64,000 nt of DNA from Gautieria morchelliformis (Eukaryota; Basidiomycota; Agaricomycetes; Gomphales; Gomphaceae), in the NCBI GenBank assembly GCA_015179125.1, contig WHVA01000191.1, positions 62,001-126,000 on the forward strand, in the 5' to 3' direction. A program made the position numbers and the translations under genes. This document shows, piece by piece, positions 1-64,000 of the stretch (positions are counted from its first letter, which is position 1; the number at the start of each line of letters is the position of its first letter). Under the pieces are notes generated by a model. It was not told the origin of the DNA and made no database searches. It saw only the letters and a program-made list of their open reading frames with translations.

Positions 1-168
1 AATGCATGGTTTGGTGGCTTCCAGGCAATGGTCAGGGATATGTGGGTCGAAAGGTACAACTTTTTCCTCAATGAGATGATTATTCGACGCAATCAGTTCT
101 TGCATCGTCAACTAAAGCAGCAAGGTGCATCCCCTTATAATATTCCCCATCTGGAGCTGCTTGGGTAG
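1..168 (+). CDS. 3' end of an unrecognised gene, cut by the window edge
   Basis: Frame 1 is open from the first base to a TAG at 166-168 and gives a 55-residue C-terminal tail rich in aromatic and basic residues (for example WVERYNFFLNEMIIRRNQ). I do not recognise the family. It lies immediately outside the 3' end of the Ngaro retroelement and may be another transposon or a multicopy gene remnant. No start, domain or splice site can be judged from this fragment. Confidence 0.35.
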   Translation, partial: NAWFGGFQAMVRDMWVERYNFFLNEMIIRRNQFLHRQLKQQGASPYNIPHLELLG

Positions 169-334
169 ATGATTCATCCCAAATACATGTTTGTTCATGC
201 AGCTGTTTGTATAACAGATCTAACACATATTACCATTGTGCATTTTGACGAATTGCACCTGGGTAAAGCCTGACATCATGTTAAATGAGTTAAACTGACT
301 CAGGAGACCGCGACGTACCTAATCATCATGAACA

Positions 335-435
335 CTCTATGCTTACTCGCTCATGACAAATTGGGTGAGTAAGCAGGATTAGATACTGATGCCGGCGCTC
401 TTTTGCGCGACCAAGACTTGGACCGTGCTCAAGCC
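335..435 (-). repeat. Ngaro split direct repeat B2
   Basis: This 101 bp sequence is repeated at 740-840 with one mismatch (T versus C in the gata-C/T-gatg segment). It is the outermost 3' repeat of the element. About 46 bp separate it from A2. Confidence 0.88.
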
Positions 436-481
436 GGCGCAAGCATATGTACAAATGGAATGGGGGAGAGGGTCAGGGTGG

Positions 482-740
482 GTGAAAAGAAGAAAAGCTC
501 GAAGCCTTTATGGCTATCGAGCATGAGATATGTGAGAAGGACGCGATGTCTAACTGTATGAGATAAATACCTATCGAGCGCGAGATATGTGAGAAGGACG
601 CGAAGAAAGGTAGGCTATGGGAAGTGGGGATTATATAGCGTTCGAACAATAAGAAAGAAATCTGTGGGCCTGTGGAATGTGGATAAGTCACGTGGCTCGT
701 GTCATAGACCCTGGACAATGCCATGCTTTTGTCCACTCCC
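482..740 (-). repeat. Ngaro split direct repeat A2
   Basis: It matches A1 at 4934-5134 but is longer by about 57 bp, because a segment containing ctatcgagc-gcgagatatgtg is present twice (about 512-547 and 572-604) with unrelated bases between. A1 has it once. Outside this insertion the two copies are nearly identical. Confidence 0.85.
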
Positions 741-840
741 TCTATGCTTACTCGCTCATGACAAATTGGGTGAGTAAGCAGGATTAGATACCGATGCCGG
801 CGCTCTTTTGCGCGACCAAGACTTGGACCGTGCTCAAGCC
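740..840 (-). repeat. Ngaro split direct repeat B1
   Basis: Near-identical to 335-435. It directly follows the recombinase gene and abuts A2, giving the B1-A2-B2 order expected at the 3' end of a Ngaro element. Confidence 0.88.
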
Positions 841-1783
841 AAAACCGGAGCGAAGCGAAGAGACGGAGGCTCGGGAGGCTGAGCATTGGGGACGGCCCAA
901 TGGAGGCGCGCGGAGAGGGAGAGCAACCTGTCCTTGTTGGGATCAATGTATAGCTTGTAAGTGTCGCTGCACCATCGACCCAGTTGCTGCAGTTCAAAGT
1001 CGTTAAACCCTGCAGCGGCAGCTGAGGAAGCGCCACCTCTCTGGAAGCTGTGCCCAGCAAACTCGCTCGGGTTAAATCCCAGCTGGGCCAGGTCCTCTCG
1101 CATTCGTTGAATAAGGTCGGTACGAAGCAGGGGTGCGCCATCACGTCCGACAAACAATGGGGACTCAGGGGCCCGCGGGTCTGCCTGGTAGAGTGCCTTC
1201 AGGGTTGTAACAGGACATGTAGGAGCTCCAGGGGCAGCGGAAATGTATAGGCAGACGCCCTTTCGGAAAGGATCAGATTTCGAGGAGGGGATGGATAGGG
1301 AGATATAGTGGGGAGATGCAAAAGATGGCTCGAAACGTACGCAACTGCGAGTAAGGTGAGCTCCCGGGTCAAAGGCCTTGGCGCGGCGCACAGTAAATTC
1401 ACCGCATCGCAGGAAGGCTGGGACTGCCAGGCAGATAGCAGCGATGTAGTTGGTGTCACCAGTTGTGGATGGTGTGGGATGCAGGGAAAGGATCTGGCGA
1501 AGGATGGGGAAGGTAATCGGAAGTTTAGGCTTCCTGTCTTTCTCCCCCATGTACCTCTTAATACCCCGTACCATCCTTTGTAGCAACAGTGACTCGCATG
1601 CGTCGAAGGGGAGGTCGTTGTCGATATGGGCTGAGCGGAGGTGTATGATGTAAGACTTAATTGTTTTGGGCTGCAGAGCACGAGATCCAAGAAAGGCCAC
1701 CCATTCAAGGACTGCAATAGAAGTTGCAGGCAAGACGGCGCCGGAGGGATCCCGGAGGTAAGGGTGAGTATGGACAAAGTCAA
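834..1783 (-). pseudogene. Tyrosine recombinase of the Ngaro element, catalytic Arg replaced
   Basis: The frame ending at 834 encodes about 300 residues of a DIRS/Ngaro tyrosine recombinase. It has an N-terminal helical region (TIKSYIIHLRSAH), the first catalytic arginine in LRCGEF, the HxxR box and the nucleophile region LGRWCSDTYKLY. The HxxR box reads GHSFQRGG, so the expected catalytic arginine directly after HSF is glutamine (codon CAG, one CpG transition from CGG). This enzyme would join the cDNA circle to the target. With this change and an unclear 5' end it is probably inactive. The 3' end of the frame runs into B1. Confidence 0.82.
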
Positions 1784-1828
1784 AGAACGAGCGCTGGCCT
1801 GTGGTGTAGGTGTTGCAAGTGCTGGAGG

Positions 1829-3719
1829 CTAGACCATGCCACAGCCAGAAGGCTGCAAGTCTTGAGATGTGAGGGTGCGTCTGATACCAGTGGTCTGATG
1901 GTGGGGCGAGGTGGGCTGCCGGTTTAGATGAGGGGCAGATTCGAACAGGCGGGAGTACATGTAGCGAGAAGCATAGTCAGCGAGCGCATTAGCGGCAGAA
2001 GAAAGCCAAGAAGAGGAATAGGAAAATTCAAGCTGCGCTGCTAGCATAACGATCATGCGAAGGTTCATCATCACATGCAGAGACCTGTTTGTGTCATTTT
2101 CAATAGCCCTGACGTCAACTTGGTTGTCTATATGGAAGACAACATGCTTGTGCTGCCAAGGTGACCCCAACGAAGGACAGCTTGCAAGACCGCGTAAATC
2201 TCTTTAAATTGTATATCGCAATCACGGAAACACCTTGGTATGCGACTCGAGAACCACTCTTTGCCAAAGATACCCCCTATGCCCTTCTTTCCACTTGCGT
2301 CTGTATAGACATGCACAGTTTCGCAAAGCGGTGAGATGAGATGAACGCCGTTCCACCGGAAGGCATAAACATGCCACCACCGGATTTCAGCGCGTGCGTA
2401 TGCGGGTATGTAGCGGATGGTGCGATGAGACTTGAAAGTGGTAGAGAAGTTGATAAGTCGGCGCAGAAAGCGCGGGAGTGTGGGATGACCTGGGAACAAA
2501 ACTGTAAGAACCCTATGAGTTGTTGCAGGTCACGCAGAGAGCAACGACAATGGGATAACCATTTGAGGAGAAGGTCCCGCAGGTAGCAAAGCTTCTCGTC
2601 AGGCAGGCGGGCTTCCATTGCAATAGAGTCTAAGTCCAGTCCTAAAAATTCCACTTGAGTGGACGGGCGGATGGTCTTCTCATCTTGGAAAGAGAGGCCG
2701 AGCTGGTGGCCCAGCGCTTGCATCCAATCTATTGCCTGATTAGCAAGAGGAAGTGGGGTAGAAGGCATGAAGATCGGCAGGAAGTCATCCAGGTAATGCT
2801 TCAGTTTACCAGGCATGTGCCGTTGAATTATCCAGTGAAGGGCCTCGGCAAAGAGGTTAAAGATATAAGGGGCAGACTTAAGACTGAATGTCAAAACTAC
2901 TGCGTGATAGAGGAGGCCTTGCCACTCAAAGCCTAGAAGTTGCCAGTCAGCAGGCCGAACTGGAATATGGTGGAAGGCTTCTTTTAAATCAAGTTTCGCT
3001 AAAAGAGTGCCTTTACCGAAGGCAGCAATAGCAGCAATAGCCTGGTCGAAGGCTTCATAACGGATATGTCCTTTGGCATCAGGAATACCATCATTCACCG
3101 AGCGGCCATCCGGCCATGACAGGTGATGAATGAGCCGCCGTTTCAAGGGCTTGCGAGGGCGCGTGACAGTGCCAAGAGGGGAACAATGAAAGTTCGGGAA
3201 GGGAGGGGCTGTAAATGGGCCGAGGGCATGGTGACTGCTTAGAAGAGTGTCAACCGCTTTAGAGACGGAATCGGGGAATTCCACGGCACTCTTTAAATTA
3301 CGGCAAGGTTGATCATGATGAGCACCAGAAAAGCCAAGGTTGGCACCGAATTCTATTATGTGCAGTAATGAATCAACAAAACAACGGTCAGGGTAGTCCT
3401 GAAGATAAAATCCCACGCGGATTTTACTAAGGGCGAGGTGACATGAGGAAGGCCTTCGATAGAGGAGGGCACGGCGTTGCAGCGAGGGTCCGTGTTTGGA
3501 CGGGGTGGCAGTGGAGGGCCTGCGGGAAACTGCTCGGCATGAGGTAGTGCGTCGGAAAGGACAGCGGGGTCTGGGAAAGCGTTGCGAGAAGCGGAAATAA
3601 GCCGGGAGGTGAACCTGGATGAGACGTCCTGTAGGCGAGGACGAGGGGTGGACGGGGATGATGGTAGCCCGCTCGCCCTGCCTGTCTCCTAGGCTGAAGC
3701 CTTGGCTTTGTCGCTGCAT
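1829..3719 (-). pseudogene. Reverse transcriptase-RNase H polyprotein of the Ngaro element, frameshifted
   Basis: The RT core lies at about 2600-3300: LAKLDLKEAFHHIPV carries the first catalytic Asp region and KHYLDDF is the YxDD box. RNase H follows in another frame near 2128-2440 (VYTDASGKKGIGG, then FKEIYAVLQA). The C-terminal RNase H part (HIDNQVDVRAIEN, then ANALADYASR) is in a third frame at 1829-2170. At least two frameshifts, near 2440 and 2150, therefore break the protein. The N-terminal 150 codons or so before the RT overlap the end of gag. It would synthesise cDNA from the element RNA. Confidence 0.87.
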
Positions 3720-4912
3720 GCTGATCGGCCGTGGTCAGAGCCGCCGCAGTTTTTGCACTTATGCAGGCGACCGTGTGCACATGGTGACACGCACTTCCCT
3801 GATTGGAAAGCGAAGCAAATCTGCTTCCCATTAGATGAGCCCGACTGCAATGGTGTTTTGTTCGAAGCTGGTTTTGGATTCCCATAGAGATAGAGGGACG
3901 CGAGCTCAGCATCCATGACGCGCCACCCTGTATAGTCACCGTCTCGCATCTCTGCTAGACGGCGACTATGGAACATAAGTGATATTGCAGGACCGCCGAC
4001 CATTCATAGCGCATGTAGATCTGGTAGAGAATTCGAAGATATTCCGAGCAGCCAAAAACCACTTGGTGGATAGCGGTGGTGTTACTAGAGGCAATGACGA
4101 AATATTGCAGGATTTGGAAATACACGACGAGTGGGTCATAGAGGGCACGGAAGGAGGGATAATCTTTAGGGGAGGCATCTCTTTCGCACTGCAGAAATTC
4201 GCCATCATCGGATATCTCGAAAGCCTTTGGCTTAGGGTGTTCTTTCACTGTGGCGTCCAGCTTGTACAAGTGTGATGGGCGGAACTCATGTTTCGAGATC
4301 GCTAGCCGCAGCGCAGACTCAACATGAGGAAAAGAGCGGTCGATAGACATACCTGAGGCAGGATTCAACGAAATAGGTGGCACGAACACAGAACCTTGAG
4401 GCAGGGAGGTGATAGCTGGGGGAAGCCCAGTGGGAAGTGGAGGGGGCTGCAGTTGCAAGAGCTGCGAGGGAGGGGTGGCTGCGGTGGACCCTGCGGAATT
4501 GGAGGTGGCTGCGGTGGACCTTGCGGAATCAGGGGTGGCTGCGGTGGACCCTGTGGGATTGGGGGTTGCTGTGGCAGACCCTGCTGAATTTGCTGCTGCA
4601 GGGGTTGCAGCGTCTGAGGACCTTGCTGCAGGACAGACAGCAATTGGGAGAGCGAATTCTCGAGCGAAGTCAGACGTTCATCGGTGGTCGGCGATTGCTG
4701 CTGGAAGGGTGGGAATGGGTTGCCTCCAGAAGCGGATGGAGCAGCGGGGTGAGGGGAAGGTGAGATAGTGGCATCTGGGGAGGGGCGCATAGGTTGCTTG
4801 TCCTAGAGCGAGAGGTCTGAGCGTCGGTCCCAGTCGGTGCCATGGGGGATGCGACGTCGAGTTGGTAAGACGGGACTGCTCGGCGGAACAACGTGCCGCT
4901 GCGGAGGGCCAC
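3689..4912 (-). pseudogene. gag-like gene of the Ngaro element, three frameshifts
   Basis: The start is an ATG at 4912 (MALRSGTLFRRAV, a typical fungal gag opening), 21 bp inside A1. The reading moves to a second frame near 4790-4800 (MRPSPDATISP), to a third near 4440-4460 (just after the proline/glutamine repeat), and to a fourth segment near 3990-4003. That last segment ends with a Cys/His cluster (CFAFQSGKC, CAHGRLHKCKNC) resembling a CCCH or zinc-knuckle nucleic-acid-binding motif. It would package element RNA. The breaks mean no full-length protein is made. Confidence 0.75.
4465..4605 (-). repeat. 30-bp tandem repeat coding PPQPP-type units in gag
   Basis: About four copies of a 30 bp unit encode a 10-residue Pro/Gln/Gly repeat (IPQGPPQPP) on the minus strand. 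The plus-strand reading frames over it are Gly/Cys-rich artefacts of the same repeat. Confidence 0.7.
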
Positions 4913-5134
4913 TGCGAATGTTCGCTACTGCCTGTGAAAGAAGAAAATCTCAAAGCCTTTATGGCTATCGAGCGCGAGATATGTGAGAAGGACGCGAAGA
5001 AAGGTAGGCTATGGGAAGTGGGGATTATATAGCGTTCGAACAATAAGAAGAAATCTGTGGGCCTGTGGAATGTGGATAAGTCATGTGGCTCGTGTCATAG
5101 ACCCTGGACAATGCCGTGCTTTTGTCCACTCCCT

Positions 5135-5749
5135 GATATCCCAGTCACCTGCGCATGTATATACCCCACACAAGCGCTGTACAGTCTCACTGCGCATGCA
5201 TACGCCACGTGTCCAGCTGTCTGGCTTCAAGACACCCATGGAGGACATGTAGCATTATTTTATGGTGGCATGCCTATATTCCCGGTTCCTTGTATCTGTA
5301 TGTACTGCTTTGAGCATGAGCCTTTGATTTCGTCATGACGTATGCAAGGTAGAATAATGGTACTAATCCCCTTGCTTGTCAACTGGGATGTGAGAATACC
5401 GTGGGAAATCCTACACCTTTTGCCAAGGTTTCTCCACGTATTATGCAATCGCCTGCACTCTCACCTTTTGTCTGTGTTTGCGCCATGTGCACCTGCCGGG
5501 TGCTTTTCCATATCCTGTCCATGTCTTTTGCAGTTAGTCATAGTCATTAGTGGTCAACGTCTTTCCTCAATGTCTTTCCTTAATGGTCTCTTGGTGGTCA
5601 GGGCCGTGGTCTTTCTTCATTGTCTTTCCTTACAGACACATGGCCTCGGTGCCCTCTTGCCCAATTCCTTATCAAGCTTACAGCTATTGTCTGATTGGGC
5701 TGCTTTTGCATGTGCTGTCCATGTCTTTCCCAGTTCGTCATAGTCATTA
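5135..5749. other. Non-coding stretch with a decayed local duplication
   Basis: There is no credible gene. Two related segments, about 5508-5570 and 5706-5768 (shared core: tccatgtcttt, then agt-cgtcatagtcattagtgg), lie about 197 bp apart, and further ctttcctt-type segments lie between them. This suggests an old tandem duplication that has degenerated. Confidence 0.5.
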
Positions 5750-6365
5750 GTGGCCAGGGTCATTCTTTGTATGGCAAACATCCATGCTATCTACAAAGCG
5801 GCTCTCAAAGATAAAGGCCAAAGTTCTGACCACCAGGATCCTGTGCAGAACGGACCTGTTCACCTCACCATCAGACACCCACTCATCATTGTGTGTCAAA
5901 TAAATTACATGCATGTACTAGATCTGACTCCCTGGCATCCAGGAGAGAACGGAGAGCAACAATGGTGATAATCTCACTGAACAAGACAACGGTGAGTGCT
6001 TATTGTGAAGGCGTTAACTTACCTTGCTGACAACATCGGCAAAAGCCAAAATGATGCAATTATCATTTGATGGTTGGCCAGTCAGACAACCATGGCATGA
6101 TGAGCTAGACAAAGTCAAGGCCACACACAATGTCAACCTGCTCCCAGCTTATGACGTCGACTACTCTATGATCGCCCCTAAAGACTATGAACATTGTCTG
6201 CTCGGCACAATGGTAGAAGTGCACCTGACACTGATTCACTACCTAATTGGAAGGAAAGGATCTACATTAGTAGCTGATCCGTGGGAAATGATAGTGCTGC
6301 ATGCGCCTTGCAGACTGCCCCAGAGTCCGACTAAAGGAGTTGAATGGCTGGGCCATCATCTATGA
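5750..6365 (+). pseudogene. Relic of a fungal hypothetical protein
   Basis: Two open stretches on the plus strand look like exons of one old gene: about 5769-5968 (includes NGPVHLTIRHP and INYMHVLDLTPWHPG) and about 6024-6365 (includes MQLSFDGWPVRQPWHDEL and AYDVDYSMIAPKDYEHCL). The second resembles an uncharacterised Agaricomycete family as I remember it, but I cannot confirm that. Neither stretch has a convincing start, and both end abruptly within repeat-rich DNA, so a gene fragment captured in the transposon nest is more likely than a working gene. Confidence 0.4.
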
Positions 6366-6722
6366 CACCGAAGAAACAACGCTTGTCTACTGCACCTAAG
6401 TATCACTACAGATAGTACATGCGTATACTCTACCAATTTATGACACTTCCTTGCTTGATCAGATTAGCGTGCAAGGGCGAGCAAGGGGTACTGCCAGCAC
6501 CACAGCGCTACATCTAGTTATATACATGTCAGCATATTGATCTGTGTACGTGTTATGTATCTATCTGTGTGAGGATGGGTGCTAGTGGGGAGGCCTATGG
6601 TGTGGTCTCCCAGCAGCGCAGAACTTCTGGGGCAGCTCGTCCAGTTCGGTTTGCTGCGGAAGCAAAACATACTGTTTCAGCTCGCTTACAGTTGGAGTCG
6701 AAAATTTCAACGCGTGAGGAGA
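6366..6722. other. No gene seen between relic and repeat array
   Basis: About 360 bp of AT-rich sequence with no coding signal. The only long frames here run on into the 9-bp repeat array and are artefacts of it. Confidence 0.5.
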
Positions 6723-7352
6723 CCAAACCAAACAAACCAAACAAACCAAACAAACCAAAACAACCAAACCAAAAAACCAAACAAACCAAACAAACCAAAC
6801 AAACCAAACAAACCAAACAAACCAAACAAACCAAACAAACCAAACAAACCAAACAAACCAAACAAACCAAACAAACCAAACAAACCAAACAACCAAACAA
6901 ACCAAACAAACCAAACAAACCAAACAAACCAAACAAACCAAACAAACCAAACAAACCAAACAAACCAAACAAACCAAACAAACCAAACAAACCAAACAAA
7001 CCAAACAAACCAAACAAACCAAACAAACCAAACAAACCAAACAAACCAAACAAACCAAACAAACCAACAAACCAAACAAACCAAACAAACCAAACAACCA
7101 AACAAACCAAACAAACCAAACAAACCAAACAAACCAACAAACAAACAAACCAAACAAACCAAACAAACCAAACAAACCAAACAAACCAAACAAACCAAAC
7201 AAACCAAACAAACCAAACAAACCAAACAAACCAAACAAACCAAACAAACCAAACAAACCAAACAAACCAAACAAACCAAACAAACCAAACAAACCAAACA
7301 AACCAAACAAACCAAACAAACCAAACAAACCAAACAAACCAAACAAACCAAA
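6723..7352. repeat. 9-bp minisatellite (CCAAACAAA)n, about 630 bp
   Basis: Close to 70 copies of CCAAACAAA run without a break except for a few shortened units (near 6760, 6893, 7062, 7095 and 7135). Because the unit is three codons long, long stop-free frames (PNK, QTK, NQT; LFG, VCL, FVW) appear on both strands. These are not genes. The array directly abuts the left terminal inverted repeat of the Harbinger element, whose tip contains the related string CTGTTTGG. Confidence 0.97.
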
Positions 7353-7601
7353 GGGCCTGTTTGGTGCCCAGAAACTGAAATCAGGCACCAGCCAAATTTC
7401 AAAAACTGAGGCAGTTTCCAGAAATCTGGAAATTTCAAAAACTCAGACCATTCGGTGACACTTTTTTGAACAATTTTTGAAATCCTATTTTGAAAACTCC
7501 TATATAGTTTCAGAAACAGCTTTGAGCTGTTTCTCAGTTCGAAGAATGCTGAGGCCTATGATGAGTCATGCATGTGACACAACCATTGACGAAGTCATTC
7601 A

Positions 7602-9591
7602 TTGCAGGCACCGCACTTGTTTCCACGCCACCCCATATTAAATCCAACTGAGAACGCACCAAGCACGAAGGCCAAACCTGCCAATGCTAGCACCAAAGCC
7701 AAGTGGACTGCAGCAGAAGAAGAAACCCTAATCACGGTTCTACTTATGCAAGTTGCTGCGGGGAACATGGCCAAAAATGGCTTCAAGGCCACGGTGTGGT
7801 CCTTGGTTGTCCAAGAATTACAAGATGTTACCGAGGACAAGAACAAGAAGAATGCCAAGCAGATTAAGGCTAGGTTTCAGCGGGTGAGTTGTCGCATTTT
7901 ACCAGCCCAACGCTAGCCTGATTGATATCCAGCTGAAAATTGAGTACAAAATCATCAAGGAATTGTGAGAGCAGTCTGGATTTGGCTGGGATGAGGGTAA
8001 GATAGAAGTCACTTAAATGTGACACCTTTATGTAAGCGGGTGCCTATGTCATGTGATGCGCCAAATCTTCGATTTGGTGAAAAAAAAAAAAAAAGCCTTA
8101 GTTGAGACAGCATTTCAGTGAACCAGACTAAATAGACTCTCTTTTATAGTGCCTTGCCAAACTAGGATATAATTTTTGGAAGTGAAATACAATAGCTGTG
8201 GAATGCCATGCAATAATATAATCTCTAAGCACTGAAAGTTGTCCAGAAGCAGCATCCCCTTCTTCAGCTGCAAGTGAAGTGTGCTCCTTAATGTAAAGTA
8301 TGTACTCATCGTCTGAATCCTCTGAATCATCTGCAACTGTGATGGCGGCCTTCGCCCTTCGGTATGCAGATTTGAGAGTGTGGAGTCGAGAAGCCTTATT
8401 TTTAGATTTTTGTCCCATGTCCATGGCTCAGACTGTTCAAATATACTATTATGATGGGTAGGCCTTGGAGTGGCAGCGCAATGATTTTCCTTTGAGCCAC
8501 AGCTGACAAATATGTCACGTGATCCATCACGTGACCGCCAAATCCTGGTGGTCCAAATACTGACATTGCGTAGAATCACTCTAGGACATCAAAAAAATAA
8601 TTTGGAATTTTTCTTGTGTCACACTTAGAACATCATATATCTCGTCCAATAATATAGATATTTCCCAAGTCTCTCCTAGAAGTTGTAGCTATGCATAACC
8701 CAAAGAGACTCTAGGAAGCAGTTTGGCAGAAAAATTCTGCCTTCCAGTTTTATTGAGCTCACCGTCGGATGGTCCTGTGCTTATGTAAAGGTGCCGTATT
8801 TAAACGACTTCTATCTTACACAAAGAGTTACAGCACCTAGTGGTGTCTGGGATGCCTATCTTGTGGTACATATCAATCGTTTTTCCATCATTATTGGCTT
8901 AACAAACTCCACGATGACAGGCTCATCCTTCGGCCAAACCATTCAGGAAGCATGCATTCCCCCTCTATGATGGCATGGCCAGTCTTTGTGACAAGGTAAT
9001 AGCCACTGGTGCCGGTACCTTTTGGGTTCCAAGTCAGACAAGTAGTGGGGCTGACGCACCTGTGACCGACAGTGGTGATGAGGAGGAGGAGACAGAAGAA
9101 GGGGGTGATGAGGAGGATCAATATGAGGTATGCATTACTATATATTTAATTCTTTGCTAAAATGTACTTGTTAGGTGACCGGGTCTAGAAATAACTCAAG
9201 CTTGTGAGGCAAGCGCAAGGCCAAACCCCTTCACTATTCTGGCCACCATGCTGACAAGCGCTGCCGCCACTTGGGGGCAGATGGGCTGTTTGCACTTTCA
9301 GAGGCAGTGCAAGTCATGGCTGGAGGATTCAATACAAAATCTGATACTCCCAGTAGGGTCCCAATGTCCCCTGAACGGGTTACCAAGGCAATTAAGTTGA
9401 TTGAGGATGAAGAAGGTATTACAGATGAACAGATATTGCAGGCTGTTTCTCTTTTCCAGTGTGAGCCTAGTTCAACAATAGTGTATCTAGCATTTGGTAA
9501 GAGCTGTCTCCATAGCAAGTGGCTGAAGAATCAGCTCGCACTTGAAAATGCCGCAGCTGCACTCAATGGATATTTCCCAGATAGCATGTAA
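7602..9591 (+). pseudogene. Harbinger ORF1, Myb/SANT-like DNA-binding protein, interrupted
   Basis: The N-terminal part (7602-7890) has the Myb/SANT-like domain KAKWTAAEEETLITVLLMQ and the conserved tail NAKQIKARFQR. After an intron (about 7885-7932) it continues as LKIEYKIIKEL, then a TGA stop where arginine is expected, then EQSGFGWDEG. The frame is split at 7998-8818 by a smaller transposon and resumes as TQRVTAPSGVWDAY. The C-terminal acidic and coiled part (SGDEEEETEEGG; ALSEAVQVMAGGF) lies at 8975-9591. The protein binds the element ends and helps the transposase. This copy has at least one nonsense mutation and one insertion. Confidence 0.8.
8000..8816 (-). mobile_element. TA-flanked 817-bp element nested in Harbinger ORF1
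   Basis: Imperfect terminal inverted repeats of about 38 bp start agatagaagtc at 8000 and end gacttctatct at 8816. TA at 7998-7999 and 8817-8818 is the target duplication typical of Tc1/mariner. The inside has one minus-strand frame (8128-8424, start MDMGQKSKNKASRLH) that may be a truncated transposase N-terminus, but no DDE domain. It is therefore a non-autonomous derivative. Taking it out with one TA copy rejoins the host ORF1 frame exactly. Confidence 0.82.
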
Positions 9592-9634
9592 ATCCTACCT
9601 CACATTCCTCATCTCTGCAACTCTCCCTTGTAGC

Positions 9635-10900
9635 TTAACCACATAGCCTGTGCAATTGACTCCCTTTTTGCAGTAGCATGCCGAGTTTCAGCATTGCTGA
9701 TTTCACTAGTTCGCAGGGTCCCCGTGGTTGGTATCTGCTCTCTGCTGACCTCCTCATCATTGACAGGCTCTGGTTCGTCCTAAGGGTCAAAAGTTCAGAT
9801 AAAATTATGCAGGACACCACAGGCAGTGACAATCTTGGCTTGCATTAGCATCGGGTATTTGTTCACCTCACATAGGGTCTTGAATTGTTTCTTGGCTACT
9901 CCAAAGGTCCATTCAATAACATTTCAGGCTTGAGAATGTCGAAGGTTGAAGAGTTCTTTGTATGTTTTGGGTCTAATATCATGATTAGTTGCTGTCTTTT
10001 GAAGGTAATATGGAAGTACCTCAAACCGCTGGTCTCCCATTCTCAAAGGTGATATCGAACACCACGGAATGGCACCAATAGCGTGTCACATATTGCATAG
10101 CCTGCATCAGCCAGATAGTATCTCCCATGAGGTATTTTCAAACCATGGATCCGTGCATCTTGGAAGACACCACCATTGGAGGCACTGCCTTCCCATCCAC
10201 TCAAAATGTAGCAAAACTGCATGTTGAATGTCGATGCAACTAGGACATTTTGTGACATGCCACTCTTACAGTTACAGTAGCGTGCTTGTTCCGAAGCTTC
10301 AGGACAGGCAGATATATGAGTACCATCAAGTGCTCCAAGGGCTTCTTTGCAAAAAGGGTAGAATTTTGTGTTGCCTGAGATGTAGGACTCAACTGGTGTA
10401 TTTTCATGCGGTAGTCGGACATATGTATTGTAGAATGCAGGATTGGTGATGCCCTCTAAAATAGACTTAAAGCATCTTAAAACAACATAACCGCAGTATG
10501 AGCTCTGGGTTCACAGTAAAACAGCTGAATATACTTTGAAATGGTATCCCCACTTCGCTGAAAGCATTCTGCTACTTTTCGGTTGGATAGGTTGGTAACA
10601 ACAGTGTATAGGAATATTGCTACCTGCTCTTCAAGGGAAATGTGGCATGTATGGCCCACCCTTGATATTGAGAAGAGTTTGTTGATCAACCTCAAAAAGA
10701 CGTGCTTTCACATACCAAGTTGGTCTCTGATGCAATTGGGATTGCCTTGAAGTAGCTCCACGACCCATATTTGCCCTGTCATAATAGAATTATGGTAAGG
10801 CTGTCTGTCAGTCAGATCTTGATAATATATTGCTCCAGCACACGCAGCAATAGCTGCCTTCTGTTTGTCATAGCCTCCTGTGACATTCGGGACTCGAAGC
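9635..10900 (-). pseudogene. Harbinger transposase (DDE_4 type), decayed
   Basis: Read on the minus strand from about 10900, the N-terminal region (QDLTDRQPYHNSIMTGQIWV) is followed by GM-stop-KHVF and SLEEQVAIFLYTVVTNLSN. The catalytic region has ALDGTHISA (first D, about 10340), GRYYLADAGYAICD (second D, about 10090) and NVIEWTFGVAKKQF (E, about 9915). The triad is still present, but a TGA replaces an arginine codon just before KHVF and another lies just before NVIE. Neighbouring Arg-to-Cys (AECFQRS) and Arg-to-Trp (IEWTFG) changes fit the same CpG decay. It once cut and joined the element ends. Confidence 0.85.
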
Positions 10901-11229
10901 TTCTGGAATAGATTCATTTTGGAAACTGGTGCGTTCGGCGGCACACCAATTTCCAAAACATTTAAAAACGGTTTCAGTTTCTGCAGGGTGCAGAAACTGA
11001 AATTACTTTTGGAAATTGGAACGGTTTCCGGGCACCGAACGGGCCCTAATAATTGAGCAGCACTTACTAGGAACGTCGAAAACTCGAATTCCGTCCTAGT
11101 GGCGCCGAACGATCGATCGGTCACGTCACAAACAGTTTCCAAACAACACGCTCAAGAAAAAAAGCACTTATTCACACATCTGACGTGATTTTTGGTACAC
11201 AGGCCCTACTTACCAACGACTGAATAGCA

Positions 11230-13415
11230 ATGCGAATATTGACATGGAATATCGTGAGCAACGCTTTTTGAGTACGAGACGTTCGCTCTTACCTGGCCAG
11301 AACGGAATACGGACGCTCCCACAATACCATCCGTGAGGTTGCATATTGACTCGGCGCAGAGTAAATGTGCTGATAATATTCCGTTGAAGATGGAACACGC
11401 TCAAAACTGGAGAGGCTATATTGAACGAACTCAATGCTGACATTATTTGCTTTCAAGGTACGCGTATGAGTTTATAATCTGCAGGGTTTCCTTGACCGTT
11501 TGCGCATGCTCAGAGATGAAAATTCAGCGAATGGCTCTTCAAAAACATATGGCAGTTCCAAACGGATATGACTCGTTCTTTTCCTTTCCCGTGGCCAAGG
11601 GCGGATACAGTGGGGTCGCTGTGTACACAAAGTCGGATATCGTTGCTCCTCTTAAGGCTGAGGAGGGACTCACTGGAAATATCCAGCCCAAACCACCCTT
11701 TAAAGAGCAAGAGCGTGTATCCCCTACATACCCGCAGGCTCATCAGATAGAGTTTTATCATGACGAGAATGGAGACACACCATCCAGCTTGACATCGTTG
11801 GACGCCGAGGGCCGTGCTCTCGTACTCGATTTTGGTCTTTTTGTTCTCGTCAACTTATACTGCCCCGCAGAAATTTCGGACACCCGTCTTCCCTACAAAA
11901 TGAATTTTCACTTGTTGCTTGAGGAACGAGTTCGAAAACTTATACACGAGGAGGGTCGGGAGGTTATCATTGTTGGAGATATCAACGTCACTGCTGCTCC
12001 GATAGATCACTGCGATGGAGAGCTGCCCAGTCAACAGGCTGATTTCTGGTCGCGTCCACCTCGTGCGTGGCTCAAAAATTGGTTGGTACCTTTAGGGCCA
12101 ATGGTGGATGTCGTTCGCGACGCCTGGCCAGAACGTAAGGGGATGTATACTTGTAAGTGTAGGAGCCTCTGCCACCAGTTTTCGTATGAATTGACAGGTA
12201 ATAGGTTGGAATACCAAAATCGCCGCTCGTGACTCCAATTACGGAACGCGCTTAGACTATATCCTGCTCACGCGCGGCTTAATTCCGTGGTTCAAACATG
12301 GTGACATCCAGGCCTCAATACGCGGTTCCGATCATTGTCCGGTATATGTTGATCTTCACGATGAGATACAGCTGGACTCAGGCACAACCCTCACACTCCG
12401 AGACGCAATGAAGTTTGAACAAGCCAAACGGAAATCCCCTCGCATATCCGCTGCATACTGGGATGAGTTTAAGCAGCGGCTGCTCTCCAATTTCTTCACA
12501 GCTAAGGTATTGGAGGATGTCCCGACGCCTTCCACGTCGTCAGGCAGTCTGCAGGAGACTGTGCCGATTGAGCCTATCTCGCAAGTACCGGTGGCTAAAG
12601 TACTATCTTCTCAGGCGACGCAACGTGAAGAATTGACATTAGTTGAGTCACGAAACAGTTCGCAGGGTTCACCGTGTGCGGCTGAGACTTCCACCTTTCC
12701 ATCACGGAAATGTGCGCCGTCTTTCAGCAAAACCAAGCGAAACGGCGACGATCTGACTAACGAGCAAAGAAAAAAGCGGAAGGTTGGGCAGACGAAGATA
12801 TCCTCGTTTTTTGCGAAACCTCCCGTGAAGAGCTCCTCCTCTGAACCAAATGCTCCCCGTTCTTCTTCGACGCCAGCTGACATTGATGCGAAAGAGGTCG
12901 ATGCGGGGACACAGCGACAAACACAAGAGCCGGCTCAGATGAATGCAGATCATGAACTCGCCATCTCATTATCTGAAGCCGCCGATACCACAGAAGTACA
13001 GGCGTCGACTTCTTCATCTCAGAGCAAGGCTGCGTGGAAGCATCTCCTTACTCCATTGCGGCCACCTCTCTGCAGAACACATAGAGAGCCTTGCAAAGAG
13101 TTCACAGTAAACAAGGCGGGCCCAAATAAAGGGAAGGCGTTTTTCATCTGCTCACGGTGAGATGCATTGCTCTTTCTTTTATTCAGTTTTAATCCGGTCT
13201 TCTTCAGTCCTCTCGGGCCAGGTTATGATAAGGGGCGGACAGATCGCTTGAGAGAGGAGGTAGACATGCAGTATCGATGTAACTTCTTCAAGTGGGCTAG
13301 CGAGGTCAAGACGGAGGCTTTGAAAGACGGTGCCAAGGGCAATTCGAATGGAGGAAATTCGGATGGGGCCATTTCAAGTGGGTCAGATACTACCAAAGTA
13401 CGTATCCCACCATAA
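11230..13415 (+). CDS. APN2: AP endonuclease APN2 (class II, exonuclease III family)
   Basis: This is a base-excision repair nuclease that cuts DNA 5' to abasic sites and trims 3' blocked ends in the nucleus. I place exons at 11230-11253, 11301-11332, 11390-11457, 11514-12152, 12205-13156 and 13208-13415. Their summed length is a whole number of codons and gives 640 residues. The start MRILTWNINGIRTLPQYHPW matches the family. Active-site motifs are CFQEMK (metal-binding Glu), VGDINVTAAPIDHCD, RLDYILL and GSDHCPV. The middle carries a PIP-like QTKISSFFAKP segment (PCNA binding), and the C-terminus has a GRF zinc finger (CRTHREPCKEFTVNK, then FFICSRP and YRCNFFKW). It starts about 180 bp beyond the Harbinger end. 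Confidence 0.95.
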
Positions 13416-14110
13416 CTGCAGTCGCCAGGACGAGCGATGTCTTGCTACAACGCGGGATGAGGCGATAATGGTCTCTGGCTGATCCGATTGATTGTCTTAT
13501 TGAGGCATTTGCTAAGCCTGCTGTGGCAGCCTGTATCATATATGCTTTATGCTTGTATTATCTGACATAGGGCTTCGCCCTAAAAGGTACGACAGGATGT
13601 TAAAATTGAATCGCATAAACACATCCAGCCATTGCTACAGTGAGCCCAACTTGGTGTGTATTCAATTCAATGCTTAAGTTGTAGGGGTGACTTGGCCAGC
13701 CCCTGCATCATGACTACAGGTCACTGCTCCCTGTACATATTAACTGAGCAGTAGTGAAGAGCTCAATGCACCTGCGACAAATTCCTGTTTCTGATTGTGT
13801 TTGGCAACGTCAGATCGGCTGTCATTGTTTTTTATTTATGGAAGGAAAAGACAAAGTTTTTGTGAAGCTCTGGGGGTGGCAAGGCAGCAAGAGCTAGGGG
13901 ACGGCCATCATGAGGAACTAATTGATAAAATGGGCAGCGAATTGCAGTCGTTGATGCCTGAGAGATTCTCATACCTGCAGTGGCATGTATTTGTTCTACC
14001 CTACATTTCGGTAAGCATCCTCTGCAACATGACGGGATTCAGTCGCGGTCGCATGTCTTCCGGTCTCATGGGATTGTTAGTAGGATCGTCCAAGGTCACC
14101 ATATCATTAT
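13416..14110. other. Convergent intergenic region, nothing recognised
   Basis: About 700 bp between the 3' ends of APN2 and the DHHC gene. A plus-strand frame at 13795-14163 has no recognisable domain and overlaps the end of the opposing gene, so I do not call it. No RNA gene seen. Confidence 0.5.
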
Positions 14111-15550
14111 TTAGACATACCTCACCTGTTGTCGCCGATGTGCGAATAGAGGTAACCTTCTGATCCTCCTCCAATTTTCGGTGGGGCCAAGATCATAAGG
14201 CCGTTCAGTGGACAGTGTAACCATGATACTCCGCTGAGCTCGGGAACGTGCTGGAAGAGCGTGCCGAAGGTAGGCCCCTGTCGTCTGAATAGTATTATCG
14301 TGTACGGATGAGTCAAGGCATATTAAAGAGTGCTTTGATTTTTTTGCTTTCAAAGCCTCGACTGTTGATTGGCCTCGATGGACCTGTCGCGCAGTCATAA
14401 GTCCCAGACCCTGTATTATTGCTTTGATTCAGGTTAGAAAGGGGACGTGTCAAGTTATAGAGTTACCAATGCAAATATACTCAAGCCAGATGCATAGACG
14501 GCAGTGACCATGACACGTAAATGTGGATTTTGAATCAAGCAACCCAGACGCTCCCCACAGTCGGTAAATAGGCTGCTGTCAAGCACCCAGTAGCCTAGAG
14601 CTGTCCCTATAATGTACCGTCCGGGTGGCCCTCCAAGGGCTAGCCAGGACAACCATCTATCCCACCATACTCTATGGGCCCAGGCATCTGCCTGAGATGC
14701 GTGGAGTGAGACCGTCGCCTGAGAGGAGAGAAGCGACGAGAGAGGATACGCCAGAAGAAGGAAGGTAACAGGCGTGAGAAAGAGCATGAACATAAACTCC
14801 TTCATGACCGATAGAGTGATACAATTCCCGACCCAGGGACAGTGATGATCAAAGCCCACGCGACACACATCACAGAGGAAACAATGATGTGTCCGTGGAG
14901 GTTTCAACCTGCCTTTACAGTCGCCTTTGTGGCAGGATTCCAGGTTTCCTTGAGAGTCAGTACATTCGTAGTGAAAGAAGTCTTGAGGTGCATCGATCGA
15001 TATCGGGGGTACGTCGTGTGAGCTTGGGAGGGTCGCGAGGTCAACATACACAGCTAGTAGAGTTGGTATTAGAGAGGTCGAGAGAAGTATGTATATCGCT
15101 GTGCATAGTGTTAGTTCGCTTATGTGATACTTAGTAGGCATTTGCCTGACCGCCAGTAAATCGCTGGGCACGCATGCGGTAGAAGTAGCCGACTATGAAA
15201 GACTGCATTAGCCACGAGACATCATATGCAACGAGCAAGGACGCACAGCCGATTTCGAAACAGCATAGATACCAGGTCCATCTGTAGCGAGTCTGTCAGT
15301 CGATCCTAATTGTTGACTCTGGGAATCAGTGGTTGGCAACCTGTGACGCTTACACAAGAAAAATAACGACAACCGGAGGTATCAGAAAATCGAAGGTCCT
15401 GTACGATATTAAAAACCGTCTAGGTTTATCATTTCGTGCCATTCTGGGTTGTATGGGGGCATTCAGCACAAAGTGATCGAACACTGATGCTATACTGGTC
15501 GGAGATTCAAATCTAGGTTTGAACTCTATACTTTCATCACGCCACACCAA
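14111..15550 (-). CDS. DHHC-type palmitoyltransferase
   Basis: A multi-pass membrane enzyme that transfers palmitate to cysteines of target proteins, probably in the Golgi, endosome or vacuole membrane. Starting at 15550 it has a first membrane segment ([11 protein letters not shown]), a second ([14 protein letters not shown]), then [15 protein letters not shown]. The cysteine-rich domain is at about 14950-14800 ([29 protein letters not shown]) with the catalytic Cys in DHHC intact. Further membrane segments and, after an intron near 14400-14455, the family C-terminal motifs follow: [13 protein letters not shown] (TTxE-like) and [12 protein letters not shown]. Several short introns are needed (about 15300-15350, 15075-15140, 14400-14455). 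It is divergent from MED4 with only about 120 bp between starts. Confidence 0.9.
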
Positions 15551-15669
15551 GGTACTTAGTTCTGCAAGAGCTGAATCAAGGCTAAAGAAATTAATTCCTG
15601 TCGAACAGCTACATGCAGCTCTACTTTCAAAGGTTGCATCTTCAACGTTTGTAATATTCCTCGAACAGG

Positions 15670-16494
15670 ATGTTCAACGGGAGCACACCTGATGCGCCTA
15701 TATCCGAAATGCTCTTGGAGCCTTTACTTCACATGCAAGGCCTCGCACAAACGCTTTTTAGGTCTCTTTCTCCCCCATCAACCCGACCTCCACCACCACC
15801 TGCAACGTCCTTGTTCATTGAGTGTGACATTGCGTTAGCTGCGGCCGTGCGACAGGCTCGTGTCCATCAGACGAAGCAGAAAGAGATTGAAGAGCTGAAA
15901 GCAGAAGTCTTGGAACTCGATGCCCGACTTATGGATCTCTGGGGTGAGCTCGAATCTGGCAAGCAGGAACTGGAAGCGATTGTCGACGAGGGGAATGAAC
16001 GATTAGAAGCTATAGAGCGCGCAAAGACAGGTGAACATGAATTGTAGGACGTAAATCGAGGATTCAAGGCTGACTCGCATGTAGCAGCGGTTCCTTATCC
16101 GGAACTTTTAGCATATGCCCAAAGTCTTAGCGCGTTTACTTCAGCACCCCCAAATATGCCTGACATGACGCAACCTGGACAACCTCCCCCTCCGCTGTTC
16201 TTTCCCCCATTTCCCAACGAGGAGAAGATGCGTCGCGGGCGGCTCAATGCAGAAGCACCCTTGGGCCAGCTAGGCGAAACACACTCTGTTGGACAACGTA
16301 GGTATTTATCTTAAATGAACCAGTCTATCAATCTTAACATATTTATAGCACCTGCACAATCCTCTGCTGCTGACCTCAGTCAGCCTGTCCAACCTAGCCA
16401 GGTGACCCGCGAGCCGTACAGACAACCTGGTCGTCCCCAGCCTCCCCCAGCTATCGATTTCGGCTTGGATCTCAACGATGACGAAGACCTGTGA
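15670..16494 (+). CDS. MED4: Mediator complex subunit 4
   Basis: A middle-module subunit of Mediator, which bridges activators and RNA polymerase II. Exons 15670-16030, 16085-16297 and 16349-16494 sum to 720 nt and give 239 residues. The N-terminal half is a coiled coil (KQKEIEELKAEVLELDARL, about residues 70-120). The family signature follows: VPYPELLAYAQSLSAFTSAP and, after a proline stretch, FPPFPNEEKMRRGRL. The tail is acidic (LDLNDDEDL). Length and order fit fungal MED4. It shares a short divergent promoter with the DHHC gene. Confidence 0.92.
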
Positions 16495-16675
16495 ATTTCT
16501 GTCTCCAATTAGACCACGCGAGGACACGTCACACAAACTCTAGTCGATTGATTATCAATTCGCACAAAATAATCACACAGGCCGTTTATCGTACAACTGC
16601 AATGAGTTCATGCAGACACAAGAAATATATATGGTCTGGAGGACGAGCTGTGGGTTGTCTGAAAACTTGGGTCTC

Positions 16676-19354
16676 TTATGGTGACACGCGAGTCTGCTTT
16701 TTCGCCGTTCCAAGAGTCGTGTTATTAACCTGTAATATCGAATAAGTACAAGCCACGAATTTTGATTGAATAGCTGACTCACCTTGGTCGCAAACCGTAG
16801 AGAACAGAGTGATTCACTCAGATGAGTCGCCAGCGGGGACAGATTTAGAACCATCAGGGTTTTTGAATTTCCACTCAACGATGTTTGCAACAAGTAAGTG
16901 AGCTGTGACAAAATCGTAAACATATTATCTAGGTCGTTTCGTTCACGCATACCTTAGAGTTTCGATAAGGGATGTGCTTGTCTCCTTGGCCGGGCGGCGC
17001 ATTTCCAAGCGCAGCAATAACGTCCCCCAAAGCACTCAGACTTCGGTTGATATTCTGAGTCTCTTTTAGTCTGTCCTTATCATTACCGGCACCGCTGGAG
17101 TTTAGCCGTTCTGATCCAGCAAGATCGACAAGGTTGAGCGACCCTTCAGATGTCTCCTGTGTCAAAGGGTTTGAGCCGCAAATACGCAGTGTAAAAACCG
17201 AATGTGAGCGCGAGGAACGTTCATTCATTAGCGTTGCGGCGACCGTTCGACGCGACTGTGCACGGAGAAGCAGAGATCGAACCTGCGACGGCGACTCGAG
17301 AGGTACTGATTAAGAGCCAACCAGTGTCAGGTTCGATGGCACCAGAAGACAGGAAGTGGTATACCGATGACCACATCAGTGACTCTAGTGCTGCCCTTAT
17401 CATGCCGGATCTCATGCTTTTTCTTATCTAATTCGCCGTTTCCAAGTAGGTCATTGATAGTTTCGTTGTACTAGGCGATATGGGTCAGTGCCTGCATTTG
17501 AATAGCCAAAGGTAGGGCTCCTACAATCTCTAGGAATTGACCTTCCAGCTTGTATTGCCATCCTTTGCTTTTCAGGCCCTCAGTGGCAGAAAATACTTGG
17601 TCTACTGCTCGCGGAATCATGCCTGCGGTTTGTTGAGTCTGTAAGGGGTGTACGGCATGGCTTAGATCGTGGAAGCTTTCGATCGGATCCAACGCACCGA
17701 GCCTCCCTCCATGGTGAACGACTTTCCAGAGCTGCCAAATTTATAAATGTGACGTAAACCTGCCTCAGACAAAGACCTACCCAGTTTGTCTAGAAGATAC
17801 CATGGTCAGTAGAAGTATTTACTAATGAGGATGATCGGCAACTTACCCGTAAGCAAATATGCATACATGGTAACCATCGACACAACTCTGCGCGAGCTGA
17901 GAGATTTCTTCGAAAACTTCAGCCTGCGTCGATATTGGCTCGAAAACCTGAAACAGGTATTCATAAAACCCAAATAGGAGGAATAAGTGGTATACGTGCT
18001 CTATCAAAGCTGAAGTTCCAGACTTCCCTCCTTTCTGCCCCTGTGGCTGACTCACCACTGGAGCTGAGTACAATCTCTCTGCGATCTCTCTTATCCGGGT
18101 AATCAATATTGGCGACAATAGCTGCAGCATCTTGGTCTCCATCTCCCGAAGCGATATCTGAAGGCAAAGGCGGTCTGACTCGGCAGAATACGCTAAAAAT
18201 GTCTGTTAGTATCATCATATACAATGTGGAGATCATATGCACCGAATATTGCCCTTGAGCTCCTGTATCGTATTATGAAGCTTCCTTCTAACTGTCTCAG
18301 CTTCACGAACTTCCCTCTCTAGCTCAAAAATACGTGTGTTAGCCTGTTCAAGCTGGAGGTTTAAGTCACCGGTTTGAGAGGTTGCCGCGGCCAGTGATGC
18401 GTGCAAGCTGGTATTTGTGGCCTGAAGAGCAGTGATCTGAGTCTGAAGAGACAGCTGAGAGGTCGACTGTTGCGAGATAGTGGTCTGCGTGTCATAAAAA
18501 ATTAACTGTTACGAGACAAAATCGAGGGAACGTTCATACTTTAAGGATGCACAGCGATTCACGCTCTCTGACGAGATCCTCTACGCCGACACGAATCTCC
18601 TCCTTAAGTTCCCGAACCTCTCGTTGCAATTTAGTCCTATCCATCTCGAGGTCCATGACTTCTCTCGCATGCTTCTTTTTGAGAGAGTCCAACTCGTCGG
18701 ATGCATTCATAAGGCTACGTCGCTGCTCTATCTCAAGTGTCTTATAGTCGGCAAGTTGCCTTGATAATTGCGAGTGAAAAGCCTGCAATTCTTGAACTTT
18801 AGCACGTTCCGCCTCCATATCTGAAGTTACTATAGGGCGACGTGAGAAGAAGATTAAACCTAGCCAAATTGCACACCTTTGGCTAGATCACTAGCTCTGG
18901 CGGATTCCATTTGAGTCATCTGGTTCTGTATTTCTGTGTACCGCTCATCATCGACTGTTCCGAGTCTTGCTCCACCCGTTACAGCGACCCTCCCTGCCCG
19001 GCCAGATGAGGCGCCTCTAGCCCCAGTCGTGCCAGTCATACGCTTGCTTGGAGGCGCACTTACTGCCCGCGAAGATCTTTGTGGGGCTCCATTAGTGCTA
19101 CCTGAGAGAGTCGGCGGACGAGGTTTTGTTAAAGGTGGAGGGCCTCGTGTGCCTGCAGCAGATGCTGGGCGCACTCCATTGACGTGAGATTTCGTTGATG
19201 TTTTGAGAATGCGAGTTGTAGATACGCCCGAGGCAAGGGCTGGTAGTTTCGCTGGGATTGGATTGTCGTCATCTATGGCTTTTCGTTTGAGGGGATGACA
19301 TGGTGCTGTTGGTAATCTGTCCGGTGAACTTGCTACTCGAGGGATTTTCGACAT
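16676..19354 (-). CDS. KAR3: Kinesin-14 (KAR3-type) C-terminal motor
   Basis: A minus-end-directed microtubule motor for spindle assembly and nuclear movement. The basic, serine-rich N-terminal tail (19354-18870) is followed by a coiled coil (about 18820-18260) and the motor domain. Motor motifs are FCRVRPPLP; the P-loop [16 protein letters not shown], assembled from three exons; the switch I region [11 protein letters not shown]; switch [12 protein letters not shown]; and [15 protein letters not shown]. The C-terminus ends [12 protein letters not shown], as in the Kar3 group. At least nine short introns are needed. Two of them flank a 9-nt exon at 17781-17789. The gene is divergent from eL37, and two ACGCGT sites lie just upstream. 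Confidence 0.93.
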
Positions 19355-19369
19355 GTTGTTTCACGCCAA

Positions 19370-19423
19370 ACGCGTCGAAGATGTCGGGCTGTTGAAGACA
19401 GTAAACACTCGAGTAAAACGCGT
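19370..19423. promoter_or_regulatory. Two MCB-like ACGCGT sites upstream of the kinesin-14 gene
   Basis: ACGCGT occurs at 19370-19375 and 19418-19423, 16 and 64 bp upstream of the kinesin start codon, in the 184 bp shared with eL37. MBF, the G1/S factor, binds ACGCGT in fungi, and spindle motors are often cell-cycle regulated. The assignment is inference from motif and position only. Confidence 0.45.
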
Positions 19424-19437
19424 ACACAAAACAAATG

Positions 19438-19447
19438 GTCACGTGAT
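19438..19447. promoter_or_regulatory. GTCACGTGAT, a Cbf1-type E-box in the eL37/kinesin promoter
   Basis: A full GTCACGTGAT decamer lies 92 bp upstream of the eL37 start. Cbf1-type bHLH factors bind RTCACRTG and regulate ribosomal protein genes in some fungi. The same decamer recurs at 42466-42475 in another divergent promoter. Confidence 0.4.
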
Positions 19448-19538
19448 ATCATCCCATTCTGTTCTCCGCCCACCAGTCTGTCGGTTCATATTAGGGAGGC
19501 ATCAAGACAAGCTCAACGACGTCGAGGACAGCGGCGAT

Positions 19539-20221
19539 ATGGTAAGTACTTCGTTCTTCTTGCTTTACTCAGCTTCCGTGTGGTCTCTATGAATCGACTG
19601 TGATGAGTCGATGTCTGAAATCGTATCTCGAAGTCGATGGATGTACCCACGTTGTGTTGGATGACAATCCTTCATGATAATCCTTCAACATAGTACTGAC
19701 TTACCTTGCTTCTCAGACAAAAGGTTCGTTTTCCGGGGGCAATTAGCGGTGCATACTGATAGATGATTGTCTGACGCTCCATAGGAACATCCTCATTCGG
19801 GTTCGTCTCACCAGCTTTTATGTGTTTACACCCTTCTAAACCTCCTTCGCCCTTAGTAAGCGACACACGAAGTCCCACACTCTCTGCCGGCGGTGTGGCA
19901 ACCGTGCCTTTCACAGGCAGCACAAAAGTTGGATTGTCTCCCCCCTGTTATTACGTTCACTTCTGACCTTTACGAATAAGCTTGCGCTTCGTGCGGCTAC
20001 CCTTCAGCCAAAATCCGGTCATACAACTGGGGTATGAAGGCCAAAAGGCGCAAAACCACGGGTACCGGTCGTATGCGTTATTTGAAGGATGTTAGTAGAC
20101 GGTTTAAGAACGGTTTTAGGTAATGAGCGCATATCCATTCCTGTGTTTCATTCGTTGTTGACCTGGTACTAGGGAGAATGTTGTAGCAAAAAAGAGGCCT
20201 CGTGCACAAGCGGACGCATAA
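19539..20221 (+). CDS. RPL37: 60S ribosomal protein eL37
   Basis: A small zinc-finger protein of the large cytosolic ribosomal subunit. Six coding exons (19539-19541, 19717-19723, 19785-19800, 19857-19927, 19981-20119, 20173-20221) sum to 285 nt, giving 94 residues, the usual length. The protein starts [19 protein letters not shown]. Zinc ligands are in CRRCG and CASCG, followed by [16 protein letters not shown] and [15 protein letters not shown]. The first coding exon is only the ATG, and the next two exons are 7 and 16 nt. The 175-bp first intron is long for this window and may hold regulatory sequence. Confidence 0.95.
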
Positions 20222-20393
20222 GTTGTGGCAGACATGCTCCCCTATTCCTCAACTATTCCAATCATACTGCATAAATTTGCTTGCTCATCAATATCATGCT
20301 TTATGCTATGGGTTTCCTGGCGTTCAGAGGATGCTCGGTCGCACTGCTTAATTGAAGGAACAAGCTCGAATGGTATATCATCTTTAAGACTGT

Positions 20394-22200
20394 AATGTAG
20401 CAAGCAACCCTTTCCACACAAAATGTCTGGCGTTACCACTTGATTCGGTAAATTTCGACAAGAACAATTCATCTGTAGCAGCTGAGAAAGTCGCAACATC
20501 TCAGTCTATTTTCATAGTGCTTTATATACGACTGTACCTGTATGCAACGCTAAATCGCGTGACCACACTTCGAACAGCGCCGCCGCTTCGTTGGTGCTGA
20601 GTCGCGCTGGGACCTCGAATGCTCGCAGACCATTCGCGTACTCAGTCCTCGGCAACGACCGCTTGGCATACGGCCCGGTTGGGCGATCATACGGGAGTCC
20701 AAGAGCTTCACGCAACTCCAAAGGAAGGCAATAGTTCGTATTGGTAGAAGATAAGGCCCCCAAAAACGCACCGCGCGACTGTGTGAAGCAAGAAGACGTT
20801 ATAACCGGGAGAACGAATAAGATAGGAAGAGAGGGCTTACAAACGATTTTAAACCAGCAGCATACTCGAGCAGCATGCGCGGAGTCGACAGATGGTGGCT
20901 TTGTATTCGATTAAAGTCGGGATCGCGATAGTTTGATCTGCTGTAAAGAGCCTGGAAATCATCCACTGCAAGAAGAACGGGGTGTCTGTAACAATTCTGG
21001 GTATGGAAGCCATTATACATCAAAGCACCAACACTACGCACGTCGTCTGTTTCCCCAATTGCTCAAACACAGCATCCAAAACATCAGAGGCTGCACTCGG
21101 CCCCGTCACGCCCGCTTGGATTAGCTGTGTCAGCGGCGTTCCAATTTCGAAAGTACGCGAATGTTTGTCTATGCGAACTGGATCCTGAATGTGTATAGAT
21201 TGCAATGCATTCTCATTGACCGAAGCAAATCGACGCAGGATTTGTTGAGCAGATGCATGCTGCTGGTAGGTTTGAGTACGCAAATCGTATTGGTAACGGG
21301 TGGAAGAATTGAGAAGCGAGATTGCTGGGCGAATGATCATGTCATAGCCAGTTCTGGATGAGAGACCAAATTGCTTACCTCGAGGTATGTAAAGGACGAT
21401 CCAACCAGTGCTCAAAGCGTAATTGACCGCCTGAAGAAGAAGAAAACTTTTTCCGCATCCACTTTCTCCAGCTAGGATGGTCAACACAGGGTAGTGCTAC
21501 TCTTGCCAGGACCGGACAGACTACTCACTCAATACTATTCGAGACACCGTACTGTTTTGAGTGCTTGCTACATCGAGGGTCTTTAGTGCTTTCAACGTCA
21601 CGTCGCGTACAACAGAGCAAGGCTTCGAGAGCAACCGAAACTATCCCATCGTCAGGACGAGGGTCACCAAAGTAAAAGCCATGCACCTCTAGCAAAAGAT
21701 TTCTGGGAACACCATATGCCTGAAATAAATTTTCTGACGGAAAGGACATTGCCTTCCCTGCCGATCGGAGCGTCAGGTCGTTCTAAAGCCTTGGTTGGTG
21801 TCAGGTACCCATACTCATCATTTTGCCAACTCACGGGACGGAACAGAGGAAGATCTAGATCAACAGCACGCTCAGAAAATATCCTTTCGGTGAGTTGGGA
21901 TTCAGGCAATGGATGGAATAGCTGGAGAATGGCTCGGGTCAAGGGCTATCTGAGCTCCTGGATATGGACTCACCAGGTTGCGTCCTGGATTTTTGTTACT
22001 GGTCTCAGAACTTAGGGCAGAGTCATTTTTTTTTCCAACGGTCGTCCGCTTCCCTGTTTGAGGACACGTCAATGGCTAGACCTCTCTCAGCGGTATTGCG
22101 ACGTACGTTGCTTTGTGGCCTTGGCATACTGACGAACCTGACTCGGTGTCCCCAGATGCAGGTTTCTAAACCTTGCACAACAAAGCACAACCTGGGACAT
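20394..22200 (-). CDS. RSM23: Mitochondrial ribosomal protein mS29 (DAP3/Rsm23), P-loop ATPase
   Basis: A GTP/ATP-binding subunit of the small mitochondrial ribosome. The start at 22200 gives a basic presequence without acids (MSQVVLCCARFRNLHLG, then VRQYAKATK), as expected for mitochondrial import. Next come AFGVPRN-like QAYGVPRNLLLE, SKPCSVVRDVTLKAL, Walker A AGESGCGKSFLLLQAV (about 21470), Walker B PVLLAVDDFQALYSRS (about 20960) and FEVPARLSTNEAAALFEVW. After an intron it ends ESSGNARHFVWKGLLATLQS at 20394. About seven introns are needed. The exact junction before HYPVLTILAGE (near 21490-21530) is uncertain. Confidence 0.93.
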
Positions 22201-23173
22201 TTTTGAGAAGTATTATACTGAGGGCGCAGTTTACATAATAGAACTCGATACAGTAACTAGAGTAAGGGCCGATACCGGCAGATCCCTTGCTCGGGATCTA
22301 AGCAGGATCGTAGAAATTTGTACAATTTATTTAGACTACGATACATAGCAGATACAAAGACAAAAGGCAAGAAGTTACACACGCACATGTTTCTTAGAGC
22401 TCGTCGATGGGCCAAAGTATGTTCATTGCCTTCACGTTCTTCCCAGAGAATACCCAGCTTGTGAGGGCGAAATTAATTTCCACAGTGGCCCCTTTTAGGA
22501 ATCTTTCGTATTCACCTCCGTTGAGGAGTGGTGAGATATTATGCGTGAGTTTCACGGCATTCATCATGCATTTTGTGCCGGCTCACAGGCCAATTCGCAA
22601 AGCTGAAAGGATCATATAATTTACATGTCAGACAGTTGTTCGTTGCACATTGAATTGAACAGTTAAGTACCTTCATCATCGAGAGCGGACGAAGGCGTGG
22701 GTGAGCGTACACGACCGTTCGAATTACCTTGGTCCATGGAGGATACTTGACAGAGATTGGAGACTCGGCTGGACAATGAAACCTGGATGACAAGGATATG
22801 AATCGCACCGGAGTGAATGGATTGAATTAGAGACTCGGCAGGACATAACGCGACTTGTGGAAATCAAGCCAGAAATAAGAATGAAACCTGTATGAAGAAA
22901 TCATGGATGTGCCGACGCGGCAACCGTACTAGTAAATGTGCCTGGTGCCTGCAGCTTTCCCACGATTTTTCCAGTTGCAGAGCCTTCAGACAACGATGGC
23001 GACAATTGCCGCCTTGCAGAGCAAAGGGATATGAAGAAGTCTAGCACGTGTACATATCAGATTGTTTTACAAAACAAGTTGCTGAGCGCCAGCGCTAGGT
23101 AGACGAACCTGACTCGGCAGTCATGAGTGGAGGGTTTACAGTACTAGGTTACCCGCGAGACGATACCGCAATG
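22201..23173. other. Intergenic region with short direct repeats, no gene called
   Basis: About 970 bp between the divergent-facing mS29 start and the monooxygenase 3' end. A minus frame at 22539-22808 has no known domain. Short direct repeats are present: gagactcggc-T/A-ggaca (about 22760 and 22831) and aatgaaacctg-G/T-atga (about 22776 and 22881). The 16-mer gacgaacctgactcgg from mS29 exon 1 recurs at about 23101. I see nothing functional. Confidence 0.45.
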
Positions 23174-25031
23174 CTACATATGAGGTCCAGCCGACCGTTT
23201 TAGCCCGGTGGCTTCCAACAGCAAAGAGAAACAGCCACCAAGGGACATGAGGATCCATAGCAGATATATAATGGCCTTACCCTGCCATGTCGTGACGTCC
23301 ATCTCTGCGGATCGATTGCTTGCGTTGACCCAACCAAAAGCTCTGGGAAACATCTCCATTTCGAAGCGTGTATTCACAATCTCGACCAAATTGGACATTT
23401 CTTCAGGATCTGCAAGCTGAGCAGATCGCGCAAGAGAGATGAGCGAAGGAAGTAACGCGGCCGCGTCTCGTAAAGCCTGCCCAAAAAACGTGTGAGCGAT
23501 GTTCAAGAAGTTGCGGACGAAGTCATTTACTTGATTTGCTCCCATCCCTCGGCCGGCTGTGGGTGAAAGTATGTCATCACTCCGCCCTAATTTAGAGATC
23601 GATATGAACCCACGAGTCATTGGATGCATACTGTCGCCGATAAGAAAGACGCGTGGATGACCACCATTCTTGCCAAAACGTTTCTGAGCAGTGGCCCGCC
23701 AATTATATGGGGGCTGCGAGCTAGTATGCATCTCTGACGTAAGTCGTACAGTCCCCACAGAGCCAATGTTTAGTATGTCTATCAGTGTGGGATGTAAACC
23801 TTTCGAACGCATCAGTTCCTTGGCATGATCTCTTTGGGCGGCTTTTAGTTCAAAAGGATGTGATGTATTGAATCTTGGGGCGGCATGACCCGGGAACGAA
23901 ACTGCCCAGAATATGTGTGGCTGGTGTGTTAATGCTCAACCGAAGCTTCAAATGGGTAGGGAAGGTGAAGCTCACATCGTGATAATAGGGTCTGTCAGCT
24001 ATTGTTGCTATATCACCCGGGTCCTCAGAGCGATATATTGAAATGAATCCAAACGTTCCAGATCCGAAAAATCCCTGTTGCACAGTGAGCCAAGTCTTGT
24101 CACTGAAGAAAGTTGCCTGCGAACCACGGCTCCATCTTCTTGAAGAACTTTTGGCAACTTCGCAAGAACCATGTCATCGACAGGACCGCGTGATGTCAAA
24201 TGATATCCCCCATGAACTGACGTACGGTTATCCAGGCCGACTTGGTCACAGATCTAAAGGGTTAAACATGCAAGGTTGATGTTTGGAATGTACTAAGTAT
24301 AACGATACCCACTATACTCTTCGAGCCATCAGCCGCTATGAGAACATCGCCAACTTCATGAGAACCATCATCAAAAAACACCTTTACACATTCTCCATCA
24401 TTGGTGTGAACGATGTCAAATGCCACGACTTGTTTTGCAAACTGGATTGCATTAGCGGCAATGACATTGCGCAGAAGGTATGCGCGAAGCACTTGGCGAG
24501 ACATGGCTCTTGCCTTGGCATAGAACCGGAAGGACGACAATCGAAGTAGGGGTTCAGCTGTTCTGGGGTTCATCAGAGTAGGAGCTTCGGCGACGCCTTC
24601 AGTTGACATGGACTTAAGCAGAACATCAACGAAAGGCACTCAAAATGCTTGCCGGTGCCATAACGGGACTTTAACTCAGCATAAGTCACATCATCGAGAC
24701 ACTCTTCAAGTGCAGAGATGCCGTCCAGGGTAAGCTACGAGACAGCTTGAGAGATGAACTAGAACTGGTCAATATTTCAGACAGGCGTACCCTGATCTGG
24801 TACCCTCCGCGTTCACTAAGATACTGATCTGTATCCTTCTCAAAAACAAGAACATCCAGAGGTGTAGTGCTCGCTGCGTTGAGAAGTCCGTTCGCCAATG
24901 CAAGACCGCCTGGAGAGAAATGATGTTAAAAGGTGAAAAGTACCAAGATAGAAAGAACCAAACAACTCACTCAAACCACCACCAACGATGAGAACGCGTA
25001 AACGTTTGGAATGGGATGTGGTCAGCGGCAT
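23174..25031 (-). CDS. FAD-dependent monooxygenase with C-terminal membrane segment
   Basis: A flavin monooxygenase of the aromatic-hydroxylase-like class that uses NAD(P)H and O2 to hydroxylate a small substrate. The start at 25031 gives LRVLIVGGGLSGLALANGLL (split by an intron at about 24910-24970), the Rossmann FAD-binding motif. VLIAADGSKS (about 24300) is the DG motif, and FLIGDSMHPMTRG then GRGMGANQVNDF (about 23650-23540) is the second FAD motif. The C-terminus has a hydrophobic helix (AIIYLLWILMSLGGCFSLLL), which suggests membrane attachment, and ends at 23174. Several introns are needed. The substrate cannot be read from sequence, and no other secondary-metabolism genes lie nearby. 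It is divergent from the Bye1-like gene (217 bp). Confidence 0.85.
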
Positions 25032-25248
25032 AGGAACCAGAAAGTGGTGGCTTCTCGCAGCGAAATCGCGAGCGTTTCATTTCAGCAACCTTCATACCTA
25101 TGGGGCGGCGTGATTTTCAAAGTCAACGTGACAGCGTGACTACGTGACCCGAAAACATTCTCCGTCATCCTCCATTGCGTTTCATTCAACCGTAGCCGGA
25201 ACAGGTGGTTAACATCAAATAACCCTTTGGTCCGTCCCTACCGTAACA

Positions 25249-28200
25249 ATGTCGACACGAGCTACTCGTAGCTACACCCGCAAGCCGTTATCGTCCTCTG
25301 CGTCCTCTGCACATACCAAATCCGCAAAATCAACTCCCAACGCACAAGCTACAACCCCAGGTCCCAAGAAAAGTCAAGTTAGGACACAGGATGTGTGGTG
25401 TATTTGCAGAGGACCCGAAGATAGTATGCCGATGATAAAATGCGAAGCTTGCAAGGATTGGTGGGCGTTCCGCCTATTTCATGCATACAATCCTCCCCGA
25501 ACTAACTTGGTTTTGAATGATAGGTTTCATTTCGCCTGCATGAATCTACTCGAACGAGATGCAGAAGAGATCCGTCAGTCTTTTCAATTATCAACCTTGG
25601 TTTTAGCTTATTGTTTTATGTGTTTTCGTCCGTAGAGTTATATGTATGTGATGCATGTCAAGAAAAGACGGGTCAATCAACAGTATGTGAGTGTCGCTCC
25701 TCGTTCTGTCGTCATTTATCATTATTATCATCGCTTGAGCTACACGGGCTTCTTTTGTTCGAATTGGCCGTTCCCTGGCAGGCTTTCTTTGCCTGTTAGT
25801 GCAGGGTGTGTTCATCTGCCATGGGTGTACATTCCCGCTGGTAACATGTCCCTGTCCAATGCACTTCATCGTTCGTCATCACGGCTGTACTGCTGTGAAA
25901 TGGTGCGCTTCGTAAAGACAGAGAGACCTTAATCCCGCTCAAGTGGCAGCAGCTTAGAAGAATGTAGGAGGCAAGAGTAGCCGCTTTGAGTGGGGCTTAC
26001 TCTGCATTCTTTTATGTTGTTTTGATCAAGAGTGAATAGTAACATAGCTAGTCATATACGCCTCTTGAGTTTGCCTCTATCCTTTATATTCCCTTCTTTT
26101 ACGATGGAATATCTATACTGACCATGATGACGTAGATGAGTGGGAGGGGCCTGATGCTGTGGAGGAGTTCATCGATCACGGTTCAAAGGCAACGGTATAT
26201 GGCGGAACGAACAGTGCATCAGCCCCTTTGAACGCACGTTTAACGAAAGCAGGGAGTGTGGATACGTTGGTAATGGATGACTTCGCTAATGAGGAGGATG
26301 ATGGACAGGAAGACAAGGCTAGTGGCGATGACTACAAAGAGGGGCAGCGTGATAGTGTGGTTGTGAGGCGAGGTAGAGGGACGAAACGGGTGAGTCGAAC
26401 TGCTACAACATTTTACAGCATTCGTAACTAGTGCCTTTCTAAACAGATAACATCGTCGGATGAGGAGGAGGTACATGGTGAGGGCGATGGTGATGACGAC
26501 CACGATGATAGTGATGATGAACCGCCGTCGACTCGTGCCCCATCACGACGTGCACAATTGAAGCGCAAACGTGGGAAAGAGGCGCACATTGTCCAGCGTA
26601 AACGGCTTAGGAAGCCGTCGTCTGAAGTTGGGACAGGTGATGAACTTGACCAGGGCGAGAGACAGAGGAAGAAAGGCAATGACAAATCGAAGACGAAAGA
26701 TGATTTCGTTTTGGACCCAACACGGAAATACTGCTTGGGAAAATTGCGCGAGGTGTTGCTGCCCATTTTTGTGCAGTTTGCAAATAATTCTCAAGCCTCC
26801 GATGGTGAACGCTCAGAGGACGCTTTAACGACTGAATGTGACGAAGAGCATAAGAAAATGGCAGAAGAACAGGGGGGCGTGTATGTACAGGATTTGGAGC
26901 AATGTCTCTTTGAGATTTTTGGCGAACCAGACAAGTATGGCCACAAGACGGCCGGCGGCAAATATAAGTAAGTTACATCGCCAAGTTCATTGTCCCATTC
27001 TGACTATTTTCATTGCGTCGTAGGGACCGATTCCGCATGCTTTCCTTTAACCTGTCACAACCTGATCGCCATCATTTGCGTCGTAGCATTGGGACACATA
27101 CCCTTCCGGCACTTCAGCTCTCCAAAATGTCGAGCGTGGACCTTGCCAATGAGCAGACAAAGCAGCAGATTGAGGCTGCTAACCGCGAGTCCCTGGAGCA
27201 CTCTATCTTGACGCAGCGACCAGTAGCCGCAAGGGCGAAAATCACTCATAAAGGTGAAGAGATCATTGAAGACCTTGTGGGGGACGATATTGGTCGGCGC
27301 ATTCGCGATGAGGAACAACGTGACAGCGAACGTGAGCGTGAGCGCGAAAAGGGTGCCCGAGAAAGGACCAAAATGCTCCCCCCCCCACCCCCTACTCCTA
27401 AGGAGCCTGCCTTCCAAGGGCCTCAGGATATTCTTGCTCAACAGCACAATGCAGCTTCTCAAATGGCCGCGCAAATGCAAGCCCAAGCACGACGTCCGCC
27501 TCCTCTTGCGACCTCTTCTTCACTGACGGATACTGCCGCCGAGCCCTCCTTCAAGTTTGATGATCTAATTGCCATCGACCTTCCTGATGATTCCCCACCT
27601 CAAGAAAGTACGTCTCTTGACTCCGATTCAAAGTCTACTTCTCCAACCATACATATGAAACCGGATGGATCCGCTGTGCCCGTTGCAGACTCAACCCCGT
27701 CCAAATCACCTCGTTCAGCGTCGTTTGATCTGAATCACGTGTGGTCGGACGCCTCCTCCGAGCACCCTGCTCAAGAATCGTCTGGATCTCCTATTCTCTC
27801 AGCACGTGCTGATGATGCCCGTGACCCTCCAAATATTGATATCGACTTGGGAGCAGCGGCTGACGACGAAGACTTTGACATGTTCTTGGATCAACCAGAT
27901 GCTATAGCTGCCGCACCTTTGCAGAGCGTACCCGAAGCAGAAAGAGCTGCATTTGAAGCTCTGCCGATTGTCTGGAGTGGAACCGTGAGTGTATTCTTTG
28001 AACCAACATATATGGTCTGATGCTCCCTCCCCACAGCTCAATCTGCCTGATACTGGGAGATGTCCTACTGTACAGGCGCGACAAGTGGGAGGGCGATATA
28101 TCGAGAATGCCTCGACTCAGTGGAATATTCTATTCCCGGCGCATCCAGCACATCAGCTCAAAGTCGATGGCCGAGTGCCTGTCAAGGATTCGGCCAAGTA

Positions 28201-29304
28201 CATGACGCAGAATCGCATGAATGTCACGCGAGAGTTGATAATTGTGGCATTGACTCCTTTGGCCAATCGTACTGAATATGACGATATTATATCGTTTCTC
28301 ATTAACAGAGAGTGAGATTCAACGCGTCATTCTGTTTATACTATTGTTGACGCTACCATATCCTATCCAGTCGGCACGCTGTGGTACATCCATGGGGTTC
28401 TAATCCCGGGCCAGATGCGCCTGGAAAGGAGTTGTACCTAATTCCCATTCTGCCACACGAGGCCCTCCCAGATTATGTGGAAATACTGGACTTGGTTAAG
28501 TTTCCGAAGCAGCGGGAAGATAAAATGCTCCTCGGCGTATTTGTCCTAAACAAGGGCAAATTTTCGGAACGCGTGCCTCCCACAGCCCCTCATCCTCCAG
28601 CTATAGGCTTCCCCCGTTCTGAGACCAATTCCACAACGCCTAGCATACCGACACTGACCGTGGCACCCACCATTGCCCCCACTCCTGAGACTGCTAACCA
28701 GACTCCGAATATTCCACCAGAGATCGTGTCGAAGCTCACCACTGAACAGATTGAAACATTGCTGCAAAGCGTATTATCGGGGGGATTGAATGCAATGCCG
28801 GCGACACAACCTCAGCCAGCCGCCCCTCCCCACTCAACAACATATCCTTCCGCCTTCCCGGCATCCCTTGCTAATTTGTTGCCTCAACCATTTCCTTCCA
28901 TCCCTTATTCTGCTTACCCTCCTACGGGGACTCAAGCTTCTTCTCAGTATCCACCACCGCCAGTTCAACAACCCCCTTCTATGCCATATAGTTACACGCC
29001 TCCGCACTTGTACGCATTTTCGTTCTGTCAACCATGACGCAACTGATCCTAGTTATGTAGGTCAGCCTCTCCTCCTCGAGATCAAGAATATCGTGCACCT
29101 CCGCCTTTTGGTAGTGGATATGGTCGCCCCGGTCGAAGTGACTTTGACCGAGCACGAGGACGTGGAGGTCGAAATTTCAGTGGGGGTGAGCGAGGTAGGG
29201 GTCCTCGTGCTAATGACTTCGACAGACCAAGAGACTCAGGATGGGGTGGGCGTGGGAGAGGGAGAGGTCATCAGCAGAGTCAAAGTCCCCCTCGGCCATG
29301 GTGA
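25249..29304 (+). CDS. BYE1: Bye1/DIDO-like protein: PHD finger, TFIIS-M and SPOC domains
   Basis: A nuclear transcription-elongation factor of the Bye1/PHF3/DIDO group that contacts RNA polymerase II and methylated H3. Domains in order: a PHD finger split by an intron (VWCICRGPEDSMPMIKCEAC, then FHFACMNLLERDAEEI and YVCDACQ, 25390-25680); acidic and basic linkers; a TFIIS central domain (DPTRKYCLGKLREVLLP to HTLPALQLSKMSSVDLANE, 26710-27160); a serine/acid-rich linker; and a SPOC domain (IVWSGT, then LNLPDTGR to MLLGVFVLNKGKF, about 27965-28560). The C-terminus is Pro-rich, then after an intron RGG-rich (GRGPRANDFDRPRD, ending PRPW at 29304). About 450 bp between the PHD and the acidic exon (25684-26137) is unresolved, either a long intron or a missed exon. 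Confidence 0.87.
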
Positions 29305-29469
29305 AGTTTACTATCGTGCTTCTATCGATTCTACGTGCTGTATCATTATCGTATCAAATACCGAAGTTAGGAGAGCTAGCTGACTGGATCAATGTGTTCA
29401 ATGAGTATAGGATCGTGCTTGTACAGAAAGTTGCTATGTGAATACCACAGTTAGCCTGAAAGTCGTTTT

Positions 29470-32400
29470 TCACCTCTCGATTAACTGGATGAGCATGTCC
29501 TCGATACGCTTCTGTCTCTCCTCCATCCCCGCCAAGCGCCGTTCTAGTTTAATCTCCCCGCCCAGCTGCTGCTCCTCGCTTTCGATATAAGCAACTGATT
29601 TCGGTTTATCTTCATCCGACGAGCGACCCTCACTGCCACGGCTGGCGGGACCTGACCAAAAATTACCAATGCCTAACCCTTCCTCTGGAAGGGGAAAATG
29701 TCGTGTATCGTCGCTTGGCATGCGTCGGTGTACCATTGATGCATTCCGACGCCCAGTAGTACGACCATAGCTAACACCCGGGGTTGGGTATGTCTGTGTG
29801 GGCGATTTGGAAGCCCATGCATTGTCAGTTATATCATCGTCTATCTGTATGGGGGCGTAGACTTGTGCCAGTGGACTGATACTGTGGGAAAATGCCTCTG
29901 CGACGCCAATGAGGCGGCGCGAGCTGGCCGGGGACCCTTGCTGACCTTGACGGCTTGAACTATTACGCTCCGGCGTATCAGAAGCATCTGCCTGGACAGG
30001 AGAGCCAACAATGGGCCGTTTGGGTGTAGACGCCTGAGATCTCTGCGAGTGTCGAACCTTCGTAGCCTGATCGCCATGCTCATGTGTTATCTCGTCTTCG
30101 ATCTCAAAAACCTGTTGATAACAAGGCTGTCAAATGCAATATATGTACTGTAGAAAGTGAATTCCATACCGCATCAATATCAGCTCCAGCGCCTACGATA
30201 CCCTCGAAAAATGCTGGTTTACGTGATTAAGAATCACGGCTGACTGCCAAATACATACGGGCTACATACTCATGCGTTTCAGGTGCTTCGGTAAGAAGTC
30301 AAACACACGTTCGGCAGCAGCCGAAACGTGCTCATAAAAAGTGATGGCACCCGTGTTTTTCTTATGTCGCTCGTACACCGCTATGCAAAGTAGAATGGGA
30401 AAGCTGGTAAGCCTGATGAAGTGGTCAGCTTGACAACAATAAGCTAGATCGATTCGAAATGTTGGTTCACCTAATCATAAACACGTTGACTTTATGGAAC
30501 CATCGAGGGCTAAGAATATAGGATGCGGGAAGCATAATTATCAAAGCGAAGAGATTGAGTGGAGGCTGGTAAGAGAACAAAGCATCGGCCTTAACGCCTT
30601 CAATAGTGGACACGGCGTGTCGAAACATGGCCTTCAGAGTCATCTCTAGGGGAGGTATCACCGTTGTAGACATGAATGGCTCACCTCCGCAGCGGCATCG
30701 GAACTGATTGTGGAAAAGGTGTGGGATAGAATCTGCCCATAGAATAAGATCTATCAAATGCCAGTAGACACCTACGAACCGATACAAGGACTGGAAGTAA
30801 AAGTCAGGACAAGGAGGTGTCAGGGTGACAAGCACGTACCGGTAAGTAGCAAAGTGTTGCTGAGGCAGGCATAGCTCACCATCAGGACTGGTCCGAAGAA
30901 GGGGTGGAAGGATGCTGAGTCCAAGAATGTAAATAAGTATCTCGCACCTAGGATAGCCTCCGCCGTGTGTGAGGGGCGGGGAGGGGGTGATTGGAAACTC
31001 AACTAGCTTTATCAAAGCCACTCGCATCCAAACCGAACCCTTTGAACAAATTAGGATCCACACACAACCAGGGGCATTTGAGAAAGTGGCTCACATAGGT
31101 CAAGCATCCACCAAGCAATTTGCCTACGCCAAGAATGGCATAAATTAGGGCAAGGCTGATAAACTGCAAATAATGGAAGGATGGGAATACCCCGATGAAT
31201 ATCCTGCATTATTGCGATTAAGACTAAAAAAGTAGAGATGGGGCATGTATAAAGCGACAGAAGGCGGTACAACTTACGTCCATAATGCATAGAGGAACCT
31301 TTATGAGTCGTAAGTAACGAAGATATATCTCCGGAAGAAATGGTACCCTGCGAAACAGAAGGTTGCGATAGCCATCAAGATTGCGAACTCTGCAAACATG
31401 GAACGTAACGACCTAGAAAATGTTATCTACAGCGCATGATCAATCTACGTGTTAGATAAAACCTACAATATCATAAGATTGTTCGATAATGTGACGAATG
31501 CCAATCTGCAATTAACTAAGTAAGCGGAAACAAGAGGATAGAAGAAGATCACCTAGGAAAGATAAGGCATGCAGCAATAGCCAGACAGTCCATTCCGGCT
31601 TCGAGAGCCCAGGGGTCTGAACAGCCCGTGAGTCAGCCAGTGAGTTAATCATGCCACACACAACGCAACAATTGACCTGAATGATATATTCCCCATAACC
31701 GGAGACTCAAGTAAGCTCCGTATACTGAAACTGCCAAGGATATGAGAATGTATATCATACGATCTATATGGAACACGCACTAAATAACACGTCAAAGCCA
31801 TTCCAAGTTCCATTAACATATACTGGCGGAGGATATATTGTTTGAACAAACAGACTAGTACAAGGGATATACCTTGAGGCGCACCTTTGAGACCGTGCTC
31901 TTGGATGCTGGCTAATTTTTCCAACGAAAAACCTAGCGCAAAGACCATAAAAAGACCTTCAGAGGCATTGACCCGTTTCAGGTCACTCCCCTCCAGGGCA
32001 AGGACAAATAACACAAAAAGGAGCACAAAACTGACAGGAAAATTACATCATGGGCAGGAGAGGTATCACCAGTAACGATGGAAGGGAGTAGCTTACTTGG
32101 TGTACTCTAAGACGGACCGGATTGCAGGGACTTTAAGCCGGTAATGGTCCAGAAGGGGCGCATTGTGAGGGTCATAGAAGTGGACAGGGGTACGTTTATA
32201 TGTCTAGGAAAATAACTTGATTGAAAATTGGACGGGCGAGGGAGAGGACTAACGTCGGAGAGAATCGAACGTGAACTTTCAGCTTGATAGACACACTTCC
32301 CGCTTTGAGACATTTAGAACATATTCAGGGAGTCCAATAATTACTCGAAGACATACCTCCAGATACCATCTATGACCTTTTGACAAGGTGAACTCTTAAT

Positions 32401-33103
32401 GAACCTCTTTGCCTTGCTTAGGATGGCTATTTCAATGGCGTTCCCGACTCGATCCCCAATATCCATATCCTCCTCCTGTTCTGCCCTCTGCAGTACCTCA
32501 GCACTTGCACCAGCAAAAAGTGGCCAGCTGGTTGTGGTGACAGTGGTGAGTTCGAGCATATCATCGGCATGGAAACGTAGGGTACGGATAGCTAGAAGTT
32601 CACAAAGAGCAGCGCGAGACTGGGAGAGAGCAATCGTGGAAAAGGACTGATCCCGAGAAAAGTGAACACGGTTAAGCAAAAAGCAGAATACGATAGATTT
32701 GTTCCCTTGGCGTTGCATGACAGCGTACTTGTCCTCTAGTGGTTTCACCAGAGTATACGTGACATCAGGCGTCATAAGCTAAAACAACTGGTGTCAGTGG
32801 TTCATAAGAGAGATACAAAGTTCCTTACAGCTTCATATGTAAGCGGATTATCTGCACAGTGACTTTGAGAAGCATTGTCTAACACTAAGTGAGGAAAATA
32901 TTAATGTACCGACAAAACGCTTGTTGGACGCTTTCAGCTTTGATTGGTGACAAGTAGATCGAGGAACTTCTCACAATTATATCCTGTCTGATAGAGTGAA
33001 TAACCGGATATACAGCAGTGTTCTCGATTTCTTGACTGCCGAGCAATAGTTCGAGCTCGGCCTCGTCGCCATTGGCGGGAACTTCGACATCGTCCACTGC
33101 CAT
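29470..33103 (-). CDS. YVC1: Vacuolar TRP-type cation channel YVC1
   Basis: A calcium-release channel of the vacuolar membrane (TRPY family). From a start at 33103 (MAVDDVEVPANGDEAELELL) the conserved cytosolic region follows at 32775-32341: VTYTLVKPLEDKYAV, VFCFLLNRVHFSRDQS, ALCELLAIRTLRF, TTSWPLFAGASAEV and KRFIKSSPCQKVIDGIW. The membrane region (about 32030-30480) is cut by many short introns; readable segments include NFVLLFVLFVLALEG and GLFMVFALGFSLEKLASI. The C-terminal cytosolic tail ends in a coiled coil (LERRLAGMEERQKRIEDML) at 29470. Exon junctions in the channel domain were not all resolved. It is divergent from PRP4 (about 150 bp). Confidence 0.87.
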
Positions 33104-33255
33104 GTGCTTAATCAAGGCTGGGCGACTGCTATATTTTGTTAGGTAGACTATTTTGTGGAACGAGGATATAAATGAATGCTGTGATCTTGATGTCACCGTC
33201 AAACGATAACCGGGAATGTGGCTCAGTATGCCAATGATGAATTTGGGACCGCGCC

Positions 33256-35171
33256 ATGTCGGAACTCACCCTCGACAATCTTGTCGACGACGGTCAATAC
33301 TCGTCTGAACGCGCACGAATCGAGAACCAACTTGTGCTAGATGAACTAGAGAGGAAGAAAAAGGCAAGAACGACCGCGGTTCCTACAGACGACGGTCGTG
33401 TTAAAGCTAGACTTCGAGAAATCGGTGAACCCATCACCCTATTTGGCGAGAGAGTATGAGGATCAGTGTTCAAAGGACATATAATCTGACGATTATTGGC
33501 CTAGGCTGCCGACCGCAGGGATCGTCTGATATATGTTCTTACGCAAATCAACGCGGCACGGGGCGATGAAGGTAGCATTGCCGTCGAGGATGAGTCTTCT
33601 GAGAGTGAAGAAGAAGTAAGTATCACTGGCCTCAGTCACTTGCTCCAATTCTGATATTTCCTGGTGCCAGAACGAAGAGGAGTTCTACACTCCAGGATCC
33701 CTCGAGCTGCTCGAGGCTCGACGACGAATAGCCGAGTTTTCCCTCCCGAGGTTGGACTTTTCATGATGTAAATTTACATAGGTGCTTACATGCTCTTTCC
33801 ACCTGCCCTGCCAGAGCTCAACATCGAGTCGCCCAGCAGCGAGAGGAGCATGGCCTGCCTCTCAGCCAGATTCTCGACATCAGAAAACACATCTTCACGC
33901 AAATCAAGGTACAATCACATATACTTCATGATGATGATGTCTGAGCCCGCTTCCACTCCAGACATATGCTAATCTAGGCTCCCAGATCGGCGACGAGCGT
34001 CCCATTGCTCAGGTTCGATTTTCACCCAATAGTCAGTACCTTGCCACCGGGAGCTGGTCGGGGAATGTAAAGTTATGGAATATTCCAGCCTGTACACTTG
34101 TCACGTCCCTCAGAGGTAAGGGTGTCAGCATTTGGCAGTGAATGACGTCCTAGATTGGCGTGGCAGGTCACAGTGATCGAGTCGGAGGTGTGGCATGGCA
34201 TCCTCGGGCGACGGTGGGGCAGGGCGAGGGACTTGTCAATTTAGTCAGCGGTGCAGGCGACATGAATGTCCACCTGTGGTCGCTAACAAGGTTAATGCAT
34301 GTTAGGTCTTGTGTCTACACGGGCTGAAGTGGCTATCCAGCGAAACGCCTCTTGCTATTTTAAAAGGACACCAGGACCGCGTATGTCGAGTAGCATTCCA
34401 CCCATCTGGGAACTACGTTGCCAGCGCGAGTTTCGACCATACATGGCGGCTATGGGATGTTCAAACTGCAAGCGAGCTCTTGTTGCAAGAGGGGCATTCG
34501 AGGGAGGTGTATTCTGTCGATTTTCAGGACGATGGTGCCTTAGTTGCTTCGGGGTGTGTATTTTTTCTATTATCAAGTACGTGGAACTGAGCTCACACTA
34601 CCATCAGTGGTTTGGACGCGATAGGTCGAGTATGGGACCTTCGAACGGGTCGAACTGCTATGGTGCTAGACGGTCATGTCAACGCTATTTTCTCCATCAA
34701 TTTTTCCCCAAATGGGTGAGCTGTCCTCTGCACTAGCCAACCCTCTCGGTAACAGCCACATCCCATAGTTACCAAATCGCAACTGGCGCAGGGGACGACA
34801 CCATCCGCATATGGGATATGCGCTCTCTAAAAGCATTGTACACCATCCCTGCACATAAATCCAACGTGTCAGACGTGCGTTTCTTCCGTGCATCGGAGCT
34901 GCCTGTAACCACAGGCATGGACGTCGACGTTGATGGTGCCCATGATACCGCTAGTGGTGAGCGATATAAGTCAGGGTTGTACCTTGCGAGCGCTGGGTAT
35001 GATGGGCTTGTAAAAATTTGGAGTGCAGACGACTGGCAATTGCAACGCTCCCTCCCGACCGATGCTGGTAAAGTCATGTCCGTGGACATTTCTGGTGACG
35101 CAAAGTTTATCGCGTCGGGTTCTTATAATCGTAGTTATCAACTCTTCGCACCAGGAGAAGCGACAGCGTAA
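33256..35171 (+). CDS. PRP4: U4/U6 snRNP protein PRP4, WD40
   Basis: A splicing factor that stabilises the U4/U6 di-snRNP. The N-terminus has the Prp4-specific motif [17 protein letters not shown] followed across an intron by [11 protein letters not shown]. An acidic linker and the [14 protein letters not shown] helix come next. The C-terminal WD40 domain has about seven blades: [98 protein letters not shown]. Introns of 45-65 bp interrupt the gene. It ends at 35171, with 120 bp to the 3' end of the convergent MBP1-like gene. Confidence 0.92.
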
Positions 35172-35292
35172 TGAATTCATGTTCAATGCCCCACAAATAA
35201 TCTTACAACGTGCGGAAACACAGACGATACAGACAAAAGAGCCATGTCAAATGTTGCCATCCCGAACCTTAACCAAGAAGTCAGCCCGTGGC

Positions 35293-37961
35293 TCAGAGTG
35301 AGACGTGCGACTTTACCTTTTGCATGAAGCCTGCTACCCGTCCCAAATCTACCACCTGAGCTTCACTCTCGACCGCCATCACCAGGTTTTCGAGCATCTA
35401 CAGGGGTGGCCGTTAGGTTAAAGGGATAGAATAGAACCAGTTGACATACTTGTTCCACTTGGTCCATGGGCACTGCAGTACAGAGCGACACGATTTTCTT
35501 GCACTGAAACTCCTTATCGGCGCTCGCGCCTTGCAGCTGCCTTAGACGTGCCTCCATCATCTCCTCTGTTCGTGTGTGCCAGGCTTTCATCCTCCTCATC
35601 TTCGTCAAACTCTCAGGCGAATTCGTCGACGGGAGGGGTGGTTCGACTTCCAACGGATGTGTGGCACCATCATCAAAGCCTACACCCCTTAGAGTTGAAT
35701 CGATGCCACGGAATGCAAAGGGACCCTCTGTGGCAGGCTCTCCATCAATTGGACTGCGACCAGTCCAGTCGAACTTGTCCTCCTCTGCAAGTGCCTTCTC
35801 AAGATTACGCATTCGTTGATGCAGTTGGTCGAGCTCGCCACATTTGGCCTGCCAGCTTTGTATCTGCCGTCGCTGGTCCGCGAGAGCGCGCGTCGAGGTA
35901 CGGAGCTGTGTCTGGATAGCGGCGAGCGCTTCTTGTTTCGACTTGATTTCGGATGAGAATTCTGTGCTCAAGCTATTGATCATTGTCGTCATGTCTACGT
36001 AGTGTCGAGTGAGAACAAACGACGAGACTCCAACCAATCTACGCACCAGCAACGACATCTTTGCTCTTCTGTACAGGCAAAGATGGTGCAGACCGTAGCT
36101 GTGCCAAAAAGTCTTCGGCACGTGGCTGCTGTTGCAATGCATCCTGCAACAGTCATCATTAAGGAATGCCTGCGAACATATCGGAGTATCACGTACATCA
36201 CCCTCTAGACCAAAATCGCCAGGTTTTAGACCCAGCTTATTTCCCAGCGTCCGGTTCGCACCGCAATCAATTAATGTTTTGACGAGGCTGCGATTTCCCA
36301 CCCGTGCAGCAATATTTAATGCCGTATCCCCGTGGATATCTTGTATATCCACCAAACTTTTGAAGTCGCCCCCCTGGTGCTCGGCAACCCAAACAAGTAT
36401 ACCTTCCATATAGTACCTCGCTGCAGCCGCGCGACCTTTCACACCTGCAATGTGGCTAATATGGTGCAGTACCGTCTTGCGTGAGCCGTCCAGAGTGCGA
36501 ATGGAGGTGTGGAGAAGTACCACGAGCGTGGGGAAGGTTTGGGACTGAAAGCAATGCATCGAGAGTACAGCACGTATTAATGGGGTCTCTCCGGCATAGT
36601 TTCCTGTGCACGGATTCGCACCGTGCTGTACGAGTAGTTGAGCGAGGGTGTCGCGAGCGAGGGACGCAGCGAGATGTAAAGGAGTGTGGCCTTGATCATC
36701 AATGACAAGGTCCATGTCAGCCTGTGGACCCGATACTGGATCGTGATTGTTGAGCAGAAGGTTGAGAACAGCCTGTGTATCGGCTTGTTGGTGAATTGCA
36801 CTAAGGAGCGCAGTCCTTTTAGCATTGCGGAGGGGTGCGAGCTTGTCGCTGTTACTCGAACCAGATGAGGAAGGCTTGTCAGCCATACGGGTCAAGTGCA
36901 TATCGGGACCATCTTCGATTACTTGGATCGTGTCAGATTGGCTTTGAACATTGCCGTTCGATGTAGACCCCTGGCTGAACGACTGTGAACTATTAGCTTT
37001 AAACGAAGACCCAGGGTCTACGCGAGCGCGTTTGGAAGGAGACGGCATGCCGTCGCGCTCGCCATTGATGACAGAACGCGGTCCAGAGGATGATCCAGGG
37101 GTCGCATCGCGCATATCAACATCCTGGCTTTGTGCGCTGCTGGGTCTGCGACTGTCCGACTGCCTGGACCGCTTCAGGTTCGATGACGTCGCGTGATTTT
37201 GATTCGATACTGGAGCAGGAGACTGTAGTCCCGAGGATCCTGGCTGGCGTGCCGGCGGCGTCTGTGTGGGGCGTTGGCCGTATGGGTTGAAAGTAGAGCT
37301 GGAGGGTGTAAAGAGGCCCTGCGCACGACCTTGGTTTAAGAGTTTGAGCGCCGATCCCGGGAGAATAGGAGGTGGCCCTAGCTGTTGCTGTTGAGACTGT
37401 GAGGGTGACTGTTGATTTGGATAGTAGCCCATATAAGGTGAGTGGAATCCCGGAGACCCCGATGGCGGACGGGCAGGCGCCAGGGCAGGGAGGGTAGGAA
37501 ACGAAGGCAGATTAGACGCAGTTGGCATATAATCGAAGAGAGGGGTGAGGAGATGTGCCACTCCGAACTGCGCCGCCACGTCGCGCCCCCGGTCGAGAGG
37601 GATCCTGCTCAGGCACACGACGGTCAGAATCAAGCAGAAGACGGCGGATAAACGGACCAGGTGCCCTGATATTTTCCATAGCCACCCTGGACTATCTCAT
37701 GCTTTCCTGGCAGGATCTCCTTTTCGAGTATCTTTGTCCTCCGACCTTTGTCTATCCCAGCGACCTTGAGGATTTGCGTTGCGTTCACATACGAATCTGC
37801 ACGCCGTCTCATGACTGCGATACCACGAATCATACACTCGTATACCTGAGGGCAGCAAGCGTTGACGTGGGTGAGGGACTGCCTAGGCAAGCACTTACTT
37901 GAACAGAGGAATATACAGCATTATAGATCTTTATGCCAGGCGGCGGACGCGTCTGGCTCAT
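35293..37961 (-). CDS. MBP1: APSES/KilA-N and ankyrin transcription factor, MBP1-like (MBF)
   Basis: The DNA-binding subunit of the G1/S factor MBF. Exon 1 (37961-37899) encodes [20 protein letters not shown]. Exon 2 (37845-37658) carries the APSES core ([46 protein letters not shown]), and the next exon continues [20 protein letters not shown] long Pro/Gln/Ser-rich linker follows, then ankyrin repeats ([48 protein letters not shown]; about 36870-36230). A coiled coil (about 35990-35780) and a conserved C-terminal helix follow, ending at 35293. Introns near 36210-36150 and 36050-35990 are hidden in an open frame. ACGCGT sites upstream suggest self-regulation. Confidence 0.92.
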
Positions 37962-38447
37962 GGTTGTGGTAGTCGTTGTGACGAGCAAGCGTGAGTGATG
38001 GGTTCGCGAGAGAACGACACGCGCCGCGCCCTAAACGCGTTCGGAGGTTAGCGCCCACGGCACCACACACCTCATATTGTAACCCTTGGGAACCTTGAAA
38101 TTGGGCTTTGCCTAATTGTTTCCCGCACGACAACTGGCTGCAGGATTCCACATGAGGATCTGTTGGGAGCAAGGCCAGCAGTTGTGAGCCAACGACACGC
38201 GCCGTCACCAGTCAAGAGACGGCGACGAGCGTGCAATTAAAAGTGACGGCCGTTCTGTCTCGGTCGCCGCAACATCTCGCTATATCGAATACTCTGAATA
38301 CACGCGTCGCGTCGCGTTCGCGTCAAGCAAGGGCAGGGGCGACGAGGGATTGAGGCTGATCACTCAAGTAACGTCTGATTGTCTTGCAAGTACATATCCT
38401 ACACTATAATATTCAGCACAGCAGTCCGAGCCTCAGCAATACGTCCA
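37962..38447. promoter_or_regulatory. MBP1-like promoter region with ACGCGT sites
   Basis: The 486 bp upstream of the MBP1-like start contain ACGCGT at 38035-38040 and 38302-38307, the binding site of the same protein class. Other CpG-rich segments (gcgccgcgcc; gtcgcgtcgcgttcgcg) lie between. The GH15 gene ends at 38448, so this interval is also its 3' flank. No other gene seen. Confidence 0.45.
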
Positions 38448-41400
38448 CTAGGAACGCAAATTAGAGATGGTACGAGAGAGGTTGTACGCCGCTGAGATCA
38501 GTGTGACGTGCGTGAACCCTTGCACCGCATTGCCCAAGCCTTCACCAGCCGGACCCACCTCCTCCGTGCAAAGCCCAATATGATTTGTGTATTGGAGGAA
38601 GTCCTGCGTTGCGGGGATCAGTCCCGTAAGCAAGTTCATAATGGCTAGCAACATACCTCGAACATCGTCCTTGCTCGAAGGAGCAGCGCAAAATCGTACT
38701 GTCCCGCCCTGGTTAGCGCTTCCACGGCCCTGGATATATGTGGTCAAGCGTGCCGAAACCTCCGGTGACGAGCACTTGCCATAGAGTACCTGGTCGATGT
38801 TAGTCGAGTTGTGCAAGGCGCGCACGAGGAAACTCACAGAGACAGAAAGTCCCTCGTCACCGCCAACTCCGTCTTCCGTCCTCGTAACGTCATACCTGTA
38901 GACAAGATTCTGCACAAGCACGTCAAATCAATGGCGTGGCGCGACACCAGGAGCGGAGACCCACATTGGCGGTGAGACCGCCTCGCTCCGGAGACTTCAA
39001 AATACGGTCGAGTGTGTTGAGGAAGCGGTCGTCTGTCTACTCAAGTCGTCACGTTGGTGTGTGTCCGAACTATTGAGAGCCCACCGCAGAGCAGAAAAAC
39101 ACAAGAGGCATTATGAGAACAGCAGAATCGAGCGTTTCTTTCTCATCATAACTCTGGGCAAAAAACAACTCCTTAGGATTCCAGGCGAGCTGCATGATAT
39201 CCTCATAAATCTTGTCCCGTGCGGCATACCATTTCAGTCGTTGTGGACATGGAAAAGAGCGTTTTTCGGCTAGTCGTAACGATCGGTCAATTGCGACCCA
39301 CATCATGATCTAGAAATATTCAGGTAAGCATCGGAACGTCTTGAGCTTACATGCCTTGGAGTACTAATCAAAATAGTAAGTGACTGGGCGACTGAGATAG
39401 TGCAACTGACAGTAAAATGTTTCGCCCGCCCCCGGACTTCCCTGCGCGCCCTGTCAACAGGTGTTCGGGGCGTCAATGCAGTATCTCTATCGCACCAGAT
39501 GGACCTATGAACAAATCAGAGTGTTTAATATTCAACCAAGGAGGCTACCAACAGGTCAGGCTTGTCGTGGTGGGCCACAACGTCTACACCCTCTCATCAA
39601 AAGCGACCCTTGGAATTAAGTGGATGTCACATACAGTCCGCCCTACACCGTATATAAGTCAATAAAAACCTAACGAAGAATATCCCACGCACAGCTCGCG
39701 GACAGCCACCCTTGTATGATGTCAGAGCAACATGAAATATGTTCACCCAACTCACCAGACATCGTATGACAAAGGTTTTCCAAACTAGATAAAAATCAGA
39801 AAGAGCATACGAGTTATAATGAACAACCCACCTTTTGACTCAGGTAAATACAATCAAGCCTTCGTGACCGGAGTGATTTATCTGACTGCAACCCAACAAA
39901 CAACTGGAATGCATCCAACATTAGACACAGCATATCTATAGGCTGATTGACCATACGCACATGAACATCGCTTACAGTTCACCGTATATGTCCTGTGAAG
40001 AATGAAGAACAATTCAGGCCATGGGATGTGATGGTGAATCAGCACAAACATACTCACTAACTGCAGATGATCCGCTGCGCCGTTGCCGATCCTTTGAAAT
40101 GAGTTGGTGAGTCAATGGTCTTTCCCTCTCACGTAAGAGGGATAAAGGGGTAGGATAAGGCAGCACCTAACAGGTTTTGATCTTGAATACAAGATGTCAG
40201 TATGATGCAGAGGGAGGTGATAAATGACCCTCTAATTACCCCTTGTGGCCGTCCAGGTGTGTGAGCTCAATCTCCTCAAAATCTTTCTCACCTGAGGGAA
40301 GGTTATCGGGGGCATCTAAATGTTCATGTTGATTTACCATGGATAGTATACCTGGACAAAGTTTGTTAAAGACGACAGGCGACAGACATGCCGAACATAG
40401 GCAAGCTACATTATCTGGAGTGACCCATCCTTATTACGATGTTGCAGGCTAGAGAATATAAAATTCATGTATGCTGGGGAGTGTCTTCGGTCACAAGAAG
40501 GCGGGTGTTCAAAGACTCGATGACACTCACCGTTCGCTTCCTGAGTGAAACCCAGTCGAATGAGAGCATATAGGGTGAAAGATGAATCTCTGATCCAAGA
40601 TGCTCTACGTAGTGTGTAATTTCGAACATTTCACTCGTGAAGAATAGAAGGATACCTGTAGTCCCAATTGCGTTCCCCGCCTAGTTGTTCTGGAAGAGAG
40701 AATGTTGGACTGGCAACGATCGCACCCGTGGGCTCAAATATGAGCAGTTTGAGCGCAAGAGCACTACGATGTACAGCCTCTCTCCAAGAGCCCTGGTAAG
40801 TCGATTTCCGGATCCAATCATTCCAAAAACGATTTGTCCCCTGAACGTGAGAATCCAGTCAGCATGGATGTGAAAGTATCAATGGTCTCCTGACTTGGAG
40901 GAGAGAGTTGAGCAGCCGCTTTATATCAGTCGTTAGCATCAGAATTGCCTAGGCTTCGATTATTGCTCACTTCTGTCAATATAGGATCATCCGGGGGACG
41001 GAGCTTGGCGTTTCCCTTTATGAGATCTACAGTATGTCAGGTGTGATTGATATCCCACGTTAAAAGTCACAAACAAAAGTATAATACCTTCAAGGGGAAC
41101 ACCTAGACTATCAGCTCGTTCCTTGGTTGGCTCCAGCTTCTCTAACGCTGTCGCATCGGAAGGCGGCACTCTCAAAACAAACCTAGTGGAAAGTGAGCGG
41201 ATAATATTTTAAACAAGGCCTAGGGGTATTTTATACCACACAGCCTGTCCTTCTTCAAGAATCAAGTCGCAATACACCCCTGGTCCCAAGTGACCTTGCC
41301 TTTTGAGATCGAGTATTCGCAGATTCACCTCCGGGCGTGTGACGCACTCAGCCGTCGTTTCAGATACACAGCGCAGGTCAAGAGAAAGCTTGGCCTCAGG

Positions 41401-42359
41401 AGAAGAAAAGAGGGCTTTCTTGTGACTTGGGGGTTGGGACGAGCATAGGCGCATCTTATCGTTGGTTGGATCAGCACTGAAATCGGGAGTAAGTTCTGTG
41501 GTATGGGGTGAGCGTGCATAATTGAAAGCAGGAACGCATTCCATCCGAATAGGAACTCTGCCACGGATGACCTGTATGTCCGATTCAGTGGACGTAATTA
41601 ACTGGTCTGACAGAGACGTATAAACCTCAAGTTTGCGGGTCAACCAGAACAAAAGTGGTTTTGTGGCAGAACTTTCGCCAAGGGGTAGAAAGTCTGTGGC
41701 TGGCTCGAATTTTCTACATTTTCCAAATGAGTGCATCTCCACACCTGTTACTTGGGCCACACCCTTTGAATGGAGGAATCTTGGCGCACATCAGTAAATT
41801 CTCAAGGGAAAGAACACAAGACGCTATTCACTTTGTGCACAAAATCTGATGATCATTAGTATTTTCAGCTAGAGCAGTCGCGGTGACACCATGACTTTAC
41901 ATTTGAACTCGGTAGATATGCCTGTTTGATGCTGTATCCATGAGAGACAGGTGCGATGGAAAAGTGTCCACCCTTCGTTGCAACGCGGGTCAGTGATCTA
42001 TGCAGTATCCGCTGGTGCTGATTACTTTATCCTTGTCTAATATCCTTAAAAAAACAGAGGGGGAATCGAAGTGAGGCACGCAATAACTTTCGACTGAGTA
42101 AAGGTAAGGGTATGGTCGAGGAAATTAGGGAGCTAGTTTACCCGATCCATCGATGCTGATCTTTTGAATATAGATGGTTAGAAATGGAAGGTTTGCGCTG
42201 AGCAGGTAGTCACTAGGGCTGCCGTTCTCATGTTCCCAACTCTGTTTTTGGGGCAATATTAGTATCTTGTGGGAATGTAGCTTGGAGTTGGGTCGCTGAC
42301 AAGCCATGATCTTGAATGTCAAGGTAGCCATGTTCGTCCCTCGTTCTCGAGTTCGACAT
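38448..42359 (-). CDS. GH15 family hydrolase (glucoamylase/trehalase-like), extremely intron-rich
   Basis: A soluble (alpha/alpha)6 glycoside hydrolase of the bacterial-type GH15 group. The start at 42359 reads [20 protein letters not shown]. Spliced pieces include [185 protein letters not shown] and [21 protein letters not shown]. The Glu in WEVRG and in CTEEVG are candidate catalytic acids. About 20 or more exons are needed, several of only 9-19 nt, and two introns have GC-AG ends. Parts between about 40000 and 41000 and near 39600-39700 are not fully resolved. There is no signal peptide, so it is likely intracellular (trehalase- or glucan-like). Confidence 0.85.
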
Positions 42360-42679
42360 GATATTCGTACAAGGTTGTAGACGAGAGGAAAAGACAATGT
42401 CTGAGATTTCGGACCTCTCATTTCGTCATTACTCAGTGGGCTAAACCGACGCGCAGCTCCGTATGGTCACGTGATGCCAAGTCCAACACCGTCACGTCCA
42501 ACGCGCAAACGAATCAACCGATCGAGCACACAGGGTGGGTAGGTGGAAGTGTATATGGAGGTGTGGGCGATTATGTCACGTTATGTGTTGGAGATCGATT
42601 ATAACTTTACCCCTCGTAGGCGAGCTTACCACCACATGCGGGGCCCGCCACCCCGCGGCGTGATGATAAATTCCCAAGC
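42360..42679. promoter_or_regulatory. Divergent promoter with GTCACGTGAT
   Basis: The 320 bp between the GH15 gene and the tail-anchored protein gene carry the E-box decamer GTCACGTGAT at 42466-42475 and a related gtcacgtta at about 42574. Cbf1-type binding is inferred from the motif only. Confidence 0.35.
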
Positions 42680-43411
42680 ATGAGGTTTGACTATTTCCCC
42701 TTCTGGCCCTTGAAGTACATTTCCCTTCAATTATATAGTCTCGAAGTCGTTATGAAGGAGGAGGTGACCCAGGCAGCACGATATGAGCAGCAGCTAACGA
42801 CTCTCGAGGTGCGGAAATTGTACGTTGAGTGCCTGTGCTCGTTGCTGATCTACGCAGAGGAACATAGCTTCCGAGTTAAGGGAGACCAGAGAGATAATCG
42901 CAGCGTTCAAAGCGAAGAAAGCTCTGGTGCATGTAAGTCTGTCTTCCGGGGCGTTTGCGATCTCGTTGGCTTACTATTGCCAGGATCATATCCGGACATC
43001 AGAACAGATGGAAGCGGTCAACGTTCCCGGGATTGGGAGAGAGAGCGCAAGGACGCTCGAGATCGTGAACGACGTAGAATGGAAACTGCCCGGGATCAGA
43101 TCTCAACTGGTGGAGATACGGAAAGTTTATGATCTAGGTCGACGACGGGTTTGTTATTCCTTTCCATGGTCAATTGATGAACCACTCAGCGTCGACGATA
43201 TCTTCGGTTACAGGCGCAGAGACTGCAGGCGGAGATGGAGTGGAAAGCCAAAACTGATTTTCAGCAATGGCGTTCAACTTTGTTGGGAAAGAGTCCCCTT
43301 TCTTCACAACAGGTCAAACGGGAGTGGCTCAAGCTCCTGTGGAGATTTTTTTTTGTGATGCTCGCGCTGGTCGCCTTGATGTATTTTGTTTGGACATTCC
43401 GTCGTGGTTGA
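42680..43411 (+). CDS. Predicted tail-anchored coiled-coil protein, function unknown
   Basis: The likely structure is ATG at 42680, a short intron from 42685 (gtttgac to tatatag), then SLEVVMKEEVTQAARYEQQL, an intron from about 42822 to 42859 and RNIASELRETREIIAAFKAK. The middle contains VHVSLSSGAFAISLAYYCQD and a charged region. After an intron (about 43150-43214) come AQRLQAEMEWKAKTDFQQW and a single C-terminal membrane helix (FFFVMLALVALMYFVWTF) followed by RRG and the stop at 43411. This architecture is typical of tail-anchored ER or mitochondrial proteins. I do not recognise the family. Start choice is uncertain. Confidence 0.6.
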
Positions 43412-44051
43412 GTTTACTTTCCATGCAATCGCTTTCTATGTTTTCTTAGTAATGTACTCATGTGTATCACCATGCAAACAACGTCCATCATTCCAATAAA
43501 TTAATAGGAGCAATAGTTGAGACGGTTTCTTGGTATATGCAGCCAAGCAAAGTACTTGTGCCAGCTGTTTCTAACATTACCGGCCAGCTGCAGCTTAAAG
43601 ACATTCATTGTATTTGAGTGGCAGAATTGTGTGTGGTACAAGCATATTTATACAAAAAAACAAATACATTTGTTCCAAGGGCCTGTGGGCGCGATGCTGA
43701 AATACGTCCACCCAGTCTATATAGTCTGCCTGAACCACCAGGAAGCCACCAAACGTCAATCTGCTGCGTTCAGTATAGGGCACCTATCGTAGTCCAGGAT
43801 ATTAATACAGGCAACTCCCATTTGCTGTCTCGACACTAGTTTGATTCACCGGATAATGACGTATTCAGGCGAAGCCGCGGCCGTGAGCGATCGGGGCAGA
43901 AGGCTTCTTGTTGCCGCGCAATCGGCATTGTTCGCTGCATCCTACGGGAATCCAAAAATCGCAAGTCGATTTCTAGTACCAACCATCGTGCGAGTTGAGA
44001 CAGCTGTCGACGAAGGCCAATAAACTGATAGAAGGGCGCGATAGCACGAGG
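43412..44051. other. Intergenic, no gene supported
   Basis: Short frames (43517-43792, 43841-44023) have no domains and no consistent splice pattern. Nothing else is evident. Confidence 0.45.
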
Positions 44052-45005
44052 TCAACAGGTCATTAATGCATCGAGGTTACAGGAGGGACATACAGACCCA
44101 TGCTCTCCGGGTCTGATGGTAGTTTCACGGTCGATAGGGACGCAGGGGTGGAGCGATGATCGTGGAAGTGTGCGACGGGGCCGTTCACCGAGCGTTTGAA
44201 GAGTGGAGAGAATGAGGAACACAATGGCTTCACGATACGTGATTCCGGATAGGGAGCATACCAAACAGACGCCAACTGTGTCGAACAGAAATGCGTGGAC
44301 ATCGGCGTAAAGATAACGGTCGATGTGGAGGAAACGAAGGAAAGCCTGCCAGGCATCAACGATGAACCTGAATCACATCAGGAAATCAGCATGGGAGGGA
44401 AGCGGATAATTCGGCGAGAAAAAGACTTGCGATGCGGCAAATTGTCGAGCGACTGGAATCGCCCACCAGTAGGTAAAATGAATTAACTCCTGGCCATTTC
44501 GATTCAAGAACTCTTGGGCATTTGCTTTCCCAAGAAGGGTGGGTAGAATGGCACCTAGGCGTCTTCCAATGGCCCGCATTTCCCCTGCGGGATCATGGGG
44601 GACCCCCCTCTTCCCGTACCGTGTCAACCAAAGCCATCCGAATATGGTCTGGACAAATTGTATCTCGACCACAAGACGTACTGTCTGTCCTCTGAGAGCA
44701 CGATGATTTCCCTTGGGCGAGTGGACAAATAGGAATAAGAGATAGAGGAGAATTATAGACCAGTAAGTGACGATGGGTGCGAGAAGGGTGAGGGATTCGT
44801 CGGACAAGTGTGGTAGCCATCTCGGGCTGTCGACGTAGTAAAAGGGAGTGGAAAGATTGGACGGGATCAAGTGGTCTGTGTCCACTTGCCAGTGGGACGG
44901 CGGAAGACGAAAGTACTGCATCACGGTGACCAGCCCTGAGAGTGGAAGCGCATACTTATGTATTACAGGAGCACAGCATAACGTCTCGGCGCTATTCGAA
45001 TCCAT
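44052..45005 (-). pseudogene. SUR2-like sphinganine C4-hydroxylase remnant lacking histidine boxes
   Basis: The N-terminal half matches the fatty-acid hydroxylase family: STPFYYVDSPRWLPHL, LTLLAPIVTYWSIILLYLL, VEIQFVQTIFGWLWL and FTYWWAIPVARQFAAS. After an intron the text reads FIVDAWQAFLRFLHIDRYLY, then ADVHAFLFDTVG. In functional members an HRxxH box and an HxxHH box with a following GALYNHPxEG segment occur here. Both boxes are absent, the second by what looks like a clean in-frame loss of about 22 residues. The final DHCGY and HDIHH region is also absent. Without the di-iron ligands the product cannot hydroxylate. It is a pseudogene or a repurposed membrane protein. Confidence 0.65.
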
Positions 45006-46127
45006 CCTATACTTGTCCTGCTACGGACATGCGGCCGGGGTTTAATTTTGTGCCAGTAAAGGAAACTTATTAGACCCTCAATTACATAAAGGCGTGGCGC
45101 AAGCTTCTTTCGAGCCTTGGTTCTTTGGATGACAACATACTACTATATAATAATATCAGTCGGTAATGCTACCAGCAATCAGCTTTCCCTAGTACCGTGC
45201 TAGTACACATAATGGGGAAGTCTCATATCTGGAGGTAAATCATGGACTGCGCAATATTGCCATAACCCCCGCGATTGGCAATCACCAGCTCGCCATAATG
45301 AACGCAGATCCCCGGAACAGAACCCTATCGTCTCGAGCTTGGCCCGACCCCGCCCCCGACCCCCGACGTCTAAGAAGACTCCAAGCCTTGAACTAGGTGC
45401 GTCCATAGTACTTCAGGCATTAAAGGTCCTTTAGATGCCTCTGCATGCACGTACGGTGCCAACGGGCCCCGGGCCAAAGAAATCGTCGGGGTCCACGAGA
45501 GTCTCACATGAGTGACAAGACGTCTAGAAGTGCATGAATAACAGCTTATCACGGCCGGAACAAGGGCACATGAGAGAACATACCTTCAAGTTGCGGGGCA
45601 CTGGCAGGATAAATTTATCATTTGGTTTAGTAACACTGGGTAGCAGCTGGCCAGTTGCTCAGCGATAGTCGTATGTTAACGTCGCACAGGCCATCAAGAT
45701 TATCTGAGGAGGCCACTGACTGTCACGGTACCCAAGGCCTCTAAGTATAGCACGTCCCCATGGCGACGAGTCACAATGCAATGTACCACGTATTGTATAT
45801 ACACTTGAAGGCGAGAGGTTGAAACGCTCCTCATCTACAGACAGCCTCTGAAATCAGAATGCAGCGACAATGCGGTATTTCACAATGCAACTATAAAACA
45901 CATAGACAACAAAGCCGGAGGAACAAGTTAAGGACAATCCTAGCGCAAAAGTTAAACGAGGCATAGTTAGTAGACCGGGATGATGAAGTCATAAAACAGG
46001 TGGGTACAGTCACGACACAAGTCCACAACAAGTCTAGGGTGGCTGGGACATAAAATGAGCGAGATAGGTCATGGCAATGAATGCAGGTGTCAGCGCTGAA
46101 GTGACAAATTTTGGTCATTAAGACCGC
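45006..46127. other. 1.1 kb intergenic region, nothing recognised
   Basis: No frame with a domain, no tRNA-like B box and no obvious repeat. Minus frames at 45200-45552 and 45891-46118 lack any supporting feature. Confidence 0.45.
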
Positions 46128-47027
46128 TCAGTATGTGAGCGGCGCGGGGGTGGACGAAATGAAAGATCCCATTAGGTGAGATGTGTCCTGTGGGGTAGGA
46201 CTCTCGGGCGCCCATTGTGTAGTGAACTGGATGGACTGTGGAGCCCAAGCCAGCACGCGAGGGGTTACGATTGGAGCTGTGGACGGTGTGGTCACCGTTT
46301 GCCCAGAGGACGGGGGTGTCCCAAATACCCCAGACACGCGTGCAGGCGTATTAGGTATTGGAGAGACGGGACGGGGCGGTGAATCCACAGGAATGAGGGG
46401 GCGCGGCGATTCCGATAGATGCTGAAGCCCAGATACCAGGTTGGAGGGATCCGGCGAGGATGCACGTTCGATCTCCCTCGACCCTGCGGGTACGACAGAG
46501 ACATGGGGAACGCTGGGACTGAGCTCCCCAGCGGACGAGAGTCGCCACTCGTTGATCGCTGGTGCGCGATGGGGCTGTCTTCTTGGTGGGAGACCATCAG
46601 CGGGTGCACCCTCCCGCGCCTCACGGACCTCCTCTGGTGCGTCTTCATCGACCACCACCCCTCCGGCCTCGATCTGCGTAGCAAGAGAAATAGCTGCGTC
46701 CATTTCATTCACGAGAATCGAACGATCAGAGTCCTCAGACATCGGTGATCCGGATGTGATACTGTCCGCCTCCCTCAATAGGCTTTCTTCCAGCAACCGC
46801 GCAGTCTCGTGGTGTTGCACTGTACGTTCCGCGATCTCTACATCAGACAGGAACGCTTCATACACGGCATTGTCCGCCTCGAAGAACTCGTCAGAGTCAG
46901 GATCGAATGCGTTCCATCGGCTCCATTTTTCGACTACAGGGTATGTAGGCTTCGGTGGCGCGGGTTGAGCAGCCGCCTCGGTGGCGTGGCGGGCAAGAAG
47001 GATGGACGTGTAAAGTGGTCTACCCAT
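46128..47027 (-). CDS. Hypothetical intronless protein, 299 residues
   Basis: A single open frame starts MGRPLYTSILLARHATEAA. It has an acidic helical N-terminal third (DPDSDEFFEADNAVYEAFL; VQHHETARLLEESLLREAD) and a Pro/Ser/Thr-rich, probably disordered remainder ending SFISSTPAPLTY. The N-terminal 'MGRPLYTS' with a following RWNAFDPD block may be a small conserved domain. No enzymatic motif or signal peptide. Base composition and length support a real gene, while plus-strand frames over it are its shadows. Confidence 0.65.
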   Translation of the reverse strand: MGRPLYTSILLARHATEAAAQPAPPKPTYPVVEKWSRWNAFDPDSDEFFEADNAVYEAFLSDVEIAERTVQHHETARLLEESLLREADSITSGSPMSEDSDRSILVNEMDAAISLATQIEAGGVVVDEDAPEEVREAREGAPADGLPPRRQPHRAPAINEWRLSSAGELSPSVPHVSVVPAGSREIERASSPDPSNLVSGLQHLSESPRPLIPVDSPPRPVSPIPNTPARVSGVFGTPPSSGQTVTTPSTAPIVTPRVLAWAPQSIQFTTQWAPESPTPQDTSHLMGSFISSTPAPLTY

Positions 47028-47217
47028 GGCTTTTGAGAGGAATAAGATATATACGGGTGCGCTGGGCTTTTAACGGGGGGAATGTGAAAGCAGGTGATGG
47101 CGTGAGGATTATCAAACGACGCTTCTTAGTGTCACTAAATGTCACGGTCACGCCATCCACGTGTTTCATAGAGCCTTGAAATAAGTATACTGGTCTCTGA
47201 TACTATACAAAGCAATC

Positions 47218-50200
47218 TTATACCTCGGAATCCAGATCACTGAGCTCAGAAGAAAGGGCTGTTTGAGCATCATGTTCACCCGTCACAGGAAGAGAACTTT
47301 GCCCGAGACTTGATACATCGGGTTCATCCAACTTGAAGCCCTGATCAAGTGTCTGTGCTTGCTTCATATCCTGATCCAGTGATTGTTCTTGCTTCATATC
47401 CTCATCCGGTGGTTGTTCTTGCCTCATATCCTCATCCGGTGGTTGCTCTTGCTTCATATCCTGATCTGGTGATTGCTGTAGTTCCAAAAGTGGAGATCGA
47501 GAGGTGGCCACAGGACGAGGAGAAGGCTGGGTTGGGCGCGAAGGCCCAGCTGCGGATGAAGACTCAGCGGGCGTAGTCGCTCCTGAGGGAGGATTGTGAA
47601 GCATAGGCTCGACGCTCGCAGTGCCTTCAGCTGAGCGATTGGTAGTCCCGTCGTTGGTGTCCGCTGGTACTTCTGGTCGTTCCATTTCAGACATAGCCTT
47701 TCTAATTATTGAAACAAAAGTCAGCGAGCAGTTTAGTCAACATAGACGCCTGAACCAACTTATAAGCCCGACGACAACCTTGTCTCAACCTTGATGTGCG
47801 GAATGTCTGCACTTTCCCGCGACCCTGCTCAGCTTTAGTAGTATCCAGATCTTAGGAGGAACATGGACTTACTGACAACAGCATCCGGTCCAACTCTGCA
47901 GAAGCAATGTTAGTGAATGTACCTTCAGGGAAACGAAGTACAGTTTATCACCTTTGTCTTCACCCAGCAACCTCAAACTACTCAGTTCTAGCCATTGCCT
48001 GGAGTGTGTTCGTGAATCGATAGCTTAATAGTAAGAGGTGTAGCTCACCATGATCTGGCCTTGTCATAAAACTGCACCAAGGTCAAGGGTCCTGGTTCAC
48101 TACGTGGAATGGTTCGTTTGCTTCGTAGAACATTCATGGGTACGTCCTTGGGGTCCGCCTCCCAAACTACCGCAGCCCACCAGGGGTATGAATCTACTCG
48201 ACCCTCAAGAAATTAGGTACTACAACACCACAGCTCGTTAGACATACCCATCTTTGCCCACACTACGAAAATACTTTAATTGTTAAAGCGATTTCAGGGA
48301 AAAAAACTGTAAGACATACCAAGAGTACCTCCAAGTAACGCTTCACCTTCTGGGAGTGTGATCATGCCCTGCATCGGGCCAAGGAGCTTGGACTTGGCGG
48401 CCGTCTGGGTTCCCTGGGATTTTGGTCCCCTTTTTTGAAACTTCTTGAAAGGGAGGGATTCCTGGCTTTCTGCTGCTCTACTTGAGCCCATATCTATCTC
48501 TGGCTCACCCGATTCACTGGTGATACTTTGGCTACGTTTACGTTTTACACCATGCGGCGAAGCCTCGGCGTCAGGTAAGGGTATTGTCCTCGACCTGGAG
48601 GACCCAGGAACTGTGGCACTTGATTGGCTAACTTGTATCGGAGAGGGATAGTCTGGAGCAACATTGAGAAGGCCGTGCTGTTCACTTCGGCCAAAGGGTC
48701 TTTCATCAACTCGATCTACAGTGATCGATTGCATGGGATCATCCGTGTTCAGTTTGTCTGCATCGGAAGGTGTTGCCTCCTGCGCCGTTTCTTCCATGGG
48801 CTCTGAGCTCACAATTGAGAGACGAGATCTTTCTGGGTCTGTGGGTTACATTAGCTAGCACAGAGACACTAGAACTAGCTACCCACCAGGACGGGCACGT
48901 TTCCTTGGGGGCGGCAACAGCTCTCGAGTAGGTTGAGGCTCTGGTACAGCACGCCCACGTCTCCGCGAGCCAGAAGGTAAAATCCAACCCCGATCAAAGT
49001 TTTTGAAAGAACCCTGACTGTCCATTGACTCCACCATGTTTGGAGCGCCCTTACCAGGTAGCGATACATGGTCACGCCTCCAGCTTCGAGGCCGTGGAAG
49101 CATACTAGGCCTGGTAGGATCGACAGGGACCTCTGCGGTTTCGGATTCACTGGGCTTCGGGTCTGGCGAAACCAGCGTCTGATCGTCAATCTTGACATCA
49201 CCGATTGCATCGTTTATGCTGGGTGACTTTGCATCGTCTATACTGGGTGACTGTGCCGAATTAGCCATCAGCTCGGCCTCTATGGCAGCCAGAGCGGCTT
49301 GGGTGCTGCGCGTTGCCCTCGGAGCACGAAATCCCGGGGAGGAGTCTAAAAGCATAGCATTTTCTGCAGCAACAGCTGCTTGGACTTGCTTCCTTCGCTC
49401 TCGTTCCAACCCGTAGTCACGTTTCTGACGTTCCTTTTTTGCTTTTGGAGGCTCTGGAGGCGGTGATGGCGGAGGCGGCGGTTTGAGCTTTTCACACTCG
49501 AAGCGAAAGAGTGACATAATTGGCTCCGTGCCAATGACGAGATCAGTTTCGTCCTTGATGCTTTCTTCCGACAATAGGAGCTTCAAAATGTCTGGATCTG
49601 CTTCCAAATCTCCAACAAGACAACCTTCACGTGGATATGTAGAGGAGCCATCGATCGTATTCCCGGTGGAAAGGGGTGCAAGAGACGTCAGAATATGGGC
49701 AGCCGATGCCTTAAGGCGCGCTGCGGTTTTGTGAAAGACGGTACCTCGCTTATTATATAGCATCGCGTTATCAAATACTAGATTGATGTCGGACTGCAGG
49801 AACGGTGAGCTAGGTGTTATCGTGGCTGTTGTAAATAACATACCTCGAATGCCTCGAAATCAAGATATTCTCCCTTGTCAAGCTTCGCCTCAATGATCAT
49901 GAAACTCATGGGTTTTTTGATGATATCGAAATAGTCAGGCGCCTCAACACGCGTGACTGGCCGACGAAAAATCCCGTTTTTGTCCATGCTGATTCAGTGG
50001 CCATGTTAGATCAGCTGCTGTGACGGCTGTCAAATGCTCACAGCTGAATCTGTTCGAACGCGTTCCTAAGGGCAGGTGAGTGTGGAAATAGTACTTTGAA
50101 AACAATGTCTTGAAGGAGCTGAGCTTGCATCAATTTCTGCTGTTCTCGTTTGCGCGTCAACTCCGTGAGCATGCGGACTTTCTCAAGGTCTTTCCGCAGA

Positions 50201-51993
50201 TTAATGAGGTACTATGTAACGTCCTTGTGTCAATCATGAGTCACATCAAAGGATGCAGCCAACCTGGAGTTTGAGAGCCTTCTCCTGATTACTCTGTTGC
50301 TTAGTGACTGTGGACACTGTCCAAGGCTGTAGAATCATCGTGAGAATTGTGGTCCCGGAGCGAAAGACTGCACGCATCATGGTAAGGAAGGAACTTACTT
50401 CAAGATGCAGCCTCTTCAATAATGGAGCCCCTCTCCTAGCCTCGCGCTTCAGACTCCAGTACTTGCATACGAGCTGTACAAACTGAGGTTTATGTCTAAA
50501 ATTTTTCTTGTAGTAGCTTTCGAGTTTGTCAGCAATGAGCTGCGGTACGAGCGGAGGACCAAGGGTGTATTTCTTAGAGTAGGCTCGAGCGCTCTTGGAT
50601 GACTTCTGTGTGCGAGCGGGTACCGTAAGGGCTCCTTCAAGATTAATGTCGATCTCTCCTCGAGTCTTTTTCACATCTTCCTAGTATGCAAAGAGACAGA
50701 GATGAGCCTGTCATAAATTTTGATACGAAGTATATGCGTACAGGAAGATGCTTCTCGCAATAACCCTTGAAAGAGGCCTCCTCGCCAGTCAGACCTTTCA
50801 TACCCATTAGCAGCTTCGCTCGTCGGGCACAAGTCACATGGAATGCAGCAAAGCATGTAGTTTTATCACATTGGATACAAGCACCGAGCTTGATCTTGCA
50901 CAATGAACATGTCTATATGGTTGTCTATCCAGAACATGCACCGTGATACCGTGGCATCGTGTACTCACAAGTTTCCACCGACTCTTGGGCACCTTGTCGA
51001 CATTGTCGATTGGTTCCATGAACATGGTATTGCCAACAGTGACTTCAGGAATGAACATAGCGCATAGGAGGTGCGCCCATTGTCCGGTACTGGTTTGTTT
51101 GAAAGCACCTCCTTCATTTGGGCAGAAAACACATGGCTGAGAGAATCGGTCAGGGACGTCACATTAGTTAAACGGCGGTCAAGGTACGCACTACTGGGAT
51201 CTCTGGTGATACGGTACACTTCCGGCATAGCCACTGCCCCTCAGGGATGTAAGGTACGCCGTAGCAGTCTGCATCATCATTTGAGCATGGTGGAAAATAA
51301 AAGAGGTTTGTTTCACCTTGATGCACTGCCAGGTTGCAACCATCGCAAAATACAATGGCATTACTATTTTCTCCCTCTCCATCATCGCAGATGGCACAAG
51401 TAGAATCCTCAGAAGGTAAACCAATATCCGGTTTGGGGACCCGCTTCATCTGAGAAAATACAGATGCTCAGCTATTGGGTGGTCAAGAGGCTTCATCAAA
51501 AGAACATATACCAGCTCAAACCACTCCTTCTCTAGTCGATCCATTATGATCTCAAATATTTCTGAAGACACCGGCCCAATCTGGGCTTTCTTACGATCTT
51601 CGTTGACGAGATCGAGCCACTCCTGGTCTTGCTCGTCCATGTCATATTCTACCTGGTTGGTGAGTTCACTCTCAATAGGCTCTTGTTCAATTCCTGTTTT
51701 CAACGACTCCATTCCGACTGGTAACTTATACAATAAACTCACCAACGTATCGAATGTAGTGGTCAGGCCGAGCAAAAAATGAGAAGTCATTGTCTGCCGA
51801 AGCTGGTGTTCAGACACTCCATACTTCAAACGTAATTCAAATGCTTACACCCATAAGATCTAGAGGTGGCATCTGTTACTCCAGCAGGCTCATTGACATC
51901 CGATTCATCCTCAACCTTCCTAAATGACACCTGTGGCAATGCTGGAGCTAGCGCCGGACTTGCAATACGACTGGCTGTTCTCCCTGGAGCCAT
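47218..51993 (-). CDS. NTO1: NTO1-like NuA3 scaffold: EPL1-like, PHD, extended PHD, bromodomain, PWWP
   Basis: A scaffold of the NuA3-type histone H3 acetyltransferase complex (BRPF/JADE group). The start at 51993 reads [20 protein letters not shown]. Domains in order: an enhancer-of-polycomb-like stretch ([19 protein letters not shown]); a PHD finger ([43 protein letters not shown]); an extended PHD ([59 protein letters not shown]); a helical linker; a bromodomain ([33 protein letters not shown]; about 49960-49720); a long disordered region; and a PWWP domain after introns ([30 protein letters not shown]; about 48200-48055). The C-terminal exon (47694-47218) has 10-residue repeats. It is divergent from the TBCB gene. 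Confidence 0.9.
47338..47490 (-). repeat. 30-bp coding repeats in the NTO1 C-terminus
   Basis: About five 30-bp units encode variants of [10 protein letters not shown] ([48 protein letters not shown]). Unit sequence is close enough to allow slippage, so copy number may vary between strains. Confidence 0.8.
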
Positions 51994-52119
51994 AACGAAA
52001 GGTGGAAAACGCCTGAGAGCCACTGAGTAATGTACCGGGGTCACTAATAATAGTCACGCCTTGCACGTGACAGTCTTTCGAAACGCGTTCTGCTATATAC
52101 AGCAATAGTATTTGCAGTA

Positions 52120-53094
52120 ATGTCCTCATCCACTGTCACTGTATTTGTTGCTTCTCCGGACACGCGTTCGGAACGTCGGTATGATCTTCACATCACCATC
52201 GAACTTCTCAAAGTAAGTGTGTTCTTCGTTGCCCCGGCCTTTGGTCATGAAATCTGTCTTTCTGCACAGATGAAGCTAGAATCTGTTACAGGGATCCCTA
52301 TCGATTCACAAAGGATCACATTACATAACCAGGGGACTGAAGAAAATGAGTCTGCAGAAGTGCTTGCGGTCTTGGATGATGATCGAAAATCTTTGGGGTA
52401 CTATAATATTCGCGACTGGCAGGTTTTGAAGGTAAGTTACCTTACATATCTTGACGTTCTCCGAGCGCATCATTTGAAATGATAGATGATGACATATTGC
52501 TTGAAAAGGTGAAAGATACCAATCCTGCCACTGCATCTTTAGCCGGTCAATACACGGATGTGTCGCGAGTGGAGAAGTTTGAAATTTCAGAAGAGGAGTA
52601 TGCTGCCCGCCAAGGTTTGCCTTATCTTGAGGCCATGGCTGGATATTTCTCAGGGCGCTTGTCACCCTTTGCAGATACTGTTCTTGCTTACAAGCAAGCT
52701 CATAAAGTGGGGCGCTTCGCCCGTCCATCGAGTGATGAAGTGCCGGAAACATCACATATAGATATCCCCGTGGGCTCGCGATGTGAAGTCGACACAGGAG
52801 AAAGTGATCTGAAGAAGCGAGGCACTGTTCGCTTTGTTGGTCCCACCAAGTTCGCAAAGGGCGTCTGGGTAGGAGTAGAATATGATGAACCGTTAGGAAA
52901 GAATGATGGATCGTGAGTGCCGAAAGGGGTGCTTCCTTATAGTCGCATCTCACCACATTAACTCCTGCCGTAGGGTACAAAGGGAACGCTATTTTACTAC
53001 TCGACAGAACTATGGCGGTTTTGTCCGTCCAGATCGCCTGCGCTTAGGCGATTTCCCAGTTGAGGAACTTGGCGTAGAAGATGATGAGATGTAA
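52120..53094 (+). CDS. ALF1: Tubulin-folding cofactor B (ubiquitin-like and CAP-Gly)
   Basis: A chaperone that binds alpha-tubulin and, with cofactor E, controls its folding and turnover. Exons 52120-52212, 52270-52431, 52509-52912 and 52974-53094 sum to 780 nt, giving 259 residues. The N-terminal ubiquitin-like domain ([38 protein letters not shown]) is followed by the family linker [20 protein letters not shown] and [13 protein letters not shown]. The C-terminal CAP-Gly domain reads [39 protein letters not shown] and [10 protein letters not shown], ending in an acidic DDEM tail. After GKNDGS the text is VQRERYF, with Arg where most CAP-Gly domains have Gly. Confidence 0.94.
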
Positions 53095-54172
53095 AATCGT
53101 GACGCTGGCGAAAGTGGAGGTAATGGCGCCTGCCAAAGGAGTCTCGCGGGGTAATGCTTGTCGTCTGGGAAAGCTCGTAAATGTAAGACAAATCCAGACA
53201 AATAATTATTTGCAACCGTGAGTCGGAGTGACTGACTGCCCGTTCAAAATCAGCTCAAAATACGTTAAGTAGAGCCATCGTCTGAAAACATGGCCATTCT
53301 AAGGGAGAGACAGGTAGGTCGCGCAGGGCAAGCTCTTGTAGCTACAAGGCCGGTTAGGACAGCGATTGGAGCATGGACCATTGCTCACTGTCGAATCCGA
53401 TTCGACTAGTTCCGGATCACATCCTTACCCATGGACTACATGTGTCAAGGAAGTGAGCCGGAACTAGTACTAGGGAATATTCGAGGGCCGTCGATCGTAT
53501 GTAGGGTCGAGCTCTTGGGCATTCATGATTTCCCTGCAGTCCGTCGTGTCTTTGCCTCGACAGTTACGCATAACGAAAGCAACTGATACGTGGTGACGAG
53601 CACTAAGTATGTACCCATCAATTCTCTGATCTGTATCCAACTATCGGGTCTAGGGGAAGTACGTTCCGATTGGTGGTCTGGCAACTTAATTATAAATACT
53701 GTACCGACCGGCGTTTTGTGCACGTGCCGGCACATCCCATGTAGCCACACTTGGACTGTCTGTGGCAGTGACACTAAGCACACCTGCAGCTAAATTCTAT
53801 GTCCGCCTCTAAGTCTACTAGATGTTTTACAGACAGGTTTGCTGTAATTAGAACTTGGCTAGCTCTGTTCCCAGGTTTCTACCGGGTTACCGTCACACGT
53901 GCTCGACATACATGTGCACGGCTTCGCTCGGGGCTGAACATTGCCTTCATGTTACTCTTGGACGTCCCCCAGGCTACTATTATCAAAAAATCACATGTCT
54001 ATCTGCTATTTTCTGATTCGTGTTCTCCGTAAAGAAGAACTCGTCGTGCACATGTTAGAGGGGTGATGCCGTTCTCCTATGCCATCTAGCCATGTTAGTA
54101 TCTCGGCTGCGCAGGACATCTATATAAGCTACACCTTTCCTCTGTCAAGGTAGAGCGTTCGCGTTATTGGTG
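53095..54172. other. 1.1 kb intergenic region with one inverted repeat
   Basis: No gene seen. An inverted repeat with arms actagttccgg-A-tcac (about 53404-53418) and gtgagccggaactagt (about 53454-53469) encloses about 35 bp. A TATA-like tatataagc at about 54121 precedes the first lipase start by 50 bp. Confidence 0.45.
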
Positions 54173-55408
54173 ATGGCCATGATACTCTCCGCTCTCTCCC
54201 TTGGCCTCCTGTCGTTCACATCAGCAGCTGTTCTGCCTCGTCAAGGTTCCGTTACTGCTGTGTCTTCTGCACAGATCAACACCTTCACTCCCTACACCTT
54301 CTTCGCAAGTGCCGCTTACTGCAACCCGAGCACGACCATCAATTGGTCCTGTGGAGGTATGGTTTCATTGCTGGGGCCCAGCATAGACCTTATAATGTCG
54401 TATTAAAAAATTCTGTTGGTAGCGAATTGCAATGCCAATCCCGGTTTCATACCTGTTGCCTCAGGCGGAGATGGTGACGTGACACAGTTCTGTAAGTTCA
54501 GTCATTGTGGTCTTCCTTGGTCGTCCTCACTCGTATGCAGGGTATGTTGGTTTCGACCCGGCTCTAAATACAGTTGTCGTCGGTCATCAAGGAACGGATC
54601 CGACCAAGCTGTACGTAGTTTCTTGGTATTACTTGCCCTTGTTTTAAGCTGCCTTATTCCTGACAGTGTCGCTGATTTAACGGATGCCGATTTTTTCCTG
54701 ACATCGTTGGATCAGACCATGTTTCCTGGGACATCTGGTTTAGAAGTGCACAATGGTTTTGGGGCAACTCAGGCTAGGTACATGTCAATTATGTGGATGG
54801 GAATACATTATGAGCTTACGAATATGAAGATCTGCCCCTGCTATTCTCGCTGCAACGCAGGGGGCACTCTCCGCTCACGGAACAAATCGTGTGACTCTTG
54901 TCGGTCATTCACTCGGAGCTGCCATATCCTTGATAGATGCGATTTACCTTCCGTTGCACCTTCCGTCAACCACGATATTCAAATTCGTGGGTTACGGTCT
55001 GCCTCGTGTCGGAAACCAGGCGTTCGCATCCTATCTTGATGGTGAGTGACCCTCTTGATCTACTGTGTTGTTGGAATCGGTTGAAATACGCCGTTTCCAG
55101 CGCATTTCCCAGATTTAACACATATCAATAACAAAGAAGACGTGGTCCCAATTGTGCCAGGTTAGTCATTGGGTCCCCCTCGTCGTGAACTATGTGATGT
55201 ACTCACGCATGAGACACCTACAGGTGAATTCTTAGGGTTCGTACACCCACAAGGCGAGATTCATATCAATGATTCCGGAGTATGGGATGCATGCGCTGGT
55301 GAAGACAATGACTCCAATCTGTGCTCTACGGGAGATGTCCCGACTGTTTTCGAGGGCAATATTTCTGATCATGATGGACCGTATAATGGCATCACAATGG
55401 GCTGCTGA
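54173..55408 (+). CDS. Secreted class 3 lipase, tandem copy 1
   Basis: An extracellular triacylglycerol lipase or esterase (alpha/beta hydrolase). The start MAMILSALSLGLLSFTSA is a signal peptide, followed by AAVLPRQ with a possible dibasic-type processing site. Spliced exons give ITFTPYTFFASAAYC-like QINTFTPYTFFASAAYCNP, ANCNANPGFIPVASGGDGD, YVGFDPALNTVVVGHQGTD, MFPGTSGLEVHNGF and VTLVGHSLGAAISLIDAIYL, with the nucleophile Ser in GHSLG. FVGYGLPRVGNQAFASYLD, HINNKEDVVPIVPG (catalytic Asp region) and FVHPQGEIHI (catalytic His region) follow. It ends GPYNGITMGC at 55408. About seven short introns are needed. The repeat unit is about 54130-55562. Confidence 0.9.
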
Positions 55409-56047
55409 ATGCATCATGAACCATACCTCACGGTGTTGGCCCTGGACTCCGGAGCATACATTCTTTTGCCATCGGACTGCATTCAGGAATACTTGTGACC
55501 TTCCACTGGCAGCTGATATATATACATATATATACATTCTTCTGTCATTAGATTAGAGCCATGCAGCCGGGATTCATGACTTTTGTGACCCTCCACTTGA
55601 GGTATGTGGTATGCTAGCTGATGTATACATTCTTTTGTCATTGGATAGATTCAGGAAGACTTAAATAGGCCTATCCGTCTCGCGTTCGGACTTCAAACTC
55701 ATTACGATCACTCCAAGGGGATTGACCTTGGGTTGCTTTAGGCCGTCAGGCAGTGCGAGACATCTTAATAGGCCTTTTTTAAAAAATTGGCCCAGGCTCC
55801 GCATTGTCGAACTATAGCACAACTATATCGTCGGGTTTGCATGAGCCGAGAGGCGGCGGACGGTGCATGTGCACCGTGAGCCGAGAGGCGACGGAAGATT
55901 CCTGTCACCGTGAGCGGAAGGCGAGGGGACGGCTCAGGCGATCGGATCCGTATGTGGAGGTGTAGGAATGAATGGATGAATATTCTATAAGTATAAGCTA
56001 CACCTTTCCTCTGTCCAGCTGGATCGTTCGCGTTATTGGTGGTGGCC
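55409..56047. other. Spacer between the tandem lipases
   Basis: It holds the 3' flank of copy 1 and, from about 55993, the duplicated promoter of copy 2 (ataagctacacctttcctctg matches 54125-54146). Near 55840-55935 there are short GC-rich repeats of gagccgagaggcg. A partial extra copy of the 3' flank (tgtatacattcttttgtcatt at about 55622) suggests uneven exchange. No gene. Confidence 0.55.
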
Positions 56048-57332
56048 ATGATGCTCTCCGTTCTCTCTCTTGGCTTCTTGTCGTTCACATCAGCAGCTGT
56101 TCTGCCTCGTCAAGGTCCCGTCACTGCTGTGTCTTCTGCGCAGATCAACACCTTCACTCCCTACACCTCCTTCGCAAGTGCCGCTTACTGCGACCCGAGC
56201 AAGACCATCAATTGGTCCTGTGGAGGTATGGTTTCACTGCTGGGGCCCCGCACAGACTTTATCATGTCGTATTAAAAAAAAATGTGTTGGTAGCGAATTG
56301 TAATGCTAATCCCGGTTTCATACCTGTCGCTTCAGGCGGTGACGGTGCCGTGACACAGTTTTGTAAGTTCAATTATTGTGGTCCGTCCTCACTCGTCCTC
56401 ACTCGTATGCAGGGTATGTTGGTTTCGACCCGGCTCTAAATACAGTTGTCGTCGGTCATCAAGGAACGGATCTGGCCAAGCTGTACGTAGTTTCTTGGTA
56501 TTACTTGCCTTGGTTTTAAGCTGCCTTAATCCTGATAGTGTCCCTGAGCTAACGGATGACGATTTTTTCCTGACACCGTTGGATCAGACCATGTTTCCTG
56601 GGACATCTGGTTTAGAAGTGCACAATGGTTTTGTGGCAACTCAGGCTAGGTACATGTCAATTATGTGGATGGGTATACATTATGAGCTTACGAATATGAA
56701 GATCTGCCCCTGCTGTTCTGGCCGCAACTCAAAAGGCACTCTCCGCTCACGGAACAAATAGTGTGACTCTTGTCGGGCATTCACTCGGAGCTGCCATATC
56801 CTTGATAGATGCGGTTTACCTTCCATTGCACCTTCCGTCAACCACTACATTCAAATTCGTGGGTTACGGTATGCCTCGTGTCGGGAACCAGGCGTTCGCA
56901 TCCTATCTTGATGGTGAGTGGCCCTCTATCCACTGTGGTGAAGTTGGAATCGGTTGAAATACGCCATTTCCAGAGCATTTCCCAGATTTAACACATATCA
57001 ATAACAAAGAAGACGTGGTCCCAATTCTGCCAGGTTAGTCATTGAGTCGCCCTCGTCGTGAACTACGTGATGTACTCACGCATAAGACACTTCAAAGGCA
57101 AATTCTTAGGGTTCGTACACCCACAAGGCGAGATTCATATCAATGATTTCGGAGTATGGGATGCATGCGCTGGTGAGCGTCAGACTTGTTCGAATTCCCG
57201 CTAGTTATAACGGATAGCGTAGGTGAAGACAATGACTCCAAGCTATGCTCTACGGGAGATGTCCCCACTATTTTCGAAGGCAATACTTCTGATCATGACG
57301 GACCGTATAATGGCATCACAATGGGCTGCTGA
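56048..57332 (+). CDS. Secreted class 3 lipase, tandem copy 2
   Basis: A close duplicate of the upstream lipase. The start is the second ATG of the copy 1 signal peptide (MMLSVLSLGFLSFTSAAVLP), because the first ATG has become GTG. The catalytic region is intact: VTLVGHSLGAAISLIDAVYL, FVGYGMPRVGNQAFASYLD, HINNKEDVVPILPG and FVHPQGEIHI. It differs from copy 1 by scattered substitutions, GKF in place of GEF before LGFVHP, and a 50-bp intron at about 57173-57222 that copy 1 lacks. It ends MGC at 57332. Function as for copy 1: extracellular lipid hydrolysis. Confidence 0.88.
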
Positions 57333-57815
57333 ATGCAATTGGCCCTGGACTCCGAGCATACATTCTTTTGCCATCAGACTGCATTCAGGAATACTTGTGA
57401 CCTTCCACTTGCAGCTGATATATATATATACATTCTTTTGTCGTTAGATTAGAGCCAGGCAGCAAGGCAGTGGGATTAAGCACGACATTGGAATACTTGC
57501 GTCTGGGAGTCTTTCACCCTGCTACGAAACAGCATACACCCAATAACATTGTGAGGGGTATATACAGGGTTATCCACTGTTCACATGTGGGAATACCAGA
57601 ACACTTGCTGGGCTGTCCACTCATTTCACTCATGGATTATCCAAATATTATATGTGGTGTTTTTTCCCACAGTGGGTGGTGGGGTTTGGTGGTGGATATG
57701 GGCACCGCGGTGTAAGCATTTAAACTGAGTCCAATTAATCTTGTTGACATGATATTGGAACGACAAAGGTATAGCCCTGCGTGCTGTACTAGGAACCGGC
57801 CCCGACAATTTTCAT
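57333..57815. other. 3' flank of lipase copy 2, no gene
   Basis: The duplicated 3' flank ends near 57455. The rest has no coding signal. Confidence 0.45.
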
Positions 57816-58934
57816 CTAGTGCTCGACAACAAATCCATCGGCCAAGCAATCAAATATGATACGAAGCCATGAGCCCGAACAGTATTCGATCTGGTCAAGT
57901 GGATAGTTTGATTTTCTCGATCGATCAAAGTCAACCACCCGCCATTGGTGCTTGTGGCCGTGATAGGGGCAGACAATACTCTCTTGTGTCGTGGGTGCCG
58001 CCACAATATTTCTCCATGCGATGTCCATATGTTCGACACCGAATCGACCCATGTCGATGTATATTTCATGGACATCCGGCCTATAAAAATAAGGTTCTTT
58101 CAGAGACCGAGTGATACTTACAATGTATCCGACGAACTGGATCGTATCCATTGAACCACCTATAGGTAGATGGTCCCCAAGTCGTTCTAGCACTAGAACT
58201 GAAAGAATGGTCTTCTCGCTGCCATTTGGCACTGGAGACTGGACGGTACGAGTTGACTTGGGGAATGAGACCCGCTTATCTTCAGGTGTATGCCTTAGCT
58301 GTGTTTTCTCATTGACATCTTCCCAGCCAACTATTCTAGTCACCAGGTCACCAGGAGAGCATTCGGCGATTGGCTTGGGGTCCCATCTATGGTTCCAGCT
58401 ATCGTTAGAGTCGCCATCATCCTGGATTTGACTGTTCTCCTCTAGATCCTCTTCCTCCTCGTCGTAATCCGCGTCAGACTCTGCCCAGCCCAAAACCTCG
58501 CTATTTGGATCAATTTCCGTTGTGAAAAAGCCATAACAGCGCGCGATGGCTACTCCCTGGATATGCTCCAGTTCTTCGTAAAACCAGACTTCACGAGCCA
58601 GGTCCTCGGAGCGACGTCGACCAGCGACTTTTATTACAAGGGGTGGAAGAGCGTACTGATCGGCGCCATCTATTCTCAGGGGGTAAACCGACCCCACTCT
58701 GCCATACCCAAGTCGGTCCGAGTCTAAGGAAACACGAAGACAGAGGTTGCCTGGAGGCGGAAGTTTGGAGGGTGGACGAACGGGTGGCAGAGCGCCGACT
58801 ACATTAAGCTCTTCTTCTGGGACTATAAGCGTTTCTGCAGACTTTGAAATGCCTTTAGATAGCGTCGATGGGACATGGACACCGTTGACTTTGATGAGGC
58901 CGTCGATGACAAGAGACGAGAAAGAATTCGATGG
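57816..58934 (-). CDS. Kinase-like protein, 3' part of a gene interrupted by a transposon
   Basis: A protein-kinase-fold gene read on the minus strand from a splice acceptor at 58935 (cacag). It has a glycine-rich loop (LGYGRVGSVYP, about 58710), a lysine (PPLVIKVAGRR), EVWFYEELE (helix C Glu), a catalytic loop VEHMDIAWRN (HxDxxxxN) and VVDFDRS where DFG is expected. An acidic insert (DADYDEEEEDLEENS) sits in the N-lobe. An intron at about 58082-58123 splits FVGYI and PDVHEIYIDMGRFG. It resembles the many short kinase-like proteins of Agaricomycetes. The 5' exons would lie beyond the mariner-type element, ending at 62751, but no start is found there, so the gene is incomplete. Confidence 0.65.
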   Translation of the reverse strand, partial: PSNSFSSLVIDGLIKVNGVHVPSTLSKGISKSAETLIVPEEELNVVGALPPVRPPSKLPPPGNLCLRVSLDSDRLGYGRVGSVYPLRIDGADQYALPPLVIKVAGRRRSEDLAREVWFYEELEHIQGVAIARCYGFFTTEIDPNSEVLGWAESDADYDEEEEDLEENSQIQDDGDSNDSWNHRWDPKPIAECSPGDLVTRIVGWEDVNEKTQLRHTPEDKRVSFPKSTRTVQSPVPNGSEKTILSVLVLERLGDHLPIGGSMDTIQFVGYIVSITRSLKEPYFYRPDVHEIYIDMGRFGVEHMDIAWRNIVAAPTTQESIVCPYHGHKHQWRVVDFDRSRKSNYPLDQIEYCSGSWLRIIFDCLADGFVVEH

Positions 58935-58958
58935 CTGTGAAACGGGTTAGGGCACTTA

Positions 58959-59306
58959 CAGCCGTTTGCAGTCAAGTCTGGACTCCGACGCGCGTCGTAC
59001 TTTTTCAGCCGCTTTATAGCTAAACACACCCCCTTGATTTTTCCTTTACAACTAGACGTTATCTCAGCTAGCTTCCTTAATAAAAAACACTCAGAAAATC
59101 ATCATCTAGCCTCTCACGAAGAGCTTTTAGCTCGGGAGGTCGCCGTTCATTGGGGGCCGCAACCAGGCCTCTTGCGGCCCTTGAGGGATTTTTCCAAAGC
59201 TTCTACGCCATTTCACCACACCGGCCCTTTTAGAAAGTGAAGTCCCGGTCCTGACTGGAGCTATCACGAAGAGTTTTTGCCGGTATCTATTTTCTGGTGA
59301 GTGGAA
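58959..59306 (+). repeat. Left terminal inverted repeat
   Basis: Inverted match to 62387-62721. It has an extra aagtctggact of about 11 bp after cagccgtttgcagtc and a few substitutions. The inner end contains ttctggtgagtggaa, a good splice donor shared by both TIRs. Confidence 0.9.
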
Positions 59307-59369
59307 AGTCCTCTTGAGTGGTTTTCCGGCGTCTCATGCGAGTAAGCTTGTCTAGAATTGCTCTGTCCT

Positions 59370-61091
59370 ATGTTGGGAGCAAAGAGAAAAAAGGGCCGTC
59401 CTGCCAAGGTCCTGGTGAGCCTGAAGAACGTGGGAATGGACACTACGATGTTGCGGCCACAGCCACCGGTGTCGGGACCAGTAGCACGAGCTAGACCACA
59501 ACCGACATGGGAATCTGCTAGGGCATCAGTCACCACAAACACCAACGCTGAAATTCAAGCTGGGGAGGCCTTGTTGTCTTTGCTGCAAGGTGATGGAAAT
59601 GCGAGTTCGGCGAGTGCGATAAGGACGACATTGAAGGGTATAGAGGCCGAGCTGGAAAGTGATGCGAAGGCGATGGACAACGATTCAAAAGAGTTAGACA
59701 GTGATATTATGGAGCTGGGGGCCGAGTCTGTACATGGGTCAATTAATTCATTTGACGAGGATGAGGATGAGTCGGCGGTAGAAGTACCTGGTAAGGGGGT
59801 TTCTCGAACTGACATGAGCGGTTTGCTCATGTCGTATAGTCTGGGATATACCATTCCAGGTGCCAACAGGCCCAAAGACAATCGACACACTCAAGATCAC
59901 GTCTGATGCATCCTGGACAAGCGTACAATACCACATCACAGACAAAATGGATATAGCCATGAAGCGGCTGGATTTGTCTTACAAGCTCAGCACCGAAACA
60001 AAAGATGCACCCGCACGCCTCTTGAACACGCTTGGTCACTGGCTTGAGTTAAAGGACAGGGCAACTGCAGTACATGAGGAACTGCTTCAACAGAAGGTTC
60101 CAAAAGCACACAGCAAGAAACTCAAGGATTTTGAGGTAATTTTATTTGACTTATGGCCTAAAGAGCATGGACAGGAGAAGGTGAAGGGTAAAGCAAAGAC
60201 CAAAGGCGATCACTTGAGCAAGAAGTGCAAGCATGGGAATGATAACAGCGACAGTGATAGAAACAGTACCCATGGGCCGGAGGAAGGCCGCAATGGTTCG
60301 AATCAGGCACATTGGGTGCTTGCTTTACAACAGAAATATACTTGCCAGGAGCATGGTGGGGAATACTGCAAGATTGGCTTTGGCGGTGTCCATAACAAGT
60401 TAAAATCCAGTGATTTGAGCTTGTGGGGTTTGTTGCTTGTGAGTAAATCACACAACTTATTGCAGGGCGAGTTTGATCATTTATTCTAGGAACGAGGCAA
60501 AGCTGACAAGGATTTGGAAGAATTGCCCCTGGCCATTGGGCCGCTGGATGCCCGAGTGCCAGCCCGAGGAAGAGGAAGACCAGCCGCAGCTCCAGCTCCA
60601 GCCCCCCCTCACATGCACCTGATATGGCGCCATACAATCTGCCTCCAGGGGGAGTGCCATATCATTACTGGGCACCACCACCCCCGCCACCATATTATGG
60701 CCACTATCCACAGACCCCACGTTCAGAGCCACGGACCAGTGCACAAACACCACGCACGTGGGAAAGTAACCCAAGTTCCGATCTGGAGGAGATTGAGGAT
60801 CCCACACTCTTCCCCCGTGTCGAAGAATGGCTAGCTAAATTGGAGCAGGGTCCACTCGGTCAAGATGGGCATGTCTTCATGCCACATGCCCTGCCACTCC
60901 GAGGACAAGGCTATATTAGGATCTCACAGCTGGCAGATGGGCTCACCGTCCCTGAGATGCTCACACATTGTCCAGGCCTTGTCGAAGGAACCGCCAAGGT
61001 AATTTTGAAGCAGGCAGCGAAAGAAGTAGCTAAAATACGCAAGCATGAGGCCAACGAGAAACACCGTGCCAAGCGTCGTAGGTATCATTGA
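59370..61091 (+). pseudogene. Cargo gene of the TIR element: AT-hook-like, acidic, SAM-like C-terminus
   Basis: ATG at 59370 gives MLGAKRKKGRPAKVLV, with an AT-hook-like KKGRPAK. An acidic stretch leads through an intron (about 59792-59864) to VWDIPFQVPTGPKTIDTLKI, TSDASWTSVQYHITDKM, LDLSYKLSTETKDAP and a basic region. A Cys/His segment (YTCQEHGGEYCKIGFGGVHN) follows, then an intron (60437-60487), ARGRGRP, a Pro-rich part and a C-terminal helical block (LFPRVEEWLAKLEQGPLG; RISQLADGLTVPEML; GTAKVILKQAAKEVAKI) that resembles a SAM domain. The frame changes by one base at a C7 run at 60602-60608, so this copy is probably broken. I recall similar uncharacterised Agaricomycete proteins but cannot confirm a family. 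Confidence 0.65.
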
Positions 61092-61138
61092 GCGAAGCTT
61101 GCCTTCTTGTTAGAAATACAGTAGATACACTCCTATAC

Positions 61139-62313
61139 CTAATATCCACTATGACTGAACCAGCCTTGTGCATCCTTGGCTGTAATGGACCACACAGCGT
61201 TGTGCAAACGTACATATACATCCGTATCGTCTTGTTGTGTCATGCCTACCCGAACCAAGTCACCATCGCGCCTGAGGTGGGCTTTGATCGCTGAGAATGC
61301 CTCTTCTATAGGATTGTAATCCGGCGAGTACGGTGGTAAGAACTCGTACCGCATACCCCTGTGACAATAAAATCAATACGCGAGCTGCCAAAGTACATAC
61401 GCACATACCGCTCCACTATCATTTCCAAAATATCTGGGCACTTGTGAATCTTGCAGTTATCCATCACAATGACAGAATTGGGTCCCGGATACGGGCTCAT
61501 TTGGTCCAGCAACTGCACAATAAATTGTGTGAAGGTGGCCGAGGTGAATGACCCCTCCAGAATCGTAACATACAGTATCCCGTTGATCGTGAGTGCCGGA
61601 AGAATCGAGTACCTGTACCCATTCAGCTAGTCCCCTCGCACGCCACTAATTGCCATCACTCACCTCTTGCCTCGTACAAAACAAGCCTTCCGCAATGCAC
61701 GCTGACCTCGAATGGCCCATGCCCTCCCTCGGTAAGTTGTCCGACGATCGGCCGCACTTTCATCCACAAATACCAGCTGTTCTCGCGAATACTTACCTAT
61801 CCTTGCCACAAAATCTGCATGCTTGAGTGCACTACGCTCCGCAGCCACCCGTGTGAGCTTTACGCAGTCAGAACAGCGCCTCCAAAGCTCTGCAGAGATA
61901 ACATTTACTCACCTTCTTCATTGAGAAACCCGATGCCCGTAATGATCGCCATATAGTAGCGAGAGATATAGTAACACCATGAATGGTTCGCAAAGCCGCC
62001 CGTAATTCATCCAGATAAGTGTCGCAGTTTTGACGCAAGCACCCATGGAGTAGCTGTAATCCAATAGTGAGCATTAGCCAAGAAATACATTGAAGACGCG
62101 CACCTCAATATCCACTGTCCTCAAGGCCCTCCGCTTCCTCCTCGATCCATAATCGTTGACAACCTCACCGGTTCGATGATGCAAAGCCCGGACGCTTTTG
62201 ATCTTATTAACGCTCACTCCACTGTATGCAGAAACCTCGGCGATAGGGAGTACTGAAAGCATACGAATAATCGCCCAGCATAAGTCCTCAGACACCCGAA
62301 TCCCGTTGGGCAT
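61139..62313 (-). CDS. Tc1/mariner-type DD34E transposase
   Basis: The start at 62313 reads [20 protein letters not shown], followed by a helix-turn-helix region ([18 protein letters not shown]) and a second one ([19 protein letters not shown]). Introns lie at about 62049-62098, 61854-61913, 61622-61670 and 61361-61410. The catalytic domain has [18 protein letters not shown] (first D), [11 protein letters not shown] (second D) and [20 protein letters not shown] (E). After splicing, 34 residues separate the second D and the E (DD34E). It ends WFSHSGY at 61139. No disabling change is seen, so it may be active in trans on both TIRs. Confidence 0.9.
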
Positions 62314-62386
62314 GGTGGGCGGAGCTGCGAAACAACGCAAGGCGTGGGAACACTTAGAGAATGTCACTCGAGCCCATAAACCACGG

Positions 62387-62721
62387 TTCCACTCACCAGA
62401 AAATAGATACCGGCAAAAACTCTTCGTGATAGCTCCAGTCAGGACCGGGACTTCACTTTCTAAAAGGGCCGGTGTGGTGAAATGGCGTAGGAGCTTTGGA
62501 AAAATCCCCCAAGGGCCGCAAGAGGCCTGGTTGCGGCCCCCAATGAACGGCGACCTCCCGAGCTAAAAGCTCTTCGTGAGAGGCTAGATGTTGATTTTCT
62601 GAGTGTTTTTTATTAAGGAAGCTAGCTGAGATAACGTCTAGTTGTAAAGGAAAAATCAGGGGGTGTGTTTAGCTATAAAGCGGCTGAAAAAGTACGACGC
62701 GCGTCGGACTGCAAACGGCTG
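62387..62721 (-). repeat. Right terminal inverted repeat
   Basis: Inverted copy of 58959-59306 with a TA immediately outside at 62722. High similarity over the whole length points to recent movement. Confidence 0.9.
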
Positions 62722-62723
62722 TA

Positions 62724-62870
62724 ATTGTCTCCCCAAATCAACGTGCTTACGACGAACAGTCCTGCCTGCATACGTGCAGAGATTATACTTTCTCACGCCT
62801 ACCACAACATCCAAAAACCAAAATTCCTCATTCTCCTATATACACACTAGCTACGCCACTCCTTAGTGGA
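62724..62870. other. Short host flank between the mariner-type element and the LINE frame
   Basis: On the minus strand, gtaagcacg at 62750 is a good splice donor. With the element and one TA removed, it pairs with the acceptor at 58935 to give a 51-nt intron, so the sequence from 62751 on is likely kinase exon. No start codon with an open frame is found before the LINE frame begins. Confidence 0.45.
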
Positions 62871-63724
62871 TCGCTGACAACAGCCAGCGATAGCACTAGG
62901 CTCCTACGAAAAAGAAGCCTCCAAAAAATCGATGCCGCCGAGCGTCGACCCACAGGTGCCCGCCATGTCACAAAACCGCACGAGGGCAGGAAGACAAGAG
63001 CCGAGTTCTTGGCTGAGCCGAATGTGTCAGTACGAACCAGAGAGCGGGCTAGACAGTTCCTCGACAGGTACGGCTACTACGCAAAGGACGACTCGCTGTC
63101 CGCGGAGCAGCTCAGCTACGCGCTACTATCTCTGGCACACAACGCCAGTGGCAAAACACTGCAGGAGGGCATTAGAGCAGTGGCAGTCCTGATGCTGGAA
63201 GAAGCTGCGATGGGAGTGGGAGCAGCGGTGATGAGGCACGTCGAGAGGAGCCTAGAGCCGGCTCTCACCAAGGTTGGAGCGGCGGTTGACGAAGCAAAGG
63301 AGGCAGCGGAGGTCGCTAAAGCGGCGACAGAAGGGGCTTACAACGTGATAGAACATATCAACAACATGAAAAGACCAAGTGAGCAGGATGGAGGCGACGA
63401 GATAGGGAGGACGTCATACGCAGCCGTGCTCAAAGGTAATGTACCCCTGTCACATCCAAGTAACTTGGCAAGAGCAAAGGCCAGAGCGAGACAAATACTA
63501 ATCGACGGAGACCCGCAAGGGGGACAGAACACGCTTACAGAGTTGACCGAACAGGAACTAGTAGCAAAGACGAACGAAGCTATTGACAATCTGGAGGAAG
63601 ATCACAGCCAGACCAGCATAGCCTTTGTCGGAGCCAAGAAACTAGCAAACGGTGGAATAGTCTTCGACCTAGAAACGGCCGAGGTGGCTAGGTGGATCCA
63701 AATTCAGCGGGACAGCCATGATAA
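62871..63724 (+). pseudogene. Tad-like LINE gag (ORF1) fragment
   Basis: A continuous plus-strand frame encodes a gag-like protein of fungal non-LTR retrotransposons: RTRERARQFLDRYGYYAKDD, LSYALLSLAHNASGKTLQEG, a helical VGAAVDEAKEAAEVAKAA, TSYAAVLKG, LARAKARARQILIDGDPQGG, LTELTEQELVAKTNEAIDNL and FVGAKKLANGGIVFDLETAE. It has no ATG near its start (the first in-frame ATG is at about 63190). At about 63715-63727 the gag text stops and unrelated serine-rich repetitive sequence begins, although the frame stays open. It would bind LINE RNA. No RT region lies in the window. Confidence 0.75.
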
Positions 63725-63726
63725 AA

Positions 63727-64000
63727 GACAGGGCCCTGTCGTTGAAACTACCAACCGGCTCCTGTCAGGGGACACCCTGTTTTCCATTTCGAGTTCCGAC
63801 ACCACACCCAGTTCCGACTCCATTTCCGACTCTGGTTCCGGTTCTGATTCCATCTCCGCCTCCGCTTTTGGAAATGATTCCGCTCCTGGGAGAACTTCCA
63901 CCAGTTCTGTTTGCCTTGCCAGTTCCACTCCAATTTCCAACTTCCACTCTCGGAACAGTGTCGGAAATCAAGCGACTCGCGTAATGGGTGGCATCAAGGG
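63727..64000. mobile_element. Probable end of another DNA transposon with subterminal repeats
   Basis: Directly after the gag break the sequence begins cagggccctgtcgttg, a CAGGG start as in hAT-type ends. It then carries many degenerate copies of ttccgactcc/ttccggttc-like hexa- to decamers (63780-63960), which look like subterminal transposase-binding repeats. The other end lies outside the window, so neither TIR nor target duplication can be checked. Confidence 0.4.

Follow-up and report, generated by a model that had tools for sequence, protein, structure and literature searches.

The window, a stretch of 64,000 nucleotides of Gautieria morchelliformis DNA, contains a 3,763-bp DNA transposon (58959-62721) that we read as a two-gene Tc1/mariner (IS630-Tc1) unit, the second protein of which probably aids transposition. 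This second gene has lasted in the family through selection on its protein. The element starts with CAGCCG, ends with CGGCTG and lies between the flanks TTA and TAA; an earlier note on this DNA, made from the letters alone, had placed it at 58959..62721, which is exact to the base. Tc1/mariner elements usually have one gene and short arms, a typical but not a defining trait, and the window element departs from it with two genes and arms of about 340 bp. Its features are:

58957..58958, no strand: left copy of the TA target-site duplication (within TTA), from flanks and empty sites
58959..59306, plus strand: left terminal inverted repeat, 348 bp, inner edge at 59306, with the outer tip CAGCCGTTTGCAGTCAAGTCTGGAC common to the family
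59297..59355, plus strand: putative second-gene leader intron with a GTGAGT donor at the arm's inner edge, read from the sequence
59370..59790, plus strand: exon 1 of the second gene, with a basic segment (KRKKGRP) and an acidic stretch, gene model
59870..60438, plus strand: exon 2 of the second gene, with a helical segment and, at the end, the Cys/His segment (C-x2-H-x4-C-x7-H)
60490..61091, plus strand: exon 3 of the second gene, with a Pro-rich linker and a conserved C-terminal region (frameshifted in the window copy)
61139..61358, minus strand: transposase, exon 5 (catalytic E), gene model
61409..61612, minus strand: transposase, exon 4 (second catalytic D), gene model
61664..61857, minus strand: transposase, exon 3 (first catalytic D), gene model
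61913..62053, minus strand: transposase, exon 2 (winged HTH), gene model
62104..62313, minus strand: transposase, exon 1 (start codon), gene model
62325..62396, minus strand: putative transposase-gene leader intron with a GTGAGT donor at the arm's inner edge, read from the sequence
62387..62721, minus strand: right terminal inverted repeat, 335 bp, without 12 bp near its tip, from the arm comparison
62722..62723, no strand: right copy of the TA target-site duplication (within TAA), from flanks and empty sites

The insertion target is TTAA, of which the TA is duplicated. When the flanks are joined minus one TA, they align unbroken with paralogous repeats in the searched genome (122 Mb), which represent empty sites. 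Among the five aligned, C725 and C318 read TTAATTG, matching the prediction, C634 and C384 read TTACTCG and C377 is more diverged. TTA and TAA stand at both ends of 12 of 13 copies, the 13th being shown at one end only. The TA duplication claimed in the earlier note is borne out by these flanks and empty sites.

The transposase of the window copy reads as 322 aa from five exons, with the spacing D-83-D-34-E; a DD34E-spaced transposase is present in four copies, and these exact figures are those of the window copy. The version of copy L009 matches the Pfam families DDE_3 (E 3.2e-30) and HTH_33 (E 2.7e-7), while a comparison of the transposase to PDB sequences returned nothing at E 0.01. The 322-aa reading and the DDE_3 match agree with the intact-looking DD34E transposase noted before. 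The element has a DDE_3-type DD34E transposase, an N-terminal HTH and a TA duplication, as expected of Tc1/mariner. As predicted from its sequence, the transposase would cut and paste the element at TTAA with duplication of the TA. Two other assignments were rejected. MuDR of maize belongs to a different transposase superfamily (Mutator) with a different target duplication, and Mutator/MULE membership is ruled out because DDE_3 is the only Pfam family that the catalytic part matches significantly, and by the TA duplication. PIF/Harbinger membership is ruled out by the TA duplication and by the lack of a Myb match (none at E 5 for the second protein in Pfam).

The matching terminal inverted repeats of about 340 bp were found as described earlier: the two arms (348 and 335 bp) show 97.9% likeness across an alignment of 331 columns, and one inverted stretch, 277 nt at 99% identity, is far above chance. 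The 12 bp missing near the tip of the right arm are present in other copies. The element tip is CAGCCGTTTGCAG; the family tip was counted in the genome via a 28-bp tip, and a left-arm probe gave 48 matches in the 122 Mb. Two subfamilies each have a pair of arms of about 340 bp that are 98-99% alike, although over the inner 200 bp the arms of one subfamily differ from those of the other. The ATGs of the two genes lie 64 and 74 bp inward of the arms, in line with the gene starts within about 75 bp reported before. A TTTATA block about 55 bp from the tip occurs in 10 of 11 arms where the copy carries transposase or a long stretch of the second gene, and in 1 of 12 arms where the copy is gene-less or gene-deleted; 8 of the 31 arms, with unclassified content, were left out of this count, and TTTATA is present in four of them. 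The second gene's putative leader intron is shared within subfamily A only and was not found in L021. The idea that the arms act as twin promoters receives indirect support from their likeness within subfamilies and from the TATA-like block in gene-bearing arms. We infer that the duplicated arms would serve as end sites for the transposase and give each gene a matching promoter and leader.

The second gene belongs to the element. Matches to its exon 2 were found at nine loci in the 122-Mb genome: transposase exons accompany seven, C743 has just the family tip, and C471 has neither in view. The latter is a broken second-gene remnant whose ends lie outside the sequence viewed. The same arms enclose both genes at six loci whose tip is recognisable (C217, C372, C674, C737, C226 and C632, the last being interrupted). 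The earlier note had asked whether the cargo is always present: among the loci read, every copy with a whole transposase gene has the second gene, and C453, C201 and C47, which are truncated, have pieces of the transposase but no second gene.

Between subfamilies (L009 versus L050), the second gene has a dN/dS of 0.23 (0.17-0.29; 420 codons) and the transposase one of 0.14 (0.08-0.24; 139 codons), whereas for the second gene both shifted sense frames give 0.97. Purifying selection on the cargo, also raised in the earlier note, is thus found between subfamilies. Within subfamilies, dN/dS is 0.48-0.72 (>400 codons), with ranges mostly including 1, and a 74-codon piece gives 1.10. Protein distances between subfamilies fall in the same order for transposase and second gene. 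Because its loci are bound to the element and it is under purifying selection, the second gene is a conserved gene of the element. Chance nesting, with a one-gene transposon around an unrelated frame that is no gene, would fit the frameshifts seen in the window copy and in L010. It is refuted by the 530 aa read in L009 and L018, by the recurrence of the gene inside the same arms at six loci and by a selection that acts in the gene's own frame and in neither shifted sense frame, leaving it a negligible probability.

A host-derived passenger that hitchhikes or serves the host is an improbable reading of the second gene as well. It draws on a sister family present at high copy number in this genome, in which the layout is the same and the second gene is a FunK1 kinase, so that such elements can hold host-type genes in that slot. 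At least 50 convergent transposase-kinase pairs were counted, based on 149 of 150 transposase rows and the best 86 of 132 kinase rows. The kinase was identified by PF17667 matches above the cut-off in three pieces of L052 and by an HRD-type loop, HRDVSVGN. Against a passenger, the second gene is under selection and, across subfamilies, has an ancestry in common with the transposase; in the sister family, the examined kinase end shows no such purifying selection. Moreover, protein searches with exon 2, exon 3 and two sub-segments and a DNA search with exon 1 yielded no intact stand-alone host copy among the best-scoring candidates of the 122-Mb genome, and outside the family two insignificant matches (E 4.2 and 9.3). 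Since the genome search scores only the best candidates, this absence is no proof. The earlier note had named two outcomes as refuting it, a cargo always missing from other copies with the same TIRs and a cargo found mostly as an ordinary host gene; neither occurred in the loci read and the genome searches, in which C471 is the one broken remnant. The FunK1-bearing family would give a gene-family expansion that lacks an explanation a direct source, and one that can be checked. Tentatively, these elements may form a fungal Tc1/mariner branch with a standing second-gene slot facing the transposase, filled by the Cys/His protein as accessory or, in the high-copy sister family, by FunK1; the branch might be a vehicle for lineage-specific FunK1 expansions, and the presence of kinases in Tc1/mariner elements, as the FunK1 protein here and as the 57-kDa protein of ciliate TBEs, might be a repeated invention.

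The second gene has three exons and is convergent with the transposase gene. It reads stop-free over 530 aa in L009 and L018, relative to which exon 3 of the window copy is frameshifted; the convergent gene noted earlier is therefore real, though the window's cargo is not intact. The L010 gene is likewise frameshifted. In L021, the exon 2 acceptor of the window copy is not AG and the boundary is shifted by a few codons. The Cys/His segment is invariant in 39 of 49 columns (five copies, two subfamilies). For the suggested AT-hook, the basic KRKKGRP is present in the window, and the GRP core is kept in four of the nine copies covering the segment and is GHP, GCP or SRP in the other five. A SAM-like end was not confirmed: SAM and helix-hairpin-helix folds appear solely among insignificant Foldseek matches (0 of 20 at E 0.001 or better) with a poor model as query (pLDDT 53.5), and both structure models made were poor. 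Pfam assigned no family to pieces of the second protein or to the L009 protein, the DSL match (E 0.2) being insignificant. The best PDB profile match, NifU-like (E 0.014, 38 positions), was taken as chance, as was a match of the Cys/His segment to the viral contig L062, the surroundings of which share no further likeness. Similar Cys/His and C-terminal segments are known from mushroom proteins of unknown function. The lack of a domain match that would name the protein, the poor structure models, the GRP loss in five of nine copies, the dN/dS values within subfamilies and the frameshifts in the window copy and L010 speak against an accessory role.

Cys/His and basic segments fit a DNA-binding protein, and the gene starts adjoin identical arms. 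Both would suit a protein that acts on the arms to guard the element's expression, be it against silencing or as a transcription factor, without directly helping transposition, for which VANC of VANDAL elements is a precedent; we consider this rather unlikely. For the accessory transposition factor that we favour, by analogy with mudrB and with what is proposed for the TBE extra proteins, the second protein would most likely bind DNA or the transposase-end complex and help a step of transposition, for instance the pairing of ends, integration or the choice of target. If needed, it would act in trans, because gene-less relatives still moved. Tc1/mariner elements are textbook one-protein transposons and are hence used as tools. 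As the second gene was kept working by selection across related elements, our data suggest that a normally one-gene element type can rely on a helper protein, which raises the question of which step is beyond one protein. Among the open-access papers listed (at most 20 per search), no title or abstract opening reports a fungal Tc1/mariner element with two genes, or one with FunK1 inside, though such reports may be in print elsewhere.

The closest known systems are ciliate Tc1/mariner elements, TBE of Oxytricha and Tec of Euplotes, which also combine a DD34E transposase with extra genes. TBE elements have three genes, all with dN/dS well below 1 (PMC4724952), versus two here, the proteins being likened by description only, and Tec arms are about 700 bp (PMC7325037). 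TBE ends carry telomere-like repeats and Tec encodes a site-specific recombinase, whereas the window element has the tip CAGCCGTTTGCAG and a second protein with no Pfam match. The TBE extra proteins are a precedent for an accessory role (PMC12242761; PMC4724952), although they are described as leaving transposase DNA binding unchanged in E. coli (PMC12242761). In its way of working, the window element may resemble MuDR, with two genes, a TIR as promoter of each and mudrB as a novel protein required for integration, as described in PMC8224964. PIF/Harbinger and related elements, from another superfamily with a TWA duplication, pair a transposase with a DNA-binding Myb/SANT second protein (PMC4482050). 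In fungi, TIR_1 of Pleurotus ostreatus shares the DDE_3 transposase and TA duplication, with 214-nt TIRs, but differs in its 1.6 kb (3,763 bp here) and in that the accessible text describes only a transposase (PMC4905642). MarorTcMar-18, a TcMar family of the basidiomycete Marasmius oreades, measures 3,972 bp, close to the size of the window element, a likeness by description only, and a mobile 1,120-bp gene-less derivative of it is reported (PMC9674265).

The genome searched comprises 122 Mb in 1,113 contigs, with the window on contig C217. Its spliced genes and its FunK1-type kinases suggest a fungal source, probably a mushroom-like basidiomycete. The limits of the two-gene transposon in the window and of its terminal inverted repeats (arms) are as follows.

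58959-62721: whole element, 3,763 bp
58959-59306: left arm
62387-62721: right arm

The arms are 97.9% identical across 331 columns, the right arm being without 12 bp near its tip that other copies keep. When the window flanks are joined and one TA is removed, they give an unbroken match to unoccupied paralogous repeats (best four about 200 bp, 90-94%). In an alignment of five such empty sites, C725 and C318 read CACTTAATTGTC, the exact prediction from a TA duplication at TTAA, C634 and C384 read CACTTACTCG, and C377 is more divergent. Flanks of TTA and TAA are found at both ends in 12 of the 13 copies viewed, with only one end visible in the 13th (L017). The TA duplication claimed in the earlier note is borne out by these empty sites and flanks. 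Empty sites also exist for a gene-less 0.76-kb relative (L028; the site, L011, reads TCAA) and for element L052 of a high-copy sister family in the same genome (in L025 and others); insertion with TA duplication therefore extends to the group. As the flanks (58820-58958 and 62724-62800) match a dispersed repeat with more than 10 further matches, the window element is nested in another repeat.

The transposase is encoded on the minus strand by five exons and has 322 aa, stop-free in the window copy, in the subfamily A copy L009 and in L010 and L018. The intact DD34E transposase proposed earlier is thus confirmed for the window copy, where the catalytic spacing is D-83-D-34-E. For the L009 protein, Pfam matches comprise DDE_3 (3.2e-30) as well as a winged HTH (2.7e-7). 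Based on the spacing and the target duplication, this is a Tc1-type member of IS630-Tc1-mariner, and the window element carries the tested marks of Tc1/mariner.

The second, convergent gene (the 'cargo' of the earlier note) also proved real: it lies on the plus strand in three exons and, when spliced, encodes 530 aa, stop-free in L009 and L018. Exon 3 is frameshifted in the window copy and L010; in subfamily B, a single stop interrupts exon 2 of both L021 and L023. In L018 (C737:23282-27987) both genes are open, and each arm is broken by several hundred bases of foreign sequence. Close to its N-terminus the protein has a basic segment (KRKKGRP); then come an acidic stretch, a helical segment and the Cys/His segment C-x2-H-x4-C-x7-H and, behind a Pro-rich linker, a C-terminal region that is conserved and ends in a basic tail. 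When five copies representing two subfamilies are aligned, 39 of the 49 columns around the Cys/His segment are invariant, as are 92 of 161 C-terminal columns; the putative AT-hook core GRP is retained in four of the nine copies covering that stretch. Pfam, PDB and fold searches gave no match that names the protein.

Genome match counts are lower bounds. Exon 2 of the second gene was found at at least nine loci (C217, C372, C674, C737, C632, C138, C743, C226 and C471), seven of which have transposase exons in the same copy (C217, C372, C674, C737, C226, C138 and C632, the last split by about 9.5 kb of other sequence). Six of these seven have a recognisable family tip; the exception, C138, is rearranged, with an arm reversed in sense and no clear tip. 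C743 has the family left tip and the second gene, with no transposase within the 5.9 kb read. C471 (L049) holds a broken copy with two stops, and the 10 kb read there showed neither tip nor transposase. On C937 (L035), a piece of exon 1 that has diverged further is found close to a family tip. Exon 3 also matches a remnant with an arm on C228 and four 1.5-kb deletion derivatives (C1081, C728, C748 and C226:608 kb) that retain only the end of the second gene. Three of these derivatives (L014-L016, on C1081, C728 and C226:608 kb) also contain, internally, about 250 bp of additional arm sequence. Conversely, transposase exon 3 (at least 81% identity) occurs at nine places among the matches listed, six with the second gene; the other three (C453, C201 and C47) are all truncated copies. 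To the question whether the cargo is always present, the loci read give a positive answer as far as whole transposase genes go, since no copy with such a gene lacks it, and genome searches found no intact stand-alone second gene.

Next, codons were compared (Nei-Gojobori, 18 copy pairs, 200 bootstraps). For L009 and L050 (C138), the main unsaturated between-subfamily pair, the second gene has a dN/dS of 0.23 (0.17-0.29, 420 codons), the purifying selection that the earlier note had proposed to test for, and the transposase one of 0.14 (0.08-0.24, 139 codons). L009 against L021 (C226) gives 0.12 (0.00-0.19), with dS past safe correction and transposase dS not computable. Second-gene changes between L009 and L050 number 70, 64 and 132 at codon positions 1, 2 and 3. 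The control frames gave 0.97 and 0.97 (sense, shifted one and two bases) and 1.10 and 1.13 (antisense), with 0.40 for the antisense frame sharing third positions. Between-subfamily distances rank alike for both genes (dN 0.153, 0.263 and 0.339 vs. 0.077, 0.114 and 0.142). Within subfamilies, second-gene values are 0.48-0.72 over more than 400 codons, with ranges mostly spanning 1, and 1.10 for a 74-codon piece, as for copies decaying after insertion.

The arms measure 347 bp (99% alike) in L009 and 336 bp (98% alike) in L021, and between the two subfamilies the left arms are alignable only in their outer 127 bp and in one short piece of 21 bp. Length and likeness have thus been retained while the inner arm was replaced. 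Arms alike within each subfamily, with an inner 200 bp that differs between L021 and L009, suggest two-arm homogenisation. The 28-bp tip has 42 genome matches (up to three mismatches), and its reversed control none. Where copies hold transposase or long second-gene sequence, 10 of 11 arms have TTTATA at about 55 bp from the tip; where the genes are absent or deleted, 1 of 12 arms does. Arms were counted irrespective of relatedness, and eight of unknown content, four with TTTATA, were excluded. Three gene-less relatives of 0.76-0.78 kb (L027, L028 and L034, on C406, C504 and C198) consist of little beyond two joined arms; those of L027 and L028 are without the TATA-like block. Both arms of subfamily A carry a GTGAGT donor at their inner edge, and suitable acceptors stand ahead of both ATGs, an arrangement that may provide both genes with leader introns; this pattern was not seen in L021. 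Most likely, the transposase works on the conserved tips and inserts at TTAA, each of the two genes would be started by one arm, and the second protein would work together with the transposase or the ends.

A similar plan is found in MuDR, whose TIRs are promoters of both genes and whose mudrB is required for integration (PMC8224964). It is also found in ciliate TBEs, whose two extra proteins evolve under purifying selection and for which accessory roles have been proposed (PMC12242761; PMC4724952); extra proteins are termed surprising for Tc1/mariner (PMC12242761 / PMC4724952). The two TBE proteins left DNA-binding profiles unchanged in E. coli (PMC12242761). Multi-gene Tc1/mariner elements are already known in ciliates (PMC7325037); the open-access literature searched yielded no fungal two-gene Tc1/mariner. 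Pleurotus has a Tc1-mariner family whose arms are 214 nt long (PMC4905642), and Marasmius oreades a TcMar family of 3,972 bp, of which a 1,120-bp derivative is mobile (PMC9674265). The Marasmius family, judged without gene details, may be a relative.

The sister family, whose transposase has about 48% identity in exon 3, carries a FunK1 kinase as second gene. Its tips read TTACACCCGTTTGCAG (40 scored of 292 candidates, all 99-100%). One element was delimited.

L052:3021-9529 (C158:128220-134728): sister-family element, 6.5 kb

This element has arms of about 718 bp (96% alike) and shares the TTAA insertion habit. Three pieces of its convergent gene, including HRDVSVGN, match Pkinase_fungal (PF17667). 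Among the best 86 of 132 kinase matches, 50 are paired with a convergent transposase exon 3 at a distance of 448-865 bp, and for a further one the two run in the same sense; the pairing used 149 of the best 150 transposase exon 3 matches (245 candidates), giving at least 50 pairs. No inverted arms were detected at E 1e-4 within 7.4 kb at the related loci L054, L057 and L058, nor an evident second gene in the frames of L058 and L057. The open-access literature searched yielded no FunK1 within a Tc1/mariner element; in Paracoccidioides, PMC3203195 reports lineage-specific FunK1 expansions enriched in non-syntenic regions. The C663 copy (L061) retains the end of the kinase. Over the C-terminal 158 aa of seven copies (L052:5798-6271, L061 and L068-L072), which may not all lie within arms, the frame remains open, and 20 of 21 pairs have dN/dS values of 0.66-1.90 (the remaining pair is without synonymous change), which points to relaxed or diversifying change in this region. 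The method therefore does not yield low values for every such gene.
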